Positions 1 through 64,000 of a stretch of 64,000 bases of DNA are shown in pieces. Where the stretch lies: positions 1,075,048 through 1,139,047 of the forward strand of contig NZ_JAFKCU010000001.1 in assembly GCF_017254845.1 (NCBI RefSeq), read 5' to 3'. The position numbers and the translations under genes were made by a program. The DNA is from Algoriphagus pacificus. Lineage in GTDB: Bacteria; Bacteroidota; Bacteroidia; Cytophagales; Cyclobacteriaceae. The stretch's first letter is position 1. Each line of letters begins with the position of its first letter. A model generated the notes under the pieces. The model was given only the letters and a program-made list of their open reading frames with translations. It did not search any database and had not been told where the DNA came from.

Positions 1-1
1 G

Positions 2-784
2 ATGAATTATGGGACACCTTTTATTCAAGGAATGAATGAAAGTTTTGACCAATGGCCTAATATAATCGGAGCCCGAATGTTGGGTGACATGAAATTTAAA
101 CCAACGCGGCAGTGGTGTGGAAAGGAAATGAGCCAAAATGCGGCGATGGCTTTGATATTTAGTGGGAATATCCGGATTGATACCCAAATTATGCATGGCT
201 GTCAACCGGCAAGTGCCTATCACAAGGTAACATCCACCAAAGGAGCGAGTATTTTGGAACTGGATCATAAGCCAGCATTGGATGTAGTTGGAAGTATTTT
301 GGGAGATGATCTTTTGGCTAACCCTCAAGAGCTGAAGTTTTTTGTCACCATGGGAAAAAATATGGGAGACAAATGGGAATCTTATAATCCCGGTAATTAT
401 ATCAACCGAATGTGTGTGGGGGTGGATCCTGAGTCGAAAGGCTTATTTATGGCGGAAATTGATATTGAGGAAGGAACCGAGGTTCAATTGATGCGGAGAA
501 GTTTTGAGATGGAGTATGTTTATAAAAGGACCAGAAAACTGATTGAAAAAATCAAATCCGAAAACAGAAAAATTATTTTTGGGATGTACATCAATTGTTC
601 TGGTCGCGCAGCAGCTTACTCCAATCACACAGATGAAGATGTCCGACACGTACAAGAAGCAATAAATGGGGAATTTCCATTACTTGGGATCTATGAAGCG
701 GGCGAACTTGCAGTGATAAAAAATGAGTTGCAAGTATTAGATTGGACAGGTTTATTTTGCCTTTTCAGTGAAGAAATGGTTTGA
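2..784 (+). CDS. FIST domain signal-transduction protein, C-terminal part (5' end outside window)
   Basis: The visible 260 residues match the C-terminal half of FIST proteins, which are sensory modules thought to bind small ligands such as amino acids. The final part (FGMYINCSGRAAAYS, then PLLGIYEAGELAVI and a hydrophobic WTGLFCLFSEE end) is the typical FIST_C pattern. Full FIST proteins have about 380-400 residues, so roughly a third is missing to the left of the window; the first ATG seen here is probably internal. The stop overlaps the possible TTG start of the cyclase gene that follows, so the two are very likely co-transcribed and may form one sensing and second-messenger unit. No membrane segment is visible. 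The ligand is unknown. Confidence 0.8.
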   Translation: MNYGTPFIQGMNESFDQWPNIIGARMLGDMKFKPTRQWCGKEMSQNAAMALIFSGNIRIDTQIMHGCQPASAYHKVTSTKGASILELDHKPALDVVGSILGDDLLANPQELKFFVTMGKNMGDKWESYNPGNYINRMCVGVDPESKGLFMAEIDIEEGTEVQLMRRSFEMEYVYKRTRKLIEKIKSENRKIIFGMYINCSGRAAAYSNHTDEDVRHVQEAINGEFPLLGIYEAGELAVIKNELQVLDWTGLFCLFSEEMV

Positions 785-789
785 ATCCA

Positions 790-2184
790 ATGAGCGAAGA
801 ATCGAAAGACATTTTATTGGCAGAATTGCAAAGGCAAGTTGATTACTATCGACAGCTTTCCGATGAAGTTGCTGGACAAAATATCCGAAGTGACTCTCAG
901 ATTTCGCTCCTGAAGAGAAAGCTCATTCAGAAAGAAAATGGGTTTACGATTCTTTCGGCACTTCATGATGCCTTTGGCCATCAGATTTATGAAGACAATT
1001 TTTTCACAAATACCCTAGAACTGATTAATACCACCTTAAAAATGGACAAAACGGTGGTTCTTTGGGAATTGAGTGGGCATTCAAAAGGCTTTAGCCCCAA
1101 ATTCCATATGGGGTACGAGCGAGAAGAAGTGGACTTGATTCATAACAGACAGTTGGATTTTTTGATCGAGGAAAGCCCAGTAATGAGGCCTTTTCTTGCT
1201 AACAAAAACACGAGAAGCAACAGTCTTATAGAGCAGCTTCGAGAAACTTTAATCCTACCATTTTTTATTGCTGTTCCAATCCGGATGCGTAATAAAATCA
1301 TCGCTTGGATGGTGACCGGACGCGAAAAAGAGGCTTGGCCATTTTACCCTCCGCTAGATGAAGGGGATTTGGATACCTTGATTTCTATCTCTGGATTTTT
1401 GGAAGCCGGTCTTTCAAATAGCAGTCTGTATGCGAGTTTGGAGAAAGCGAACAAGGAGCTGGAAGCCTATAATCATGAATTGGAGCAGCGAGTGGCTGAG
1501 CGAACCAAAGATCTTAGAGCCAAAAACCTCGAATTGTTTGAGGAAAAGAAGCGTTCGGAAGATCTCTTGTTGAATATTTTACCGAAAGACACAGCAGACG
1601 AATTGAAGAAAAATGGCTTTGCCAAAGCCAAACTGCAGACAGACGCAACTGTCATGTTTACTGATTTTGTGAATTTCACAAAGTTTTCATCCCAGATTTC
1701 TTCTGAGGAATTAGTGGCCGAGTTGGATTTCTGTTTTAGGAATTTTGACATGATCACAACAAAATACGGTCTGGAAAAAATCAAAACCATCGGAGATGCC
1801 TACATGAGTGCCTGTGGTGTGACAGGGGAAACTGGATCTGCATCAGATGTGATTCGGGCTGGTATCGAAATGAGGGATTTTATAGAAGAATATGGAAGAG
1901 AAAAGCCAGCAGAACTTAAAGAGTATTTTAAAATTCGAGTTGGAATTAATACTGGGCCAGTAGTTGCCGGTGTGGTAGGTTTAAAGAAATTCTCCTTTGA
2001 TATCTGGGGAGATACAGTGAATACGGCCGATCGAATTCAATCTGGTTCCATTGCAGGCAAAGTCAATGTTTCTCACTCAACATATTTAGCCTGTAAAGAT
2101 GATTTTGTCTTTGAAAGCAGAGGGAAGATTTCTGCAAAAAACAAAGGAGAAATCTTAATGTACTTTGTCGAAAACAAGAAATAA
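790..2184 (+). CDS. Class III adenylate cyclase with N-terminal sensor region and coiled coil
   Basis: About 464 residues. The C-terminal 170 residues form a class III nucleotide cyclase domain: metal-binding Asp in VMFTDFVNF (about residue 290), second Asp in TIGDAYM (about 338), and FDIWGDTVNTADRI (about 405) with the transition-state Asn and Arg. The specificity positions read Lys (KIKTIGD) and Asp (FDIWGD), the pair expected for ATP rather than GTP, so cAMP is the likely product. A heptad-rich helix (about residues 215-265) links it to an N-terminal GAF-like region without transmembrane helices. The ATG at 790 is taken as start; a TTG at 781 would overlap the stop of the upstream FIST gene. 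The upstream sensor and this cyclase probably act together. The output receptor is not in the window. Confidence 0.88.
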   Translation: MSEESKDILLAELQRQVDYYRQLSDEVAGQNIRSDSQISLLKRKLIQKENGFTILSALHDAFGHQIYEDNFFTNTLELINTTLKMDKTVVLWELSGHSKGFSPKFHMGYEREEVDLIHNRQLDFLIEESPVMRPFLANKNTRSNSLIEQLRETLILPFFIAVPIRMRNKIIAWMVTGREKEAWPFYPPLDEGDLDTLISISGFLEAGLSNSSLYASLEKANKELEAYNHELEQRVAERTKDLRAKNLELFEEKKRSEDLLLNILPKDTADELKKNGFAKAKLQTDATVMFTDFVNFTKFSSQISSEELVAELDFCFRNFDMITTKYGLEKIKTIGDAYMSACGVTGETGSASDVIRAGIEMRDFIEEYGREKPAELKEYFKIRVGINTGPVVAGVVGLKKFSFDIWGDTVNTADRIQSGSIAGKVNVSHSTYLACKDDFVFESRGKISAKNKGEILMYFVENKK

Positions 2185-2221
2185 AAAGGCTATCCCTAAA
2201 TCAATCTTACCAAAAAAAATA

Positions 2222-2252
2222 AAAAAAACCGGACAAATCTCCGGTTCTTTTC
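2222..2252. terminator. Bidirectional terminator between convergent genes
   Basis: The inverted repeat AACCGGA/TCCGGTT has an A-run before it and a T-rich run after it. It lies between the cyclase gene (plus strand) and the GH43-type gene (minus strand), so it can serve both. Confidence 0.75.
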
Positions 2253-2278
2253 ATTTCAAAATTTTTTAAATCTAGTGC

Positions 2279-3316
2279 TTACTCAGAAATCGGGTTTGCT
2301 GCCACCCCTTCAAATGTCATTTTGATAGGCTTAATTGTCCCATCTTCATTAAATTCCATCACATCAATACACATCACACGATGATCTCTTCCTTCATTTG
2401 GAATTGGTCGACGGTGATATACCATATACCAATCATCGCTTCCAGGTTTTTGGAAAGCAGAATTATGACCAGCCCCTGTGGCAATAGTGGTGTCGGATTC
2501 CAGAATCGTACCGATTCTTTCCCAAGGGCCATTGATGTTATCAGACATTGCATAGGCCACTTTATAGCTGTCGTTCGTCCAGCCACCTTCTGACCACATA
2601 AAATAATATTTTCCGTTTCTGATAAACACAAAAGGGCCTTCTACATAACCTTCAGGAGTGATTTCATGGAAAAGTTCTCCATCTTCCCAAGGTTCAAAAC
2701 CAGTAAAATCTGCATTTAACTTACCTATGTTACAATGGCTCCAACCACCGTAAAGCATGTAGTGAGTTCCATCAGTGTCTTTGAAAACAAACTGATCAAT
2801 CGGTTGGGCATCATTGTAAAAGGTGTCTATTAGTGGTTTGCCAAGATAATCCTCAAAAGGACCAGCTGGAGAATCTGCGACTGCTACACCAATACCACCG
2901 TAATGGTTGATGTCATTATTCGGATCCCATCCATTTCTGCTAGGTCTTTGCACATCATTTGCGCCAAAGAATAAATAATATTTCCCGTCTTTTTCGATGG
3001 CAGCTGGTGCCCACATGGCTTGTCTGGCCCATTTGATTGCAGCAGTATCCAGGATGTTGGAATGTTTTTCCCAAGTCACAAGGTCTTTAGATGAAAAAGC
3101 ATCAAAGTGCAACTGGTCAGTATATCCCGCAGAATATGTCGGGTATATCCAATATTCATCTCCAAATACAATCCCTTCCGGATCAGCATACCAACCCTCA
3201 GCAATAGGATTTCCTGAAAGTTTTGGAGCTTCCTCCTCTACAGTTGAGTTCTGAGGGGAATTACAAGCTGCAAAAATTGCAAACGCACTAAAAAGAATGG
3301 AATTTTTGATATTCAT
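2279..3316 (-). CDS. Glycoside hydrolase family 43-type lipoprotein
   Basis: 345 residues with a lipoprotein signal peptide (MNIKNSILFSAFAIFAAC, lipobox Cys about 18), so it is probably anchored in the outer membrane or periplasm. The mature part has the five-bladed beta-propeller pattern of GH43/GH117-like enzymes: an early catalytic-base-type Asp in GWYADPEGIV, a middle Asp in AQPIDQFVFKD, and an acid Glu in VEGPFVFIRNGKYYFMWSEGGW. GH43 members release arabinose or xylose from plant polysaccharides; related families act on algal galactans. The substrate cannot be read from sequence. It stands alone, with no SusC/SusD pair adjacent, and is convergent with the cyclase gene. Confidence 0.85.
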   Translation of the reverse strand: MNIKNSILFSAFAIFAACNSPQNSTVEEEAPKLSGNPIAEGWYADPEGIVFGDEYWIYPTYSAGYTDQLHFDAFSSKDLVTWEKHSNILDTAAIKWARQAMWAPAAIEKDGKYYLFFGANDVQRPSRNGWDPNNDINHYGGIGVAVADSPAGPFEDYLGKPLIDTFYNDAQPIDQFVFKDTDGTHYMLYGGWSHCNIGKLNADFTGFEPWEDGELFHEITPEGYVEGPFVFIRNGKYYFMWSEGGWTNDSYKVAYAMSDNINGPWERIGTILESDTTIATGAGHNSAFQKPGSDDWYMVYHRRPIPNEGRDHRVMCIDVMEFNEDGTIKPIKMTFEGVAANPISE

Positions 3317-3680
3317 TTTAAAATCTTAATAATTGATTCCGAAAAATACTAAGTGAGATTGGGAATCCGCGACCCCTAGTGTAAATTCTCTAAAATGATA
3401 CCTAAATCTTCCTGTTGAGAGATGCTTTTTCAGATTGAAAAAGTATCTAATTTCTGAGTTTGTAGGCCTTCAAATAACCAGTGAAATTCATGAAAGCCAA
3501 TTTTTCAAACCTTTCCTCCCAAAAAGGGGGATTTCTCCTATCTTTGTGCCTGCTTTTGAGGAGTATGAATTTTACTTTAGTGACAGATGTTTCAACTGGA
3601 AGTCTGAAGAATAAGTGATTTCGACTGCTGAAAATTAAAAATTGTATCAAATCACCTACTTGCTTACAAGAAAGGATATT
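3317..3680. other. Intergenic leader region upstream of ileS
   Basis: About 360 bases between the start of the GH43-type gene and ileS. It holds a TATCTTTG promoter-like box at 3539-3546. A 17-codon open frame (3565-3618) lies in the leader, but it carries no isoleucine codons, so attenuation by it is not supported. I see no T-box-like element or tRNA. Confidence 0.5.
3539..3546 (+). promoter_or_regulatory. Bacteroidota -7 box (TATCTTTG), probable ileS promoter
   Basis: The box matches the Bacteroidota -7 consensus TAnnTTTG exactly. It lies about 135 bases upstream of the preferred ileS start. A clear TTTG-type -33 box is not visible, so the call rests on the -7 box and position. Confidence 0.5.
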
Positions 3681-6600
3681 GTGAAAACATATAAAGAGTT
3701 CAAACAAGTTGATTACCCAAGTATAGGGGAAGATGTACTTCAATACTGGAAGGACAATCAAATATTCGAAAAATCCATCGCTAATAGAGAAGGTGCAGAA
3801 ACGTTCACCTTTTTTGAAGGACCTCCTTCGGCCAATGGAACTCCTGGCATTCACCATGTCATGGCGAGAACTCTGAAAGATATTTTTTGTAGGTACAAAA
3901 CTCTTCAGGGATATCAGGTTAAGAGAAAAGGTGGTTGGGATACCCATGGTTTGCCTGTAGAATTACAGGTAGAGAAAGAGTTGGGTATCACCAAAGAGGA
4001 TATCGGCAAGAAGATTTCTGTTGAAGAGTACAATAAAAAGTGCCGTGAAACTGTCATGCGATTCAAAAATGAATGGGATGATTTGACAGAAAAAATCGGC
4101 TACTGGGTGGATTTGGATGATCCATACATCACCTTTGATCCAAAATACATCGAGTCACTTTGGAGCCTTTTGAAGAAGCTTTATGAGAAAGGTTTGCTTT
4201 ATAAAGGATATACTATCCAGCCTTATTCTCCAGCTGCTGGTACTGGCTTGAGTTCTCATGAATTGAATCAGCCAGGTACTTACAAGGATGTAAAAGATAC
4301 TTCCATCACAGCTCAGTTTAAGCTGAAAGGGGAAGAAAACACCTACATATTAGCTTGGACAACAACTCCTTGGACCCTTCCTTCTAACTCTGCTTTGGCT
4401 ATTGGGGAAAATCTGGATTATGTAAAAGTGAAAACTTTTAATCCTTACACCCATGAGCCTTGCACTGTGATTTTGGCAAAAGCCAGAATGAATGCCTATC
4501 TCAATCCAAAAGCTGCTGAGCTAAAACTTGAGGATTACAAAGCGGGTGATAAACTGATCCCATTTGAAGTGGTTGGTGAGTTCAAAGGCAAAGAAATGCT
4601 TGGATGGGAATACGAGCAATTGTTCCCGATTCCTGGACTTACATTACCAAATCCAGCTTTTACGGTAGTTTCTGGGGATTATGTTACTACGGAAGATGGT
4701 ACTGGAATCGTTCACTTGGCAAAGGCATTTGGTGCTGATGACTTTAGAACTTTGGTTCAAAATGACGTACCTGGCATCTTCGTAAAAGATGATCGAGGTA
4801 ATGACCTTCCTATTGTGGATAAGCAAGGAAAGTTCATCAGCCTAGTAGGAGAATATTTAGTTGAGAAAATAGCAGAACATGGAATCACTGCCCATAAAAC
4901 TTATGGAGCTGACGATTTCTTTGTCAAGAACTATACTGAGGATGATGAAAATGCTTCGGATTTTAAAAATACCGATGTCATCATTTCCATCATTTTAAAG
5001 AATGAAAATAAAGCTTTCAAAGTAGAGAAATACGAGCACAGTTATCCACATTGCTGGAGAACTGACAAGCCTGTATTATACTACCCAATGGATAGCTGGT
5101 TTATCAAAACCACAGCTTACAAAGACCGATTGGTTGAATTGAACAAAACGATCAACTGGAAGCCAGAGGCAACAGGAACTGGACGTTTTGGTAATTGGCT
5201 GGAGAATTTGGTGGATTGGAACCTGAGTCGATCTAGATTCTGGGGGACTCCTCTACCAATCTGGAGAACTGAAGATGGCACAGAAGAGCGATGCATTGGT
5301 TCTATTGCAGAACTCGAAGCTGCTATTGCCGAATCCATCGCTAAAGGCTTTATGGAAAAGTCTCCTTACGAAGGAAAAGAAATTGATTTGCACCGTCCTT
5401 ATGTTGATGATGTGATATTGGTTTCTTCCAAAGGTGAGAAGATGGTCCGCGAATCAGATTTGATTGATGTTTGGTTTGATTCAGGAGCCATGCCTTATGC
5501 GCAATGGCATTATCCATTTGAAAATGAAGAAATATTCAAGGCAAACTATCCAGCAGATTACATTGCTGAGGGAGTGGATCAAACTCGTGGATGGTTTTTC
5601 ACTTTACATGCGATTGCCGGGATGCTATTTGATAGCGTTGCGTTCAAAAATGTAATCGCAAACGGTCTGGTTCTAGATAAGAATGGAAATAAAATGTCCA
5701 AGCGATTGGGTAATGCTATTGACCCATTCAAAACATTGAAAGAGTATGGACCAGATGCGGTTCGTTGGTACATGCTCAGCAATGCGAATCCTTGGGATAA
5801 CCTAAAATTCAATTTAGATGGTGTAACTGAAGTTCAGAGAAGATTCTTTGGAACACTTCAGAACACGTATAATTTCTTTGCGCTGTATGCAAATCTGGAT
5901 GAGTTTGTCTATGATAAGACAAAAGCAATTCCGGTAAATAAAAGAGCAGAACTAGATCAATGGATCGTATCCAAGCTTCAATCTCTCATCACAGAAGTGG
6001 AAGAAGCGATGGATAATTACGATGCTACCAAGGCTACTCGTGCTATCATGAGTTTTACTGTGGATCAGCTATCCAATTGGTATGTGAGATTGGCCAGAAA
6101 GAGATTCTGGAGAGGAGATATGAACGAGGATAAGCAAGCTGCTTATGAGACTTTGTATGAATCTTTGTTGGCTCTTACCCAACTGATGTCTTCATTTGCT
6201 CCTTTCTATGCTGATTGGTTGTATCAAAACCTTACAGCCTCTGGGACTGATGCAAAAGCTTCGGTTCATTTGACAGACTGGACAAAAGCTCAAAAAGATT
6301 TGATCAATACTGATTTGGAAGAAAGCATGGAGCTTGCTCAGACGATTTCTTCTTTAGTCCATTCATTGAGAAAGAAAGAGAAAGTAAAAGTTCGTCAGCC
6401 GCTTCAGAGAATCTTGATCCCGATCCTAAAGGAGAAGACAAAAGCTCAAATCGAGCATTTGGCAGAATTGATCAAATCCGAAGTCAATATTAAGGACATT
6501 GAATTTATCGATGATGCTTCAGGCATCTTGGTAAAAAATGTAAAACCTAATCTCCCTGTTTTGGGTAAAAAATTAGGTCCTAAAATGAGATTTGTGGTTG

Positions 6601-7055
6601 GAGCTATCAATAATTGGAGCCAAAAAGAGATTGCAGAAATCGAGCGGGAGGGTAAAATAAATGTGGCAGTGGAAGGAGAAACTATCGAGTTGCTTCTTGA
6701 GGAAGTTTTGATTTCTTCTCAGGACATTCCGGGCTGGTCAGTTGCTTCAGACCTTGGAGTAACAGTTGCTTTGGATGTAACGATTTCAGAGGAGTTGAAG
6801 CAAGAAGGTGTCGCAAGAGATCTTGTAAATAGAATCCAAAATCTGAGAAAAGACATGGGGCTTGAAGTTCAAGACAAAATCAATATTTCATTTGATGCTG
6901 GGAATGAACTTGTCAATACCTCTGTCAAGAACTTTGGGGATTACATCCAATCGGAAACCCAAGCAATCAATTTGAATTCGGTTGCTAATTTGGCGGATGG
7001 AACGATCTTGGATATGGATGATTTTGAAATCAGTGTAAAAGTGGAAAAGGCCTGA
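3681..7055 (+). CDS. ileS: Isoleucine--tRNA ligase, IleRS2-like with GIHH motif
   Basis: Class I aminoacyl-tRNA synthetase charging tRNA-Ile. It shows the nucleotide-binding motif region PPSANGTPGIHHVMAR, the CP1 editing domain (WTTTPWTLPSN and DDFRTL region), the KMSKRLGN loop (about residue 670) and a C-terminal anticodon-binding domain. It lacks the C-terminal zinc fingers of the E. coli type and resembles the eukaryote-like IleRS2 form. The HIGH signature reads G-I-H-H instead of H-x-G-H. I prefer GTG 3681 as start because the protein then begins VKTYKEFKQVDYPS, the usual family start, and an AGAAAGG ribosome-site-like stretch precedes it; an upstream TTG at 3642 would add 13 residues. 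lspA follows after 14 bases, suggesting an operon. Confidence 0.97.
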   Translation: MKTYKEFKQVDYPSIGEDVLQYWKDNQIFEKSIANREGAETFTFFEGPPSANGTPGIHHVMARTLKDIFCRYKTLQGYQVKRKGGWDTHGLPVELQVEKELGITKEDIGKKISVEEYNKKCRETVMRFKNEWDDLTEKIGYWVDLDDPYITFDPKYIESLWSLLKKLYEKGLLYKGYTIQPYSPAAGTGLSSHELNQPGTYKDVKDTSITAQFKLKGEENTYILAWTTTPWTLPSNSALAIGENLDYVKVKTFNPYTHEPCTVILAKARMNAYLNPKAAELKLEDYKAGDKLIPFEVVGEFKGKEMLGWEYEQLFPIPGLTLPNPAFTVVSGDYVTTEDGTGIVHLAKAFGADDFRTLVQNDVPGIFVKDDRGNDLPIVDKQGKFISLVGEYLVEKIAEHGITAHKTYGADDFFVKNYTEDDENASDFKNTDVIISIILKNENKAFKVEKYEHSYPHCWRTDKPVLYYPMDSWFIKTTAYKDRLVELNKTINWKPEATGTGRFGNWLENLVDWNLSRSRFWGTPLPIWRTEDGTEERCIGSIAELEAAIAESIAKGFMEKSPYEGKEIDLHRPYVDDVILVSSKGEKMVRESDLIDVWFDSGAMPYAQWHYPFENEEIFKANYPADYIAEGVDQTRGWFFTLHAIAGMLFDSVAFKNVIANGLVLDKNGNKMSKRLGNAIDPFKTLKEYGPDAVRWYMLSNANPWDNLKFNLDGVTEVQRRFFGTLQNTYNFFALYANLDEFVYDKTKAIPVNKRAELDQWIVSKLQSLITEVEEAMDNYDATKATRAIMSFTVDQLSNWYVRLARKRFWRGDMNEDKQAAYETLYESLLALTQLMSSFAPFYADWLYQNLTASGTDAKASVHLTDWTKAQKDLINTDLEESMELAQTISSLVHSLRKKEKVKVRQPLQRILIPILKEKTKAQIEHLAELIKSEVNIKDIEFIDDASGILVKNVKPNLPVLGKKLGPKMRFVVGAINNWSQKEIAEIEREGKINVAVEGETIELLLEEVLISSQDIPGWSVASDLGVTVALDVTISEELKQEGVARDLVNRIQNLRKDMGLEVQDKINISFDAGNELVNTSVKNFGDYIQSETQAINLNSVANLADGTILDMDDFEISVKVEKA

Positions 7056-7069
7056 GGTCTTAAAATAGC

Positions 7070-7711
7070 ATGAATAAATACGTTAAATATTTTGGCATTG
7101 CATTGCTGGTGATCGTGATAGATCAAGTAGTGAAAATGCTTGTTCACTTTCAGATGGATTTCGGGTCTCCAGGTCAGATTCCGATTTTTGGTGACTGGTT
7201 TAAACTTCATTATACCACGAATCCAGGAATGGCTTTTGGGATGGAGATCGGTTCGGAATACGGAAAATTAATCCTTACTTCTTTCCGATTGGTAGCGATG
7301 GCAGGGATTGGCTATTATTTATATCATATTATTGAGAAGAAAAACCATCCTGTTTTCATCGTTTGTATTGCCATGATTTTAGGTGGAGCGATCGGGAATT
7401 TGGTTGATTCTATCTTCTACGGTGTTTGGTTAAATAATGCACCTTACAACGCACCTTCTCCATGGTTTCATGGTCAAGTAGTAGATATGTTTTACTTCGA
7501 TATCTGGGAAGGATACATTCCTGATTGGGTGCCAGTTTGGGGAGGAGATTACACTGCACTTTGGCCGATTTTCAATGTTGCAGATGCATCTATTTTTATT
7601 GGTGTTGCAATTATTTTGATCTTCCAAGGTCGGTTTTTCCCAGAGCATAAAATTGAGGAGGAAGAGCCTGCAGAATCAGAAGAAATAAAATCTTCTATCG
7701 AAAACGAATAA
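7070..7711 (+). CDS. lspA: Lipoprotein signal peptidase (signal peptidase II)
   Basis: Inner-membrane aspartyl protease that cleaves the signal peptide of diacylglyceryl-prolipoproteins. Four transmembrane helices are visible. The catalytic aspartates are Asp113 (GGAIGNLVDSIFYG) and Asp172 (FNVADASIFIG), both in their conserved settings; FKLHYTTNPGMAFG matches the conserved N-terminal-half box. At 213 residues it is longer than the E. coli enzyme (164), with an extra loop (about residues 120-165) and an acidic C-terminal tail, as in other Bacteroidota. It is co-directional with ileS, 14 bases downstream; ileS-lspA linkage is widespread. It will process the many lipoproteins encoded in this window. 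Confidence 0.96.
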   Translation: MNKYVKYFGIALLVIVIDQVVKMLVHFQMDFGSPGQIPIFGDWFKLHYTTNPGMAFGMEIGSEYGKLILTSFRLVAMAGIGYYLYHIIEKKNHPVFIVCIAMILGGAIGNLVDSIFYGVWLNNAPYNAPSPWFHGQVVDMFYFDIWEGYIPDWVPVWGGDYTALWPIFNVADASIFIGVAIILIFQGRFFPEHKIEEEEPAESEEIKSSIENE

Positions 7712-7719
7712 TAAAGAAG

Positions 7720-7756
7720 GCTTCATCTAATATTTTAAAAGATGAAGCTTTTTTAT
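7720..7756 (+). terminator. Rho-independent terminator after lspA
   Basis: Stem GCTTCATCT pairs with AGATGAAGC around a short A/T loop and is followed by six T residues. It closes the ileS-lspA operon. Confidence 0.85.
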
Positions 7757-7927
7757 TTTTTTCATCAATTTTTTCAAAAAACCGCCTATCTCCCTCCATT
7801 CTGTGCAAATTTTATGTAATTTTCAAGCTGCATGCTCCACAAAATGTGAAGTGGAAGTCATTTTTGGTCTCTTTTATTGAATTCGTTAATCAATAATTGA
7901 CCTAGCTGTTTTCCGAAAATCCCAGTT

Positions 7928-10852
7928 ATGATAGTTGACCCAGACAAGCCTTTTGAGATTATTTATTCACTTTTTAGTCACGAATATCTAGGCTTATTAC
8001 TTGATTCTTTTGTTATCCAATTAGATGAACAGGGCAGATTGTCTTTGGCCCATCAAAATATCAGTTCTGTAAACGCACACGAATTTTCTTCCAAATTAGA
8101 TAAAGCTGACTTTGAATTGATCAAACTGATGGACAGCATGCAGCAGGAAGTTGTCGTGAAGAAATACAACAAAAGAAACCTCAAGCCAAAGGAGTTTCTG
8201 AGAAAAATCTATGATGAAAAGGGGGGAAACGAGTCCATTCAAAAGCTGATTGAAGAAAATCTTGAAATAACACGTTCCAAGATTTTCCCACTGCTGAAAG
8301 GAAAGAGATTTTTTGAAATGGGAAATGATGGTAATCCAATTTGGAAAGAAATTGAGGTGACTGATCAGAAAGCTACTGTGTTGTTTCACTTCAGGAAAAA
8401 TGAGGAAAACACGCATTATTTTCCAACCATCAAATACAAAGGGACCAAACTTGAATGGCAATACAAACATGGATACTTGGTTTGCCATAACCCTGCTTGG
8501 CTTGTTGTCAACCAAATGCTTTTCAGTTTTGAAAAGGGAATAGATGGGAATAAGCTGAAACCTTTCTTGAATAAGAAATTCATTGTGATTGATAAGCGCT
8601 TTGAGCGTGAATATTATCGGAAATTTATTACACAGCTGCTTTCAGTTTTTGATGTTTATGCCGAAGGATTTGACATCAAAGTAGAAAGAGGAAATCCTGA
8701 ACCCATACTTTGTATCGCTGATCTTCCAGGGAATTCCGGAAAGAATCTCTTTGGCGAAGAAGTGGAAAAGACTGCCGAAGACCAAGTTGTTTTCTCTTTG
8801 AAATACAAATACGGGGACTATGTTTTTGATTCGGCTGAGTCAATCAATAACTCCGTGAGATTGGAAGAAAATGGAGAACATTACATTTTCCATAAGGTAA
8901 TCCGAAGCAAAGAAAAGGAAAAAGCGATCCTAAAATATCTTGAGGAGAGAGGATTGGATTTTGACCATGGTAAGAGAGGGATGGGTAAAACCAATGCCTT
9001 TGATTGGATCAGTGAGCATTTGGATCGCCTGGAAATCGAAGGATTTAAATTTGAGCAGAAGGAAAGCCCTCAGGGCAAGATTTATCATATCGGAAGAGCA
9101 CAAATCTCAATCGAGGTCAATGAAAATATTGATTGGTTTGATGTAAATGCGCAAATCAAGTTTGGGATCTACCTGGTTCCTTTTGCGAAACTCCGAAAAT
9201 TACTGGTTCAGGGTAAAACTGAATTTGAATTGCCAAATGGAGAGTATGCAGTTATTCCTGCTTCCTGGTTTGTCAATTATTCAGAGCTATTCTCTTTCTT
9301 AGAAGACAAAGGCAGCACCGGTCAATTGATGATGAGAAAACATCACTTGGCATTGGCGAAGACATTGGAATCTGGCAATCTGGTTCAACTTACACTCAGC
9401 AGGAAGTTGGAACAATTGAGGGATTTTGAAACCATCGAAGAGTACGATGTGCCTTCAAAATTTGCAGGAATTCTAAGACCTTATCAGCATGCAGGATACA
9501 ATTGGCTGAGATTCCTAAATGAATTTAAGTTTGGTGGCTGTCTTGCTGATGACATGGGTTTGGGTAAAACTGTCCAAACTTTAGCATTGCTAGCTTATGA
9601 GGCAGAAGTAAATGAAGGTCAGACTTCTCTTTTAGTGATGCCAACTTCATTGATTTACAACTGGGAATTAGAAGCTCGTAAGTTCACTCCGGATCTAAAA
9701 ATCTTGGTTTATACGGGGACTCAGCGAGTAAAGGATCCATATAGGTTCAGCGATTATGATTTGGTTTTGACTTCCTATGGAATCATCCGTCTGGATATTG
9801 ATTTGCTGAAAGGATTTTTCTTCAATTATGTCATTTTGGATGAATCCCAAGCGATCAAAAATCCAGGAAGTAATATAGCTGCAGCTGTCAATCAATTGAA
9901 AAGCAAGCAACGATTGATTTTGACCGGTACGCCAGTAGAGAATGGAACCATGGATCTTTGGTCTCAGATGAACTTTGTCAATCCGGGTTTATTAGGGACA
10001 CAAAACTCTTTTAAGAAGCAGTTTTTGCTTCCGATAGAAAAGCAAAATGATCGGAATAAAGCATTGAAACTGCATTCGATGATTAAGCCATTTATTTTGC
10101 GAAGATTGAAATCCCAAGTGGCAACAGATCTTCCTGAAAAAATCACGAACGTGAAATATTCTGCGATGACAACTGAGCAGGAGAAAGTTTACGAGGAAGT
10201 AAAGAGCTACTACAGGGAAAAAATTATCTCGGACATCAAAGCAACTGGAAGAAATACTCAGCAATTTACTTTGCTTCGTGGCTTGACCCAATTAAGACAA
10301 ATTGCCAATCATCCAAAGATGGTCCGAGATGACTATACAGGAGAATCAGGCAAACTGGAGGATATTACTTACATGCTCCAATCTACCATTTCTGAAGGAC
10401 ATAAAGTTTTGGTATTTAGCCAGTTTGTGAGGCACTTGGCGATAGTGAAAAATTACCTTGAAAAGGAAAATATACCTTTTTCCTATTTAGATGGATCCAC
10501 GAAAGACAGACAAGGGCAAGTGGAGGCATTCCAGGAAAATGACGATATCAAAGTATTTCTCATTTCCTTAAAAGCTGGTGGTGTTGGTCTCAACTTGACT
10601 AAAGCAGAATATGTATTCTTGCTAGATCCTTGGTGGAATCCAGCAGTTGAAGCCCAGGCTATTGACCGAGCTCACCGAATCGGCCAGGAAAATAAGGTCA
10701 TTATCTATAAGTTTATTTCGAGGAATTCAGTGGAAGAGAAAATCATGGCTCTTCAAAACAGAAAGCTGGCCCTCGCTGGAGAACTGATCAGCACAGAAGA
10801 AAGCTTCATGAAGAGCTTGGATCAGGATGATATTGCGGCATTACTGTCGTAA
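7928..10852 (+). CDS. SNF2/SWI-type DEAD-like helicase (HepA/RapA-like)
   Basis: 974-residue ATP-dependent DNA translocase. The C-terminal half carries the two-lobe SNF2 ATPase: DDMGLGKTVQT (Walker A, about residue 540), VILDESQAIKN (motif II, DESQ in place of DEAH), LTGTPVENGTMDLWS (motif III), then helicase C motifs VFSQFVRHL, YLDGSTKDRQ, LKAGGVGLNLTKA and DPWWNPAVEAQAIDRAHRIGQ. The N-terminal 450 residues are a long unassigned region seen in bacterial SNF2 proteins, without an obvious SWIM zinc finger. Bacterial members are linked to transcription recycling or DNA repair; the exact role here is unknown. It stands as a single gene with its own terminator. Confidence 0.93.
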   Translation: MIVDPDKPFEIIYSLFSHEYLGLLLDSFVIQLDEQGRLSLAHQNISSVNAHEFSSKLDKADFELIKLMDSMQQEVVVKKYNKRNLKPKEFLRKIYDEKGGNESIQKLIEENLEITRSKIFPLLKGKRFFEMGNDGNPIWKEIEVTDQKATVLFHFRKNEENTHYFPTIKYKGTKLEWQYKHGYLVCHNPAWLVVNQMLFSFEKGIDGNKLKPFLNKKFIVIDKRFEREYYRKFITQLLSVFDVYAEGFDIKVERGNPEPILCIADLPGNSGKNLFGEEVEKTAEDQVVFSLKYKYGDYVFDSAESINNSVRLEENGEHYIFHKVIRSKEKEKAILKYLEERGLDFDHGKRGMGKTNAFDWISEHLDRLEIEGFKFEQKESPQGKIYHIGRAQISIEVNENIDWFDVNAQIKFGIYLVPFAKLRKLLVQGKTEFELPNGEYAVIPASWFVNYSELFSFLEDKGSTGQLMMRKHHLALAKTLESGNLVQLTLSRKLEQLRDFETIEEYDVPSKFAGILRPYQHAGYNWLRFLNEFKFGGCLADDMGLGKTVQTLALLAYEAEVNEGQTSLLVMPTSLIYNWELEARKFTPDLKILVYTGTQRVKDPYRFSDYDLVLTSYGIIRLDIDLLKGFFFNYVILDESQAIKNPGSNIAAAVNQLKSKQRLILTGTPVENGTMDLWSQMNFVNPGLLGTQNSFKKQFLLPIEKQNDRNKALKLHSMIKPFILRRLKSQVATDLPEKITNVKYSAMTTEQEKVYEEVKSYYREKIISDIKATGRNTQQFTLLRGLTQLRQIANHPKMVRDDYTGESGKLEDITYMLQSTISEGHKVLVFSQFVRHLAIVKNYLEKENIPFSYLDGSTKDRQGQVEAFQENDDIKVFLISLKAGGVGLNLTKAEYVFLLDPWWNPAVEAQAIDRAHRIGQENKVIIYKFISRNSVEEKIMALQNRKLALAGELISTEESFMKSLDQDDIAALLS

Positions 10853-10871
10853 AAAACACCGGCAAATGTTA

Positions 10872-10907
10872 AAAAGGATAGGATTTTGAATTCTATCCTT
10901 TTTTTAT
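10872..10907 (+). terminator. Rho-independent terminator after SNF2 gene
   Basis: AAAGGATAGGA and its complement TTCTATCCTTT form a stem followed by a T-run, directly after the helicase stop codon. Confidence 0.85.
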
Positions 10908-11037
10908 TGACTTGATAGTCAAATAAATAGATGTGTTGGGTAAATATTTAACCATAATTTCTTGGTAAAATGAGAACAATACAGCCAATATTTTTCTAAA
11001 TTATCCTAACTCAGTACCATTAGAACCTACCGCACGC

Positions 11038-12384
11038 ATGCCAAGAGCAAGAGCCGATAAAGATCGGAAAATCTTTGTGCTGGATACTTCAGTAATCCTA
11101 TATGCACACAACTCCATCATGAATTTTGCCGAACACGATGTGGTCATTCCGATCACCGTACTGGAGGAACTGGATCAGTTCAAAAAGGGCAATGACACCA
11201 AGAATTTTGAGGCGCGAGAGTTTATTCGGCTACTGGATAAACTGTCGAAGGATCAGATGATTCATAACTGGACTCCTCTCAATGGGAAAACGAAAGGAAA
11301 CTTTCGAGTCCTGATGAATCCTGAAAATCAGATCAACGCGAATGAGATTTTTGGTGAAGAGAAAAATGACCATAAGATTCTAAATGCTGCACTTTATCTG
11401 AAACAGCACGAAAAGAATCGTAAGGTCATTCTTGTGAGCAAGGATATCAATCTCCGACTGAAAGCAAAATCCCTTGAACTGTTAGCCGAGGATTATGAAA
11501 CCGGTAAAATCAAAAACATTACCGAGCTTGAGAATACTGGGAAATATGTCTTAGAGGATGTAGATCCGGAAGCGATCAACAAGCTTTATGAGGTTGGTTA
11601 TATCGAAGCTAAAGCTGTCTTAGGCACGAGAAAGAGAAAAGCAAACGCTTATTACATCCTAAAAAGCGACAAGAATTCAGTTTTGGCCTATTTCAACCCA
11701 GAGGAAAATATCCTGGAGCGAGTGGATAAAAAGCTGGCCTATAACATAAAGCCGAAAAATGCAGAACAGACTTTCGCTTTAGATGCTATAACCAATCCTA
11801 GAATTCGTTTGGTCTCAATCCAAGGAGTGGCGGGAACAGGTAAAACACTTTTGGCATTGGCAGGAGCATTGGAGCAAAGACGGGATTATAAACAGATTTT
11901 CCTTGCGCGTCCAATTGTGCCATTGAGCAATAAGGATATCGGTTACCTTCCTGGTGATATCAAGTCCAAATTGAATCCATACATGGAGCCGCTCTGGGAT
12001 AACTTGAAATTCATACAAAACCAATACAAAGAAACCGATAAGGAATTTCAGAAAATCACAGAATTAGTGAATCAGGAGAAGTTGGTGATTCAGCCTTTGG
12101 CCTATATCAGAGGAAGATCCTTGTCAAACATTTTCTTTATCGTGGATGAGGCGCAGAACCTTACTCCACATGAGATCAAAACCATTATCTCTAGAGCTGG
12201 TGAAAATACCAAGATTGTATTTACAGGAGATGTGTTCCAGATTGACACGCCTTATCTGGACTCGCAATCAAACGGCCTTTCTTATCTGATTGACCGGGTA
12301 AAAGACCATCCTCTCTACGCACACATCAAGCTGGAAAAAGGAGAGCGATCTGAATTGGCGAATCTAGCAAACGAATTACTTTAA
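11038..12384 (+). CDS. PhoH family protein with PIN domain (PhoH2-type)
   Basis: 448 residues in two parts. The N-terminal PIN nuclease domain (about residues 10-150) has acidic positions FVLDTSVIL, VLEELDQFK and EAREFIR plus later Asp residues (VSKDINLRLKA). The C-terminal PhoH ATPase has Walker A GVAGTGKTLLALA (about residue 262) and Walker B FIVDEAQNLTPHE, with the sensor TGD following. PIN-PhoH fusions of this kind have been described as RNA helicase/RNases in actinobacteria and are widely conserved. It is monocistronic with its own terminator and no antitoxin-like partner upstream. Confidence 0.93.
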   Translation: MPRARADKDRKIFVLDTSVILYAHNSIMNFAEHDVVIPITVLEELDQFKKGNDTKNFEAREFIRLLDKLSKDQMIHNWTPLNGKTKGNFRVLMNPENQINANEIFGEEKNDHKILNAALYLKQHEKNRKVILVSKDINLRLKAKSLELLAEDYETGKIKNITELENTGKYVLEDVDPEAINKLYEVGYIEAKAVLGTRKRKANAYYILKSDKNSVLAYFNPEENILERVDKKLAYNIKPKNAEQTFALDAITNPRIRLVSIQGVAGTGKTLLALAGALEQRRDYKQIFLARPIVPLSNKDIGYLPGDIKSKLNPYMEPLWDNLKFIQNQYKETDKEFQKITELVNQEKLVIQPLAYIRGRSLSNIFFIVDEAQNLTPHEIKTIISRAGENTKIVFTGDVFQIDTPYLDSQSNGLSYLIDRVKDHPLYAHIKLEKGERSELANLANELL

Positions 12385-12409
12385 TCTATTACCCAATTTC
12401 TTTATCTGA

Positions 12410-12438
12410 AAAATGCCTCTTTATAGAGGCATTTTTTT
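12410..12438 (+). terminator. Rho-independent terminator after PhoH gene
   Basis: AAAATGCCTC pairs with GAGGCATTTT around a short TTTATA loop and is followed by T residues. Confidence 0.85.
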
Positions 12439-12658
12439 GACCGTTAAGGAATAGCCTCAAAATAAATATCATTTTTCCTGCAACCTTTCCAAATTTTGAT
12501 TTGTACGTTTTTTTGTTCGCAACTGGCAGATAGGTGTACGATTGTGTACATATCATTTAGCGCTATATGATTTAAATAATTGAAAATCAGATATTTAGAA
12601 ATTTGGGTCGCTTTTTGGCATATAGCTAACATCGAAATTAAACCAACTTATTACTGCC

Positions 12659-12904
12659 ATGATAGCAACATACTTATCTCAGAAAAACATTTGTGCTGTA
12701 CTTGGCTTACTAATGGCTTTCACCATTGTTTGGAAAGCAAAACTAGAAGCAAGTTCCTACGCACAAGAGCATACTGCCCGATTTGAAAATACTAAGCCAA
12801 CGAAAACTATCGGACAAAAGGTGGATGTTTACCACATCTCCACAGAAACATTAAAGCCTGAAAACCAATTAGAAGAATTGGAATTCAGGCCTGTAGAATC
12901 TTAA
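12659..12904 (+). CDS. Small single-pass membrane or secreted protein, unknown
   Basis: An 81-residue protein with a hydrophobic segment near the N-terminus (NICAVLGLLMAFTIVW, about residues 10-25) and a polar, Glu/Thr-rich tail. The segment could be a signal anchor or an uncleaved signal peptide. It is flanked by the PhoH terminator upstream and its own stem-loop downstream, so it looks like a true single-gene unit rather than a chance frame. I do not recognise a family. It lies next to the minus-strand LytTR regulator genes but is transcribed in the opposite direction. Confidence 0.6.
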   Translation: MIATYLSQKNICAVLGLLMAFTIVWKAKLEASSYAQEHTARFENTKPTKTIGQKVDVYHISTETLKPENQLEELEFRPVES

Positions 12905-12952
12905 AGATTATTACTCGTAAGGGTTAATTTGGTTGATTGTTTGGTTATCAAA

Positions 12953-12979
12953 TAAGGTGGGTTTTGCCCGCCTTTTTTG
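12953..12979. terminator. Terminator between small gene and LytTR regulator
   Basis: AAGGTGGG pairs with CCCGCCTT (one G-T pair) around TTTTG, with a T-run after it. It sits between two convergent genes and mainly serves the plus strand. Confidence 0.75.
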
Positions 12980-12984
12980 TTTTA

Positions 12985-13740
12985 TCAACTTTCAGTAATT
13001 GTATTCAATTTTGCCAAGAAGCTGTTATAATACTGTCTACCAACCTGTACGATACCACCTTGTTTCAGTGTGATTTCTTTGGTATTGAAATATTCAATCT
13101 GCCCCAAATGTACTATGAATGATTTTTGAACTCTTAAGAAATATTGAGAAGGAAGTATATCCTCTATTTCTTTCATGGATTTTCTAATGCTGAAATCCCT
13201 GTTTTTGGTATAGATGGTGACCATGTTTCCATTGGCCTCCACATAATAGATATCATTGTAAGGCACTCTTTCAAAAGCATTGTCTGCTTTGATAAATACC
13301 GCATCAGTAACTAAGTATGGACTGTCGTTCGGGTTTTTTACTACCGCAGCTTCAGTAGCTGGCTTTGTTCTTTTATTGTAAAGGACGATCTCTACAATGG
13401 CATGAATATCATTCGTATTGAATGGTTTCACTATAAAACCTGCCGGGTTGATTCTTTTTGCCCGCTCAATAATCGTAGGATCACTGTAAGAAGTCACATA
13501 AACCAAAGGAGCATCCACCATTTGCTTGACGATTTCTCCTAGCTCGATTCCATCCTTATCTCCTTTCAATTTGATATCCATGAATATCAGATCAGGACGA
13601 TACTTCTTAATTACTTTGATACACTGATTGGCCGAGTTGGCAATATCAATATTGACGTATCCCAGAAGTTCAAGAATTTCCTGAATGTTTTCTGCGATAC
13701 TTAGTTCGTCCTCTACTATTAAAATCCGCTCTTCTTTCAT
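12985..13740 (-). CDS. LytTR-family response regulator
   Basis: 251 residues. The N-terminal receiver domain has the acidic pair EDE near residue 10, the phospho-acceptor Asp in LIFMDIKLKGDKDG (about 56), the TS switch in YVTSYSD and the conserved Lys in FIVKPFN. The C-terminal LytTR DNA-binding domain (about 150-250) carries NDIYYVEANGNMVTIYTKNRDFSIRKSMKEIE and FLRVQKSFIVHL. It ends near the small membrane protein gene and lies 135 bases downstream of the second LytTR regulator on the same strand. LytTR regulators usually control cell-surface or secreted products. Its kinase may be the histidine kinase two genes upstream or an unlinked one. Confidence 0.93.
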   Translation of the reverse strand: MKEERILIVEDELSIAENIQEILELLGYVNIDIANSANQCIKVIKKYRPDLIFMDIKLKGDKDGIELGEIVKQMVDAPLVYVTSYSDPTIIERAKRINPAGFIVKPFNTNDIHAIVEIVLYNKRTKPATEAAVVKNPNDSPYLVTDAVFIKADNAFERVPYNDIYYVEANGNMVTIYTKNRDFSIRKSMKEIEDILPSQYFLRVQKSFIVHLGQIEYFNTKEITLKQGGIVQVGRQYYNSFLAKLNTITES

Positions 13741-13875
13741 AAGTAGCTTGTAGGCATTCGATTAAGTTAGTGATAGGTCATTTGATGGGGTATCAAACTA
13801 TATTCTACACTAATTACATAATTTAATTTGGGAAATCAAATGCTTTTTTTTGACCATGAAATTTTTTAGAGGGAT

Positions 13876-14610
13876 TTAAAGGCTCATCATTTCCTTAAAT
13901 CTAGCCGCTTGTCTTCTGCTGACTTCTATTCTGTCGCCCCCTTTAAGGGTCACAACCAAACCTCCATTGAACCAAGGTTCTATGCCTTCTACCCAGCCTA
14001 AATTGATGATATGTTTTCTGCTAGCTCTGAAGAATGATTTCTCGTCCAATCGCTCATCCAAGGCATTAAGGGATTTGTGAATCATTGGTTTGAAGTTGTC
14101 AAAATAAACCTTGATGTAATTACCATCTGATTCGAATAAACGAACATTTGAAAGCCTTACAAACCAACATCTGTCTCCGTCTTTTACAAATACCTGATCG
14201 TCCAGCGTTAATTTCTTCTGGTTTTGAGAGTAATCGTATTCTTCTTTTTTGGATGAACCATCGATTTTCAAAGACAATTTATTGATAGCTTCTTCCAGTC
14301 TTTTTGGTTCGATAGGTTTCAATAAATAATCGAGTGCGTTTACCTGAAATGCTTTAAGTGCATATTCATCATAAGCAGTTGTAAAGATCACATGCGGAAC
14401 CTGGTCTAATTCTTCCAGCAATTCAAAACCGGTTTTTTCAGGCATTTGGATATCCAAGAAAATAACATCAGGGCTTAACTGCTCGATTTTTTCTTTGGCA
14501 TCATCTACATTGACGGCTTCTCCTACTACTTCTACACTTTCCAATTGATTTAAAAGGGTGATAAGCTCCTTTCGAGCCAGTCTTTCATCGTCTATTACAA
14601 TTGCTCGCAT
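13876..14610 (-). CDS. LytTR-family response regulator, partner of adjacent kinase
   Basis: 244 residues. Receiver domain: IDDERLARKEL (acidic pair), phospho-acceptor Asp in VIFLDIQMPEKTG (about residue 55), TTAYDEYALKAF and LLKPIEPKRLE. The LytTR output domain (about 140-244) contains DRCWFVRLSNVRLFESDGNYIKV and FRASRKHIINLGWV. The gene follows the LytS-like kinase gene by 14 bases on the same strand, the standard arrangement of a two-component pair. It is one of two LytTR regulators in tandem here; it is the one most likely phosphorylated by the kinase. Confidence 0.95.
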   Translation of the reverse strand: MRAIVIDDERLARKELITLLNQLESVEVVGEAVNVDDAKEKIEQLSPDVIFLDIQMPEKTGFELLEELDQVPHVIFTTAYDEYALKAFQVNALDYLLKPIEPKRLEEAINKLSLKIDGSSKKEEYDYSQNQKKLTLDDQVFVKDGDRCWFVRLSNVRLFESDGNYIKVYFDNFKPMIHKSLNALDERLDEKSFFRASRKHIINLGWVEGIEPWFNGGLVVTLKGGDRIEVSRRQAARFKEMMSL

Positions 14611-14624
14611 GATATATGGATTTG

Positions 14625-15677
14625 TTATTCTAAGTTAATTCTTTGTTTTGGGATTTTGATTTCGGTGATTACAAACTGAGTCCCAGAGTTAAAGATACGT
14701 AAACTGCTTTTATCTCCATAAATCAGTTTCAGTCTTTGCATGGTATTGCTCAAACCATGTCCTCCTTCTCCTTTGGCCTTAAGTGTGGGTGGGGTGATAA
14801 GTCTTCCACTATTTTTCACCTGAATATACAACTCATCATCGATACCTTCCCTGCATTTGATCTCAATAACTCCTCCTTTGACCAAATTAGAAATCCCATG
14901 CTTAATAGCATTTTCTACGATGGTTTGGAGCATCATAGGTGGGATTTTGTAGCTGTAGGCTTCGTCTTCGATGATATAAGTTACCTCAAGCCTTTCCTCA
15001 AAGCGGATTGTTTCCAGTGCCAGATAATCTTTGACCGTGTTCAATTCATCAGCAAATTCGATAACCTGCTTTTTATCCATCATCAAAGAAAATCTCAGAA
15101 TATTGGATATTCGGGTAATTGCAGATTTAGCTTTCACCGGGTCCTCGTCGACCAAAGCTCTCACACTATTCAATGCATTGAATATGAAATGAGGGTTTAA
15201 TTGGCTCTTTAAATGATTCAGTCGAATTTCATTGATCTTCGCTTCATATTTCAAAGAGGTGTTGTAATTATCCAGAAAGTGGAATAAGAAATACGAGAGA
15301 AACCAAATGGCATAAAAGAGAAAACTCAAAAATAGGTTGGCTGATATAACCAATATTTTAAAATCCTCTTCGGGGTTTAGAGTTCCAAAAGCAAGGTTAA
15401 TAAATACCTGGGCTATGGTATTGATTAAACTAAGTGCCAAAAGGGCGAGTAGTGCTTGCAGTAATAATTGAGGGATGGCCAGCTTAAACCATTCATAGGA
15501 TTTTAAGATGTATCTTAAAAAATGGGTAGATACCAAATAGAAGGCTGCCAAAACAACGAAAGCCCAGATTTGGACCGGTGTTATCCCTTTAGAGAGCTCT
15601 GCAAAGAAAATATTGACGAAGGCAAAAAAGCCCCAACCCAATATCTGCAAAATCCAATATAAACTGAATCTATTCAT
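14625..15677 (-). CDS. LytS/YehU-like sensor histidine kinase
   Basis: 350 residues. The N-terminal half has four hydrophobic segments (about residues 8-25, 37-55, 68-92, 105-135), so it sits in the inner membrane. The conserved His-kinase box follows: LNHLKSQLNPHFIFNALNSVRAL, with the phospho-acceptor His in NPHF. The ATPase part has IPPMMLQTIVENAIKHGI (N box) and GGHGLSNTMQRLKLIYG (G box). There is no separate extracellular sensor domain, so the signal probably enters through the membrane segments. It is first in the unit with the LytTR regulator directly downstream. Confidence 0.95.
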   Translation of the reverse strand: MNRFSLYWILQILGWGFFAFVNIFFAELSKGITPVQIWAFVVLAAFYLVSTHFLRYILKSYEWFKLAIPQLLLQALLALLALSLINTIAQVFINLAFGTLNPEEDFKILVISANLFLSFLFYAIWFLSYFLFHFLDNYNTSLKYEAKINEIRLNHLKSQLNPHFIFNALNSVRALVDEDPVKAKSAITRISNILRFSLMMDKKQVIEFADELNTVKDYLALETIRFEERLEVTYIIEDEAYSYKIPPMMLQTIVENAIKHGISNLVKGGVIEIKCREGIDDELYIQVKNSGRLITPPTLKAKGEGGHGLSNTMQRLKLIYGDKSSLRIFNSGTQFVITEIKIPKQRINLE

Positions 15678-15757
15678 TCCCCGCCAAAGATAGCTAACGC
15701 TCTAAATTGATCTTATTTATTGTGATAGATGGACTAAAGCCCTGATTTTTATTCAGA

Positions 15758-18589
15758 TCAGAGGTTTAATTCACTGCGAAGGAATCTTGCGGTATGGCTC
15801 AATGGGTTTTTAGCAACGTGCTCAGGAGATCCATGGTCTACTATTGTTCCTCCTTTATTTCCTCCTTCAGGTCCTAAATCAACCACATAATCAGCCATCT
15901 TGATGACATCCATATTATGCTCGATAATCAAGACAGTATTTCCTTTATCGACCAATCTATTTAATACCAGCATCAATAAATCTATGTCTTTGAAATGGAG
16001 GCCAGTAGTAGGCTCATCCAAAATATAGAAAGTCTTGCCAGTATCCTTTTTGGATAGTTCTGTAGCAAGTTTTACCCGCTGTGCCTCTCCTCCGGAAAGT
16101 GTGGTGGCATGCTGCCCGAGGGTGATATATCCCAGACCGACATCATTCAGCGTTTTTATTTTTCTGAGAATCTTTGGTTGGTTTTCAAAGAATTCTACAG
16201 CCTGCTCAACAGTCATATCTAGGACATCTGATATAGATTTTCCTTTGAATCTGACCTCTAAGGTTTCCCTATTGTATCGTTTCCCTTTGCAAGTCTCGCA
16301 AGGAATGTGGACATCCGGAAGAAAATCCATCTCAATTAACTTCATGCCTGCTCCCTCACAATCCTCGCATCTGCCACCTTTGACATTGAAGGAAAAACGA
16401 CCTGGCTTGTATCCGCGGATTTTTGCTTCCGGAAGTTCGGTGAAAAGTGTCCTGATATCTGAAAATACTCCAGTATAAGTAGCTGGGTTTGATCTAGGTG
16501 TTCTACCGATAGGGGACTGATCCACTTCGATTACCTTATCCAATTCTTTGAGACCATCTATGCTTTTAAATGGCATTGGATCTTTCTTGGAATTATAAAA
16601 TTCACGGTTTAGGATAGGGTAGAGCGTTTCATGGATCAAGGTACTTTTTCCACTTCCCGAAACTCCCGTAATGCAAATCATGGTTCCGAGAGGAAGTGTT
16701 AGATCTACATTTTTGAGATTGTTCCCACTCGCACCTTTTAATGTAAGATTTTTCCCTTTTCCTTTTCTTCGGGCTTCAGGCACTGGCAGACCTAATTTTC
16801 CGGTTAAATATTTTGCTGTAGTTCCTTCCGAATTAACAATTTCCTCAGGGGAACCAGAAGCTACCACATGGCCACCATGTCTTCCGGCACCAGGTCCCAT
16901 GTCCAAGACAAAATCTGATTCCAGCATCATGTCCTTGTCATGCTCTACTACGATGACTGAATTGCCCAAGTCTCTTAAACTTTGTAGGGCTTTGATCAAC
17001 TTCACATTATCTCGCTGATGCAAACCAATACTTGGTTCGTCCAAAATGTATAAAACACCGACCAACTGAGTTCCAATCTGGGTTGCCAATCGAATTCGTT
17101 GAGCCTCACCACCAGAAAGAGTTCGAAGCGGACGGTTTAGAGAAAGGTAGTCTAACCCGATGTCTAAAAGAAAGCCGATCCTTTTTCGGATTTCCTTAAG
17201 CACTTCCGTAGCAATCAGATTTTGTTTTTCGGTTAGTCGATCTTCAAGTCCTTCAAACCATTCTCCCAATCCTTGGATATCCATAACTGCCAACTGGCCG
17301 ATATGCATGTCATCAATCTTGAAATTCAAGGATTCTTTCTTCAATCGGTAGCCTTCACAATCAGGACAAACTTGGGTGGTGGTAAACTCACTAACCCATT
17401 CCTGAATCTTGTCTGAACTTCCTTCTTGATATTTCTGAAGGAAAATAATAATTCCTTCAAATGTTGTATGCCATTTAGTACCCGGATGCTTGACGGAATC
17501 TACCGCTACTTCAATTTTGTCTCCATTGAGCAAAATATCAACGACCTCTTCTGGAAGATCTTTGATTGGTGTGCTCATGGAGCATTTATAATGCTTTAGA
17601 ATCGCCTCAATTTTCTTAAAAATCCAGATGTCTCTATACTCTCCCAAAGGAGCAATTCCACCTCTGGTGATACTTAAACTCGGATCTGGAATAATACTTT
17701 CTCGCGTGATTTCTTCTTTTATTCCCAGTCCATTACATGTGGGGCAAGCTCCGTAAGGGCTGTTAAAAGAGAAATTGTTAGGAGCTGGTTCGTCGTAAGA
17801 AAGACCTGTTTCGGGATCCATCAGATATTTAGAGAAATGATGGATTTCTCCTTCTTCATCACGGATCATGATGACTCCTTTTCCATGCTGCAAGGCAGAT
17901 TTCAAAGATTGGGTGATTCTGAATCGATCAGACTCATCCGCCACGATTCTATCAATGACGATTTCAATATCATGGATTTTGTATCGGTCAACTTGCATTT
18001 TGGGAACCATGTCCATGACCACACCATCCACTCTTACTTTGGAGAATCCCATTTTTCGGATCTGCTCAAAAAGCTCCCGATAATGTCCTTTTCTTCCTTT
18101 GACAACAGGCGCAAGGATGTATAGTTTCTTATTTGGGAATTTGGAAAAAAGCTGATCGATGATCTGATCTTCCGTTTGTCGGATCATTTTTGCCCCTGTG
18201 AGATAGGAAAAAGCCTCACCTGCTCTTGCATAAAGCAAACGCATGAAATCATAGATTTCAGTTACAGTTCCTACCGTTGATCTAGGATTCTTGGAGGTCG
18301 TTTTCTGCTCAATGGCAATTACAGGAGAAAGTCCATTGATTTTGTCAACATCGGGTCGTTCCATTCCACCCAAAAATGATCGGGCATAAGCAGAAAAAGA
18401 CTCCATGTATCGTCTTTGTCCTTCTGCATAGATGGTATCAAAAGCCAAAGAGCTTTTACCGCTTCCACTTAGGCCAGTAATGACCACAAGCTTATTCCGG
18501 GGAATTTTTAAATCCAGGTTTTTCAGATTATGCTCTCGGGCACCAAAAATTTCTATAAATTCTTCCTGATTAGAAGTTGATTGACTCAT
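15758..18589 (-). CDS. uvrA: UvrABC excision nuclease subunit A
   Basis: DNA-damage recognition ATPase of nucleotide excision repair, acting as a dimer with UvrB. Two ABC ATPase modules are visible: Walker [15 protein letters not shown] near the N-terminus and [14 protein letters not shown] in the second half, each with its LSGGEAQR signature. Zinc-finger Cys sets appear as [15 protein letters not shown], and CEDCEGAG with CETCKG. Starting at the ATG at 18589 ([11 protein letters not shown]) gives 943 residues, close to the 940 of E. coli; an ATG at 18676 would add 29 residues that do not fit the family. It appears to be transcribed alone. Confidence 0.97.
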
Positions 18590-18744
18590 AAATCGGTGGG
18601 CAAATACAATCGGCGAAGGTACGAAATTTAGAGGGTAAGAGGTAGCCGAATTCCAAGATAGTAACCCGAATTTCAAAGGGATGGTTTGAAAGCAGACAGT
18701 TTACTTCAAAATAATTCCAGATATAACATGAAAGCTCTCAATTC

Positions 18745-20022
18745 CTACTCAAAAGGTTGTGAAATAGAGGGGCTAGGTTTTGAAAACCAAACAGGTCCAG
18801 ATTCGGTCATATAAACACAATCCTCATGTCTCACACCAAATTCACCCACAATTGAGATGTTTGGTTCGATGCTGAAACACATGCCTGGTTCAAGAATTAA
18901 TTCATTTCCTCTTACTGCATTGCCCCATTCATGTCCGTCCATTCCTATGCCGTGACCAGTTCGGTGTGGTAAACCAGGAAGTTGATAATCCGGTCCAAAA
19001 CCAGCATCGGTAATGACTTTTCTAGAAGCTGCATCGATATCACCCATAGGTGCGCCGAGTTTGGCAGCCTCAAACCCTGCTGCTTGAGCTTCTTTTTCCA
19101 AATTCCAGACTTCCTGTTGTCTAGCTGTTGGTTCCGCTCCAAAAACGATGGTTCGGCTGATATCTGAATTATAGCCTTCGACCTCACATCCACAGTCTAC
19201 TAATACCACATCACCCTTTTTTAGGATTTGGGGTTGAATACTGCCATGGGGAAAAGCAGATGCTTCTCCGAAATTGGCTAAGGCAAAAGCATGTTTTGCA
19301 CCCATTTTTTGATGTGCTTGAGCCACTGCAGAAGAAAAATCAGAAGGACTTCCTCCCTCTTTCAAAAATGTCAAACCAATTTTGATGGCTTCTATGGTGA
19401 TTTCAGTAGCCCTTTGCATTAGAGCAATTTCATTAGCCGATTTGATCAATCTACATGGGATGGTTACCGGATCAGCACTTACTAATTCAAACTGAGGAGC
19501 GATTTTTTTGAAGCCATCGACAATGAAAAACCGAACTCGCTCTTCTATCCCAATAGTGCCTGACTCGATACCATATTCAGATAGCGCATTTTTTATCTGC
19601 AAATAGGGGTTCTCATCTTCTTGCCATGGATAAACTTTCTTTCCAATTATGATTAATTCATGAAGTCTTTCCTCTTCAAAACCAGGACAGATATAGCTCA
19701 CTTCACCCTTTGCTGGTATAATTGCTAGCATCGGGCGTTCACTTCCTCCCCATTTCATCCCAGTGAAATAATCCATGGATGTTCCGGCATCTAAAAGAAT
19801 TGCCTGGATATTGTTTTTATCCATGAGGTCTTGAGCTTTAGCAATTCTTGCCATTCGCTCTTCTACCGAAATAGGCTTGATATCTTTTGTTCTGGACGTA
19901 AGTTGATCCAATGCAGACATGGGTGTTTCTGCTTGAGATGAAGCCTCGCAAGCTGTGATGCTTCCTAAAATTGTTGCTCCGGTACCTAATGCGCTGACAT
20001 TCATAAAATCTCTTCTTTTCAT
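18745..20022 (-). CDS. M24-family metallopeptidase (Xaa-Pro aminopeptidase-like), exported by Tat
   Basis: 425 residues. The N-terminus MKRRDFMNVSALGTGATILGSITAC has a twin-arginine motif, a hydrophobic stretch and a lipobox-like Cys, so it may be a Tat-exported lipoprotein. A creatinase-like N-terminal domain (about residues 50-185) precedes the pita-bread M24 domain (about 190-420). Its metal ligands are visible: Asp in VDCGCEVEGYNSDISRT, His in LPHRTGHGIGMDGHEWG, Glu in FSIEPN and Glu in FGVRHEDCVYM. Members remove N-terminal residues ahead of proline. Export of a folded metal enzyme fits Tat. The downstream neighbour on the same strand is uvrA. Confidence 0.9.
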   Translation of the reverse strand: MKRRDFMNVSALGTGATILGSITACEASSQAETPMSALDQLTSRTKDIKPISVEERMARIAKAQDLMDKNNIQAILLDAGTSMDYFTGMKWGGSERPMLAIIPAKGEVSYICPGFEEERLHELIIIGKKVYPWQEDENPYLQIKNALSEYGIESGTIGIEERVRFFIVDGFKKIAPQFELVSADPVTIPCRLIKSANEIALMQRATEITIEAIKIGLTFLKEGGSPSDFSSAVAQAHQKMGAKHAFALANFGEASAFPHGSIQPQILKKGDVVLVDCGCEVEGYNSDISRTIVFGAEPTARQQEVWNLEKEAQAAGFEAAKLGAPMGDIDAASRKVITDAGFGPDYQLPGLPHRTGHGIGMDGHEWGNAVRGNELILEPGMCFSIEPNISIVGEFGVRHEDCVYMTESGPVWFSKPSPSISQPFE

Positions 20023-20080
20023 TTTTATGGTGGTGGTTTGTGGTCAACCAAATTAACCAATAAAAAGAAGTTTGGAAGGA

Positions 20081-21031
20081 TTACTTAGAAGATTCCGGAA
20101 GCATAATTTCGTAAGATTTTCCGCGCTTCACATTTAGGTCTTTGTCTCTCAGCCAAGGGTTATAGAGTTTCAAATCTTTATAGCTGCTACCTTGTTGTCT
20201 AGCCCAGTTTGCAAGATTCTTAATATCGGAAGAAACAGAGACAGCCTTTAAGGTAGGATTTTGATAATAATCGCTTTCTCTTAAGTGAAATCCAAAGTGA
20301 TCTGGATTTTCAAAAATTACTTTGAAAGCCAAAATCCTGAACATATACCTGCTTGTCTCATCATTGAGATACAAGTCATAATAGTCATCCAAGTACTGCT
20401 CCGCTTGTCTTCTTGCAAAGCCGGTTTGGCCCATGTTATAGCTAGCAGCTACAGCCGTCCAGTCTCCGAATTTCGCATGGGCTTTTTTCAGGTATTTAGA
20501 AGCTGCTATGGTTGCCTTTTCTAAATGGTAGCGTTCATCTACGTCTTTCGAAACTTCCAAGCCATATTCTTTGCCAGTGGATTCTAAAATTTGCCAAAAA
20601 CCTCTTGCACCAGCAGGAGAGGCAACATTCATTAAACCGGATTCGGCCATTGCGAGGTATTTGAAATCATCAGGCACACCTTGATCCTTCAGTATTTTTT
20701 CGATGTCAGGAATGTATTTGGTAGACCTTTTCATCAGTAAAATCATGTTGGATTGCCAATAAGCATTGACATAAATTTCCCTTTCCAACCGTTCTTTTAC
20801 ATCAGCTATTTCCAGAGGTACTTTTTCTCCTGCAAAAGTCAGGTTTTCAGGTAGATCAAATAGCTTTACTGTATCCCTAGATGGCCGGGGCATATTTTGA
20901 AGCATGTTTTCACCGGCAATAGGATTTACATAATTTGTTGTGCTTTGAGGATTTTTGAAGATTGCATAACCTGCCATTCCCAGTGAAATGAACAACAAGG
21001 CATAAATCCCATATAATTGATTTTTGCTCAT
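20081..21031 (-). CDS. Lytic transglycosylase (SLT domain, MltD-like)
   Basis: 316 residues with one N-terminal membrane anchor (GIYALLFISLGMAGYAIF). The SLT domain (about residues 100-250) has the catalytic Glu in KYLAMAESGLMNVASPAGARGFWQ, then YHLEKATIAASKYLKKAHAKFGDWTAVAASYNMG. Such enzymes cleave the glycan strands of peptidoglycan to 1,6-anhydro products. The C-terminal part (NLANWARQQGSSYKDLKLYNPW) resembles a LysM-like tail. Its start overlaps the stop of the LOG gene by one base (TAATG on the minus strand), which implies translational coupling. Confidence 0.9.
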   Translation of the reverse strand: MSKNQLYGIYALLFISLGMAGYAIFKNPQSTTNYVNPIAGENMLQNMPRPSRDTVKLFDLPENLTFAGEKVPLEIADVKERLEREIYVNAYWQSNMILLMKRSTKYIPDIEKILKDQGVPDDFKYLAMAESGLMNVASPAGARGFWQILESTGKEYGLEVSKDVDERYHLEKATIAASKYLKKAHAKFGDWTAVAASYNMGQTGFARRQAEQYLDDYYDLYLNDETSRYMFRILAFKVIFENPDHFGFHLRESDYYQNPTLKAVSVSSDIKNLANWARQQGSSYKDLKLYNPWLRDKDLNVKRGKSYEIMLPESSK

Positions 21032-21753
21032 TAGAAATTAGGACTTAGAAGGTATTTGCTGTAGAATTCATCAATTACCTTAACCGCTTCTGTAGGGTCC
21101 TCGACAATGCTGAAAAGCTCCAAATCCTCTTTATTGATGTAGTTGTTTTCTAGAATCGTATCCTTGATCCAATCCAATAACCCAGTCCAGTATTTTTTAC
21201 CAACTAAGACGATTGGGAATCGACCGATTTTATTGGTTTGGATCAATGTCAAAGCTTCGAAGAATTCATCCATTGTTCCAAAGCCTCCCGGTAAGACAAC
21301 AAACCCCTGTGAGTATTTGATAAACATGACTTTTCTGACAAAGAAATAATCAAAGGTCAAAAGTTTATCCCGGTCAATATAGATGTTGTTAAACTGCTCA
21401 AATGGCAAGACAATGTTTAAGCCCACAGACTTACCACCTTCAGAATGCGCTCCTTTATTTCCAGCCTCCATGATTCCCGGTCCGCCTCCTGTAATCACTC
21501 CATAACCGTGGCGAACAAGCTTTGCAGCGATTTCCTCTGCCATTTTATAATGAAAATGATCTCTTGGAGTTCTGGCTGACCCAAAAATAGAAACGCAGGG
21601 ACCGATCTTGGCGAGCTTTTCGAAACCTTCGACAAACTCTGACATCACTTTAAAAATTGCCCAGGAATCAGAGCTTTTGATTTCATTCCAATCTCTCTCT
21701 TTGAATGCTTGTCTGATGCGTTCTTCCTGATTTTGCTCTTCCTTTGTGCTCAT
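21031..21753 (-). CDS. LOG family protein (TIGR00730-type nucleotide hydrolase)
   Basis: 240 residues. It has the LOG signature residues GGGPGIMEAGNKGA and PGGFGTMDEFFEALT, which form the nucleotide-binding and catalytic site of cytokinin riboside 5'-monophosphate phosphoribohydrolases. Bacterial LOG proteins cleave the ribose-base bond of N6-modified AMP, releasing the free base. An N-terminal extension of about 40 polar residues precedes the Rossmann fold. It is the first gene of a two-gene unit with the lytic transglycosylase, overlapping by one base. Confidence 0.92.
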   Translation of the reverse strand: MSTKEEQNQEERIRQAFKERDWNEIKSSDSWAIFKVMSEFVEGFEKLAKIGPCVSIFGSARTPRDHFHYKMAEEIAAKLVRHGYGVITGGGPGIMEAGNKGAHSEGGKSVGLNIVLPFEQFNNIYIDRDKLLTFDYFFVRKVMFIKYSQGFVVLPGGFGTMDEFFEALTLIQTNKIGRFPIVLVGKKYWTGLLDWIKDTILENNYINKEDLELFSIVEDPTEAVKVIDEFYSKYLLSPNF

Positions 21754-21916
21754 AAAATACTTTGTTTATTAAAGAAAACGATCTCTATCCAAAAATGGAC
21801 AGCCACTGGTAAGATTAATGATTTTTGCCATGCTTAAATAGCTGAAAACCAATGTAAAAAAATATATGACCAATTGAGAATCTTCTGTCATTCCTTTCTC
21901 TACCTTCGCGAACTAT

Positions 21917-22528
21917 TTGAACAAAGAGTTGAATCTCGAAGAGAAATCTTTAGCTGTTTTGGAGGTTTTCAAAGAGCTAGAGGCAGAAGCAAAGCAATTT
22001 ACTTCTGAAAGTGGCTTAAGCTGTATGACGGGTTGTGGAGCATGCTGCGCCAACCCGCAGATACCTGCGTCTCCGCTCGAATTTTTACCCTTGGCATTTG
22101 ATTTTTATCGCAAAGGCATAGCGGATTCTATTTTATCATTTCTGGATTCGGAGGAAGCTTCTGAAAATTGCATTGTTTATCGGGCTCATTCTATGGATGG
22201 AAAGCTTGGGTATTGCAGTAATTATGCTTTCAGAGGGATGATTTGCCGACTTTTCGGGGCATCGGCGCGAAAAAACAAATATGGCAGCAAGGATATCATC
22301 ATTTGCAAAATCCTGAAAGAACAGAAAAAAGAAGCCTTTCAAGCTGCAACTCAGCGAATCAACCAAGACTTAGAAATCCCCACTGCATCTAGATATTATA
22401 TGTATTTAGATGAAATTGATGAATCCTTAACCAGACAGATGCCTATCAATAAAGCTATAGCATTTGCATTGGAGTTGGTTTTGAGATATAAATTTTATGA
22501 AAAAGGGGAGATGATGGAGGAGACCTAA
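21917..22528 (+). CDS. YkgJ-family cysteine cluster protein
   Basis: 203 residues. The N-terminal CMTGCGACCANPQI pattern (CxxxCxxCC) with later Cys residues (ENCIVYRA, GYCSNYAFRGMICRLFG) defines the YkgJ/CxxCxxCC family, which is thought to bind zinc or an iron-sulfur cluster. No catalytic function is established. The start is a TTG at 21917; no nearby in-frame ATG exists, and a TTG at 21929 is an alternative. It leads a plus-strand group with the holin-like gene and the GGGP synthase. Confidence 0.85.
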   Translation: MNKELNLEEKSLAVLEVFKELEAEAKQFTSESGLSCMTGCGACCANPQIPASPLEFLPLAFDFYRKGIADSILSFLDSEEASENCIVYRAHSMDGKLGYCSNYAFRGMICRLFGASARKNKYGSKDIIICKILKEQKKEAFQAATQRINQDLEIPTASRYYMYLDEIDESLTRQMPINKAIAFALELVLRYKFYEKGEMMEET

Positions 22529-22588
22529 TTTTTTTGCTCCTGTGATTTCAAGTATATTGTGACTTAAATCAGAACCAGATTTTACTGT

Positions 22589-22954
22589 ATGTTAAAAATT
22601 GGAGAAATAATCCAGACATTAAAAGGAATTGTTGAGACTAAAGTAGAACTCATAAAACTAGAGATTCAGGATGAGTTTTTGGGTGTGATCTCAAGGCTAC
22701 TTTTATTGTTTTTAATGAGTGCCATCTGCCTTTTGGTGCTTTTGTTCTTTAGCTTATCCCTCGCATTTTACCTTAGTCAATTTACGAACTCCCCATTTAT
22801 GGGATTTCTACTAGTGGGCTTGTTGTATTTGGTCATTTTGGCATTTTTATATCTCACCAGATATTCCAAATCTATCCAAAGAAACATTCAGGATGGGATG
22901 AAAGTGTTTATTTTTAATGCAAGAAAAATAAAGAAGGATTCTGATGAACAATGA
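22589..22954 (+). CDS. Phage-holin-superfamily-III-like membrane protein (YqjE-type)
   Basis: 121 residues with an amphipathic N-terminal helix (EIIQTLKGIVETKVELIKLEIQDE) and two transmembrane helices (about residues 36-62 and 70-91), followed by a basic tail. This is the layout of the Holin-X / YqjE family, small inner-membrane proteins common in bacterial chromosomes and not necessarily of phage origin. Its 3' end overlaps the next gene by 11 bases. Confidence 0.75.
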   Translation: MLKIGEIIQTLKGIVETKVELIKLEIQDEFLGVISRLLLLFLMSAICLLVLLFFSLSLAFYLSQFTNSPFMGFLLVGLLYLVILAFLYLTRYSKSIQRNIQDGMKVFIFNARKIKKDSDEQ

Positions 22955-23321
22955 TCTTGAAAAGAAGTCTGAAGAACTGGAGCAGACTTTGGCAAAACAA
23001 TTTGATTTACTCAAAAAAGACTCTGAAGAGTGGTTGAAAATTGGAGGGATTGTTTTGGTTGGAGGGCTTCTGACATATGCAATTGTAAGGAGTAAGAAGA
23101 AAAAAAAGGATAGGAATACCGATAAAGCCATAGCGCTTTTGGAGAAAGAGGGGCTTCTTACTGAGGATTTAGAAAATAAGCTGAAAAGCCATTCAAAATC
23201 GGCTGGAATCTGGCCATCATTGAGACAAAGACTTTTGATCCTAGGTTTAGCTTATGCCAAAGAGAAGTTTTTGCCAAACTTGTTTAATGGAGATGAAGAA
23301 GCAGCCGAAAAGGATCAGTAA
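22944..23321 (+). CDS. Small single-pass membrane protein (YtxH/DUF883-like layout)
   Basis: 125 residues: an N-terminal coiled-coil-like part (DLEKKSEELEQTLAKQFDLLKK), one transmembrane helix (IGGIVLVGGLLTYAIV, about residues 31-47), a very basic patch (RSKKKKKDR) and a polar C-terminal domain. The layout resembles YtxH or DUF883 proteins but I cannot assign a family with certainty. It overlaps the holin-like gene upstream and the GGGP synthase gene downstream, so the three are translationally linked. Confidence 0.7.
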   Translation: MNNDLEKKSEELEQTLAKQFDLLKKDSEEWLKIGGIVLVGGLLTYAIVRSKKKKKDRNTDKAIALLEKEGLLTEDLENKLKSHSKSAGIWPSLRQRLLILGLAYAKEKFLPNLFNGDEEAAEKDQ

Positions 23322-24072
23322 TCTTCTAAAAGACCTACACAAAACAAGGAGAAAAGGACTGGCTTGGCTAATCGACCCGGATAAGTTATCAGACACACAA
23401 CATTTCATTTCCAAATTTCAATGGGTTAAGGACTCTGGATTGGAATTGATTTTCGTAGGGGGAAGTCACCTAAGCAAAGATAATTTTCAATCAGTGGTAG
23501 AGGCGATCCGAAAAATTGCCGGAAAGATTCCTGTAGTGATTTTTCCTGGTTCGCAGATGCAACTCTCAGATAAGGCAGATGGGATTTTGTTTTTGTCTTT
23601 GATCTCGGGTAGAAACCCGGAGTTTTTAATTGGACAACAAGTAGCTGCAGCCCCAATTGTGCTATCCATGGGGATAGAAGTTCTACCTACTGCATATTTG
23701 CTAGTGAATGATGGGGAAATAACCAGTGTTCATGCAATAAGCCAAACTTTACCAATTCCCAATTCAAAGCCCCAATTAGCTAAAGCAACTGCATTAGCAG
23801 GCCATTTTTTAGGGATGAAATATTTATTTCTGGATGCAGGTAGCGGTGCCAAAACACCTGTTTCAACAGAAGTGATTCGCTTGATCAAAAAATCCATTTC
23901 AAGTCCATTGATCGTCGGAGGCGGAATAGATTCCATGGAAAAATTAAAAAGTGGTTTTGATGCCGGAGCAGATTTGATTGTTTTGGGCAACACCATAGAA
24001 AAAGACCCCGACTTTTTGGCCGAGGTCTTGGATTATAAAATCTGGTATAATTTATCTTTAAACGTTAATTAA
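23293..24072 (+). CDS. Geranylgeranylglyceryl phosphate synthase family (bacterial GGGPS/PcrB)
   Basis: A TIM-barrel prenyltransferase that joins glycerol-1-phosphate to a polyprenyl diphosphate, forming an ether lipid precursor. Markers: GLAWLIDPDK, LIFVGGSHLSKDNF, VIFPGSQMQLSDKADGILFLSLISGRNPEFLIG, YLLVNDGEITSV, YLFLDAGSGAKTPV and LIVGGGIDSMEKLKSGFDAGADLIVLGN. Bacteroidota enzymes of this group (group II, like the archaeal ones) have been shown to make GGGP. I chose the ATG at 23293 so that about 29 residues precede the DPDK motif; starts at 23254 or 23287 are possible. It overlaps the upstream gene by 29 bases, and its 3' end overlaps the convergent araC-type gene by 15 bases. Confidence 0.92.
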   Translation: MKKQPKRISNLLKDLHKTRRKGLAWLIDPDKLSDTQHFISKFQWVKDSGLELIFVGGSHLSKDNFQSVVEAIRKIAGKIPVVIFPGSQMQLSDKADGILFLSLISGRNPEFLIGQQVAAAPIVLSMGIEVLPTAYLLVNDGEITSVHAISQTLPIPNSKPQLAKATALAGHFLGMKYLFLDAGSGAKTPVSTEVIRLIKKSISSPLIVGGGIDSMEKLKSGFDAGADLIVLGNTIEKDPDFLAEVLDYKIWYNLSLNVN

Positions 24073-24984
24073 AGACTCTCTTCTTCTCATTTTACCTGCA
24101 GGAACTCCGTACATCATCTTGAAACGACGGCAGAAATAAGCCGTGTCTTTGTATCCAACTTCTTTACCAATATCCCGAATTGATTTTTTGGTGGTACGAA
24201 GCAATTCTACAGCTGCTTCCATCCTTTGGTATTCAATGTAATCCTGTGGATTAATTCCAGTTAGCATTTTGAAATACTGTCCCACATAATCTTCAGATAC
24301 ATTTGCCACTTTGGCAAGAATCTTATTCGAAAGATCACCACCCAGGTTGGTTTTGATATAATTGAACAAGTCAATCAAACGTGGATCTTTGAAATAGGTG
24401 GAATTAGTAGAAAGCTCCTCTAGGAATAATCTGTTTTTCAGAATATGTCTGAGCAATTCAATCACGAGCAATTCCGTCTGGGATTTCAAAGCTCTTTCTC
24501 TCCCCACATGAGTTTGCTCCATCTCTTTCATCAAATCTTCAATAATTGTAGCTAAGCGGTCATTAAACCGGATAATAAACGGAGGAATGTCCAAGGAATT
24601 AAAGAAATTCACCACGTCAAAAACCTTGGATTCAAAGCTTACCATAGAGATGCAATCATCTTCGGTATTCTTGATTTCCCTGAAACTTAAGCTTTGAAGG
24701 TGTTTCTTTTTAGATTCGGTAAATTGATCTAAAGTGATTTCACTTTTCTTGGCACTACTTCCGATGGTAAGTGCAGTCTTTTGACCACCTGGCAAGAAGA
24801 GTACTTCACCCTCATTTACAAGCTCCTGGTCATCTCCAAATTTGAGAGTACCATGGTGTAAAAGGACCAGAGTATTTTCGGTCTCTTCGTAGTTGACAAC
24901 TGTTGCCGGCTTTTCGACACGGTAATTATTACCTCTGACGAAGCGAACATTTATTGATTCTATGACTTTGTTGTAATATTCCAT
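24058..24984 (-). CDS. AraC-family transcriptional regulator
   Basis: 308 residues. The C-terminal 100 residues hold the double helix-turn-helix of the AraC family: NKILAKVANVSEDYVGQYFKMLTGINPQDYIEYQRMEAAVELLRTT and then SIRDIGKEVGYKDTAYFCRRFKMMYGVPAGKMR. The N-terminal part has a cupin-like beta pattern (LVLLHHGTLKFGDDQELVNEGEVLFLPGGQK), suggesting ligand or oligomer binding. Targets are unknown. It is convergent with the GGGP synthase, with the last 15 bases shared, and no terminator lies between them. Confidence 0.92.
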   Translation of the reverse strand: MEYYNKVIESINVRFVRGNNYRVEKPATVVNYEETENTLVLLHHGTLKFGDDQELVNEGEVLFLPGGQKTALTIGSSAKKSEITLDQFTESKKKHLQSLSFREIKNTEDDCISMVSFESKVFDVVNFFNSLDIPPFIIRFNDRLATIIEDLMKEMEQTHVGRERALKSQTELLVIELLRHILKNRLFLEELSTNSTYFKDPRLIDLFNYIKTNLGGDLSNKILAKVANVSEDYVGQYFKMLTGINPQDYIEYQRMEAAVELLRTTKKSIRDIGKEVGYKDTAYFCRRFKMMYGVPAGKMRRRESLINV

Positions 24985-25069
24985 TATTTTTTAGAAGAAA
25001 AACAGAATTTCAAAAATATGACTTTTCTCACTTAAATACTTAAAAATTTGATAAAAGGTGTTAAAAAAT

Positions 25070-25106
25070 AAAAAAAGGGTATAATTAGTTGTAATTATAC
25101 CCTTTC
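25070..25106 (-). terminator. Terminator after acyl-CoA dehydrogenase gene
   Basis: AGGGTATAATTA pairs with TAATTATACCCT; read on the minus strand the stem is followed by a T-run. It closes the acyl-CoA dehydrogenase transcript before the araC-type gene. Confidence 0.85.
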
Positions 25107-25125
25107 ATTTATTTCAAAAACTGGA

Positions 25126-26265
25126 TTATCTCAATATTCCTCTGGATATAACTATTTTTTGTATCTCAGAAGTACCTTCATAAATCTGGGTAATTTTTGC
25201 ATCCCTCATTAATCGCTCCACATGATATTCTTTAACATAGCCATAGCCTCCGTGAACTTGGATGGCTTCAACTGTCACGTCCATCGCAACCTGTGAAGCA
25301 TAAAGTTTGGCAATTGCAGAAGCTTGTGAATAATCCTCTCCTTGGTCTTTGGTCCAAGCTGCTTTATAAACCAATAATCTAGCTGCTTCAATTTGTGTGG
25401 CCATGTCTGCCAATTTAAACTGAATGGCTTGGTGTTGACTGATTGGCTTACCGAAAGCTTTTCTTTCTTTTGAATATGCCAATGCTAACTCATAGGCTCC
25501 AGCAGCAATCCCCAAAGCTTGGGCAGCAATCCCAATCCTGCCTCCGTTTAAGGTTTCCATGGCGAAAGTAAAACCAAAACCTTCATCCCCTATCCTGTTT
25601 TCTACCGGAACTTTCACATCCGTAAACATTAACGAGTGAGTATCCGATCCACGTATACCAAGCTTATCTTCTTTTTTGCCTACGACAAATCCTTCCCAGC
25701 CTTTTTCAACGATAAAAACCGAAATTCCCTTATGTCCCAATTCTGGGTGGGTCTGAGCTATTACTAAATAGATATTGGCGGAGGAGCCATTTGTGATCCA
25801 GTTTTTAGTCCCATTCAAAACATAATGATCGCCTTCCAACTTAGCCTCTGTTCTTTGGGATGTTGCATCCGATCCAGCTTCAGGTTCAGAAAGACAAAAT
25901 GCTCCAAGGACTTCACCAGATGCTAAAGGCTTCAAATATTTTTCTTTTTGTTCCTCACTACCATATTTTTCAAGTCCCCAGCATACAAGGGAATTGTTAA
26001 CAGACATGGCGACTGAGGCAGAAGCATCAATTTTTGATAATTCTTCCATGGCTATGACGTAGGATAAGGTGTCCATTCCTCCACCATGATACTCTGGCTT
26101 TACCATCATGCCTAAAAATCCAAGTTCTCCCATTTTCTTCACCTGTTCTTTTGGGAAAATTGCATGGGTATCTCTATCTATTACTCCAGGAAGTAATTCT
26201 GACTGGGCAAATTCTCTTGCCGCTTCACGGACTGCGATATGTTCTTCTGTCAGTTCAAAATTCAT
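25126..26265 (-). CDS. Acyl-CoA dehydrogenase
   Basis: 379 residues from the ATG at 26265. This FAD enzyme oxidises acyl-CoA to enoyl-CoA in beta-oxidation or branched-chain amino acid breakdown. Markers: CLSEPEAGSDATSQRT and NGTKNWITNGSSANIYLV (FAD/substrate binding), ERKAFGKPISQHQAIQFKLADMA, HGGYGYVKEYHVERLMRDAKI and the catalytic Glu in QIYEGTSEIQKIVISR. Position of the Glu fits short/medium/branched-chain members rather than isovaleryl types. It is a single gene with its own terminator. Confidence 0.95.
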   Translation of the reverse strand: MNFELTEEHIAVREAAREFAQSELLPGVIDRDTHAIFPKEQVKKMGELGFLGMMVKPEYHGGGMDTLSYVIAMEELSKIDASASVAMSVNNSLVCWGLEKYGSEEQKEKYLKPLASGEVLGAFCLSEPEAGSDATSQRTEAKLEGDHYVLNGTKNWITNGSSANIYLVIAQTHPELGHKGISVFIVEKGWEGFVVGKKEDKLGIRGSDTHSLMFTDVKVPVENRIGDEGFGFTFAMETLNGGRIGIAAQALGIAAGAYELALAYSKERKAFGKPISQHQAIQFKLADMATQIEAARLLVYKAAWTKDQGEDYSQASAIAKLYASQVAMDVTVEAIQVHGGYGYVKEYHVERLMRDAKITQIYEGTSEIQKIVISRGILR

Positions 26266-26310
26266 GATCAAATTGTGGGTTTATGTTCTCGAATGGAAGA
26301 TATACCAAAA

Positions 26311-26343
26311 AAAGAAGAGGGGCAAAAGCTCGCCCCTCTTCGA
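26311..26343 (-). terminator. Terminator after zinc metallopeptidase region boundary
   Basis: A strong GC-rich hairpin (AAGAGGGGC / GCCCCTCTT) with a T-run on the minus strand. It lies downstream of the zinc metallopeptidase stop and upstream of the acyl-CoA dehydrogenase start, so it ends the peptidase transcript. Confidence 0.85.
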
Positions 26344-26362
26344 AATTCTTATTTGATCTGTA

Positions 26363-27049
26363 TCAATCCCTTCCGCCAAAGAATACCATAATATAATAGG
26401 CTAGTGTAGTCAATGCTGCTAATGCTGCAACCACATAGGTCATAGCTGCCCATTTCAATGCGTCTTTTGACATTTCATATTCTGTCGGTGTGACAATGTT
26501 CCTAGTTTTTACCCAGGCCAAAGCTCTATTACTCGCATCAAATTCTACTGGTAAAGTGACTACTGTGAATAGAGTTATGATAGAGTATGAACCTACAACA
26601 ATATACCCGATAAAAGGGATTGGTAAAGCAAATGCCATGTATCCAATAAATGATGCGATCAATACGATATTCAAGATTTTACTTGCGCTGTTTTGAATTG
26701 GTACAAGAGTGGATCTCAAATTCAACCAAGTATAAGAAGTAGCATGTTGTACCGCGTGACCGCATTCGTGTGAAGCGACTGCCGCTGCTGCTGCATTTCT
26801 ACCATAGTATACATCTGGGCTTAGATTTACAGTCTTATTTGCCGGATTGTAATGATCCGTCAATTGGCCTTCTACACAAACCACTTGCACATCATGGATA
26901 TTATTGTCGGCCAACATCAATTTAGCGATCTCTGCTCCTGACAAATTTGCCTGCAAAGGAGTCTGGGAGTACTTTTTGAATTTACTTTTCAGCCTGTTGC
27001 TAACTACAAAACCAGCGATGGCGAAAATGATAATTATGAAGATAATCAT
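26363..27049 (-). CDS. YugP-type membrane zinc metallopeptidase
   Basis: 228 residues. An N-terminal transmembrane helix (IIFIIIIFAIAGFVVSN) is followed by a domain with the zinc motif ASHECGHAVQHA (HExxH-like, HECGH) and VNLSPDVYYGRNAAAAAVA just before it. Three more hydrophobic segments lie at the C-terminal half (about 125-145, 150-170, 205-225). The family is called neutral zinc metallopeptidase (DUF/YugP) and its substrates are unknown. It is co-directional with the flippase-like gene, 29 bases apart. Confidence 0.9.
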   Translation of the reverse strand: MIIFIIIIFAIAGFVVSNRLKSKFKKYSQTPLQANLSGAEIAKLMLADNNIHDVQVVCVEGQLTDHYNPANKTVNLSPDVYYGRNAAAAAVASHECGHAVQHATSYTWLNLRSTLVPIQNSASKILNIVLIASFIGYMAFALPIPFIGYIVVGSYSIITLFTVVTLPVEFDASNRALAWVKTRNIVTPTEYEMSKDALKWAAMTYVVAALAALTTLAYYIMVFFGGRD

Positions 27050-27078
27050 AGTGTTTTTATTTGCTTTTTGCTAACGAT

Positions 27079-28083
27079 TTATGTGGTCTCAGGTTGTTTC
27101 CAAGTTGGCAATTTCATCATAATTAGCCAACTGATTATTCCCAATATAAGCACTAATAATAATTGAGTACCATGGATGATGGCTGCGAAAATTTTTCCAT
27201 CAACTTCTGATATTCCAAACTGGATCAAAATAAAGGCCACAAGTGCATGAAAGGTACCAATACCCCCTTGAACTGGGGCAACCATGCCAATACTTCCCAT
27301 AACCATGACCAAAAGTACTTCGCCTGAAGACAAATTGGCAGTGCTTTCGATTCCTAGTGACACTGTATACATGGTCAAAAAGTAGATAACCCAAAGAATA
27401 ATGGAGCTACCCCAAAACCCTAAAGGATTTCCAAGGTTGCCGATACTTTTGAGTCCTCCCCCAATTTCTCTAAAGAAATGTTGGATTTTATTGATCAAAC
27501 CATGGTCACTATACCTTTTGAAGACAAATCGAATGATGAGTATTACAACTACCAATCCACCTAAAGCAATGGGTAGATTAGAACGGAGACTCATTAGTAA
27601 ACTTTCCAAATTCACAAGCTGACCAGCTAGCTCTAGGAATAGTTTATTTTCTATTACAAATGCCAGTAGGATAGTGCCAATCAGACAAAGTAGGTCTACG
27701 CTTCTTTCAAGGATTACAGTTCCCAGTAATCTTCCAATAGATATTCCATTAGTTCTTGTCAAAACACCACATTTAGCCACTTCACCAGCTCTGGGGATCA
27801 TTAGATTTACCAAATACCCAACCATAGTAGCATGATAGGCTCTCATAGGGCTCACTTGTTGCCCTTCTTCAGCTTTGATCAAAAGGGTCCATCTCCATCC
27901 TCTTAAAAAATATCCAAAAAAAGAAATGAATATGGATGTACCGATCCAAAACCAGTTGCTGGATTGAATTTGCTGGATTAAGCTTTCAACTGCGATATCT
28001 CTATATAAAAACCAAAAAATCCAGACTGCAATTCCCAATGAAATTACGACCTGGATCCATTGTTTAAGTTTTTGATTGATCAT
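27079..28083 (-). CDS. YbhN/AglD-type flippase-like membrane protein (UPF0104)
   Basis: 334 residues with about seven to eight transmembrane helices and conserved patches GYFLRGWRWTLLI, MVGYLVNLMIPRAGEVAKCG (helix with conserved Pro-Arg-x-Gly-Glu), and GSIGMVAPVQGGIGTFH. This is the lysylphosphatidylglycerol synthase transmembrane-region family, thought to move lipids across the inner membrane. The ATG at 28083 is used; it overlaps the panD stop by one base (TGATG), so it is translationally coupled to panD. A role in pantothenate synthesis is not implied. Confidence 0.88.
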   Translation of the reverse strand: MINQKLKQWIQVVISLGIAVWIFWFLYRDIAVESLIQQIQSSNWFWIGTSIFISFFGYFLRGWRWTLLIKAEEGQQVSPMRAYHATMVGYLVNLMIPRAGEVAKCGVLTRTNGISIGRLLGTVILERSVDLLCLIGTILLAFVIENKLFLELAGQLVNLESLLMSLRSNLPIALGGLVVVILIIRFVFKRYSDHGLINKIQHFFREIGGGLKSIGNLGNPLGFWGSSIILWVIYFLTMYTVSLGIESTANLSSGEVLLVMVMGSIGMVAPVQGGIGTFHALVAFILIQFGISEVDGKIFAAIIHGTQLLLVLILGIISWLIMMKLPTWKQPETT

Positions 28084-28430
28084 CAAATTAGTTTATTTCT
28101 ATCATCTGGAAAGATGAGAACGGGTTTGTGTTTTTTTGCTTCCTCTATTTCCATCCCCGCATAAGAGATAATAATTACAACATCTCCAACTTGGGCTTTC
28201 CTAGCTGCAGGACCGTTTAGACAAACCTGACCGCTCCCTCTTTCTCCGGTTATAACGTAAGTTTCCAATCTTTCGCCATTGCTTACATTGACGATTTGGA
28301 CTTTTTCATTTTCAATCAGATTGGCAGCATCCATTAGATCCTCGTCAATAGTAACTGACCCTACGTAATGTAATTCTGCTTGTGTAATCTTAACCCGATG
28401 GATTTTGGATTTTAATACTTGGATTTGCAT
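28083..28430 (-). CDS. panD: Aspartate 1-decarboxylase proenzyme
   Basis: 115-residue pyruvoyl enzyme making beta-alanine from aspartate, for pantothenate and CoA synthesis. The self-cleavage site is Gly-Ser in [16 protein letters not shown], the lysine preceding it ([14 protein letters not shown]) and the [39 protein letters not shown] region are all typical. It sits 21 bases downstream of panC on the same strand, and its stop overlaps the start of the flippase-like gene. Confidence 0.97.
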
Positions 28431-28451
28431 TGTTTGAAATTTGCCGCAAAA

Positions 28452-29300
28452 TTAAGGATTTATTGGAAGGTTGTCTATCAATCTGATATTTCCAATATAT
28501 GCCGCTACGCAAATAGAAGCTTTTTGACTTGAATCAAAGGAGTTCATAACAGTGAATTTCTCTGTTTCAACGAGTTCAAAATATTCTAATTTGGCCAATG
28601 GCTCCTCCTCAAATCTTTGCTGAATTTGGTTTCGAACTTCCAACCAATTTGTACCTTCTAAAAGTTCATTTTTTGCGGAGCAAAGGCTTTTATATAGGAT
28701 TAGGGATTTAGCTCTTTCTTCAGAATTCAATCGGAGATTTCTAGAAGACAAAGCAAGTCCATCTTCTTCCCTACGAGTAGGTACTGTTATAATTTCTACA
28801 GGGAAACTAAGGTCTGCAACCAATCTTTTGATGACAGCAACTTGCTGTAAATCCTTCTGGCCAAAAAAAGCTTGGTGCGGTCTTATGATATGAAAGAGCT
28901 TTGAAACTATGATGCCTACTCCGCTAAAATGTCCTGGTCTAAACTCACCTTCTAAAATTGTTTCCAATTCACCGAACTGAATGGAAATAGAGGGTTTTTC
29001 CGGATACATTGTTTCCAATTTGGGCATGAAAACAAAATCTACATTTTCTTTTTCTAGTAACTTTAGATCCTGTTGAATCAAAACTGGATATTTATCAAAA
29101 TCCTCCTGATTATTGAACTGAATAGGGTTTACGAAAATGGAAACAACAGTTATATCACTAGATTTTTTGGAATTTCTGATTAAGTCTAAATGACCTTCAT
29201 GAAGCGCTCCCATGGTAGGTACAAATCCAATTATTTTGTGGCTTTGAAGCGCGTGGAGCCAGTTTTTTTGCCATTCGGCCCCAGTATAGAAAACCTGCAC
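28452..29300 (-). CDS. panC: Pantothenate synthetase
   Basis: 282 residues. It joins pantoate and beta-alanine using ATP. Motifs: GFVPTMGALHEGHLDLIRNSK (ATP-binding HxGH), VSIFVNPIQFNNQEDFDKYP, FRPGHFSGVGIIVSKLFHIIRPHQAFFGQKDLQQVAVIKRLV, and PTRREEDGLALSSRNLRL (KMSKS-like). Together with panD it makes the last part of the pantothenate pathway. It heads a panC-panD-flippase unit and is divergent from the glycogen-synthase-like gene. Confidence 0.97.
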   Translation of the reverse strand: MQVFYTGAEWQKNWLHALQSHKIIGFVPTMGALHEGHLDLIRNSKKSSDITVVSIFVNPIQFNNQEDFDKYPVLIQQDLKLLEKENVDFVFMPKLETMYPEKPSISIQFGELETILEGEFRPGHFSGVGIIVSKLFHIIRPHQAFFGQKDLQQVAVIKRLVADLSFPVEIITVPTRREEDGLALSSRNLRLNSEERAKSLILYKSLCSAKNELLEGTNWLEVRNQIQQRFEEEPLAKLEYFELVETEKFTVMNSFDSSQKASICVAAYIGNIRLIDNLPINP

Positions 29301-29381
29301 GAGATAGGGGTATTTGATAGGTAAATAGCAGCAAAACTAGATTAATATTTAGAAAAACAAGGCATTTAAGGCTTTTTTTAT

Positions 29382-29389
29382 TATCTTTG
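29382..29389 (+). promoter_or_regulatory. Bacteroidota -7 box (TATCTTTG)
   Basis: Exact match to the TAnnTTTG consensus, 40 bases upstream of the ATG of the glycogen-synthase-like gene, in the intergenic region shared with panC. The -33 box is unclear. Confidence 0.55.
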
Positions 29390-29429
29390 TGCGTTGTTTA
29401 TCACCTAATAACGCTAAAATCCAAAGAGC

Positions 29430-30242
29430 ATGTCTAAACTACGTATTCTCTACGTTGCCAGTGAAATCAACCCTTTTCTCCAAACTTCCGAAGTCGCAAA
29501 TTTCTTAAGATCGCTTCCTCAAGCTATGCAGGAACGTGGTATGGAAATCCGTATTTTGGTTCCTAGATTCGGCTTGATCAATGAAAGAAAAAACAGATTA
29601 CATGAAGTGGTTCGACTTTCAGGTATCAATATAGCTGTAGGGGAAGAGGAAAAGCCTTTAGTAATTAAGGTAGCATCAATTCCAAATGCGAAACTTCAGG
29701 TTTATTTTATAGATAATGAGGATTACTTCCAGCGCAAAAGTGTATTCCACGATAAGCAGCAGAAGTTCTATGAAGACAATGACGAGAGAGCAATCTTTTT
29801 CTGCAAAGGCGTTATTGAAACAGTTAAAAAATTAGGTTGGGCACCAGATATCGTGCATTGCAATGATTGGATGACAAGTTTGATTCCAATGTATTTGAAG
29901 ACGACTTATAAAAATGAGCCTTTATTCAAAGATACTAAATCAGTATTTGCGATCTATAACAACGGATTTTCTCATACCTTTGGCGATGATTTGTTAAACA
30001 AGGTTAAGATGGTGGATATAGATGACGCAATTTTAGCACCTTTGAAAAGCAAAGACTTCGAAGGCTTTATAAGCATGGGTATGCAATATGCAGACATGGT
30101 TGTTAAAGGTGGAGAAGTGTCAGATAAATTGAACCAACTAATAGAGGATTTCTCAAAAGACAAGAAGTTTGAAATCAGCATCGAAGCAGAAGAACAAGCT
30201 CATGAAGAGCTCTACGGCATATACACAAGTCTTGCCGGCTAA
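29430..30242 (+). CDS. Glycogen/starch synthase N-terminal (GT5) domain protein
   Basis: 270 residues, only the N-terminal Rossmann half of GT5 glycogen synthase (usual length about 480). It shows LRILYVASEINPFLQTSEVANFLRSLP (the KxGGLxDV-type region, here altered), IDNEDYFQRK, DNDERAIFFCKGVIE and PDIVHCNDWMTSLIPMYLK. The C-terminal half with the nucleotide-sugar site is absent, so catalysis is doubtful. Its end overlaps the DUF4270 gene. The order glycogen-synthase-like, DUF4270, glmS recurs in Cytophagales as far as I recall, so this short form is probably not a broken gene. Confidence 0.85.
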   Translation: MSKLRILYVASEINPFLQTSEVANFLRSLPQAMQERGMEIRILVPRFGLINERKNRLHEVVRLSGINIAVGEEEKPLVIKVASIPNAKLQVYFIDNEDYFQRKSVFHDKQQKFYEDNDERAIFFCKGVIETVKKLGWAPDIVHCNDWMTSLIPMYLKTTYKNEPLFKDTKSVFAIYNNGFSHTFGDDLLNKVKMVDIDDAILAPLKSKDFEGFISMGMQYADMVVKGGEVSDKLNQLIEDFSKDKKFEISIEAEEQAHEELYGIYTSLAG

Positions 30243-31575
30243 ATTGGCCTTAGTGGCCCTCTTGTCCCTAATTCTAACCAGTTCTTGCAGTGATCCTGCC
30301 ACAGTAGGTATCGAACTAGCTCCGGAAAATAACCAGATTGGTGTGTTTTTCGAAGAGATCGATCTATCTGCTGAGGTGGTTTTGTTGGATTCGTTTAATA
30401 CGACCAACAAAGGGAATGTGATCGTGGGAGTGGAGCAAGATGATTATTTTGGTCGAACAGAAGGAACGGGATATTCGAGATTATATATTGATGTCACCGA
30501 AGACAGACCAAGCTCTGAAGCTATTCTGGATTCCATGATATTTAATCTAGATATCATTAGTGTGAATGGAGAGGATTTGGATCAGCCAAAATTCTTTTCA
30601 GTTCATAGGTTGACACAGCCTATTCTAGATACAGCCTATTATAATTTTGATAAGCTTCAATACGAAGATGCGGCAATTGCCTTCGGAGAAGTAACATTTG
30701 ACGAAGTTCAAGACACTGTTATTTCCCTTCAGGTTTCAGAAGACTTCAAGGAGGAATTGTTTGGTAAAATTAAAAGAGGGCTTGAGTTTGAAGATCTTTT
30801 CAGATTTAGACAATACCTTCCAGGTATCGCTATTAAAGCAAGAGATGGTGATAACACCACTGTTGGGATTGGGTTAAGTGCCAACACAAGAATAGCAACT
30901 TATTATCATTTGACTGAAGCAGATACTGTTTCACAATTATACGAGATAAACACTACTTCTTCCCGTTATTTCAGTGGTATAGAAAGCGATCGCACTGGCA
31001 CACCTACAGAGGTTGTAGTTGAAAAAGGAAAGAATTATAGTACCGGTTCCCAAGTAGGACTTAAGGCAGGTTTGGGTATGATGATAAAAATCGATACCAG
31101 TCCCCTTGATCCGTTTTTGGATACACTAACAGGAATTACTTTTAACCAAGTAAATCTTGAGATCGGTGAAATAAAAGTGCCAATTGAAGGAATGACCCCT
31201 CCATCTGGACTTTCGATTTACCTAACAGATAATACTAACAAGTTTATTCCAAGTAAAACAACAGTTTATTTTACTGTTCAAGCTGATGGACAACCTCAAG
31301 TATATATAGATGAGGACGATAATGAATTGCCAACGGTATCAGCACCAACTTCAGTTAATTATGACTCCGAGGAAAATTTATACAGTCAGCTTGTTAGTTC
31401 ACATGTAAATGCAATTTTTCGAGGGCAATTGACTAGAAAAGATTGGTTACTTTATGGCGGCTACACTAGTAGTAGATTAGCTAGCAGTGGAGATCCATTT
31501 AGACAATCAATGAGACAGTTTGTGGTAGATAAAGACAAAATCAAATTAAAGGTGATCTATTCTAAGATTAGGTAA
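30202..31575 (+). CDS. DUF4270 lipoprotein
   Basis: 457 residues from the ATG at 30202, which places a proper lipoprotein signal peptide (LALVALLSLILTSSC, lipobox Cys) at the N-terminus; an upstream ATG at 30169 would put a long charged stretch first. The remainder is beta-rich, with the DUF4270 pattern VGIELAPENNQIGVFFEEIDL at the start and a C-terminal GGYTSSRLASSGDPFRQSMRQFVVDKDKIKLKVIYSKIR. It is probably anchored in the outer membrane. Function unknown. It overlaps the upstream gene by 41 bases. Confidence 0.88.
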   Translation: MKSSTAYTQVLPAKLALVALLSLILTSSCSDPATVGIELAPENNQIGVFFEEIDLSAEVVLLDSFNTTNKGNVIVGVEQDDYFGRTEGTGYSRLYIDVTEDRPSSEAILDSMIFNLDIISVNGEDLDQPKFFSVHRLTQPILDTAYYNFDKLQYEDAAIAFGEVTFDEVQDTVISLQVSEDFKEELFGKIKRGLEFEDLFRFRQYLPGIAIKARDGDNTTVGIGLSANTRIATYYHLTEADTVSQLYEINTTSSRYFSGIESDRTGTPTEVVVEKGKNYSTGSQVGLKAGLGMMIKIDTSPLDPFLDTLTGITFNQVNLEIGEIKVPIEGMTPPSGLSIYLTDNTNKFIPSKTTVYFTVQADGQPQVYIDEDDNELPTVSAPTSVNYDSEENLYSQLVSSHVNAIFRGQLTRKDWLLYGGYTSSRLASSGDPFRQSMRQFVVDKDKIKLKVIYSKIR

Positions 31576-31599
31576 ATATTCACTTAAATAAATTCATTG

Positions 31600-31640
31600 T
31601 AGCCCACTTCTTTATTTTAAAGAAGTGGGCTATTTTTTTT
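31600..31640 (+). terminator. Rho-independent terminator after DUF4270 gene
   Basis: AGCCCACTTCTTT pairs with AAAGAAGTGGGCT around a short loop, followed by eight T residues. It separates this transcript from glmS. Confidence 0.9.
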
Positions 31641-31696
31641 GGCATGAATACTGTTTCTTTGCGGAAGTCTATTACATCAATCATGAATTTTTAATT

Positions 31697-33538
31697 ATGT
31701 GTGGAATCGTCGCATATGTGGGGCAACAAGAAGCTTTACCAATTATTATCAAAGGTCTAAGAAGGTTAGAATACAGAGGGTACGATAGTGCCGGTGTGGC
31801 TTTATTGGACGACCAAGGTCTGAGTATCTATAAGAAAAAAGGAAAAGTCTCTGAACTTGAAAAGTTTTTGGAAACCAGTGGAAATTTAAAATCCACTATC
31901 GGAATAGGGCATACTAGATGGGCAACCCACGGTGAACCCAATGATGTCAATGCACATCCTCATTATTCTTCTTCTGAGCATTTGGCTATGATTCATAATG
32001 GAATCATAGAAAACTATGAGGTCTTAAAAAAAGACCTTGAGAAAAAAGGATATCACTTTCAGAGTGAGACTGATACAGAAGTATTCATCAAGTTCATCGA
32101 GGACATTTATGCCAATAATGATTGTAGTCTAGAGGAAGCGTTAAGATTGGCACTTCATAAGGTAGTTGGTGCCTATGCTATTGTTTTGATTAATAAGGAT
32201 GAACCGGATACTTTAATTGCAGCAAGAAAAGGTTCTCCATTAGTTATAGGAGTAGGAGAAGATGAATATTTTCTGGCTTCAGATGCTACGCCGATAATTG
32301 AATACACCAATAAGGTAGTTTATCTGGATGATTATGAAATTGCGGTAATTCGAGACAACAAGCTTCAGGTGAAAACCATAGAAAATGTGGAGACTAATCC
32401 ATACATCAATCAGCTTGAATTAGAGCTAGAGGCAATAGAAAAAGGCGGTTACGATCATTTCATGCTTAAAGAGATCTATGAGCAGCCTAAATCCATCGCA
32501 GATTGTTTGAGAGGAAGGTTGGATGCGAAATCCGGCAGACTTGTGTTGGGAGGATTGAGGGATTACATGAATAAATTCCAAAATGCAGAAAGAATCATCA
32601 TTACTGCATGTGGGACATCTTGGCATGCCGGTCTAGTTGCTGAGTACCTTTTTGAAGAATTCGCTAGAGTGCCAGTAGAAGTAGAATACGCTTCGGAGTT
32701 CAGGTATAGAAATCCTGTGATTAGCGAGAAAGATTTTGTAATTGCTATTTCTCAATCGGGAGAAACTGCAGATACCTTGGCGGCTATCGAATTGGCAAAA
32801 TCAAAAGGAGCTACCATTTTCGGTGTTTGTAATGTGGTGGGTTCATCCATACCAAGAGCAACACATGCGGGATCTTATACCCATGCTGGACCGGAAATTG
32901 GAGTTGCTTCTACTAAGGCATTTACAGCCCAGATTTCTGTATTGGCCATGATGGCATTAAAGCTTGGATATCAAAGAGGAACCTTGACAGAAAGCAGATA
33001 CATTCAGTTGTTACATGAATTGGCTTCCGTTCCTGCAAAAGTCGAAAAAGCATTGCAGTCTAATGAAGTCATTCAATATATCGCTGGCGAATACAAGGAT
33101 GTTAGAAATGCATTGTACCTAGGTAGAGGCTATAATTTCCCTGTGGCATTAGAAGGAGCCTTGAAGCTTAAAGAAATATCTTATATCCACGCTGAAGGAT
33201 ACCCAGCAGCAGAAATGAAACATGGGCCTATTGCATTGATAGATGAGGAAATGCCTGTCATTTTTATCGCAACGCAAGACAGTTCTTATGAGAAAGTTGT
33301 ATCCAATATTCAGGAAGTTAAAGCTAGAAAAGGTAAAGTGATAGCTGTAGTTACAGAAGGTGATACCACTGTAAAAGGAATGGCAGATCATGTGATAGAG
33401 ATTCCAGCAATCCATGAAGCATTTGTGCCACTTGTTGCTGTAGTTCCACTTCAGTTACTTTCCTATCACATTGCTGTGCTGAGAGGTTGCAATGTGGATC
33501 AACCGAGGAATTTAGCGAAGTCGGTAACTGTAGAATAA
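31697..33538 (+). CDS. glmS: Glutamine--fructose-6-phosphate aminotransferase (isomerizing)
   Basis: 613 residues from the ATG at 31697, which exposes the catalytic Cys at position 2 (MCGIVAYVG), as the enzyme requires. It makes glucosamine-6-phosphate from fructose-6-phosphate and glutamine, the first step of hexosamine synthesis for peptidoglycan and lipopolysaccharide. Domains: N-terminal glutaminase (HTRWATHGEPNDVNAHPH, HNGIIENY), two SIS domains (ACGTSWHAGL, ISQSGETADTLAA, VASTKAFTAQ), and the C-terminal LAKSVTVE tail. No glmS ribozyme is visible upstream. Confidence 0.97.
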   Translation: MCGIVAYVGQQEALPIIIKGLRRLEYRGYDSAGVALLDDQGLSIYKKKGKVSELEKFLETSGNLKSTIGIGHTRWATHGEPNDVNAHPHYSSSEHLAMIHNGIIENYEVLKKDLEKKGYHFQSETDTEVFIKFIEDIYANNDCSLEEALRLALHKVVGAYAIVLINKDEPDTLIAARKGSPLVIGVGEDEYFLASDATPIIEYTNKVVYLDDYEIAVIRDNKLQVKTIENVETNPYINQLELELEAIEKGGYDHFMLKEIYEQPKSIADCLRGRLDAKSGRLVLGGLRDYMNKFQNAERIIITACGTSWHAGLVAEYLFEEFARVPVEVEYASEFRYRNPVISEKDFVIAISQSGETADTLAAIELAKSKGATIFGVCNVVGSSIPRATHAGSYTHAGPEIGVASTKAFTAQISVLAMMALKLGYQRGTLTESRYIQLLHELASVPAKVEKALQSNEVIQYIAGEYKDVRNALYLGRGYNFPVALEGALKLKEISYIHAEGYPAAEMKHGPIALIDEEMPVIFIATQDSSYEKVVSNIQEVKARKGKVIAVVTEGDTTVKGMADHVIEIPAIHEAFVPLVAVVPLQLLSYHIAVLRGCNVDQPRNLAKSVTVE

Positions 33539-33542
33539 TTAG

Positions 33543-33575
33543 AAAGGCTGTCCGAAAAGGGCAGCTTCTTTAAAT
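33543..33575. terminator. Terminator between convergent glmS and XRE regulator
   Basis: The stem AAGGCTGTCC / GGGCAGCTT (one G-T pair) with loop GAAAA is followed by CTTT. It lies between two convergent genes. Confidence 0.65.
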
Positions 33576-33581
33576 TTATGG

Positions 33582-33884
33582 TTACTTTTTTATAAACATT
33601 GTTCCTGAAATTTTTGATAGAGTCTGCCTTAGTATTTGGATTTCCTTTTCTGCTTTTTCAAACTTTTTGGATGTGGTAAAGTGAATCCCTTCTTTATTCA
33701 GATATTGAATTATATCAATGTCATAGATTTTTTCCATTTTAGATAATTGCTCAATGGAGGGTTTTGATTTCCCGCTTTCAATATTTGAAAGTGTTTTTTG
33801 TGAAATTTCTAATAGATGAGCTATTTCACTCTGGCTGAATCTTTTGGTTTCTCGAGCCTTTTTTAAATAATGTCCAATTTTCAT
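33582..33884 (-). CDS. XRE-family HTH regulator, at the edge of the peptide cluster
   Basis: 100 residues. The N-terminal 60 residues are an XRE/Cro helix-turn-helix: IGHYLKKARETKRFSQSEIAHLLEISQKTLSNIESGKSKPSIEQLSKMEKIY. A C-terminal coiled-coil-like helix (FEKAEKEIQILRQTLSKI) may help dimerise. It is divergent from the C39-like/VKOR/thioredoxin gene, and two inverted repeats lie in the 137-base gap, one perfect (TTACTAA-GAA-TTAGTAA). It is therefore a candidate local regulator of the peptide cluster, though it could also belong to an unrelated unit. Confidence 0.88.
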   Translation of the reverse strand: MKIGHYLKKARETKRFSQSEIAHLLEISQKTLSNIESGKSKPSIEQLSKMEKIYDIDIIQYLNKEGIHFTTSKKFEKAEKEIQILRQTLSKISGTMFIKK

Positions 33885-33886
33885 GG

Positions 33887-33906
33887 TTAAACAGGTTTGT
33901 GTTTAA
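33887..33906. promoter_or_regulatory. Inverted repeat at the XRE gene start
   Basis: TTAAAC and GTTTAA are separated by eight bases, directly upstream of the XRE start codon. It may be a second operator half-pair or a chance repeat in AT-rich DNA. Confidence 0.3.
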
Positions 33907-33914
33907 GGAAAAAT

Positions 33915-33931
33915 TTACTAAGAATTAGTAA
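33915..33931. promoter_or_regulatory. Perfect palindrome, candidate XRE operator
   Basis: TTACTAA and its exact complement TTAGTAA flank a three-base spacer, giving a 17-bp symmetrical site 31 bases upstream of the XRE start codon and about 90 bases upstream of the divergent operon. Size and position fit a dimeric XRE repressor. Confidence 0.5.
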
Positions 33932-34021
33932 GAAAAGAATAGTTTTATAAAAGCTTAACGTTCAAATTTATGTAAATAATAATTAGCTCAAAATTATAGT
34001 TAAACTTTTTATTAGGAGTCA

Positions 34022-35584
34022 ATGGATAATTGTTTAATAACCTCTACAAGATTTCTGAAGTTGGTAAACGTAACTTTTACCAAGCAATTTTTAAAAGAAA
34101 AGATCTTTAGTCACCCACAGTATCCTAGTCTTCTTTGCTTAACAGACACTTTGGAAGAATATGGAATAAAAACGATTCCCGTAAGTATAGGTGTTGAGAG
34201 GTTGATTGAAATTCCACTGCCTGCTATTGTGCAAGTATCAAATTTAAATGGCTCAAATTTTAATATAATCACATCAATTTCTAAGGATAAGGTTACCTTT
34301 TATGATGAAAATGGAAGACTTAAGGATTTGTCAAGTTTGGAATTTCAAAAGAACTGGACAGGTGTGAGTTTATTGATAGAATCACTCAATGGATCAAGAG
34401 ATCCTGAAATCTATAATAAAGTTAAAACTAATAGATTTATTAAATCTTCTTTTCTAATTGTTTGTTTGAGTTTTTTACTATTGCTAATCCGATCAATAAT
34501 AATTAGTGAAGTTAGTGTTTTAATGCTTTCCTATTTTTTACTTAAGGTCCTTGGAATCTCAGTCTCATTTATTCTTCTTTGGTATCAACAGGATAAGGAA
34601 AATCCTTCTCTCAAGAAATTTTGTACAAGTAGTAAAAATGTTGATTGTAATTCCATATTAGAGTCAAAAAAATTTCAATGGTTAGATGGTGGAATTAATC
34701 TTAGTTTAATTGTATTCTCTTATTTTATTGCTGGATTGGGATCCTTAATTATATTAAACTTTTCAAATATTACTTTTCTTGCATGGTTAAGCTTAGTCAC
34801 TTTCCCTGTGGTAATATTGTCATTCTATTTTCAGGCTTTTGTTTATAAAAAATGGTGCAAATTCTGTTTGTTAATTCAAGCTTTGTTAATAAGTGAATGT
34901 TTCTTTGTAGCTATTGGCTCTTTTTGGAAAGGAGATTTGAATCCAGATGGAGGACTATTATTTCTTTTCCTATTCGTTTGTGTAATAATAGCTGGCGTTT
35001 TAATAAAACCGATGATTAGATTGCAAGAGCAGGTTTTTCAATCTAAAAGACAATTATCAAAGCTAAAGAGTAACAAGGAATTATTTCAATTCTCACTTTC
35101 TCGATCCAAAAAAATGATAAATGATTCTCAAGGGATTGGAATTTTATTGAAGGGGAAAAATCCTAAATATGATATAATTAAAGTTTGTAATCCTTATTGT
35201 GGCCCTTGTTCTTTAATCCACCCAGAATTAGAGAATCTTTTTGATAAAGGAAACATTAACCTGCAAATAATTTTTTCATCGAGTGGTGGAGATGAAAGAA
35301 AGGAGAAAACTGTTCAACATTTGATGGCAGTTGACTCCAAAGGAAGTTTGGACTATATGAGAAGTGCACTTGATGATTGGTATGGAACAGAGAGGAAGGA
35401 TTATAATGAATTTGCCATTAAATATCCTATATATGAAGACCTCAGTAAACAGAAAGAGAAGATAATAGCAATGGATCAATGGTGTAAGCAAGAATCAATT
35501 TTGCAAACCCCTACATTATTTATTAATGGATATGAACTCCCAAGTACATACAGCATAAGTGATTTAAAGTATTTACTTTATTAA
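34022..35584 (+). CDS. C39-like / VKOR / thioredoxin fusion, disulfide-forming membrane protein
   Basis: 520 residues in three parts. Residues 1-120 resemble a C39 peptidase fold (HPQYPSLLCLTDTLEEYGIKT) but the catalytic DCGxxC and His are not in place, so it is probably a peptide-binding domain. Residues 140-340 are a VKOR domain with about five helices, a loop Cys pair (FCTSSKNVDCNSILESKKF) and the CxxC active site (KKWCKFCLLIQALL). Residues 370-520 are a thioredoxin/DsbA-like domain with CGPC (VCNPYCGPCSLIHPELENL) and a cis-Pro (LQTPTLFING). It should form or shuffle disulfides at the periplasmic side, using quinone. A good ribosome site (AGGAG) lies 4 bases before the ATG. It opens the peptide operon and probably oxidises the Cys-rich precursors that follow. 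Confidence 0.88.
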   Translation: MDNCLITSTRFLKLVNVTFTKQFLKEKIFSHPQYPSLLCLTDTLEEYGIKTIPVSIGVERLIEIPLPAIVQVSNLNGSNFNIITSISKDKVTFYDENGRLKDLSSLEFQKNWTGVSLLIESLNGSRDPEIYNKVKTNRFIKSSFLIVCLSFLLLLIRSIIISEVSVLMLSYFLLKVLGISVSFILLWYQQDKENPSLKKFCTSSKNVDCNSILESKKFQWLDGGINLSLIVFSYFIAGLGSLIILNFSNITFLAWLSLVTFPVVILSFYFQAFVYKKWCKFCLLIQALLISECFFVAIGSFWKGDLNPDGGLLFLFLFVCVIIAGVLIKPMIRLQEQVFQSKRQLSKLKSNKELFQFSLSRSKKMINDSQGIGILLKGKNPKYDIIKVCNPYCGPCSLIHPELENLFDKGNINLQIIFSSSGGDERKEKTVQHLMAVDSKGSLDYMRSALDDWYGTERKDYNEFAIKYPIYEDLSKQKEKIIAMDQWCKQESILQTPTLFINGYELPSTYSISDLKYLLY

Positions 35585-35626
35585 TAGTACTTGCAATATT
35601 CGTACAAGAAAGAGGTTATAAAATTA

Positions 35627-35646
35627 GGACATATACCTAGGTGTCC
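35627..35646. promoter_or_regulatory. Inverted-repeat element upstream of precursor 1
   Basis: GGACAT and GTGTCC flank eight bases, ending 44 bases before the precursor ATG. A near copy lies in the same position before precursor 2 at 36094-36114. The pair also shares ATATTCGT further upstream (35596-35603 and 36076-36083). It may be a regulator site or an RNA hairpin in the leader. Confidence 0.5.
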
Positions 35647-35690
35647 AAAAAAACTGTCTAGGAAAATCTTTTATGCTTAAATTAATAATT

Positions 35691-35924
35691 ATGAAGAAAA
35701 TGAGTTTGGGGAAATTGAAACTCTCTTCAGATGAAGTCTTGAAAAGAGATCAATTATCAACTATTTATGGTGGTTCTGATGATATTCCGCCATGTCACTA
35801 TGTGATTTATTGTGCTAGTGGGTCAACAGTAGGTCCAATTTATGGATGTTGTGGAACAGCACCTGGTACTTTTTGTGATGATTATGGAGGGGTGATCAAT
35901 TGCGTTAATTCACCTTGTTATTAA
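35691..35924 (+). CDS. Double-glycine-leader Cys-rich peptide precursor 1
   Basis: 77 residues from the ATG at 35691. The leader (residues 1-28) reads MSLGKLKLSSDEVLKRDQL then STIYGG, the Bacteroidota type of Gly-Gly leader cut by C39 peptidases. The 49-residue core holds seven Cys (core positions 7, 13, 25, 26, 34, 43 and 48), several Gly, Ser and Thr, and no long hydrophobic helix. It is likely exported by the C39 ABC transporter downstream. Possible modifications are disulfides, glycosylation or thioether rings. A strong stem-loop follows. The first ATG in frame at 35673 is less likely since it adds LKLII before the leader. Function (toxin, signal or other) cannot be read. Confidence 0.85.
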   Translation: MKKMSLGKLKLSSDEVLKRDQLSTIYGGSDDIPPCHYVIYCASGSTVGPIYGCCGTAPGTFCDDYGGVINCVNSPCY

Positions 35925-35935
35925 CTAATTTTATG

Positions 35936-35966
35936 CAATGTAATCTAGATATTTTAGATTACATTG
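35936..35966 (+). terminator. Stem-loop after precursor 1
   Basis: CAATGTAATCTA pairs perfectly with TAGATTACATTG around a seven-base loop, 11 bases after the stop, followed by a U-rich TATTATTTCTT. It probably ends or stabilises the precursor 1 mRNA. Confidence 0.75.
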
Positions 35967-36093
35967 TATTATTTCTTAAAAGAAATTTAATTAAAAAAAA
36001 CTGGGAAAATTTCTAAATAATATTTAATAGAAAGTTTTTTTGAAATGTAATAATGGGTCTGGTGATCCAAAATAGATATTCGTCGCGAAGAAT

Positions 36094-36114
36094 GGACATA
36101 TTTCTTGGATGTCC
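36094..36114. promoter_or_regulatory. Inverted-repeat element upstream of precursor 2
   Basis: GGACAT and ATGTCC form a perfect six-base inverted repeat around nine bases, ending 40 bases before the precursor 2 ATG. It matches the element before precursor 1 (GGACATAT, then CT-GG, then TGTCC). Confidence 0.55.
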
Positions 36115-36154
36115 TTAAACGACCAAGTATTGTTTTATTTAATTTATAAATATT

Positions 36155-36379
36155 ATGAACAAGTTGAGATTAGGAAAATTAAACCTTAATTCAAATGAAG
36201 TAATTGAAAGAAGTGAACTTGCTTTGATTTATGGAGGTTCAGAAGATTGTTTTAATTATATTTGTCATTGTGAAGATGGTGTAGAGTTTTCTTTAACTAC
36301 CGATGGAGATCCTTATACAGATGCAGGGTGTTCAAGTGGATGTGCCTCTGGATGTAGGACAAATTGTGCAGTAGCTTAA
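36155..36379 (+). CDS. Double-glycine-leader Cys-rich peptide precursor 2
   Basis: 74 residues. The leader (1-28) LRLGKLNLNSNEVIERSEL then ALIYGG is clearly homologous to that of precursor 1 (LGKL-L-S-EV--R--L--IYGGS). The 46-residue core holds seven Cys (core positions 4, 9, 11, 31, 35, 39 and 43). The last four are spaced CxxxCxxxCxxxC, an even four-residue period. Core sequence is otherwise unlike precursor 1. Both have a Ser directly after the Gly-Gly site. It is probably processed and exported by the downstream C39 ABC transporter and oxidised by the VKOR/thioredoxin fusion. No database family for the core is recognised. Confidence 0.85.
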   Translation: MNKLRLGKLNLNSNEVIERSELALIYGGSEDCFNYICHCEDGVEFSLTTDGDPYTDAGCSSGCASGCRTNCAVA

Positions 36380-36393
36380 ATTTTATCCAAGTT

Positions 36394-36425
36394 AGCGGAC
36401 TATCATTTGTGATAGTCCGCTTTAT
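36394..36425 (+). terminator. Stem-loop after precursor 2
   Basis: AGCGGACTATCA pairs perfectly with TGATAGTCCGCT around TTTG, followed by a short TTATAT. The weak T-tail suggests partial termination, which would keep precursor mRNA above the level of the downstream transport genes. Confidence 0.75.
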
Positions 36426-36452
36426 ATAAATGTGTATTGTTTTTTATAAAAT

Positions 36453-37565
36453 ATGTTTGTTCCTATACATAAGGATCTAATTGAATTTAAAATCCGTAGT
36501 TTACATTTGTTGGTTTTCGTGTTGTTGTTGGTTTTTATATATGTATTTTCAAGTTGTTCCAATGATACAAGTTCTGGAATTAATTCAATAAAAATCCCCA
36601 AAACAAATAATTCAAATTTACATTTGAATGATCTTGCTAAGAATGTTAGTAAAGTACCTCTAGAAACTAAAGTTGGTGCTTTTTTAACTTCTATTTTAGA
36701 AGTAAAAAGATTTAATGGAAATCTTTTAATTCGCGATACTAGCGGTAGTGTGCGGATTTTTGATTCCAAAGGTAATTTTGTTGGGAAATTAGGGGTAAGA
36801 GGAGAAGGACCTGGTGAGTACAGAAGCGCATATTCCATTGAAACTGATCAAGAATTAGGCTTAATTTATTTAGGGAGTATACGGAAGCTATTGGTATATG
36901 ACGAGAGGTATGAATTCGTAAAAGAAAAGAAATATTCCGATTTTATCACTTATATAAGTATTGTTGATCATAAGCCAATTTTGATTTTTGGAAGAGATTG
37001 GATTCCTGTTGAAAAAGGTTTCTCTAACCAAACTTTATTATTTGAATTATCCCCTGACCTTGATATAACTGACAGTATCCTATTGAGGAACACAATCCTA
37101 AAGGAAGCTGCTGGCATCAGATACACGAGTAAGCATTATTTAAGCAATAGTCGCGATGGTTCATTTTTATATACTCCTGTTTTGACCCAGGAGAATATTT
37201 TGAGAGATACGCTTTATAAATTTGAAAAGGATTCGATAATTCCTCATTTAAAGTTTGAATTTGAAGAGCCTCATTTTGACGAGAATGGCAAGAAGGCAGT
37301 TGATATTTATAATATTATGCACTCTTCTTCTTACATAATTTGTGAATATGCTCGAAATAAGGATAAAAAACTTTTTATATATAGTAAAAAGGAATCCAAG
37401 GGATATAATTTTGATTTTGGAGTATTAGATGAAGATGATCAACCAGTAGTTCTAAGACCTCTGGATCTAGAAAATGACATATTCTATTATGTAAAAGAAG
37501 AGAAGTTTCAAAATACTACAATGGAAGAAATGAATCCAGTTATAGGCATTGTAACATTAAAGTGA
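36453..37565 (+). CDS. Six-bladed beta-propeller lipoprotein in peptide cluster
   Basis: 370 residues. A lipoprotein signal (LHLLVFVLLLVFIYVFSSC, lipobox Cys about 35) precedes a beta-rich domain with propeller-like blades (VRIFDSKGNFVGKLGVRGEGPGEYRS, LIYLGSIRKLLVYDERYEFV). This is the BF3164/6-bladed beta-propeller type often found beside peptide exporters in Bacteroidota. Its role is not established; surface sensing, peptide binding or self-protection are possible. The next gene starts four bases after its stop, so it is in the transport operon. Confidence 0.8.
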   Translation: MFVPIHKDLIEFKIRSLHLLVFVLLLVFIYVFSSCSNDTSSGINSIKIPKTNNSNLHLNDLAKNVSKVPLETKVGAFLTSILEVKRFNGNLLIRDTSGSVRIFDSKGNFVGKLGVRGEGPGEYRSAYSIETDQELGLIYLGSIRKLLVYDERYEFVKEKKYSDFITYISIVDHKPILIFGRDWIPVEKGFSNQTLLFELSPDLDITDSILLRNTILKEAAGIRYTSKHYLSNSRDGSFLYTPVLTQENILRDTLYKFEKDSIIPHLKFEFEEPHFDENGKKAVDIYNIMHSSSYIICEYARNKDKKLFIYSKKESKGYNFDFGVLDEDDQPVVLRPLDLENDIFYYVKEEKFQNTTMEEMNPVIGIVTLK

Positions 37566-37569
37566 AAAA

Positions 37570-39771
37570 TTGAAACCTTCTTTTCCTTATTACAAACAAC
37601 CTGATTCCAAAGATTGTGGACCTACTTGTTTACGGATTATTGCCAAATATTATGGTAAACTCATTTCTCTAGAAGAGATTAGGAAGCTTTCCGAAACTAC
37701 GCGGTCTGGAAGCAATCTACTCAAACTTAGTGACGCTGCTGAAGCTATTGGATTTAAGAGTATTGGGGCAAAACTTGACTTTAAAAAATTAGAGCAAGCC
37801 CAATTTCCTTTGATAGTATTTTGGGACAAAAACCACTTTGTAGTAGTGTACAGGATAAAAAATGGTAAAGTATATCTTTCAGATCCTGCTTATGGTTTGA
37901 TCCAATTGACAAAAGAAGAATTTATTTCGAGATGGATTGGAAATAATGCTACAGAACAAAGTAAAGAGGGCATTACTCTTTTATTGGAGCCAACTCCTAA
38001 GTTTAAAGAACTTAAATGGGAAAGATCTAATCATCTTTCCTTAAAGTTTCTTTTTCAATATCTATTGAAATATAATAATCTTATTATTCAGCTGACAGTT
38101 GGTTTGTTGGTGGGTAGTTTGCTTCAATTAATTTTTCCTTTTTTGACACAAAGTATTGTGGATATTGGTATTCAAAACCAAGACATTGGTTTTATTTATT
38201 TGGTATTGACTGCGCAATTGATGCTATTTTTTGGAAGAACCAGTGTAGAAGTTTTTCGCAGTTGGATACTATTGCATCTTAGTACAAGAATTAATATTTC
38301 CCTTGTTTCCGATTTCTTCATAAAATTAATGAATCTTCCGATTTCCTTTTTTGATACTCGGATGACGGGGGATATTATGCAGAGGATCAACGATCATAAA
38401 AGAATTGAAAATTTGCTTACTGGATCAACTCTTAACACACTTTTTTCCTTCTTTAATCTTTTTGTATTTGGTGTTGTACTGTTATACTACAGCCCTTTGA
38501 TTTTTTTGATTTTTATGGGTGGAAGTATATTATATATATTTTGGATTCTCTATTTTCTCAAGCGAAGGAAAGAATTGGATTACATGCGTTTTGGACAACT
38601 TAGTCAAGAACAAAGTACTGTTATAGAGTTAATCAATGGGATGCAAGAAATAAAACTGCACAATGCCGAGACTCAAAAGCGGTGGAAATGGGAGTTTGCA
38701 CAGGCAAGACTGTTTCAGGTATCCATAAAAACACTTGCTTTAGAGCAAACCCAAGGAGTTGGATCTTCTATAATAAATGAGCTAAAAAACATCTTGGTTA
38801 CTTTTTCTTCCGCTCTTTTGGTAATTGAAGGGCAACTAACGCTTGGGATGATGCTTTCTCTCCAATATATTATCGGTCAACTTAATGGCCCAATAATGGG
38901 GATAGTAACCTTTGTCCGAACGTATCAAGATGCTAAAATAAGTTTAGAACGTTTGAATGAAATCCACGAAAAAGAAGAAGAAGAAGCAAAGGATAGACAG
39001 CTTCTTTATGATATTAAACCACAAGAAGATTTGATTATAGAGAACCTTAGCTTTAGATACATGGGAGCTGAGGAAAATGTACTTAAAGGAATAAATCTTA
39101 ATGTCCCTTGCAATAAAATAACTGCAGTAGTAGGTGCAAGTGGGTGTGGTAAAACAACCTTAATGAAACTTCTTCTCAAATTTTATGAGCCAAATAAAGG
39201 AAAAATTCAATATGGTCAAAATAATTTTGATTCAATTTCAGCAAGGAGTTGGAGAGATCATTGTGGTGTAGTGATGCAAGAAGGATATATTTTTAACGAT
39301 ACCATAGCCGCAAATATCGCTGTTGGTGAAGAAGTGATTGATCTCAATAAATTAGTAGTGGCTGCTCAAACTGCTAATATCGACGATTTTATTCAATCAC
39401 TTCCCCTAAAGTATAATACTGTAATTGGAAATGAAGGAATTGGGATTAGTACAGGACAAAAACAACGTTTATTTATTGCTCGTGCAGTATATAAAAATCC
39501 TGAAATTCTATTTTTTGACGAAGCAACTTCAGCCCTTGATGCTAAAAATGAGAGGGTTGTCATGGAAAATCTAAATAATTTTTTGAAAGGTAAAACGGTA
39601 TTTATCATTGCGCACCGCCTTAGTACTGTAAGAAATGCTGATCAAATAATCGTAATGGATGATGGAGAAATTAAAGAGTCTGGGACTCATGAAGAATTGA
39701 TTTTACTATCGGGGGTATATTATAATCTGGTTAAGAATCAATTGGACCTAGAAAAAATCAGTGCGAACTAA
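37570..39771 (+). CDS. Peptidase-containing ABC transporter (PCAT, C39 family)
   Basis: 733 residues, complete PCAT. N-terminal C39 protease domain with Gln10, catalytic Cys16 (QPDSKDCGPTC), His89 (NHFVVVY) and Asp105 (LSDPAYG). Then about six transmembrane helices (about residues 165-430) and the ABC ATPase: Walker A GASGCGKTT (about 520), an altered signature ISTGQKQR instead of LSGGQ, Walker B ILFFDEATSALD and H-loop IIAHRLST. It cuts after Gly-Gly leaders and exports the mature peptide. The start is TTG at 37570; there is no suitable ATG. The HlyD partner follows after two bases. Its substrates are most likely precursors 1 and 2. Confidence 0.95.
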   Translation: MKPSFPYYKQPDSKDCGPTCLRIIAKYYGKLISLEEIRKLSETTRSGSNLLKLSDAAEAIGFKSIGAKLDFKKLEQAQFPLIVFWDKNHFVVVYRIKNGKVYLSDPAYGLIQLTKEEFISRWIGNNATEQSKEGITLLLEPTPKFKELKWERSNHLSLKFLFQYLLKYNNLIIQLTVGLLVGSLLQLIFPFLTQSIVDIGIQNQDIGFIYLVLTAQLMLFFGRTSVEVFRSWILLHLSTRINISLVSDFFIKLMNLPISFFDTRMTGDIMQRINDHKRIENLLTGSTLNTLFSFFNLFVFGVVLLYYSPLIFLIFMGGSILYIFWILYFLKRRKELDYMRFGQLSQEQSTVIELINGMQEIKLHNAETQKRWKWEFAQARLFQVSIKTLALEQTQGVGSSIINELKNILVTFSSALLVIEGQLTLGMMLSLQYIIGQLNGPIMGIVTFVRTYQDAKISLERLNEIHEKEEEEAKDRQLLYDIKPQEDLIIENLSFRYMGAEENVLKGINLNVPCNKITAVVGASGCGKTTLMKLLLKFYEPNKGKIQYGQNNFDSISARSWRDHCGVVMQEGYIFNDTIAANIAVGEEVIDLNKLVVAAQTANIDDFIQSLPLKYNTVIGNEGIGISTGQKQRLFIARAVYKNPEILFFDEATSALDAKNERVVMENLNNFLKGKTVFIIAHRLSTVRNADQIIVMDDGEIKESGTHEELILLSGVYYNLVKNQLDLEKISAN

Positions 39772-39773
39772 TA

Positions 39774-41078
39774 ATGCCATTAAGAAATCAAAATATAGAT
39801 GATTTAAATCTGAGATCAGAAGAGGTTCAAGAGATTATTTCTACACCCCCATCTTGGCTTATTAGATGGGGAATTACCTTAGTATTTATTATTACTTGTT
39901 TTTTGATATTCTTATCCTTTTTTATAAAATATCCCGATTTTATTAACTCTAGAATAATGGTTACCACCCTAGAGCCTACTGAAAAAATAATAGCTGTAAA
40001 CTCAGGTCAAATTGAAAAATTTTTTTTAGCGAATCGAGAAAAGGTAAAGGCTGGGCAGCCAATAGCAATTATTAAAAACGCATCTGATTTGAGAAGTGTT
40101 ATGATGCTTAAAAAAATAATTGAAGGTATCACCTTCACCGAAAGTAATGATTTTTATTTTCCTATGGACTCTTTGTCAGGTGCTGACTTGGGAGAAATAG
40201 AACCTGCATTTGTGGTTTTTGAAAGGAATTACTTAGAATATAGGCTGCTTAAAAGGCTTCAGCCCGCTTTGATTCAATTGGAAAGGAACAAAAAGTCAAT
40301 TCTAGAAATTCAAGAACGCTTAAATAGTCAATACGCCCAAAAAGAAATATTAGAAAGAAAGTTGATTATAGTAGAGAAGGATTTCAATCGAAATTTGTTG
40401 CTTTTTGAAGATGGTGTTATTGCTGAAAAAGATTTCGAAAGAAAGGAATTGGAATATCTTCAAATGCAAGAACAAGCAAATGGGATTGCAATAACTATTT
40501 CGCAACTTCAAGAAGCTCTTTTTAATGCTGGTCATTTACTTAAAAGTACTCAAATGACAAAGGAACAAGAGGAATCGAGAGTTTTAATTAGTCTTATTCA
40601 GTCCTATTATGCTTTAAAAAGGGCATTGAAGGAATGGGAACGCAATTATCTATTGATTTCCTCTACTGATGGTCAAGTTAGTTTTCAAGGGATATGGGGA
40701 GAGAATCAATTCGTAAAAACAGGGGAACATGTATTTACAATATTGCCCGAGCAGCGTTCAGATCTTTTAGGTAAAATGATTGTCTCTTCTAAAAACACCG
40801 GAAAAATTAATGTGGGGCAACGTGTATTAATTAAGTTAGATAACTTCCCCTTTCAACAATTTGGTACCATTAGCGGAAAAGTAGGGAGTATATCTGTCTC
40901 TCCTGATGAGGAAGGGAATTATTTGGTTTATTGCACTCTTCCACTTGGAACAAGAACCTCGTTTGGGAAACAGATTCAAATAAACCAAGAACTTTTGGGA
41001 ACAGCCGAAATTATAACGCAGGATTTAAGTGTTGCGGAAAGATTATTTTTCAAATTAAAATCGATCAATGAATATTAA
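39774..41078 (+). CDS. HlyD-family membrane fusion protein
   Basis: 434 residues: one N-terminal transmembrane helix (GITLVFIITCFLIFLSFFI, about 31-49), a lipoyl-like half (IIAVNSGQIEKFFLANREKVKAGQPIAIIKNA), a long coiled coil (about 150-280) and a beta-barrel part (SSTDGQVSFQG, GKINVGQRVLIKLDNFPFQQFG). This is the periplasmic adaptor that links the C39 ABC transporter to an outer-membrane TolC-like channel, for which no gene is present here. It starts two bases after the transporter stop. The LanC-like gene follows after 14 bases. Confidence 0.92.
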   Translation: MPLRNQNIDDLNLRSEEVQEIISTPPSWLIRWGITLVFIITCFLIFLSFFIKYPDFINSRIMVTTLEPTEKIIAVNSGQIEKFFLANREKVKAGQPIAIIKNASDLRSVMMLKKIIEGITFTESNDFYFPMDSLSGADLGEIEPAFVVFERNYLEYRLLKRLQPALIQLERNKKSILEIQERLNSQYAQKEILERKLIIVEKDFNRNLLLFEDGVIAEKDFERKELEYLQMQEQANGIAITISQLQEALFNAGHLLKSTQMTKEQEESRVLISLIQSYYALKRALKEWERNYLLISSTDGQVSFQGIWGENQFVKTGEHVFTILPEQRSDLLGKMIVSSKNTGKINVGQRVLIKLDNFPFQQFGTISGKVGSISVSPDEEGNYLVYCTLPLGTRTSFGKQIQINQELLGTAEIITQDLSVAERLFFKLKSINEY

Positions 41079-41092
41079 AAGAAATTATTTAC

Positions 41093-42154
41093 ATGAAAAA
41101 TCTTGATGAAATCAATAAACTTTTATTAGTCAATGCAAAAGAAAATCATGTTTTAGGTTTATTGAATGGTAAGTTGGGTTTAACCATTTACTTTTACCAT
41201 TTTGCAAAAAAAAATAAAAATCATAAGCTTCAAGAATTAGCAGATCATTTGGTTGGGGAGATTTTCGAAAAATCGAGAGAAGCTCGCCTAGAAGCTGATT
41301 TTGAAAATGGTCTGGCAGGAATTGCTTTTGGAATCACTTATTTGGTAAATAATGATTTTGTTGATGCCGATCTAAATGAAACGTTGAGTGAATTGGACGA
41401 TAGGATTTTTAGATTTTTAGATGATCAAAGAACCAATCTTCAAGCAAATTTAAGAAACGGCATTTTAGGTTACTTGATTTATAGTCTTGATCGATTGAAA
41501 AGTTCAATAGAATCAGGCAACAATTCAAATATTTATATTTTTAAAAACCTAACTGCTAGTTTGATTAATCAGCTTGGGAAATTGATTGAAGAAGAAAAAA
41601 TCCAAGACAGAGAACCGCAACTTTTCAATATTTATTGGGATTTGCCCCTTTCACTAATTGTTCTAGGAAGAGCAAAAAATTTGAAAGTAAATGATTCTAA
41701 AATTGATCGAATTATTGATTATCTAATACCAAATTTAATAACCCTATTTCCCAGTCTTCACAGTAATAGATTATATCTTTTATTAGGGATAGAAACATAT
41801 TTAAAAGAGACTGATTGCCCTGAGCTAAGAAAATATGCGGATTTTTTGATTAGGGAAATTGATCTTGAGCTGATTTTAAATACTGAGTTAAAGAATCTAA
41901 ATATTTCTGTTAATGATGGTTTAACTGGTTTAAGTTTGATTTCAAATAGACTAAATGAAATAAAAGGAAATAAAGAGCTCCTAATTTCAGATGAAAAAGT
42001 TTATCAAAAAGCAATAGAATTAGAAAAAGGTGGGAGAAATGAATTTTATGACAAATTCAAAGAAAGTATTGGCTTTGCATCTGGATTGACAGGACTAGCG
42101 TGGGCTATCTTTGAAATAATGGAATTAAATGAAAAATCTCTAAAAGTAATTTGA
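41093..42154 (+). CDS. LanC-like alpha/alpha-barrel protein lacking zinc ligands
   Basis: 353 residues, all-helical with repeats of the LanC type: LGLLNGKLGLTIYFYHF, FENGLAGIAFGITYLV, LRNGILGYLIYSL, NIYWDLPLSLIVLG, VNDGLTGLSLISNRL and FASGLTGLAWAIFEI. LanC enzymes need zinc bound by a Cys (WCYG) and a Cys-His (CHG) pair; neither motif is here and the protein has only one Cys. It therefore is unlikely to form thioether rings in the usual way. It may be a scaffold, a peptide-binding subunit or an enzyme of changed chemistry. It lies between HlyD and the glycosyltransferase-like gene, in the same operon. Confidence 0.75.
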   Translation: MKNLDEINKLLLVNAKENHVLGLLNGKLGLTIYFYHFAKKNKNHKLQELADHLVGEIFEKSREARLEADFENGLAGIAFGITYLVNNDFVDADLNETLSELDDRIFRFLDDQRTNLQANLRNGILGYLIYSLDRLKSSIESGNNSNIYIFKNLTASLINQLGKLIEEEKIQDREPQLFNIYWDLPLSLIVLGRAKNLKVNDSKIDRIIDYLIPNLITLFPSLHSNRLYLLLGIETYLKETDCPELRKYADFLIREIDLELILNTELKNLNISVNDGLTGLSLISNRLNEIKGNKELLISDEKVYQKAIELEKGGRNEFYDKFKESIGFASGLTGLAWAIFEIMELNEKSLKVI

Positions 42155-42161
42155 AAGTAAT

Positions 42162-42938
42162 ATGAGAAAAATAAACTTAAAAGACTTTACCGTTTTAATT
42201 CCATTACGAATTGATACAGTTAATCGCTTGGAAAATACATTAGTAACTGTAGACTATTTAAATTCAAATTTTGATACGCAAATTAGTGTATTAGAGGCTT
42301 CTGAAAGAAATTCTCATCTACTAAAAAGATTATTACCGCAAGAGGTAAACTTTAGCTTCATTGAAGATCTTGACAATATTTTTCATCGAACAAAATACAT
42401 TAATCAATTAGTTAGAACTGTTAAAACTGAATATATCATAGTTTGGGATACAGATATTATAATTCCTTTTGAACAGATTGAAGAATCAGTAAATTTATTG
42501 AGAAAGAGAGAAGCTGATTTTGTAATTCCTTACAAGGATAAATTTTTGGATACCTCGAAAATTTTAAGAGATCTTTTTATACATACTAAAGAAGTTAATC
42601 TTCTTAAAGCTCACCAAGGTAAAATGAAGATATTATACAACCCTAATCCTGTTGGAGGAGTATTTATGGCAAATTTGAAATCATATGTGGAGGCAGGAAT
42701 GGAAAATGAAAAATTTTATGGATGGGGTAGGGAAGACGGAGACCGTGTTAATCGCTGGAATATTATGGGTAAAAAACACAAACATGTTGAAGGGGTTCTA
42801 TTTCACCTTTCACATGAACGAGGAGTAAATAGTTCCTTTCATAGCCCAAATCAGGACAGCCGAAAAATGGTTGAAATTCACCGTTCTTTTGTCATGTCGA
42901 AAGAAGAACTTCAAAAGGAAATAAAAACTTGGTGGTAA
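42162..42938 (+). CDS. GT-A glycosyltransferase-like protein (galactosyltransferase-type) in peptide cluster
   Basis: 258 residues. A GT-A fold is suggested by the N-terminal beta strand FTVLIPLRIDTVNR, the DxD metal motif in IIVWDTDIII (Asp96 and Asp98), and GWGREDGDRVNRW (about 187-199), which resembles the WGWxxEDxD box of beta-galactosyltransferases (GT7 and relatives). A conserved-looking VLFHLSHER follows. It starts eight bases after the LanC-like gene and closes the operon. It could add sugars to the exported peptides, as in glycocins, or to another acceptor. There are no transmembrane helices, so it acts in the cytoplasm. Confidence 0.75.
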   Translation: MRKINLKDFTVLIPLRIDTVNRLENTLVTVDYLNSNFDTQISVLEASERNSHLLKRLLPQEVNFSFIEDLDNIFHRTKYINQLVRTVKTEYIIVWDTDIIIPFEQIEESVNLLRKREADFVIPYKDKFLDTSKILRDLFIHTKEVNLLKAHQGKMKILYNPNPVGGVFMANLKSYVEAGMENEKFYGWGREDGDRVNRWNIMGKKHKHVEGVLFHLSHERGVNSSFHSPNQDSRKMVEIHRSFVMSKEELQKEIKTWW

Positions 42939-42974
42939 TTCTAAACAGGCACATTTCTTTATTTGGAACTGGAA

Positions 42975-43307
42975 ATGGAAAACCTATCAGGAAAGCCAGT
43001 ATACCTTTCAGAAGTTCAGCAACGGAATATCAAAGGCCCATACTTCACATTTTTGCTTCAAAATGATCAGGGTAAAACCAAAAGAAGCTTATATGAAATC
43101 CGGGAGGCATTTCCGACCAAGCTAGAGATCAAAGATGGGCAAAGTCTTATTCGCTACTATCGAATGAGCCTTCAGCCTTCAATCATGAACATCAAGCTTT
43201 ACCTCCGATATCGTGTTATTATAAAAAATGGTATGGCAACTGAAACAAAAGGAATCTGGGTAATCCCATCGGAACTTGAGAATATTCCTTTTAAGCCGAG
43301 GAAATAA
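42975..43307 (+). CDS. Hypothetical protein between peptide operon and IS21
   Basis: 110 residues from the ATG at 42975 (a TTG at 42963 adds four). No signal peptide or membrane helix. Beta-rich pattern (KPVYLSEVQQRNIKGPYFTFLLQND, LKLYLRYRVIIKNG) without a recognised family. Its base composition is richer in G and C than the glycosyltransferase gene just before it, so it may belong to the host backbone or to a remnant cut by the IS element. The frame is the same as that of the preceding gene but separated by a stop. Confidence 0.45.
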   Translation: MENLSGKPVYLSEVQQRNIKGPYFTFLLQNDQGKTKRSLYEIREAFPTKLEIKDGQSLIRYYRMSLQPSIMNIKLYLRYRVIIKNGMATETKGIWVIPSELENIPFKPRK

Positions 43308-43412
43308 GTTTGGAACTTTGCAGCCTGGAAAGATGTATTTTTACTTATAATCTCCACTTTCAGCGGAATCTGTCGACCTCTCTTCTAGGAGAGAGCTTGT
43401 GCAAAATCCGGT

Positions 43413-43473
43413 CAAATTGACCCCATCTGGCCGGGGCAAATTGACCCCCGTTAGTCGGAGCAAACTGACCCCC
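43413..43473 (+). repeat. Left multiple terminal repeats of IS21
   Basis: Three copies of CAAA(T/C)TGACCCC start at 43413, 43437 and 43461, an exact 24-base period, as in the multiple transposase-binding repeats of IS21 elements. Confidence 0.8.
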
Positions 43474-43545
43474 TTCGGTTAATATTTTTTTGGGAATGGA
43501 ATAGTGGTCTTGCGAATGCTGTTGGTGCAGGATTAAAACCCTGTA

Positions 43546-45105
43546 ATGATGGCTAACCGACCCCTAACCATGAATAAGATTCGACAGATTTTGAGAGGCC
43601 ATTTTGAAGGCCGTGGCACCAAACAGCTGAGCCAGATTACCGGGGTAGCCCGTAATACTGTTAAAAGTTATCTCAGACGGTTCAAAGAAACAACACTGAC
43701 TCACCAAGAAGTGGAATTGCTGTCTGATGAAGCACTTTCTGAGACGATTCTCGGCCCCCCTGCTCCCCAGCAGCAAAGTAAGCGACAGGAAATCCTGTCC
43801 GCTCTATTGCCCAAGATCTCCAAAGAACTCCGGCGCAAATGCATGACCCAGCAGCTACTATGGGAGGATTACATTGCCAAACACCCCCAGGGGTACCGCC
43901 CTAGCCAGTTCAAAGCCTATCTGAGCGAATACCTGAACCGGAGGAGCCTGACGATGCATTTTGAACACAAGGCCGGAGATAAGGTATTTATTAATTATGC
44001 CGGCAAGCCTCTCTACATCACCGACCCGGAGACAGGAGAGCATCTCCCCGAGCAGGTGTTTGTAGGCGTGCTTGGGTGTAGCCAATACACCTATCTGGAG
44101 GCTACACTGAGCCAAAAGAAAGAGGATTTTACAGAAAGTTGCCGCAGGATGCTGGAGTACTACGGAGGTGTTCCCAGAGCTATAGTCCCTGATAATCTGA
44201 AGTCGGCAGTTCAAAAGGGCAGTAGGTTTTCCCCTATACTTAACGAGACCTATGAATCCTTTGCAGAACATTATGGCACCGCCATTCTTCCCACACGTCC
44301 TCGCCAGCCAAGGGAAAAATCACTAGTGGAAGGCGCTGTTAAACTGGTTTATCAGCGGATCTATATTCATCTTCAGAACAAGGTGTTCTTTTCATTGGAA
44401 GGGCTCAATGAAGCATTAAAGCCACTTTTGGCTTCCTATAATGAACGTGCCCTCCGTGGAGAAGAAAGCCGCAGGGAACAGTTTGATCAGCTCGAACGGG
44501 AAAGTCTACAGGCACTTCCTGCCCTGCCTTACCAACTCATGCAGGTCAAAATCTCCACGGTAATGAAAAACACACACATCTGCCTGGCCGAGGATAAGCA
44601 CTACTATAGCGTTCCCCATCAGTTCATCGGCAAGAAAGTCAAAGTACTCTACAACAACGACCGGGTAGAGATTTTCTACCGGTACCATCGCATAGCCCAA
44701 CACAAAAGAGACCGGCGCAAGCACAAGTACACCACTTCTGCAGATCACCTGGCAGCAAGTCAGCGGTACGTATCCAGCTGGAATTATGACTATTTTGTCT
44801 GCGAAGGGAATAAGATCAGTAGTGAGGTCGGTGATTACATGGCCGCTCTGATGGAAACCAAACCCCATGCCGAGCAGGGCTACAAGTCCTGTGCAGGGAT
44901 CCTCCATCTGGCCAAAAAAGCCGGAACCTCCCGGCTGATCCAAGCCTGTAGACGGGCTGCCGAGTACGGGATCTATACTTATCCAATCATACAGGATATC
45001 CTTTCCAAGAACCTTGACGCCCTCAGCCCTGCTGAAGAACAGCCGGAGGACAATGCACTGACTCCCCACCACCATAACATCCGGGGTAAAGAATATTACA
45101 GTTAA
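43546..45105 (+). CDS. istA: IS21-family transposase IstA
   Basis: 519 residues. N-terminal helix-turn-helix (LTMNKIRQILRGHFEGRGTKQLSQITGVARNTVKSYLRRF), then a DDE integrase core: GDKVFINYAGKPLYI (first Asp region), GVPRAIVPDNLKSAV (second Asp), and PRQPREKSLVEGAV (Glu), followed by a C-terminal beta-barrel domain (VKISTVMKNTHICLAEDKHYYSVPHQFIGKKVKV). It cuts and joins the IS ends. GC content is clearly above that of the surrounding AT-rich genes. istB follows after 12 bases. Confidence 0.95.
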   Translation: MMANRPLTMNKIRQILRGHFEGRGTKQLSQITGVARNTVKSYLRRFKETTLTHQEVELLSDEALSETILGPPAPQQQSKRQEILSALLPKISKELRRKCMTQQLLWEDYIAKHPQGYRPSQFKAYLSEYLNRRSLTMHFEHKAGDKVFINYAGKPLYITDPETGEHLPEQVFVGVLGCSQYTYLEATLSQKKEDFTESCRRMLEYYGGVPRAIVPDNLKSAVQKGSRFSPILNETYESFAEHYGTAILPTRPRQPREKSLVEGAVKLVYQRIYIHLQNKVFFSLEGLNEALKPLLASYNERALRGEESRREQFDQLERESLQALPALPYQLMQVKISTVMKNTHICLAEDKHYYSVPHQFIGKKVKVLYNNDRVEIFYRYHRIAQHKRDRRKHKYTTSADHLAASQRYVSSWNYDYFVCEGNKISSEVGDYMAALMETKPHAEQGYKSCAGILHLAKKAGTSRLIQACRRAAEYGIYTYPIIQDILSKNLDALSPAEEQPEDNALTPHHHNIRGKEYYS

Positions 45106-45117
45106 AACCAAAAACAA

Positions 45118-45861
45118 ATGATCGAACAAACACTTGAAAAAATGAGAAAAATGAAGCTCTACGGTATGGTCCGAAGCTTTAAGCACGTAACCCAAACCCC
45201 GTCAATGGATCAGCTCACCCCAGACGAACTGATCCACTTATTGGTGGAAAACGAATGGGATGAACGCAAAAACAGGAGTATGGAACGAAGCCTGAGAAAC
45301 GCCAGATTCCGGTATAAAGCTACCATTGAGGGCCTTGACTTCCATCCGGAAAGAATGCTCGACAAAAATCAGCTGCTCCGACTGGCAGACGGCGGCTACA
45401 TCAAAAAGGGAGAGAACATACTGCTGACAGGAAGTACCGGAACAGGGAAAAGCTACCTTGCCTGTGCGCTGGGTAATCAAGCCTGCTCACAAGGGTACAA
45501 AGTACTATACACCAGTACCAACAGGTTGCTCACTCATCTGAAAATGGCAAAAGCTGATGGATCATCCATAAAAGAAATGATCAAGATAGAAAAGCAGGAT
45601 ATACTGATTTTGGATGATTTTGGAATCCAACCTCTGGACATTCAGAGCAGAATGCTGCTGATGGAAATCATCGAAGACCGGCACGGGAAAAAGTCAACCA
45701 TCATCACCTCTCAACTACCCGTTAACGCCTGGTATGAAGTGATCGGTGATCAGACCTTGGCAGATGCAATTCTCGACAGGATCGTGCACGATGCACACCG
45801 CATGGAACTCCAGGGTGAGTCTCTGAGAAAAAAACGAAAAATAAACCAAGACAACTCTTAA
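45118..45861 (+). CDS. istB: IS21-family helper ATPase IstB
   Basis: 247 residues, DnaC/IstB-type AAA+ ATPase: Walker A LTGSTGTGKSYLACALG, Walker B ILILDDFGIQPLD, sensor IITSQLPVNAWYEVIGDQTLADAILDRIVHDAHRMEL. IstB selects and bends target DNA and activates IstA. Frame and length are complete. It is the last gene of the element, ending about 50 bases before the right repeats. Confidence 0.95.
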   Translation: MIEQTLEKMRKMKLYGMVRSFKHVTQTPSMDQLTPDELIHLLVENEWDERKNRSMERSLRNARFRYKATIEGLDFHPERMLDKNQLLRLADGGYIKKGENILLTGSTGTGKSYLACALGNQACSQGYKVLYTSTNRLLTHLKMAKADGSSIKEMIKIEKQDILILDDFGIQPLDIQSRMLLMEIIEDRHGKKSTIITSQLPVNAWYEVIGDQTLADAILDRIVHDAHRMELQGESLRKKRKINQDNS

Positions 45862-45904
45862 ATTAGCCGCAAAGAAAACCCACTTTTCTGACCCAAAAAT
45901 ACAA

Positions 45905-46624
45905 CTAACTCAAGGGGGTCAATTTCCAGCGGCGACAGGGGGTCAATTTAATCGGCATATGCACCAAGGGAACTGTTGCTTGGTTTTTAATGAAAATGGA
46001 TGTTTCTGATAATTGTTTGCTCCATAAATCACTGTGATAATTTACCAGTAACTGACTTTCTAGTAAATAGTCCCATATGATCTCTTTGTCATGGAATGAT
46101 ACATCAGGGAAAGCTCTTAGTACACGGGCTTGGTCCAATTCTGGATCATGAAAGGCCAATTCTTTAAGTTTTTGAATCAAGGGCCCATCTTGGACTTTTG
46201 AGTACCTCCATTCTTCCTTTTCTCTATCGAAGTTCCAAAATCTCCATCCATCCGACCATGGCTGTATACTTGGGTTGAGCCAGTAAAACCCCGAATTATC
46301 TTTATACTCTTTGATTTGTACTTCTTCAACTGAACTTGCAGATGGAATTTCAGAGCTCTCATTCAATTCATTTTCCCAATTTGCAATTCCTACTCCCGCC
46401 CATTTTCCAAACGGAGTGGGTCTATATCTCCCTCTTATTAGATACTTATAAACTGACTTTTGTTCCTTGTCAGAAAGCTGATCCGGTAGTTTTTTGTGAA
46501 TGCTCTTAAATAGATCCTGACTTGATAGCTGGATTCTTTCAAGGATTTCAGGCCAATGTTTTTGAATGGCCTCAAAATCATGAATATCAAAATTTATAAG
46601 AGGAGATCTAAATAGGAGAGACAT
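45905..46624 (-). pseudogene. Lantibiotic dehydratase (LanB) N-terminal fragment, cut by IS21
   Basis: The frame encodes about 222 native residues from MSLLFRSPLINFDIHDF, then reads into the IS end (after about 45958) for a last few foreign residues. The hallmark KYLIRGRYRPTPFGKWAGVG is the LanB N-terminal signature. LanB uses glutamyl-tRNA to dehydrate Ser and Thr in lanthipeptide precursors and normally has 600-1000 residues, so more than half is missing. The rest is not found on the far side of the IS element, which points to deletion or rearrangement through IS copies. The ATG at 46624 is preferred over 46639. Its base composition is nearer to the host than to the AT-rich peptide operon. 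Confidence 0.8.
45914..45949 (-). repeat. Right multiple terminal repeats of IS21
   Basis: Two copies of GGGGGTCAATTT start at 45914 and 45938, 24 bases apart and inverted relative to the left repeats. Confidence 0.8.
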
Positions 46625-46641
46625 GCTTTTTTCTCCCAATC

Positions 46642-46800
46642 CTAAAAGTTTTGGATTCGAATTTCCAGTTCATTTGATTTATCATTGAAATCAAAGGACA
46701 AATCCGAAATCTCAAAGGATAAAAGAACTGCATGCTTTACAGATTTTGTAGATCTTGACAAAATCCTAGGTATTGCAAAGCTATAGCAAAAGGGATGCAT
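46642..46800 (-). CDS. Small open frame upstream of the LanB fragment
   Basis: 52 residues (from ATG 46800), 17 bases upstream of the LanB fragment start on the same strand, with AGGAG-like ribosome sites before both. It starts MHPFCYSFAIPRILSRST and shows no Gly-Gly leader, no clear signal peptide and one Cys. The position suggests a partner in the same operon, possibly an unusual precursor or the remnant end of an upstream gene, but it may be a chance frame. Confidence 0.25.
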   Translation of the reverse strand: MHPFCYSFAIPRILSRSTKSVKHAVLLSFEISDLSFDFNDKSNELEIRIQNF

Positions 46801-46966
46801 CCTAATAGCTCCTTTATATATACGCAATAGATAAGCTGGGTTTAGTCTATATTTTCTATACAGTGCTCAAGTTTTACTTTGTTTCCATAGATTCCACTTT
46901 TGTTTTGATTTACAGATAGATAGCTCCAGATTTCTGCCATGTTTCACTAAAAAATAATAGAACGAT

Positions 46967-47272
46967 ATGGCTAAACAAGCTGGATATATCAAACTGGAAG
47001 GCACCATGGGTGACCTGACATTTTATAAAAACCGTGATGGAAAATTCATCGCCAGGCGTAAAGGTGGGGTCTCTAAAAAAAGGATCCAAAATGATCCTCG
47101 CTTTCAAAGGACTCGGGAAAACCTAAAGGAATTTGCGGTCGCTGCTTCATCAGCCAAATTCCTCAAAAATGCTTTCAGGGAAATTGAATTAAAGTCCAAT
47201 GGAGGCAAACTTCATAACAGACTTTACTCAACTGCGATGAAAGTCGTCAAATCAGATCCTGTTTCACCATGA
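46967..47272 (+). CDS. Hypothetical protein, first of small-gene cassette
   Basis: 101 residues, basic. The pattern KQAGYIKLEGTMGDLTFYKNRDGKFIARRKGGV then RIQNDPRFQRTRENLKEFAVAASSAKFLKNAFRE is shared by a family of small Bacteroidota hypothetical proteins that I recall as widespread, without known function. No signal peptide or membrane segment. It is followed by three to four small genes with similar spacing, forming a cassette that may be phage-derived. Confidence 0.7.
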   Translation: MAKQAGYIKLEGTMGDLTFYKNRDGKFIARRKGGVSKKRIQNDPRFQRTRENLKEFAVAASSAKFLKNAFREIELKSNGGKLHNRLYSTAMKVVKSDPVSP

Positions 47273-47299
47273 GGAGAAAGAAAATTTGAATTGGGAAAT

Positions 47300-47713
47300 A
47301 TGGATCTCTTAAAGGGATTTGAGTTCTCTGAAAAGTCGGCTTTGAGAAACGTGCTTAAAGTCAATTTGGACGTGATCGAGGATGCTGCTTCTGTATCAGT
47401 GACGATTCAAGAATTGGTCCCATCAAAATATCTGGTCTATTCACAGGGATCTACTTATTACCGGATTTCATTGATCAGGGCAGGTGTTGACTTTACTCTT
47501 CAATCTTACGATACAGAAACGGCTTCCACTCCTGCAATGGCAATCGTGAATGTTACTGTTCCAGAGGTAAGCTTGACTTTGCCCAAACCAGGTGTCGCTG
47601 GCAAGAAGTATTTCTTCGCTCTTGCAATAGAATTCTTCCTAGATGTAAATGGAGATCAGTACGACATGAACGACATCTCCCAAAATCCGGCAGCAATCCT
47701 AGCTGTCAGCTAA
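47300..47713 (+). CDS. Hypothetical protein in small-gene cassette
   Basis: 137 residues from the ATG at 47300 (a TTG at 47291 is possible). It is beta-rich with alternating hydrophobic residues (SVSVTIQELVPSKYLVYS, VNVTVPEVSLTLPKPGVAGKKYFFALAIEFFLD), like a small structural or binding domain. No family recognised. It lies 27 bases after the previous gene and 3 bases before the DUF5675 gene. Confidence 0.65.
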   Translation: MDLLKGFEFSEKSALRNVLKVNLDVIEDAASVSVTIQELVPSKYLVYSQGSTYYRISLIRAGVDFTLQSYDTETASTPAMAIVNVTVPEVSLTLPKPGVAGKKYFFALAIEFFLDVNGDQYDMNDISQNPAAILAVS

Positions 47714-47716
47714 ACA

Positions 47717-48163
47717 ATGGACTTGGTATTGGACCGGGAATATTTTCCCGGAGGAACGAACGGTGTCTTTTTGCTGGATGGGAAAATTCTTTGCTATTGC
47801 ATCGAGGCCCCATCTGACTTCTTCAGGCAGGGAATATCCTGCATTCCCGAAGGAATTTATGAACTGGATTTGATTTCAAATAAAACATCAAAGGAAATCA
47901 GACTCTTCAATTGTCCTAATGGGATCAGATCCCATGAAAGTTCTGAAGTCGCAATAAGCACCAGAAACCTGGATCAAAACATCATCCTGGTGTCTGAAAT
48001 TACAGGAGAGGGAATGGGTAAGCCCAGTAAAAAGGCGGAAACTAGCTTCCTTCACTTGATAGAGCAGGCACTAAAGAAAGGTGAAAAGGTCACACTGGAG
48101 ATAAGGAGCTGTCCAGATAATGCCTTGAACCTGACCTGCCATCAAATAGAATGGATGGACTGA
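47717..48163 (+). CDS. DUF5675 family protein
   Basis: 148 residues. The start MDLVLDREYFPGGTNGVFLLDGKILCYCIEAP followed by GISCIPEGIYELDL fits DUF5675, a family that occurs in phage and in Bacteroidota cassettes next to small membrane proteins; a cell-wall or lysis role is suspected but not proven. The gene overlaps the next frame by 13 bases (ATGGATGGACTGA), so the two are coupled. Confidence 0.75.
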   Translation: MDLVLDREYFPGGTNGVFLLDGKILCYCIEAPSDFFRQGISCIPEGIYELDLISNKTSKEIRLFNCPNGIRSHESSEVAISTRNLDQNIILVSEITGEGMGKPSKKAETSFLHLIEQALKKGEKVTLEIRSCPDNALNLTCHQIEWMD

Positions 48164-48354
48164 TGTTTCAGGCAGTAGGAGGGGTCATCGCACTCCTCCT
48201 CACTGTCATTGCCTACTTCCTGAATCTCCTTATTCAGGATTTCAGACAGCTGAATAAAGAACTTTCAAAACTGAAGGAACTCTTTATCAGGTTGGAAGCC
48301 GAGCAAATTCTGCTCAAGAGTATGGTTCAACGCACCCGCAGTCCGCCAAGTTAG
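48151..48354 (+). CDS. Small holin/XhlA-like membrane protein
   Basis: 67 residues: an N-terminal transmembrane helix (AVGGVIALLLTVIAYFLNLLI) followed by a coiled-coil helix (LNKELSKLKELFIRLEAEQILLKSM) and a short basic tail. The layout recalls haemolysin XhlA or spanin-like phage lysis proteins. It overlaps the DUF5675 gene. Confidence 0.6.
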   Translation: MDGLMFQAVGGVIALLLTVIAYFLNLLIQDFRQLNKELSKLKELFIRLEAEQILLKSMVQRTRSPPS

Positions 48355-48559
48355 TAATCAGCCAACCTCGTTGCGATCCCGAGAATCGAGAGAAGCAATC
48401 TCGTTCTACTGGAGCTTGATTAGAAGACAGGTTTCAGTTTACATTGGTCTACAACAAGTCGCAAGTTGTCGATTCCTAAACCTTCATGGGGTGTAGAAAT
48501 ACATCCGACTCCGGTCATATGACATCATATATCATACACCATAAATCATACATCAAAAA
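48355..48559. other. Gap in cassette with degenerate repeat-like sequence
   Basis: 205 bases without a gene. The part 48366-48410 (around GAGAATCGAGAGAAGCAATCTCG, shown here only by place) resembles REP-like dispersed repeats of Bacteroidota, and 48520-48555 repeats ATCATACA-type words (CATATATCATACACC, AAATCATACATC). Confidence 0.3.
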
Positions 48560-48811
48560 ATGAACATTCTAAATGAAATAGCATCTAGGGCTTCCGCCCC
48601 AACACCTCCGTTTTTCCAAAAAGTAAAGAAAATCGGATTGATCATCGCAGCAGTAGGAACAGCTGTGATCACTGCACCGGGCAGTATCCCGGCAGTCCTG
48701 CTGACCTATGCAGGTTATGCAATCACAGCTGGTACAGTGCTGGTCAGCATCGCCCAACTCACAGTAGATGAGGAAAAGCAGGAAATAAATTTTCATCAGG
48801 TAGTGAAGTAA
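48560..48811 (+). CDS. Small hydrophobic protein, end of cassette
   Basis: 83 residues with two hydrophobic segments (IGLIIAAVGTAVITAPGSIPAVLLTYAGYAITAGTVLVSIA), compatible with two helices as in holins, and short polar ends. No family recognised; similar small proteins often close this kind of cassette. A strong terminator follows. Confidence 0.6.
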   Translation: MNILNEIASRASAPTPPFFQKVKKIGLIIAAVGTAVITAPGSIPAVLLTYAGYAITAGTVLVSIAQLTVDEEKQEINFHQVVK

Positions 48812-48824
48812 GTTAATCTAATTA

Positions 48825-48858
48825 AAAAGGCAGGAATCAATGTTTTCCTGCTTTTTTA
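48825..48858 (+). terminator. Rho-independent terminator after cassette
   Basis: GGCAGGAA pairs with TTCCTGC around an A/T loop, preceded by A residues and followed by six T. Confidence 0.85.
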
Positions 48859-48982
48859 AGAATGAATTAAGTTAGAACTTCACATTTCTATAACTCTAGA
48901 TAATTTGTGTTATCTAAAGTTTAGGGGTTTTCCGCTCCTATTTTCAAGAAATATGAAATAGGACTGCTGACGATAATTTTTC

Positions 48983-48990
48983 TATTTTTG
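48983..48990 (+). promoter_or_regulatory. Bacteroidota -7 box (TATTTTTG), prfA promoter
   Basis: Exact TAnnTTTG match, 18 bases upstream of the prfA start codon, so the leader would be very short. A -33 box is not evident. Confidence 0.5.
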
Positions 48991-49008
48991 CAAGGCGAAA
49001 GAAAAATT

Positions 49009-50085
49009 ATGCTGGATAAATTACAAGCCCTAAAAGATAGATTTGAAGAGGTCGGTCAATTGATCGTTTTGCCAGAAAGTATGGCAGATATGAGCAAATA
49101 CACCAAGCTGACCAAAGAGTACAAGGATCTGGAAAAGATCGTTGAAGTCTATGATGAATATCGCTTGGTATTACAGAATTTAACCAGTTCCAAGGAGCTT
49201 TTGGATAAGGAAAAAGATCCAGAATTCAGGGAAATGGCAAAGGCTGAAATTGATGACCTTCGAGATAGAAAGGAGCTACTTGAAGAAGATTTAAAACAAC
49301 TTTTGATTCCAAAGGACCCGAATGATTCCAAAGATTGTATCCTTGAAATACGAGGTGGATCCGGTGGAGATGAAGCTTCAATTTTTGCTGGGGATCTTTT
49401 TAGAATGTACGAGCGCTTCTGCGAAATGCAAGGTTGGAAGCTGACAGTATTGGATTTGACTTTTGGTTCTGCTGGTGGATACAAAGAAATTATTGCTACT
49501 GTTTCTGGGGCAGATGTCTACGGTATGTTGAAATATGAATCGGGTGTACATCGGGTTCAGCGAGTGCCTGCCACAGAATCTCAGGGTAGAGTTCATACGT
49601 CTGCTGCCTCAGTGGCAGTACTTCCGGAGATGGATGAAGTGGAAGTTCACTTGGATATGAACGACGTCAGAAAAGACACATTTTGTTCCTCAGGACCAGG
49701 TGGACAATCCGTAAATACTACCTATTCCGCGGTTCGTTTAACACACGCACCTACGGGTTTGGTGGTGACCTGCCAAGATGAAAAGTCTCAAATCAAAAAC
49801 TTCGAAAAAGCATTGAAAGTGTTGAGGTCCAGAATCTATGAAATAGAATTGGCTAAACACAATGAGGCTGTAGGAGCGCAAAGAAGATCAATGGTTGGAA
49901 GCGGAGACCGGGCTGATAAAATCCGGACTTATAACTATTCGCAGTCCAGAGTGACAGACCATCGAATCAATAAAACTGTCTATAATCTACCAGATGTAAT
50001 GGATGGGCATATCGAGGAATTTATATCTGCTTTGCGTCTTGCCGAAAATCTTGAGAAGATGCAAACCAGCGGCATGGAAGATTAG
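49009..50085 (+). CDS. prfA: Peptide chain release factor 1
   Basis: 358 residues from the ATG at 49009 (MLDKLQALKDRFEEV), which fits the family better than the earlier in-frame start at 48988. It recognises UAA and UAG stop codons and triggers peptide release. The GGQ motif sits in CSSGPGGQSVNTTYSAVRLTH, and the codon-recognition PxT motif in RVPATESQGRVHTSAA. RF1-specific features (rather than RF2) include PAT and the absence of a programmed frameshift. The gene stands alone. Confidence 0.96.
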   Translation: MLDKLQALKDRFEEVGQLIVLPESMADMSKYTKLTKEYKDLEKIVEVYDEYRLVLQNLTSSKELLDKEKDPEFREMAKAEIDDLRDRKELLEEDLKQLLIPKDPNDSKDCILEIRGGSGGDEASIFAGDLFRMYERFCEMQGWKLTVLDLTFGSAGGYKEIIATVSGADVYGMLKYESGVHRVQRVPATESQGRVHTSAASVAVLPEMDEVEVHLDMNDVRKDTFCSSGPGGQSVNTTYSAVRLTHAPTGLVVTCQDEKSQIKNFEKALKVLRSRIYEIELAKHNEAVGAQRRSMVGSGDRADKIRTYNYSQSRVTDHRINKTVYNLPDVMDGHIEEFISALRLAENLEKMQTSGMED

Positions 50086-50170
50086 GTAGATTGTTTGTAC
50101 GAATATTTGTTGCAATTTTATTGTTTCTGAAATAAGCCTATTAACTTAAGGAATAAACCAAACGACTTTT

Positions 50171-50704
50171 ATGAATATCGCCGGAGAAAGAGAAATTAAT
50201 TTAGTGACTTGGAATGAATCCCATTTCCATCAGCTCTATCCCCTGGCGAATAATCCCAAAATTGCCATGAACCTGAGGGACAGTTTTCCTCAGCCTTACA
50301 CCATTCACGATGCCAGGCATTGGATCGAGCACAATCAAAAATTCAATCCACCTCAAAATTTCGCCATAGAATTTGAAGGAAAATTAGCAGGAGCAATTGG
50401 ATGCGATCGAGGGAAAGATGAACTCAGAACCAACATGGAATTGGGTTTCTGGATCGGTGAACCATTTTGGGGTAAAGGAATCGCTTCTGAAGCTGTAAAG
50501 CTTTATACCAAATTCATTTTTGAAAAATTCGATATTCAGAGAATTTATGCCCAAGTCTATGATTTTAACGGGCAGTCTATGAATGTTTTAGAAAAAGCCG
50601 GATATATTCCTGAGGCTATCCTAAAGAAAGCTTTTATAAAAAATGGAATCATAGGTGATATCTTCCAATATGTGATTGTAAGAGGGGAATCGGCGACTCC
50701 ATAA
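50171..50704 (+). CDS. GNAT acetyltransferase (RimJ/RimL-like)
   Basis: 177 residues. The acetyl-CoA-binding region is visible in MELGFWIGEPFWGKGIASEAVKLYTKFIFEKFDIQRIYAQV (motif A, GKGIASEA) and NGQSMNVLEKAGYIPEA (motif B). This is the acetyltransf_3 group, related to ribosomal-protein N-acetyltransferases. The substrate is unknown. It ends two bases before the end of the convergent YCF48-type gene. Confidence 0.9.
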   Translation: MNIAGEREINLVTWNESHFHQLYPLANNPKIAMNLRDSFPQPYTIHDARHWIEHNQKFNPPQNFAIEFEGKLAGAIGCDRGKDELRTNMELGFWIGEPFWGKGIASEAVKLYTKFIFEKFDIQRIYAQVYDFNGQSMNVLEKAGYIPEAILKKAFIKNGIIGDIFQYVIVRGESATP

Positions 50705-50706
50705 AC

Positions 50707-53517
50707 CTAATTAACAATCAGTTTTTTAGTATAAATCTTCTTTTGATTTCTCAATTTTAGTATCAAAACACCTCTTGGCAAATCCTGGAAATACAATTCT
50801 AATTGACCTTCAAGAATTCCTTGACTGATTATCTCCTGCCCAAATGCATTGATAATTGATACTTGTGTGTATTCTGATAGGGTTTCAGAAATTATGGAAA
50901 TACTTCCTGTGCTTGGATTTGGAAAAACCTTTATGGTCGGATCCACTACAGGTTCCAGACCTGTGATGATATTTACATTTACGGGTAGTTCTCTGGAAGT
51001 TCCTTCATTGCAATCGTTTTGAGGAGTTACTTTTAAGACAAAGTCCCCTTCCAAAAGCCATTCTACATTCACCTGATTGGATCCTTGCCCAGAGACGATC
51101 CTTCCTCCATTCCCAGAGATGCTCCATTGATAATTTACATCAGGTATATCCTCAACCTGATAGGTTTTTTCCTCGAGGCCAACCAAGTTTTCTCCTGTAA
51201 TCGTGCTCGGCTGCGCAGGAGGAGCTCCAATTGTTATGGTTTTTGTTATTTCTGGAGATTTTCCGCACTTATTTTCTAAAATCACGGATACTGAATTAGA
51301 ACCGGCTGTTTCCCAAAGCACGGTTACTTCAGAACTTCCTTGCCCTGAAATAATTTCTCCACCTGTAATGCTCCAAGTGAAAATATTGGAATTAGGATCC
51401 TCAACTTTATAAGTTTCTATTTGGTCAGTGCAAGAAATACCTTGGCCTAGGATTTCATGATTGTTAGTTGGTTTCATTTGGACATTCACCTCCAAGGCAG
51501 AAGTTTCTCCATTCCCGCAAAAGTTTTGTCGACTTACAAAAACAGCTTGTCTGCCTGCAGTAGTCCAAGTTACTTGGATAGTCGAAGTTCCTTGGCCAGA
51601 GGTAATTACACCACCATCAACTCTCCATACAATTGCAGAACCTGTGGCAGGATTGTCTACTATACTATACATAGAAGCTCCCATGCAAACGTTGGTCTCT
51701 CCTGTAATTTCGCTGACACCTGCTGGAGTTACGCAAGTATAATTTAAAATTGTCCCTTCTTCCCCCACTGCGAAAGCTACCAATGGGTTTCCCATACTTA
51801 CTCCTAACAAGTTTCTTTTTGTTCCGCTTTCAATACGAAACCAGGTTTCTCCCCCGTCTTTTGTTTGTAAAGTAAATCCGTTTTCACCGACGATAATGCC
51901 AAGATTTTCATCCCAAAAGTCCACGGAATTCAGGTTTTCCTGAAAGTCTGTTGGGATTAATCTCCAGGTTTTTGCTTTATCCTCCGATTTTAAAATGACT
52001 CCTTTATCACCCACGACTACAGCAGAATTGGAATCTAATTTTGCCAAAGCATTTAAATCAAAATCCGTGAGTTTGGGTAGAGTTTCCCATACATTTCCCC
52101 CATTGGTCCAGCTGATTTGGCCATTATCACCAATTGCAAAACCTATCTGATAATCGAAATAAGTGACATCTTTCAGGTTTTCGCTCGTGTTGGTTTGAAT
52201 ATTTGAATCCCAAGTCCCTCCGGAATCAAAAGATCTTGCTATGTATCCATTGGTCCCAGTGATATAAGCTACTGAAGGTGCAAATAGGTAAAACCCTGTG
52301 ATGCTTTCTGAGGTTTGGGCAGGTACAGCAACCCAGGAGCTTCCTGAATTACTACTTCTATACATTTTTCCATCTAGTCCAGAAGTATACCCAAAGCTGG
52401 TGTTCCAAAAATCCATAGAAATAATATCCATGTTTTCGGGTAAAGGACGGCTTACTATAGTGCTTGCACCATTGGTGGTTAGAAAAACCTTTCCGCCTTG
52501 GCCAGCAATGTATCCCGTTCTATCTGATTTGAAATCTGTACTTCTAAAATCTGCTCTAACACCGGCAAGTCGGGTACTATAACTTGTTCCAGCGTTAGTT
52601 GAACTGATCAAATAACCGTCTTGACCAACAGCCAGGACTTGGTTCGTTTCAGGTAAAAAATTAAGGGCTTTGACTGTTCTCAGATTTCCTGCCCCCAAAT
52701 TGGCCTTGGAGAAAGAAGTCCCTGAATTGGTGGATTTGATAGAAGTGGCTTCTTTGCCAACTGCAATAACAATTCTATTGTCACGTGGATTTATAGTAAT
52801 GTCTTGCAAATCACTGCTCACCCCTGAAGCTAAAATGCTCCAGCTTTCCCCAGAGTCCGTTGTTTTTAATATTGTTCCTTGATTTCCGGCAGCATATCCA
52901 ATTTCCTCACTTGAGAAAGAAATTGCATTCAAATTGAGATTGGAGGTAGAATTCAGTTTGGACCAGCTTTGACCAGCGTCTTCGGTACGAAGAATAACCC
53001 CACTTTCTCCAGCAATATATCCTTTGCTTTCACTAGGAAAATGAAGGTCGTAAAGATTAGTATTGACAGGGGAGGTTATTTTATTCCAGGTTTTGCCTTT
53101 GTCTGTTGACTTGTATATAGATCCATTTTCTCCAATAACAAAAAGAGAATTAATCTCTAAAAAATAGGCTTCTTCTAAAGAAATGGAGTTTGGGAAATCC
53201 TGTTTATTCCAAGTTTCCCCTCCATCAGCAGTGGAAAGGACCAGGCCGTTATTACCAACTGCTATTCCTATTGTTTCATCGAAAAAGTGAATGGAATTGA
53301 TTCTTTCCAGCATTGGAATTGAAACTTCCACCCAGGTCAATCCAGCGTCTTCCGTTTTGATTAGTAGATTTTCTCCACCCACAAACCCTTTAGTTGTATT
53401 TACCCAATGGATGGATTCAAAATCCAGACCCCAGCTTTGCATTCTTTTCCATGTCTGGGCAAAAACCACATGACATAAAAATAGGTTAAACAATATCAGG
53501 TAAAGAGTCTTTCTCAT
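50707..53517 (-). CDS. YCF48-repeat secreted protein with type IX sorting domain
   Basis: 936 residues from the ATG at 53517, which puts the signal peptide (RKTLYLILFNLFLCHVVFAQ) at the N-terminus; the earlier in-frame start would bury it. About twelve blade-like repeats of the form GGETWNK..., GYIAGESGVILRTEDAGQSW, GYAAGNQGTILKTTDSGESW make YCF48-type propellers. Three PKD/Ig-like domains follow (IVWRVDGGVITSGQGTSTIQVTW, ITGGEIISGQGSSEVTVLW). The C-terminal 80 residues (VFPNPSTGSISI ... LPRGVLILKLRNQKKIYTKKLIVN) are a type A T9SS sorting domain, so the protein is sent to the cell surface or secreted. Role unknown, probably adhesion. Confidence 0.9.
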   Translation of the reverse strand: MRKTLYLILFNLFLCHVVFAQTWKRMQSWGLDFESIHWVNTTKGFVGGENLLIKTEDAGLTWVEVSIPMLERINSIHFFDETIGIAVGNNGLVLSTADGGETWNKQDFPNSISLEEAYFLEINSLFVIGENGSIYKSTDKGKTWNKITSPVNTNLYDLHFPSESKGYIAGESGVILRTEDAGQSWSKLNSTSNLNLNAISFSSEEIGYAAGNQGTILKTTDSGESWSILASGVSSDLQDITINPRDNRIVIAVGKEATSIKSTNSGTSFSKANLGAGNLRTVKALNFLPETNQVLAVGQDGYLISSTNAGTSYSTRLAGVRADFRSTDFKSDRTGYIAGQGGKVFLTTNGASTIVSRPLPENMDIISMDFWNTSFGYTSGLDGKMYRSSNSGSSWVAVPAQTSESITGFYLFAPSVAYITGTNGYIARSFDSGGTWDSNIQTNTSENLKDVTYFDYQIGFAIGDNGQISWTNGGNVWETLPKLTDFDLNALAKLDSNSAVVVGDKGVILKSEDKAKTWRLIPTDFQENLNSVDFWDENLGIIVGENGFTLQTKDGGETWFRIESGTKRNLLGVSMGNPLVAFAVGEEGTILNYTCVTPAGVSEITGETNVCMGASMYSIVDNPATGSAIVWRVDGGVITSGQGTSTIQVTWTTAGRQAVFVSRQNFCGNGETSALEVNVQMKPTNNHEILGQGISCTDQIETYKVEDPNSNIFTWSITGGEIISGQGSSEVTVLWETAGSNSVSVILENKCGKSPEITKTITIGAPPAQPSTITGENLVGLEEKTYQVEDIPDVNYQWSISGNGGRIVSGQGSNQVNVEWLLEGDFVLKVTPQNDCNEGTSRELPVNVNIITGLEPVVDPTIKVFPNPSTGSISIISETLSEYTQVSIINAFGQEIISQGILEGQLELYFQDLPRGVLILKLRNQKKIYTKKLIVN

Positions 53518-53762
53518 AGAATCATAAAAGAGTAAGAGCAAAAATACGCGAATTCCTAACTTGGCAAAGGGACCCAAGTGATATGACTAAATCTTTTATT
53601 GGTTTATATTATTTAATTAAACACTTAATAATCTTGATATAAACTTCTTATTGTTATTCAAATTCCTATAAACTCAATTAATCCTTAATAAAATCAGTCT
53701 AAGTCCTTGTTTCCAATAGAGCTACATTACTTATTCCTCTGAAGCATTCGTATTTTTATAGG

Positions 53763-54434
53763 ATGAAATTTACCATAATCATGAAAAGCCTATCATTTTC
53801 TTCAATTTTCATTTGTTTGATTTTCTCTTGTGGGCCTAGGGAGAAAGTTTCAAAAGAGGTTTTTGAGGAAGTCAATAAGAATATGGAAGTCAAGAGGTTA
53901 CTGGAGGTTGATATTTTGGATGAAGCAATGATTTGGGGTGATTCCATTTCAATTGAGGAACAAAATAATCTGATTGCAAACCTTCAAAAAGCCATTGAAG
54001 ATGGCGGATTAGAGAATGCTATTTCATATTGTAATGTGAACGCTTCTAAAATTGTGGAGGAAGGGCTTAATAATCCTGAAATTAATATCAGAAGAGTTTC
54101 GACAAAAAACAGGAATCCGAGTAATAAACCGGACGAAGATGAAGCTCCTATTCTTGATGCCTATGCCTACAATGTGGAGAATAATCTTCAAACTGATCCA
54201 AGCATCCAGAAAATAGAGGATGGCGAGGTTTATTTATACACTAAAGCGATCATTTTCCCGGGCGGAATCTGTCAAAATTGTCATGGTGATCCAACTTCAG
54301 AGGTGTCTTTGGGAGTACAAGAAGTTTTGAAAGAGAAATATCCTGCTGATCGTGCTTTAGGATTTAAAAAAGGGGATTTACGAGGCATGTGGTCTATTCG
54401 AATTCCCAAAAAAGAGGTAGTTAAAAGGTTATGA
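53763..54434 (+). CDS. DUF3365 (Tll0287-like) haem-binding lipoprotein
   Basis: 223 residues. A lipoprotein signal (SLSFSSIFICLIFSC) is followed by a Tll0287-like domain with AISYCNVNASKIVEEG, IRRVSTKNRNPSNKPDEDE and a c-type haem site CQNCHGD (about residue 172), then DRALGFKKGDLRGMWSIRIPK. DUF3365 proteins bind one haem and act as redox or gas sensors or small electron carriers in the periplasm. No partner gene is adjacent. Confidence 0.88.
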   Translation: MKFTIIMKSLSFSSIFICLIFSCGPREKVSKEVFEEVNKNMEVKRLLEVDILDEAMIWGDSISIEEQNNLIANLQKAIEDGGLENAISYCNVNASKIVEEGLNNPEINIRRVSTKNRNPSNKPDEDEAPILDAYAYNVENNLQTDPSIQKIEDGEVYLYTKAIIFPGGICQNCHGDPTSEVSLGVQEVLKEKYPADRALGFKKGDLRGMWSIRIPKKEVVKRL

Positions 54435-54759
54435 TTTTAGTCTTTCTCAGAAAAGTATAATTTAATTCTGTGTCAGGCAGTTTTTTTGAAATTTTATTAA
54501 CGATTGTTAAGACATGTTAAATTTTTGTTAATAAATCGTTTGAATATTTTCCGATTTCAAAACGGAAAGAAACTTCTTTTGCTGGATTTTCTCGTATTAT
54601 CTTCCAAAAATCCAATTTAATGCGCTTTTCAATTTACGCAATCGTTTGAATAGGGCAAAATTCAGTCAGAATTCAAAAATATACAGTGAGAAATTGGCTA
54701 ATATTGTATAGATTATTACAGTCTAGTTTATTTAATGCAACCCAAACCAATAACCGCGT
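54435..54759 (+). promoter_or_regulatory. Upstream region of SusC/SusD locus with direct repeats
   Basis: About 325 bases without a gene. The 13-base word AATCGTTTGAATA occurs twice (54534-54546 and 54640-54652). A TAATATTG box near 54699-54706, one mismatch from TAnnTTTG, lies about 53 bases before the SusC start. No regulator gene is adjacent. Confidence 0.4.
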
Positions 54760-57700
54760 ATGAAAAACTCTACCCGTTTTAGGCTTTTTAGCTTAACATT
54801 TTTAGTTTTTCTGGGCTTAATGAGCTCAGTTATGGCGCAGACCCGGGAGGTGTCTGGTGTCGTGATTTCTGGAGAGGACAATTTGCCGCTCCCTGGTGTT
54901 TCCGTCTTAGTTAAAGGTACCACCACAGGTACTGTTACAGATGTAGATGGAAAATTTAATGTCAATGTTTCTGGTTCCGATGCTACATTGGTTTTATCAT
55001 TTATCGGATTTACTACGCTTGAAGTTCCTGTTGGGGACAGATCCACATTCGATCTTACCTTGCTTCCAGACACAAAGTCACTTGAAGAAGTGATTGTTGT
55101 AGGTTATGGTGAGCAAAAGAAGGAAACAATTACTGGTTCGGTTGCTACCGTAAAAGGTAAGGAACTGACCAAGTCTCCAGCCATGAACTTATCCAACTCT
55201 CTTGCCGGTAGAATGGCTGGTGTTGTTGCGGTAAACAGATCTGGTGAGCCTGGTTATGACGGTTCCGGTATCCGAATCAGAGGTAGCAATACTCTTGGTA
55301 ATAACGATGCTTTGGTAGTAATCGACGGAATCCCCGCAAGAGCAGGTGGTTTGGAGCGATTAAATCCAAATGACATTGAAAGTATCTCTGTATTGAAAGA
55401 TGCTTCTGCTGCGATTTATGGTTCAAGAGCTGCAAACGGTGTAATCCTTGTAACAACAAAAAGAGGTTCAACTGGTGCGCCTGAATTGACTTTCCAAGCA
55501 AACCAAGGTTGGGCGCAACCTGCACTGCTTCCTAAATTGGCTAATGCTGCTGAGTACGCTAATGCTTTGAATGAATTGAATATTTATGAATTGCCAACTT
55601 CTGAGTGGGCTGCTGCAAATGAAGCTTTCAAACAGAATGGTGAATTCACAAGACCAAATGGTCAGGTTAGAACTGCTCCATATTCTCCTGAAGAAATCGA
55701 ATTGTATAGAAATGGTTCTGATCCATGGAATTATCCAAATACTGACTGGTATGGTGAGACCTTGAAAACATGGTCGCCACAAAGCAGGTATAATTTGCAA
55801 TTAGTCGGTGGTAGTGATAATGTGAAGTATTTAACTTCTTTGGGCTATCAAAACCAAGATGCATATTATAAAAATGCTGCAACTGGTTACAAGCAGTATG
55901 ATTTTAGAATCAACTTGGATGCAAATGTTAATAAGTACGTAAAAGTTGGCCTAGGAATTTTAGCTAGAGAGGAATTTAGATTCTTCCCTACCCAGCCTGC
56001 TAACGCAATTTTCCGTATGCAGATGAGAGGTAAGCCAAATCAGCCAGCTTATTGGCCGAATGGATTACCGGGACCAGATATTGAAAATGGTCAAAACCCT
56101 GTAGTAATTACTACTAACCAAACTGGTTATGACCGTGACAAGCGTGACTATATCCAGACAACCGGTAATTTGGAAATCAAGATTCCAGGAGTGGAAGGTT
56201 TGAAATTTACAGGTACTGCGGCGATCGATAAATACATCAGATATACTAAAAGATGGCAAATTCCTTGGACTCTTTACCAAAGAGGTAATGGGTTCGAAGA
56301 TGACGGCGTAACCCCGGTTTTAGTACCTAGCAGAAGAGGTCCTGCCGAACCTAATTTGAATGAATTCACTTCTCAGCAATTAAATATCCTATTAGGTGGT
56401 GTATTTAGTTACGATAAAACCTTTAAGGATGTACACACTTTAAATGTTGTGGCTGGTGTTAACAGAGAAACTATTGATGGAAATGACTTCAGTGCCTATA
56501 GAAGATTCTTTATCTCTACCGCTATTGACCAAATGTTTGCTGGTGGTGACCTTCAAAAGAACAACAGTGGTGGTGCATTCAATAGAGCCCGTTTGAACTA
56601 CTTCGGTAGAGTTGCATATAACTACAAAGAAAAATATCTAGCAGAATTTCTATGGAGAAATGATGGTTCTTACATCTTCCCTGAAGATACAAGATTCGGT
56701 TTCTTCCCAGGTTTGATGTTAGGTTGGGTTGTTTCAGAAGAAAACTTCTGGAAGAATTCTCTTGGCGGAACTTTCGACTTCTTCAAAATCAGAGGTTCTT
56801 GGGGTCAGTTAGGTAACGATCAAATCGGTGAATACCAGTTCTTATCTACATATGGATTTAGTTCATATATAATTGGAGGTACTGAAACAAAGACTTTATT
56901 TGAAACTAGAGTTCCTAATACTTCGATTACCTGGGAAGTTGCAAACAACTCTAACCTAGGTTTTGAAGGTCAATTCTTGCAAGGAAAAGTGTTCTTCGAG
57001 TTTGATTTATTTTATAATAAGAGAACTAATATCCTTTGGCAGAGAAATGCATCTGTACCTCAAACTACAGGACTTTCCTTACCGGCAGAAAATATCGGAG
57101 AGGTTGAAAACAAAGGATTTGACTTGAACTTAGGATTAAGAGGTGGAAAAGGTGAATTCCAATATACTGCTAGTGTCAATGGAGGTTATGCTAAGAACAA
57201 AATCCTTTTTTGGGATGAGTCCCCAGGTGCTCCAGACTGGCAAAGATCTACTGGTAGTCCAATGAATACAGGTTTGGTTTATCAGTATGATGGTGTTTTC
57301 CCTGACCAGCAGTCTATTGATTCTGAAACTTTAGATTATTCTGCAATCACCAACAATTTGCGTCCTGGTGATATGAAATACAAGGATTACAATGGTGATG
57401 GTAAAATTACTCCGGATGATAGAGTACGATTGGATAATAACAACATACCATTGTTCCAAGGCGGGATTAACCTAGGTGCAAACTGGAAAGGTTTTGATTT
57501 AACTATTCTTTTCCAAGGTGCTTTAGGAGCTAGACAATGGATAAGTGCAGGTGAATCAGGAAACATTGGTAACTACCTATCTGATATCTATGATAACAGA
57601 TGGACTATAGATAACCCAAGTTCTACTGATCCAAGATTGGCTAATAGAAATGATCAGTATTGGTCTGGTGGTAATACCTATTGGTTTAGACCTTCAGATT

Positions 57701-57912
57701 ATTTAAGACTGAAGAACTTGGAAATTGGGTATAACCTTCCTGCTACTTTGACTGAGAAAGTAGGTGTTAAAAATGCACGTTTCTATGTAAATGGATTGAA
57801 CCTGATTACATGGAGTAAGTCGAAAGTATATGATCCAGAATCCGACGCTGCTACAGGACAATATTATCCACAAGCTAGAGTAATCAACACAGGTATTTCT
57901 GTTTCATTTTAA
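54760..57912 (+). CDS. SusC/RagA-family TonB-linked outer-membrane protein
   Basis: 1050 residues. Signal peptide (LFSLTFLVFLGLMSSVMAQ), then a carboxypeptidase-regulatory-like domain (REVSGVVISGEDNLPLPGVSVLVKGTTTGTVTDVDGKF), the TonB box EVIVVGYGEQKKETITGS, a plug (RMAGVVAVNRSGEPGYDGSGIRIRGSNTLGNNDALVVIDGIP) and a 22-strand barrel ending in an aromatic (TGISVSF). It imports large nutrients through the outer membrane with SusD as lid. SusD follows after 12 bases. The substrate is unknown; the downstream genes do not encode glycosidases. Confidence 0.96.
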   Translation: MKNSTRFRLFSLTFLVFLGLMSSVMAQTREVSGVVISGEDNLPLPGVSVLVKGTTTGTVTDVDGKFNVNVSGSDATLVLSFIGFTTLEVPVGDRSTFDLTLLPDTKSLEEVIVVGYGEQKKETITGSVATVKGKELTKSPAMNLSNSLAGRMAGVVAVNRSGEPGYDGSGIRIRGSNTLGNNDALVVIDGIPARAGGLERLNPNDIESISVLKDASAAIYGSRAANGVILVTTKRGSTGAPELTFQANQGWAQPALLPKLANAAEYANALNELNIYELPTSEWAAANEAFKQNGEFTRPNGQVRTAPYSPEEIELYRNGSDPWNYPNTDWYGETLKTWSPQSRYNLQLVGGSDNVKYLTSLGYQNQDAYYKNAATGYKQYDFRINLDANVNKYVKVGLGILAREEFRFFPTQPANAIFRMQMRGKPNQPAYWPNGLPGPDIENGQNPVVITTNQTGYDRDKRDYIQTTGNLEIKIPGVEGLKFTGTAAIDKYIRYTKRWQIPWTLYQRGNGFEDDGVTPVLVPSRRGPAEPNLNEFTSQQLNILLGGVFSYDKTFKDVHTLNVVAGVNRETIDGNDFSAYRRFFISTAIDQMFAGGDLQKNNSGGAFNRARLNYFGRVAYNYKEKYLAEFLWRNDGSYIFPEDTRFGFFPGLMLGWVVSEENFWKNSLGGTFDFFKIRGSWGQLGNDQIGEYQFLSTYGFSSYIIGGTETKTLFETRVPNTSITWEVANNSNLGFEGQFLQGKVFFEFDLFYNKRTNILWQRNASVPQTTGLSLPAENIGEVENKGFDLNLGLRGGKGEFQYTASVNGGYAKNKILFWDESPGAPDWQRSTGSPMNTGLVYQYDGVFPDQQSIDSETLDYSAITNNLRPGDMKYKDYNGDGKITPDDRVRLDNNNIPLFQGGINLGANWKGFDLTILFQGALGARQWISAGESGNIGNYLSDIYDNRWTIDNPSSTDPRLANRNDQYWSGGNTYWFRPSDYLRLKNLEIGYNLPATLTEKVGVKNARFYVNGLNLITWSKSKVYDPESDAATGQYYPQARVINTGISVSF

Positions 57913-57924
57913 AAAATTGACAAC

Positions 57925-59793
57925 ATGAAAAATAGATTTAAATATTTAATTATAGCAGTAACTGCATCTTTTACGATGCTTAGCTGTAACAGCGATTTCT
58001 TGAATACACAACCATTAAGTGAAATTTCAGAATCCGCAGTTTGGACAGATCCTGCATTGGCAGAGGCCTTTGTTACCGGAATCTATCAAGGCCTTGGGCA
58101 AGGAGGATTTAATGAAGAGATGCTGGCATCATTTACTGATGAGGCAATCTTTACACATCCTGGTCGCGGGATAACAACTCTTACAGAAAGTCGTGTAAAC
58201 TCTGCCGATGTTGGTTGGAATAATGCTGGTAATAGAACTTGGAACTGGGACAGACTCTATAGTTATATCCGTAGAACCAATATTGCAATCGAAGAACTAT
58301 CTGAACCTCAATTTGCAAATGATGGTGGTATCGTGGATAGATTGCTTGGTGAGGCTAAGTTTATGAGAGCTTATTATTACCATGATCTATTAAGATACTT
58401 TGGTGGAGTTCCAATTGTAGATAGAGCCTATGGACTAGGTGAAGATTCATATGAAATTCCAAGAGCAACTTTTGAAGAAACAGTTAACTTTATTTTAAAA
58501 GATTTAGATGATGCAGCTTCTATGTTGGCTGGAAAATCTATGGCTGCAGGTAGAACTTCTGAATTGGCTGCTCTTGCTTTGAAATCCAGAGTTTTAATTT
58601 ATGCAGCTAGTGATCTTCATGATGGACCAACTGCAAAAGCTAAATCTTCACTTTTAGCAGGATATCCTAATATTGAACTTGTCGCTTATCCGTCTGGAAA
58701 TAGAAATGAAAGATGGCAAAAAGCTCAAGCTGCTGCAAAAGCTGTATTGGATAAAAAGACTGGAAATCTTTATGGGCTTTCAGAACCAGTTTCTCATGAA
58801 GAAGGAATTCAAAACTACATCAACAACTCTCTATCCAGAAATGGTGGTCAGAATGAGTTGATTATGGCTAGATATTTCATCAATTTGAAACAAGAAAATG
58901 GTGGTCGACAAGGTTTGTACAATGGACCTAATGGTTATAACAACTGGGCAGGTAACAGCCCTGTACAACTGTTGGTTGATGATTATGAAATGATGGATGG
59001 AACTAAGTTTGACTGGAGCAATCCAGAGCATGCAGCTAATCCATATGAAAACAGAGATGCTCGTTTCTATGCTTCTATCCTTTATGATGGAGCTCAATGG
59101 AAGCCAAGATCTAATGCTAATAAGCCAAGAGATCCACTAGGTCAGATCCAAACTGGTACTTACGAAGTAACTGATGAATCAGGAGCTAAAGTAACCCACT
59201 TTGGTTTGGACACTAGAAACAGTCCAATTGAAGACTGGAATGGTAGCTATACTGGCTATTATGTGAGAAAATTCATTGATCCAAATCCAGCAATTGTTGA
59301 TCAAAATACTTGGCAAGAAGTTCCATGGCCAATCTTAAGATATACTGAAGTTGTTTTCAACTATGTTGAAGCATCTTTGGAGCTAGGTCAGGAAGATGAA
59401 GCAAGAGCTTGGTTGAACCAGATTAGATTCAGAGTAGGTCAGCCAGCTATCACTGCAAGTGGAGAGGAGCTAGTTGAAATTTTCAGAAATGAAAAAAGAA
59501 TTGAAATGGCTTATGAAGAGCAGAGATTCCATGATGTACGTCGTTGGATGATTGCTGAAGAGACTATTGGAAGAAAAGCTAATACAATTAGTATCACTGG
59601 TACTTTGAAACCTGGTGCTACACTTTCTGTATATCGTTATGATCCTACACTTTACAACTATGTATACAAAGTTGTTCCGATCGATCCAGGTAAGGAAAAT
59701 AGACAATGGTTAGATAAATCTTATTTCACTCCTATTCATAGGGATGAATTAAACAGAAACTCGAGTCTAATCCAAAACCCTGGATTCGAATAA
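57925..59793 (+). CDS. SusD/RagB-family nutrient-binding lipoprotein
   Basis: 622 residues. Lipoprotein signal (LIIAVTASFTMLSC) and the SusD fold: helical repeats (LGEAKFMRAYYYHDLLRYFGGVPIVDRA, TSELAALALKSRVLIYAA) and the C-terminal RagB part (ILRYTEVVFNYVEASLELGQEDEARAWLNQIRFRVG, RNEKRIEMAYEEQRFHDVRRWMIAEE). It caps the SusC barrel and binds the substrate at the cell surface. It forms the pair with SusC. A stem-loop separates it from the FG-GAP gene. Confidence 0.95.
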   Translation: MKNRFKYLIIAVTASFTMLSCNSDFLNTQPLSEISESAVWTDPALAEAFVTGIYQGLGQGGFNEEMLASFTDEAIFTHPGRGITTLTESRVNSADVGWNNAGNRTWNWDRLYSYIRRTNIAIEELSEPQFANDGGIVDRLLGEAKFMRAYYYHDLLRYFGGVPIVDRAYGLGEDSYEIPRATFEETVNFILKDLDDAASMLAGKSMAAGRTSELAALALKSRVLIYAASDLHDGPTAKAKSSLLAGYPNIELVAYPSGNRNERWQKAQAAAKAVLDKKTGNLYGLSEPVSHEEGIQNYINNSLSRNGGQNELIMARYFINLKQENGGRQGLYNGPNGYNNWAGNSPVQLLVDDYEMMDGTKFDWSNPEHAANPYENRDARFYASILYDGAQWKPRSNANKPRDPLGQIQTGTYEVTDESGAKVTHFGLDTRNSPIEDWNGSYTGYYVRKFIDPNPAIVDQNTWQEVPWPILRYTEVVFNYVEASLELGQEDEARAWLNQIRFRVGQPAITASGEELVEIFRNEKRIEMAYEEQRFHDVRRWMIAEETIGRKANTISITGTLKPGATLSVYRYDPTLYNYVYKVVPIDPGKENRQWLDKSYFTPIHRDELNRNSSLIQNPGFE

Positions 59794-59806
59794 GTTTCTT
59801 AAATTT

Positions 59807-59840
59807 CCAAGCAGCTCAAATTTGGGCTGCTTGGATCTTT
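59807..59840 (+). terminator. Stem-loop between SusD and FG-GAP gene
   Basis: CCAAGCAGC pairs perfectly with GCTGCTTGG around a 10-base loop, with a T-rich tail (ATCTTTAATT). It ends at about 10 bases before the next start codon, so it may reduce read-through from SusC/SusD. Confidence 0.65.
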
Positions 59841-59849
59841 AATTCAGTT

Positions 59850-62800
59850 ATGAAAAAGTTAATACCCAGCATTACCCTAATAACCCTGCTATTTTTTTTT
59901 TCTTGTTCCAATAAATCGGATAATGGGAGTCCTGAACAAGTTGAACCTAAATGCCCAACACTTTTCAAATTAATAGATTCCTCAACCTCTGGAATTGATT
60001 TTCAAAACACTTTAAACGAGTCCTTAAACCTGAATGTCCTCATGTATGAATACCTCTATAATGGAGGAGGTGTTGCTGTCGGGGATTTAAATGGGGATGG
60101 ATTAGAAGATATTTATTTTTCTGCGAATGTCTCTGGAAACAAACTCTATTTGAATAAGGGTGATTTTCAGTTTCAAGATATAACGGAGATTTCCGGAGCA
60201 ATAGGACGACCTGGGCCATGGAAAACCGGTGTGACGATGGTAGATATCAATGGAGATAATCTAATGGATATTTACTTATGTTATTCTGGAAATTTATCAC
60301 CCGAAAAACGTAAAAATGAGCTTTTTGTAAATCAGGGAACCAACTCGGAAGGTATACCAATTTTCAAAGAGATGGCCGAAGAGTATGGTATTGCATCTGG
60401 CTCACCAAGTACATCTGCTAGTTTTTTTGACTTTGATAAAGATGGTGATCTGGATTTGTTTTTATTGAATCACAATACCAAGTCTACCCAGATTTTAGAC
60501 TTGGCTGTAACCAAATCTGCCCTCAAAGAAAAACACGAAGCCGGACCACAGCTTTTTGAAAACAAGAATGGAAAATTTGTAGAAATCACTATCCAGGCTG
60601 AGATTTCCAGTTCCAGTTTATCCTATGGATTGGGATTGGCCATTTCGGATATCAACAGAGATGGATGGCCGGATATTTACATCGGCAATGATTACACCAT
60701 TCCTGATTACCTATACATCAATCAAAAGAATGGAACTTTCAAAGATGAAATCCTGACGATGATTGATCATGTTTCTAATTTTTCTATGGGAAATGACATT
60801 GCAGATATCAACAATGATGGATTAGTTGATATCATGACTTTGGACATGATGCCCGAAGGAAACGAGAGACAAAAATTGCTTTTGGCACCTGATAATTATG
60901 AGGTCTTTGACTTGAATGTAAAAAAAGGATTTCATCATCAATACATGAGAAATATGCTTCATGTAAATAATGGAGATGGGACATTTTATGAGATTGGTCA
61001 GGTGGCAGGAATATCAAACACTGACTGGAGTTGGGCAAGTTTATTCGCTGATTTTGATAACGACGGCTGGAAAGATCTATTTGTCAGCAATGGTTATTTG
61101 AGAGATTACAATAATATGGACTTCCTCAAATACATGGATAACTATGTACAGACTTCCGGTGGGAAATTAAAGAGAGAGGATCTGTTGAACATGGTGAAAA
61201 ATATGCCTTCATCAAATCTGACCAATTACATCTACAAGAATAATAGCAACCTTTCTTTCAAAAATGTTACAGATTCTTGGGGATTAGACAGGCCTGCCAA
61301 TAGCAATGGAGTGGCCTATTCGGATCTTGATAATGATGGCGATTTGGATTTAGTAATAAACAATATCAACTCAAAGGCCTTCGTCTATCAAAACCAAAGC
61401 AGGGAACAGAATGCTGGAAATTTCCTCAAAATAAAACTGCAGGGAAATTCTAAAAATACTCTTGCCCTCGGAGCAAGCGTAAAAGTTTATGCAAATGGAG
61501 AAACCCAGTTTTTGGAACAAAATATTTACAGAGGTTTCCAATCTTCGGTGACACCTATTTTACATTTTGGTCTTGGAACAGCAACTTCAATCGACTCGTT
61601 GATCGTCACTTGGCCTGATCAGAAAGTCACCATCATGCAGAATGTGCCCGCTAATCAGGAGTTAATTCTTTCGCAAGATGAAGCTGTTCAAAATTCTAAT
61701 AAAGGAAAAGATTCTTCAAAGGTTTTGTTTTCCAAGGGGCAGGAAATAAAGATCACTGGTGAGCGAAAAATCAATGATTTCAAACGTCAGCCTTTATTGA
61801 CAAATGCTATTTCTGGAAATGGAAAAGCATTGGTAGCGGAGGATTTTAATGGAGATGGAAAGAAAGATTTGTTTGTTGGAGCAGGGCCAGGTGTCAGTGG
61901 GAAAGTCTTTTTTCTAAACGCAGCGGGTAACTTGGTTCTCTCAGACTCAAGCTCTTTTGTGGGAGCAAAGGAATCTGAGGACGCTGTAGCCCTAAGCTTC
62001 GATGCAAATGGGGATGGATTTCCGGATCTTTTTGTAGGGAGTGGGGGTGTTTATGATTTTACAGAGAATGATCCAAAGTTAGCTGACCGACTTTACCTGA
62101 ATGACGGAAAAGGAAAGTTTTCAATCCTATCTGAGGCTCTTCCGAATGATGTATTTGCAACAGGTACAGCATTAGCTCATGATTTTAATGGAGATGGAAA
62201 TCTGGATCTTTTTGTAGGAGGAAGAGTGGTTCCTGGACAATATCCTTTATCTCCTGGTTCCAGGATTTGGCTCAATAATGGTCAAGGCAAATTTAAAGAT
62301 GGGACAAATCAAATTGCTCCATTCTTGAAAGAACTTGGGATGGTGACGGATGCCCAAATGGCAGATTTGAATGGTGATGGAATTGATGAGTTAGTAGTAG
62401 CTGGTGAAGCAATGCCGATTCAGGTTTTTGAACTAAACGCTGGGATGCTACAGGATGCCACATCCAAATATTTTGACGAACTTCAAATAGGATTCTGGAA
62501 TTATTTAACTATCGAGGATTTTAATGGAGATGGGAAAATGGATCTTTTGGCTGGAAATCTGGGGACCAACTCACAATTACAGGTTTCCGATCAAAAGCCT
62601 GCAGAATTACTCTACAAAGATTTTGATGGAAATGGATCCATCGATGCTATTTTAAGCTCTTATATCGGAGATGAGAAATACCCCACTGTAAGTAGAGATG
62701 AATTACTTGGTCAGGTGAATTTCTTAAAGAAGAGATATTTGGACTTTAAATCTTTCGCGACAGTTAAATCGGATGAAATTTTCACTGCGGAGGAAAGAGA

Positions 62801-63194
62801 AGGAGCTAAAAAAATATCGATAAATAATTTAGGGACCTCCCTTTTCGTTCAAAACCAAGTAGGAAAGCTTGTTCAGAAAGAGTTACCGATTCAGTTTCAG
62901 TTCTCTCCGGTGTTTGCATCAGCTTATTTGGATGTAGATGGAGATGGTAACAAGGATTTGGTGATTGCTGGAAATATGAATCAGACAAAATTGCGCTATG
63001 GTAAGTATGACGCCAATCATGCAATGGTTTTTCTGGGTGATTCTAAAGGTAATTTCACCTATTTACCAAAGATTTTGTCAGGGCTTTCTATTAAAGGAGA
63101 CACCCGTAAAATTGTTCAAATAGACGATAATTTGCTTTTTTTAGTCAAAGGAGAGGGTTTAAAATCCGTTCTTATCCATTCGTCAAAAGAATAA
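59850..63194 (+). CDS. FG-GAP/VCBS repeat lipoprotein with ASPIC/UnbV domain (CRTAC1-like)
   Basis: 1114 residues with a lipoprotein signal (LITLLFFFSC). Many calcium-binding-like FG-GAP repeats with DxDxDG cores (GDLNGDGLEDIYFSANV, FFDFDKDGDLDLF, SDLDNDGDLDLVINN, EDFNGDGKKDLFVG, HDFNGDGNLDLFVGGR, LDVDGDGNKDLVIAGN) form one or more beta-propellers. An ASPIC/UnbV domain lies in the middle (LKIKLQGNSKNTLALGASVKVYANGETQFLEQNIYRGFQSS, HFGLGTATSIDSLIVTWPD). Such proteins are surface lipoproteins found beside SusC/SusD pairs in marine Bacteroidota; role unknown, perhaps ligand or polysaccharide binding. The SUMF1-type gene follows after 57 bases. Confidence 0.92.
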   Translation: MKKLIPSITLITLLFFFSCSNKSDNGSPEQVEPKCPTLFKLIDSSTSGIDFQNTLNESLNLNVLMYEYLYNGGGVAVGDLNGDGLEDIYFSANVSGNKLYLNKGDFQFQDITEISGAIGRPGPWKTGVTMVDINGDNLMDIYLCYSGNLSPEKRKNELFVNQGTNSEGIPIFKEMAEEYGIASGSPSTSASFFDFDKDGDLDLFLLNHNTKSTQILDLAVTKSALKEKHEAGPQLFENKNGKFVEITIQAEISSSSLSYGLGLAISDINRDGWPDIYIGNDYTIPDYLYINQKNGTFKDEILTMIDHVSNFSMGNDIADINNDGLVDIMTLDMMPEGNERQKLLLAPDNYEVFDLNVKKGFHHQYMRNMLHVNNGDGTFYEIGQVAGISNTDWSWASLFADFDNDGWKDLFVSNGYLRDYNNMDFLKYMDNYVQTSGGKLKREDLLNMVKNMPSSNLTNYIYKNNSNLSFKNVTDSWGLDRPANSNGVAYSDLDNDGDLDLVINNINSKAFVYQNQSREQNAGNFLKIKLQGNSKNTLALGASVKVYANGETQFLEQNIYRGFQSSVTPILHFGLGTATSIDSLIVTWPDQKVTIMQNVPANQELILSQDEAVQNSNKGKDSSKVLFSKGQEIKITGERKINDFKRQPLLTNAISGNGKALVAEDFNGDGKKDLFVGAGPGVSGKVFFLNAAGNLVLSDSSSFVGAKESEDAVALSFDANGDGFPDLFVGSGGVYDFTENDPKLADRLYLNDGKGKFSILSEALPNDVFATGTALAHDFNGDGNLDLFVGGRVVPGQYPLSPGSRIWLNNGQGKFKDGTNQIAPFLKELGMVTDAQMADLNGDGIDELVVAGEAMPIQVFELNAGMLQDATSKYFDELQIGFWNYLTIEDFNGDGKMDLLAGNLGTNSQLQVSDQKPAELLYKDFDGNGSIDAILSSYIGDEKYPTVSRDELLGQVNFLKKRYLDFKSFATVKSDEIFTAEEREGAKKISINNLGTSLFVQNQVGKLVQKELPIQFQFSPVFASAYLDVDGDGNKDLVIAGNMNQTKLRYGKYDANHAMVFLGDSKGNFTYLPKILSGLSIKGDTRKIVQIDDNLLFLVKGEGLKSVLIHSSKE

Positions 63195-63251
63195 TAAATA
63201 AAAACTATTAAATACCTATTTTAACCTGCTAGAGATTAGCGTACGATTACA

Positions 63252-64000
63252 ATGAAAAAGTTGATTTTGCCAGTAGTTCTGGTCGGAATTTTGGCATTTT
63301 ATGGGCTAGATAAACCCATTTTTGAATCCTATAGCCAAAGAATACCTGGAACACCTGTCACATTTGATATGACTCCCATAGAGGGAGGAACATTTAAAAT
63401 GGGTTCATCCTCAAGTCCAAATGAAGATGAAAAACCAGTTCATGAAGTAACGATTGACCCATTTTGGATGGGTACACATGAAGTGACTTGGGATGCATTT
63501 GAGCTTTTTCTAGATAAAAATTATGAATTAGCTGTTTCAGAGGAACCGATTGGTGCAGTAGTAGATGGATTGACTAGACCTAGTTTACCTTACCTGGATA
63601 TGACTTTTGGGATGGGAAAAGAAGGAAAACCAGCGATCGGAATGACTCAATATGGAGCAATTCAATATTGTCATTGGTTGTATTTGAAAACAGGAATATT
63701 CTATAGACTACCTACTGAGGCAGAATGGGAGTATGCTGCCAAAGCAGGTTCAGATACAAAATATTTCTTTGGTGATGATGAGTCCATGCTTTCTGAATAT
63801 GCCTGGACCAAAGAAAACAGCAATGAGGAAACTCATAAAATAGGACAGAAAAAACCAAATCCTTGGGGTTTATATGATATCTACGGGAATGTTTTTGAAT
63901 GGACTTCAGATCAATATGATCCTGAATTTTATAAAAATTCACCTTCTAAGAATCCTGTAAATCCTTCTTTGAAATTGTACCCTCGGATTGTTAGAGGGGG
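63252..64000 (+). CDS. SUMF1/formylglycine-generating-enzyme-like protein, 3' end outside window
   Basis: The visible 249 residues start MKKLILPVVLVGILAFYGLD (signal peptide or anchor), then show the FGE/SUMF1 fold: TPIEGGTFKMGSSSSPNEDEKPVHEVTIDPFWMGTHEVTW, AIQYCHWLYLKTGIFYRLPTEAEWEYAAKAG, KKPNPWGLYDIYGNVFEWTSD and ending YPRIVRGG at the window edge. The fold is shared by true formylglycine-generating enzymes (that activate sulfatases) and by many surface proteins without that activity; the catalytic Cys region lies beyond the window. Its place behind SusC, SusD and the FG-GAP protein suggests a role in the same uptake or surface complex. Confidence 0.9.
   Translation, partial: MKKLILPVVLVGILAFYGLDKPIFESYSQRIPGTPVTFDMTPIEGGTFKMGSSSSPNEDEKPVHEVTIDPFWMGTHEVTWDAFELFLDKNYELAVSEEPIGAVVDGLTRPSLPYLDMTFGMGKEGKPAIGMTQYGAIQYCHWLYLKTGIFYRLPTEAEWEYAAKAGSDTKYFFGDDESMLSEYAWTKENSNEETHKIGQKKPNPWGLYDIYGNVFEWTSDQYDPEFYKNSPSKNPVNPSLKLYPRIVRG

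Follow-up and report, generated by a model that had tools for sequence, protein, structure and literature searches.

What does a compact cluster of genes for leader-bearing, cysteine-rich peptides make in Algoriphagus pacificus when it also encodes a LanC-like protein and a glycosyltransferase (GT)? We examined a window of 64,000 nucleotides (contig NZ_JAFKCU010000001.1, positions 1,075,048 to 1,139,047), in which an earlier note, made from the sequence alone, had described an AT-rich cluster encoding a VKOR fusion, two precursors, a beta-propeller, a C39-peptidase exporter (PCAT), an HlyD adaptor, a LanC-like protein, and a GT. That gene set and order held up: all eight ORFs were open and ran in the same direction, Pfam domains agreed, and the order VKOR-precursor-propeller-PCAT-HlyD-LanC-GT was found again in relatives when loci were compared. 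A second copy of the operon is present in the same genome at C49 (LanC 58%, GT 69%), and this copy, together with the recurring gene order, argues against a chance grouping. The operon is real and conserved. It is also AT rich, with a G+C content in 2-kb windows of 0.30 to 0.34, compared with about 0.36 to 0.42 in most of the remaining sequence and 0.48 in an insertion element. An IS21-like element and a truncated LanB remnant, both absent from the earlier account, lie outside the operon; two structured RNAs and a divergent HTH gene with an operator-like site had likewise gone unremarked.

The operon probably serves the synthesis, oxidation, and export of small Cys-rich peptides, and it may add sugars to them through the GT and a metal-free relative of lanthionine enzymes. 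With moderate confidence, we favor a fuller reading in which it makes two bacteriocin-like, disulfide-rich peptides that are RNA controlled, glycosylated by the GT and LanC-like protein, exported by the PCAT, oxidized by the VKOR fusion, and paired with the propeller. The features of the operon are collected in Table 1.

Table 1. Features of the operon and its upstream region, in window coordinates
Feature	Position	Strand	Score or source
Small HTH regulator, XRE-like by eye, divergent from operon	33582..33884	-	ORF list
Operator-like site TTTACT-N5-TTAGTAA, between regulator and VKOR	33914..33931	+	Scan of 14 stretches
Degenerate C39-like/VKOR/thioredoxin-like fusion, disulfide formation (predicted)	34022..35584	+	Pfam; conserved in relatives
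R1 copy 1: P2 and pseudoknot, P1 degenerate	35609..35669	+	43.5 bits
Precursor 1: Gly-Gly leader, 49-aa core, 7 Cys	35691..35924	+	Longer ORF begins at 35673
Terminator-like hairpin 3' of precursor 1	35933..35969	+	
R1 copy 2: P1, P2, and pseudoknot	36077..36134	+	53.6 bits
Precursor 2: Gly-Gly leader, 46-aa core, 7 Cys	36155..36379	+	
Perfect 12-bp inverted repeat 3' of precursor 2 (I18)	36394..36421	+	
6-bladed beta-propeller, probable lipoprotein, DUF5128	36453..37565	+	Pfam 1e-19
C39-peptidase ABC exporter, PCAT	37570..39771	+	Pfam Peptidase_C39 2e-35 and ABC domains
HlyD-type adaptor	39774..41078	+	Pfam HlyD_3 2e-12
LanC-like alpha/alpha toroid without zinc ligands	41093..42154	+	Pfam LANC_like 9e-8
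GT-A glycosyltransferase (predicted), GT7 (beta4GalT)-like, WDTD and GWGREDGDR motifs	42162..42938	+	Pfam Glyco_transf_7C 3e-5

The divergent HTH regulator would act on the promoter region. ORFs of 80 to 87 aa with similar starts lie near the VKOR gene in four related loci (L050, L053, L054, and L055). In the scan of 14 stretches, the operator-like site also occurred 5' of the VKOR gene in L051, L053, and L054 and was not found there in L021, L022, L023, L048, L049, L050, or L055. It was present 5' of extra precursors in L021, L047, L048, and L053, and 0.015 occurrences would be expected in 16 kb of shuffled window sequence. In the VKOR fusion, the Pfam VKOR match (6e-11) was accompanied by a subthreshold thioredoxin match (0.015) and by a Peptidase_C39 match whose alignment to the 133-position profile does not begin until position 27. 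The fusion presumably forms disulfides on the periplasmic side, and its C39-like domain may hold the leader.

The start of precursor 1 is most likely 35691 and not the ATG farther upstream at 35673, since the leaders of its relatives begin with MKK. Both precursors matched the TIGR04149 leader profile weakly (0.0067 and 0.0012), scoring 16.3 and 18.7 bits against a curated cutoff of 25 bits. Hairpins 3' of precursor stop codons were common across the set (mean z of -3.79; 36 of 51 below -2). The PCAT would cleave behind the Gly-Gly and export the cores together with HlyD, as its family suggests. A propeller gene came next after 36 of 52 RNA-preceded Gly-Gly-leader ORFs, a pairing that points to a cognate surface partner or an immunity protein.

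The earlier note had proposed that the peptides are oxidized. Among 48 distinct cores lying behind the structured RNA (one odd ORF, L202:7577, was removed before counting), 42 had an even number of Cys residues, which lends support to disulfides, although both cores in the window are exceptions with seven each. Their seven-plus-seven pattern also suggested that an odd count might mark S-glycosylation, because a sugar on one Cys would make the total odd. Relatives were mixed and the larger set mostly even, and the idea now stands as a weak hint: odd counts were found in 4 of 14 cores from LanC/GT clusters and in 2 of 34 others (Fisher 0.052, post hoc). Ser, Thr, and Asn were not enriched in the cores of LanC/GT clusters relative to those of clusters without them, and only Asp differed among nine residues compared (p 0.003, uncorrected).

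Each precursor segment of the transcript is flanked by a 3' hairpin and, on its 5' side, by a covarying RNA of about 59 nt, which we call R1. It consists of a hairpin and an H-type pseudoknot and stops about 22 nt short of the start codon. We found R1 in 19 of 148 genomes of the family and 8 of 296 genomes of the phylum, with up to seven copies in one family genome, and similar peptide genes lie behind it in other Bacteroidota. After one of 54 copies had been dropped (L049:980, the same place as L048:17480), 50 of the 53 were followed by a Gly-Gly-leader precursor, at a spacing of 22 to 25 nt in 42 of 53. R1 was absent from three Parabacteroides/Rhizosphaericola stretches searched. No Rfam 15 family was returned at R1, either for the window at the gathering cutoff or in permissive searches of window positions 35560 to 36200 and of L048, L055, and L050.

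R1 is a structured RNA, as its compensatory base changes show. Paired cells made up 94.2% in 14 copies, from which the structure itself had been read, and 94.8% in 48 distinct copies from a later set that adds 40 further matches; slid controls reached at most 51.5%. Double changes occurred in four of the five pseudoknot pairs, and they were also present in the larger set, whose search model omitted the pseudoknot. Seventeen distinct copies, most of them from a Flavobacteriaceae-like family (f7), showed compensatory changes as well. Folding energies did not detect R1 (z of -0.01 to -1.0 in five copies); pseudoknots lie outside the energy model. The two helices could alternate instead of coexisting. 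The loop is palindromic (UCGCGA).

Cis-regulatory H-type pseudoknot RNAs are a known class. R1 resembles them in that its pseudoknot lies on the 5' side within a narrow range of distances from the start codon, and it differs in having no Rfam 15 match and in being tied to secreted Gly-Gly peptides. R1 would control the translation or stability of the precursors, or both, and so set the right ratio of precursor to enzymes. Could it instead act at the DNA level, for instance as a site where precursor cassettes are exchanged, or serve only as a processing or stability signal rather than as a regulator? Cores do vary freely behind near-identical leaders, the cassettes are repeated in tandem, and multiple copies of R1 per genome would suit such a role. 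Nor did a promoter motif lie immediately 5': TAnnTTTG, which we take to be the Bacteroidetes promoter motif, occurred within 90 nt in 0 of 50 distinct upstream stretches, against 2.3 expected. An A-tract is conserved in that region. However, the compensatory changes preserve pairing between loop and tail, and the mostly uniform spacing to the start codon fits a start-site RNA better than a recombination site; we therefore regard the site-or-signal explanation as improbable and retain a regulatory role.

The LanC-like and GT genes behave as a pair. Of 60 genomes from the genus, the 10 with a zincless LanC-like gene were also the 10 with a full GT (Fisher 1.3e-11 on the assumption that genomes are independent, which they are not). 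At 23 GT-linked loci, the LanC-like gene adjoined the GT in 20 and shared its cluster in 22, the remaining one lying at a contig end; cluster counts exclude L003/L004, whose contigs equal contigs of G175 and G187 in length. The pair was also found in three Parabacteroides loci, Parabacteroides distasonis included, and on one Rhizosphaericola plasmid; of the plasmid records, we inspected 3 of 15 with a GT match and 3 of 5 with a LanC match. The partner GT families differ (GT7-like, GT10, and GT4), and the clusters hold additional sugar enzymes: UDP-galactopyranose mutase and GT2 at L108, GT10 at L030, a TIGR04157-like GT4 at L075 (204 bits against a cutoff of 400), GT7C at L032, where a sulfotransferase was also weakly matched, and an FkbM methyltransferase with GT4 at L027. 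GT homologues without a visible LanC were seen in L164 and L165, and 10 Azospirillum records matched the GT at about 28%, while the LanC query had no Azospirillum match. The GT and LanC genes are co-conserved with the precursors, so that the first refuting outcome named in the earlier note did not occur.

The LanC-like protein is an alpha/alpha toroid, as the LanC fold demands, and contains one Cys in 353 residues, so a Cys-Cys-His zinc site is impossible. Cys was present at the aligned Cys-ligand columns in 0 of 23 GT-linked LanC-like proteins versus 14 of 21 on the LanB side. In a tree built only from profile-called ORFs of 320 to 470 aa, the GT-linked proteins form one side of a branch (97/93, 22 rows). 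Larger fused LANC_like proteins (G576, G235, G582, and G407), the broken L029, and a fragment in L032 lay outside the tree, and L146 was grouped with LanB although no LanB was in view. A clean rule by which zinc LanC goes with LanB and zincless LanC with a GT was ruled out: ligands are missing in 7 of 21 proteins on the LanB side as well, and zinc loss thus extends beyond the partners of GTs. The gene is under purifying selection (dN 0.089, dS 0.61 for L053/L054). DUF6625 genes, perhaps GT-like, adjoin some LanB clusters. A 341-aa protein between the PCAT and GT at C48 was rejected as a LanC, with no Pfam match and a weak, biased profile match.

Class III LanKC cyclase domains work without zinc, and LanKC proteins are the nearest PDB sequence relatives of the LanC-like protein (4.6e-8). 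It might thus be a zinc-independent cyclase that makes thioether rings, with dehydration supplied by a LanB elsewhere; LanB matches occur in 18 of the 60 genus genomes, at four places in G000 besides the remnant adjoining the operon, and zincless LanC proteins do sit beside LanB. Yet no LanB match was obtained in 3 of the 10 genus genomes that encode the LanC-like protein, and profiles picked up no LanB in the stretches surrounding the 23 GT-linked loci apart from the broken remnant past an IS near the window. (Five weaker LanC matches, three in G047 and one each in G136 and G072, were excluded from this neighborhood survey.) A LanM search was negative in 18 of 18 genomes, as was its positive control, and the disulfide machinery and mostly even Cys counts suggest that thiols are reserved for disulfides. 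We consider a cyclase role very unlikely. Compared with class III LanKC and class I LanC cyclases, the protein stands alone, lacks zinc ligands, and has no dehydratase partner in the operon; it may instead be a peptide-binding partner of the GT.

The GT is predicted from its DXD and GWGxxD motifs to be a GT7-like galactosyltransferase. Its top PDB profile match was beta4GalT7 (9e-6), and W95, D96, D98, G187-W188-G189, and D192 were invariant in 18 sequences. An AlphaFold model was discarded (pLDDT 47.4). DUF6734, which stands in for LanC/GT in some clusters that lack them, was tried as a GT and set aside; it has a visible DGD motif, and a GT32-like profile comparison gave nothing. In the cytoplasm, the GT7-like enzyme would add a galactose-like hexose to the core. 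Its target, and that of the LanC-like protein, might instead lie outside the peptide, for example in the propeller protein or in a producer-protecting surface glycan. No PCAT accompanied LanC and GT in the fetched stretches of L027, L028, L030, and L056, some of which stop at contig ends, so a different acceptor is possible. Core composition hardly differs, and UDP-galactopyranose mutase and GT4, found among the neighbors, are typical of surface glycans too. At most loci, though, LanC and GT sit directly behind PCAT/HlyD and the precursors, and in Parabacteroides they adjoin a radical SAM (rSAM) RiPP maturase. A target other than the peptides seems to us a real but minor possibility, and we keep glycosylation of the peptides as the proposed reading.

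Glycocins such as sublancin and glycocin F have the activities predicted for the operon: a leader peptide, a PCAT, disulfides, and a glycosyltransferase. Of these, a PCAT and Gly-Gly-type leaders are present by sequence. What sets the operon apart is its GT7-like GT, LanC-like protein, propeller, HlyD, Bacteroidota host, and weakly TIGR04149-like leader. NCBIfam, which we assume holds a SunS-like glycocin glycosyltransferase profile, returned no glycocin-type profile for the GT at E values up to 1; TIGR04440 alone matched. The parallel with glycocins drawn in the earlier note therefore survives as a functional analogy and not as kinship: the operon may function as glycocin clusters do without being one of them, since its GT is GT7-like and three genomes carry the LanC-GT pair without LanB. 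Thermoglycocin, in the available part of its report, has three disulfides with glycosylated Ser and Cys (PMC12457901).

Also comparable are the Bacteroidales rSAM/LanC RiPP clusters of Fernandez-Cantos et al. (2023, PMC10352776), which have Gly-Gly-type precursors. In the sections available, BGC3-5 have a LanC that lacks the zinc motif and no LanB, BGC3 also has a GT, and BGC5 has CAZymes; some strains of B. fragilis and P. distasonis carry sets of rSAM, LanC, and a peptide S-glycosyltransferase (GlyS). The Parabacteroides locus L253 belongs with these clusters and has TIGR04149, rSAM, pseudo-rSAM, propeller, LanC-like, TIGR04157 GT, GT, and PCAT. In contrast to those clusters, the operon has a VKOR fusion in place of rSAM, a GT7-like GT, and a structured RNA. 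The earlier note knew of no described system with this combination; zincless LanC without LanB and the rSAM-LanC-GlyS sets are in fact precedents, whereas the VKOR version with a GT7-like GT, strict LanC-GT adjacency, and R1 are not described, nor is joint action of LanC and GT proposed, in those sections (PMC10352776).

LanC and GT would then form an accessory module that some members of a broader family of RNA-precursor-propeller cassettes carry. More tentatively, the zincless LanC clade might be a noncyclase standing partner of several unrelated GT families, presenting or priming the peptide, and R1 at the same time a new phylum-wide class of cis-regulatory RNA for secreted Gly-Gly peptides; both together we find possible and rather doubtful. 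If true, a glyco-RiPP superfamily would span marine to gut Bacteroidota, and R1 would perhaps be a switch sensing export state or a ligand, or one that pairs via its loop; a switch would be a new regulatory RNA class. R1 is also a handle for finding precursor genes whose cores vary too much for ordinary searches. Zincless Bacteroidota LanC proteins gain a testable role as glycosyltransferase partners. To our knowledge, few bacteriocins have been characterized in Bacteroidota; our reading predicts glycosylated, disulfide-rich peptides in this phylum, gut Parabacteroides included.

Reading the open reading frames (ORFs) of the window bore out the gene content proposed in the earlier note: all eight ORFs are there, open and in the order described on the + strand, and the operon is richer in AT than its surroundings. 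Family scans matched the VKOR protein to VKOR and to a C39-like domain, with a thioredoxin match below threshold. The Pfam alignment of the C39-like part begins at profile position 27 of 133; this protein thus lacks the terminus that we take to hold the catalytic Cys. The two small ORFs have Gly-Gly leaders and a TIGR04149 match under the cut-off; the remaining ORFs matched the DUF5128 propeller, PCAT (the C39-peptidase ABC exporter), HlyD, LANC_like and Glyco_transf_7C. The LanC-like protein has lost its zinc ligands and contains one cysteine in total.

The LanC-like and glycosyltransferase (GT) genes co-occur. A second copy of the operon lies in the same genome (LanC 58% and GT 69% identical to those of the window), and the order VKOR-precursor-propeller-PCAT-HlyD-LanC-GT recurs among relatives. 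Of 60 genus genomes, 10 matched the profile for the zincless LanC and 11 the GT, one of the latter through a mere 53-residue stretch containing a stop; the remaining GT-positive genomes were the same 10. The GT adjoins the LanC-like gene in 20 of 23 loci carrying a LanC-like protein of the window's kind and lies elsewhere in the cluster in two more (L025 with L108; L026); the last locus, L024, is at a contig end. Since the adjoining enzyme is a fucosyltransferase-like GT10 in L030 and a TIGR04157-like GT4 in L075 (204 bits versus a cut-off of 400), the coupling is independent of GT family. Three Parabacteroides distasonis records, labeled plasmids yet apparently chromosomal in gene content, carry related sets: VKOR, a 59-aa peptide with 6 Cys, DUF4369, LanC, a galactosyltransferase-related protein, GT-A and PCAT (NZ_OY725766); propeller, C39, thioredoxin, LanC-like and GT (NZ_OY725771); and TIGR04149, rSAM, pseudo-rSAM, propeller, LanC-like, TIGR04157 GT, GT, propellers and PCAT (NZ_OY725758). 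Rhizosphaericola mali pB3-10 has a GT followed by a LanC-like gene. GT homologues with no visible LanC (L164, L165 and Azospirillum records) count against a strict two-way tie.

WDxD, GWGxxDGxR and HLxH are common to 18 GT homologues, and the closest solved structures in a profile search were beta-1,4-galactosyltransferases (9e-6). A UDP-galactopyranose mutase (418 bits versus a cut-off of 304) neighbors the GT cluster in L108, which would fit a galactose-type donor there.

Several clusters vary in content. At L164:9388-11863, a 437-aa GT homologue adjoins a 389-aa C39-peptidase protein without LanC. L027 and L028 combine LanC and GT with DUF3405 and an FkbM methyltransferase, L027 also with a WcaL-like GT4; no PCAT was found within either fetched stretch, and an oligosaccharide variant is possible. 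A third cluster in the same genome (contig C48, L057:7775-14213) has VKOR, PCAT, GT, a GT32-like protein and, at the expected LanC-like position, a 341-aa protein assigned to no family. Within a LanC/GT cluster, L023:14939-15883 gave a weak ATP-grasp match (0.005) beside a precursor.

On reading the leader regions we noticed a repeated motif 5' of the precursors, an RNA element of ~59 nt, R1. In a 14-copy alignment, helix P1 has 5 bp and a loop with UCGCGA, and helix P2 has 6 bp and a loop that forms a 5-bp pseudoknot with a downstream strand. Paired cells amounted to 94.2% overall, 100% in P2 (double changes in 6/6 pairs) and 97.1% in the pseudoknot (4/5 pairs), in the very sequences from which the structure was derived; sliding the partners gave at most 47%. 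A search model of P1 and P2 alone returned 54 matches in 30 loci, in which 95.7% of cells of the pseudoknot, outside the model, were paired. A register-free test found the pseudoknot in 42 of 48 distinct copies (mean 22.9 and maximum 32 in 2000 tail shuffles). The loops (loop 1, ~3 to 4 nt; loop 2, none; loop 3, ~7 to 11 nt) suit an H-type pseudoknot. The helices might also alternate. An A-tract kept directly 5' of P1 (A at -1 in 98% and at -3 in 96% of 50 distinct upstream stretches) is perhaps part of the fold. No family in Rfam 15 matched R1 in scans of the window and of L048, L050 and L055.

R1 covaries and stands before precursors: 50 of 53 copies have a Gly-Gly-leader precursor downstream with a core (the part after Gly-Gly) of at least 30 residues, the exceptions being L209, L202:7577 and L205:6429 (an 11-residue core). 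The distance to the start is 22 to 25 nt in 42 of the 53. By profiles made in this analysis, the propeller is the next gene after 36 of 52 R1-preceded ORFs, and hairpins follow the precursor stops (mean z, -3.79; 36/51 below -2 against mononucleotide shuffles). R1 occurs in 14/60 genus genomes, including 8 of the 10 with LanC and GT, in 19/148 family genomes and in 8/296 phylum genomes, five of these eight from a Flavobacteriaceae-like family. In the phylum-level loci a Gly-Gly-leader ORF lies 3' of R1 in 15/16, mostly with a different, MKKxILNLGKxLxKxEQKxIxGG-like leader, and these copies also covary (88.3% of pseudoknot cells paired). A search of three Parabacteroides/Rhizosphaericola stretches gave no R1, which is therefore dispensable for the LanC/GT module. 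In five R1-precursor clusters without LanC/GT (L196, L198, L200, L203 and L207), the LanC/GT position 3' of HlyD is taken by a DUF6734 protein of ~545 aa, which contains a DGD motif and is perhaps another sugar transferase.

The cores are hypervariable and Cys-rich. The Cys number is even in 42 of 48 distinct cores 3' of R1 (binomial 5e-8, taking cores as independent), as predicted disulfides would require; both window cores have 7. Several show C-C-CC-C-C spacing, which we take to resemble cystine knots.

In the window, VKOR is preceded by an HTH gene in divergent orientation and by an operator-like palindrome, TTTACT-N5-TTAGTAA. L051, L053 and L054 also have the site 5' of VKOR, and seven further stretches gave no match at that position. 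Extra precursors in L021, L047, L048 and L053 have the site upstream as well. Downstream of the operon lies a LanB piece, truncated where it meets an IS21-like element; the remainder of LanB is not visible; C1, C23, C38 and C48 of the same genome hold more LanB matches.

Features downstream of the operon
Feature	Position	Strand	Remarks
IS21-like element	43546-45861		Directly 3' of operon; istA and istB by eye; G+C higher, 0.48
LanB-type dehydratase, N-terminal piece	45905-46639	-	Lant_dehydr_N, 3.5e-10

The available text of PMC10352776 describes Bacteroidales BGC3-5, which carry rSAM and a LanC lacking the zinc motif but no LanB; BGC3 also has a GT, and BGC5 has CAZymes. It further describes some strains of B. 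fragilis and P. distasonis that combine rSAM, LanC and a peptide S-glycosyltransferase. This text neither proposes a LanC-GT partnership nor mentions an RNA element, and the word VKOR is absent from the paper. What was available of PMC13289728 holds nothing on this system. Literature searches, thin for subscription journals, found no relevant description of an R1-like element or of the system (glycocins in Bacteroidetes, LanC with GT, VKOR bacteriocins, TIGR04149/TIGR04157, Cys-rich Bacteroidota bacteriocins, Algoriphagus RiPPs).

In the mechanism we propose, the peptides would be glycosylated, with the LanC-like protein serving as partner of the GT, then cleaved at Gly-Gly, exported and oxidized in the periplasm. 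The propeller may be a cognate partner, and R1 would control precursor output.
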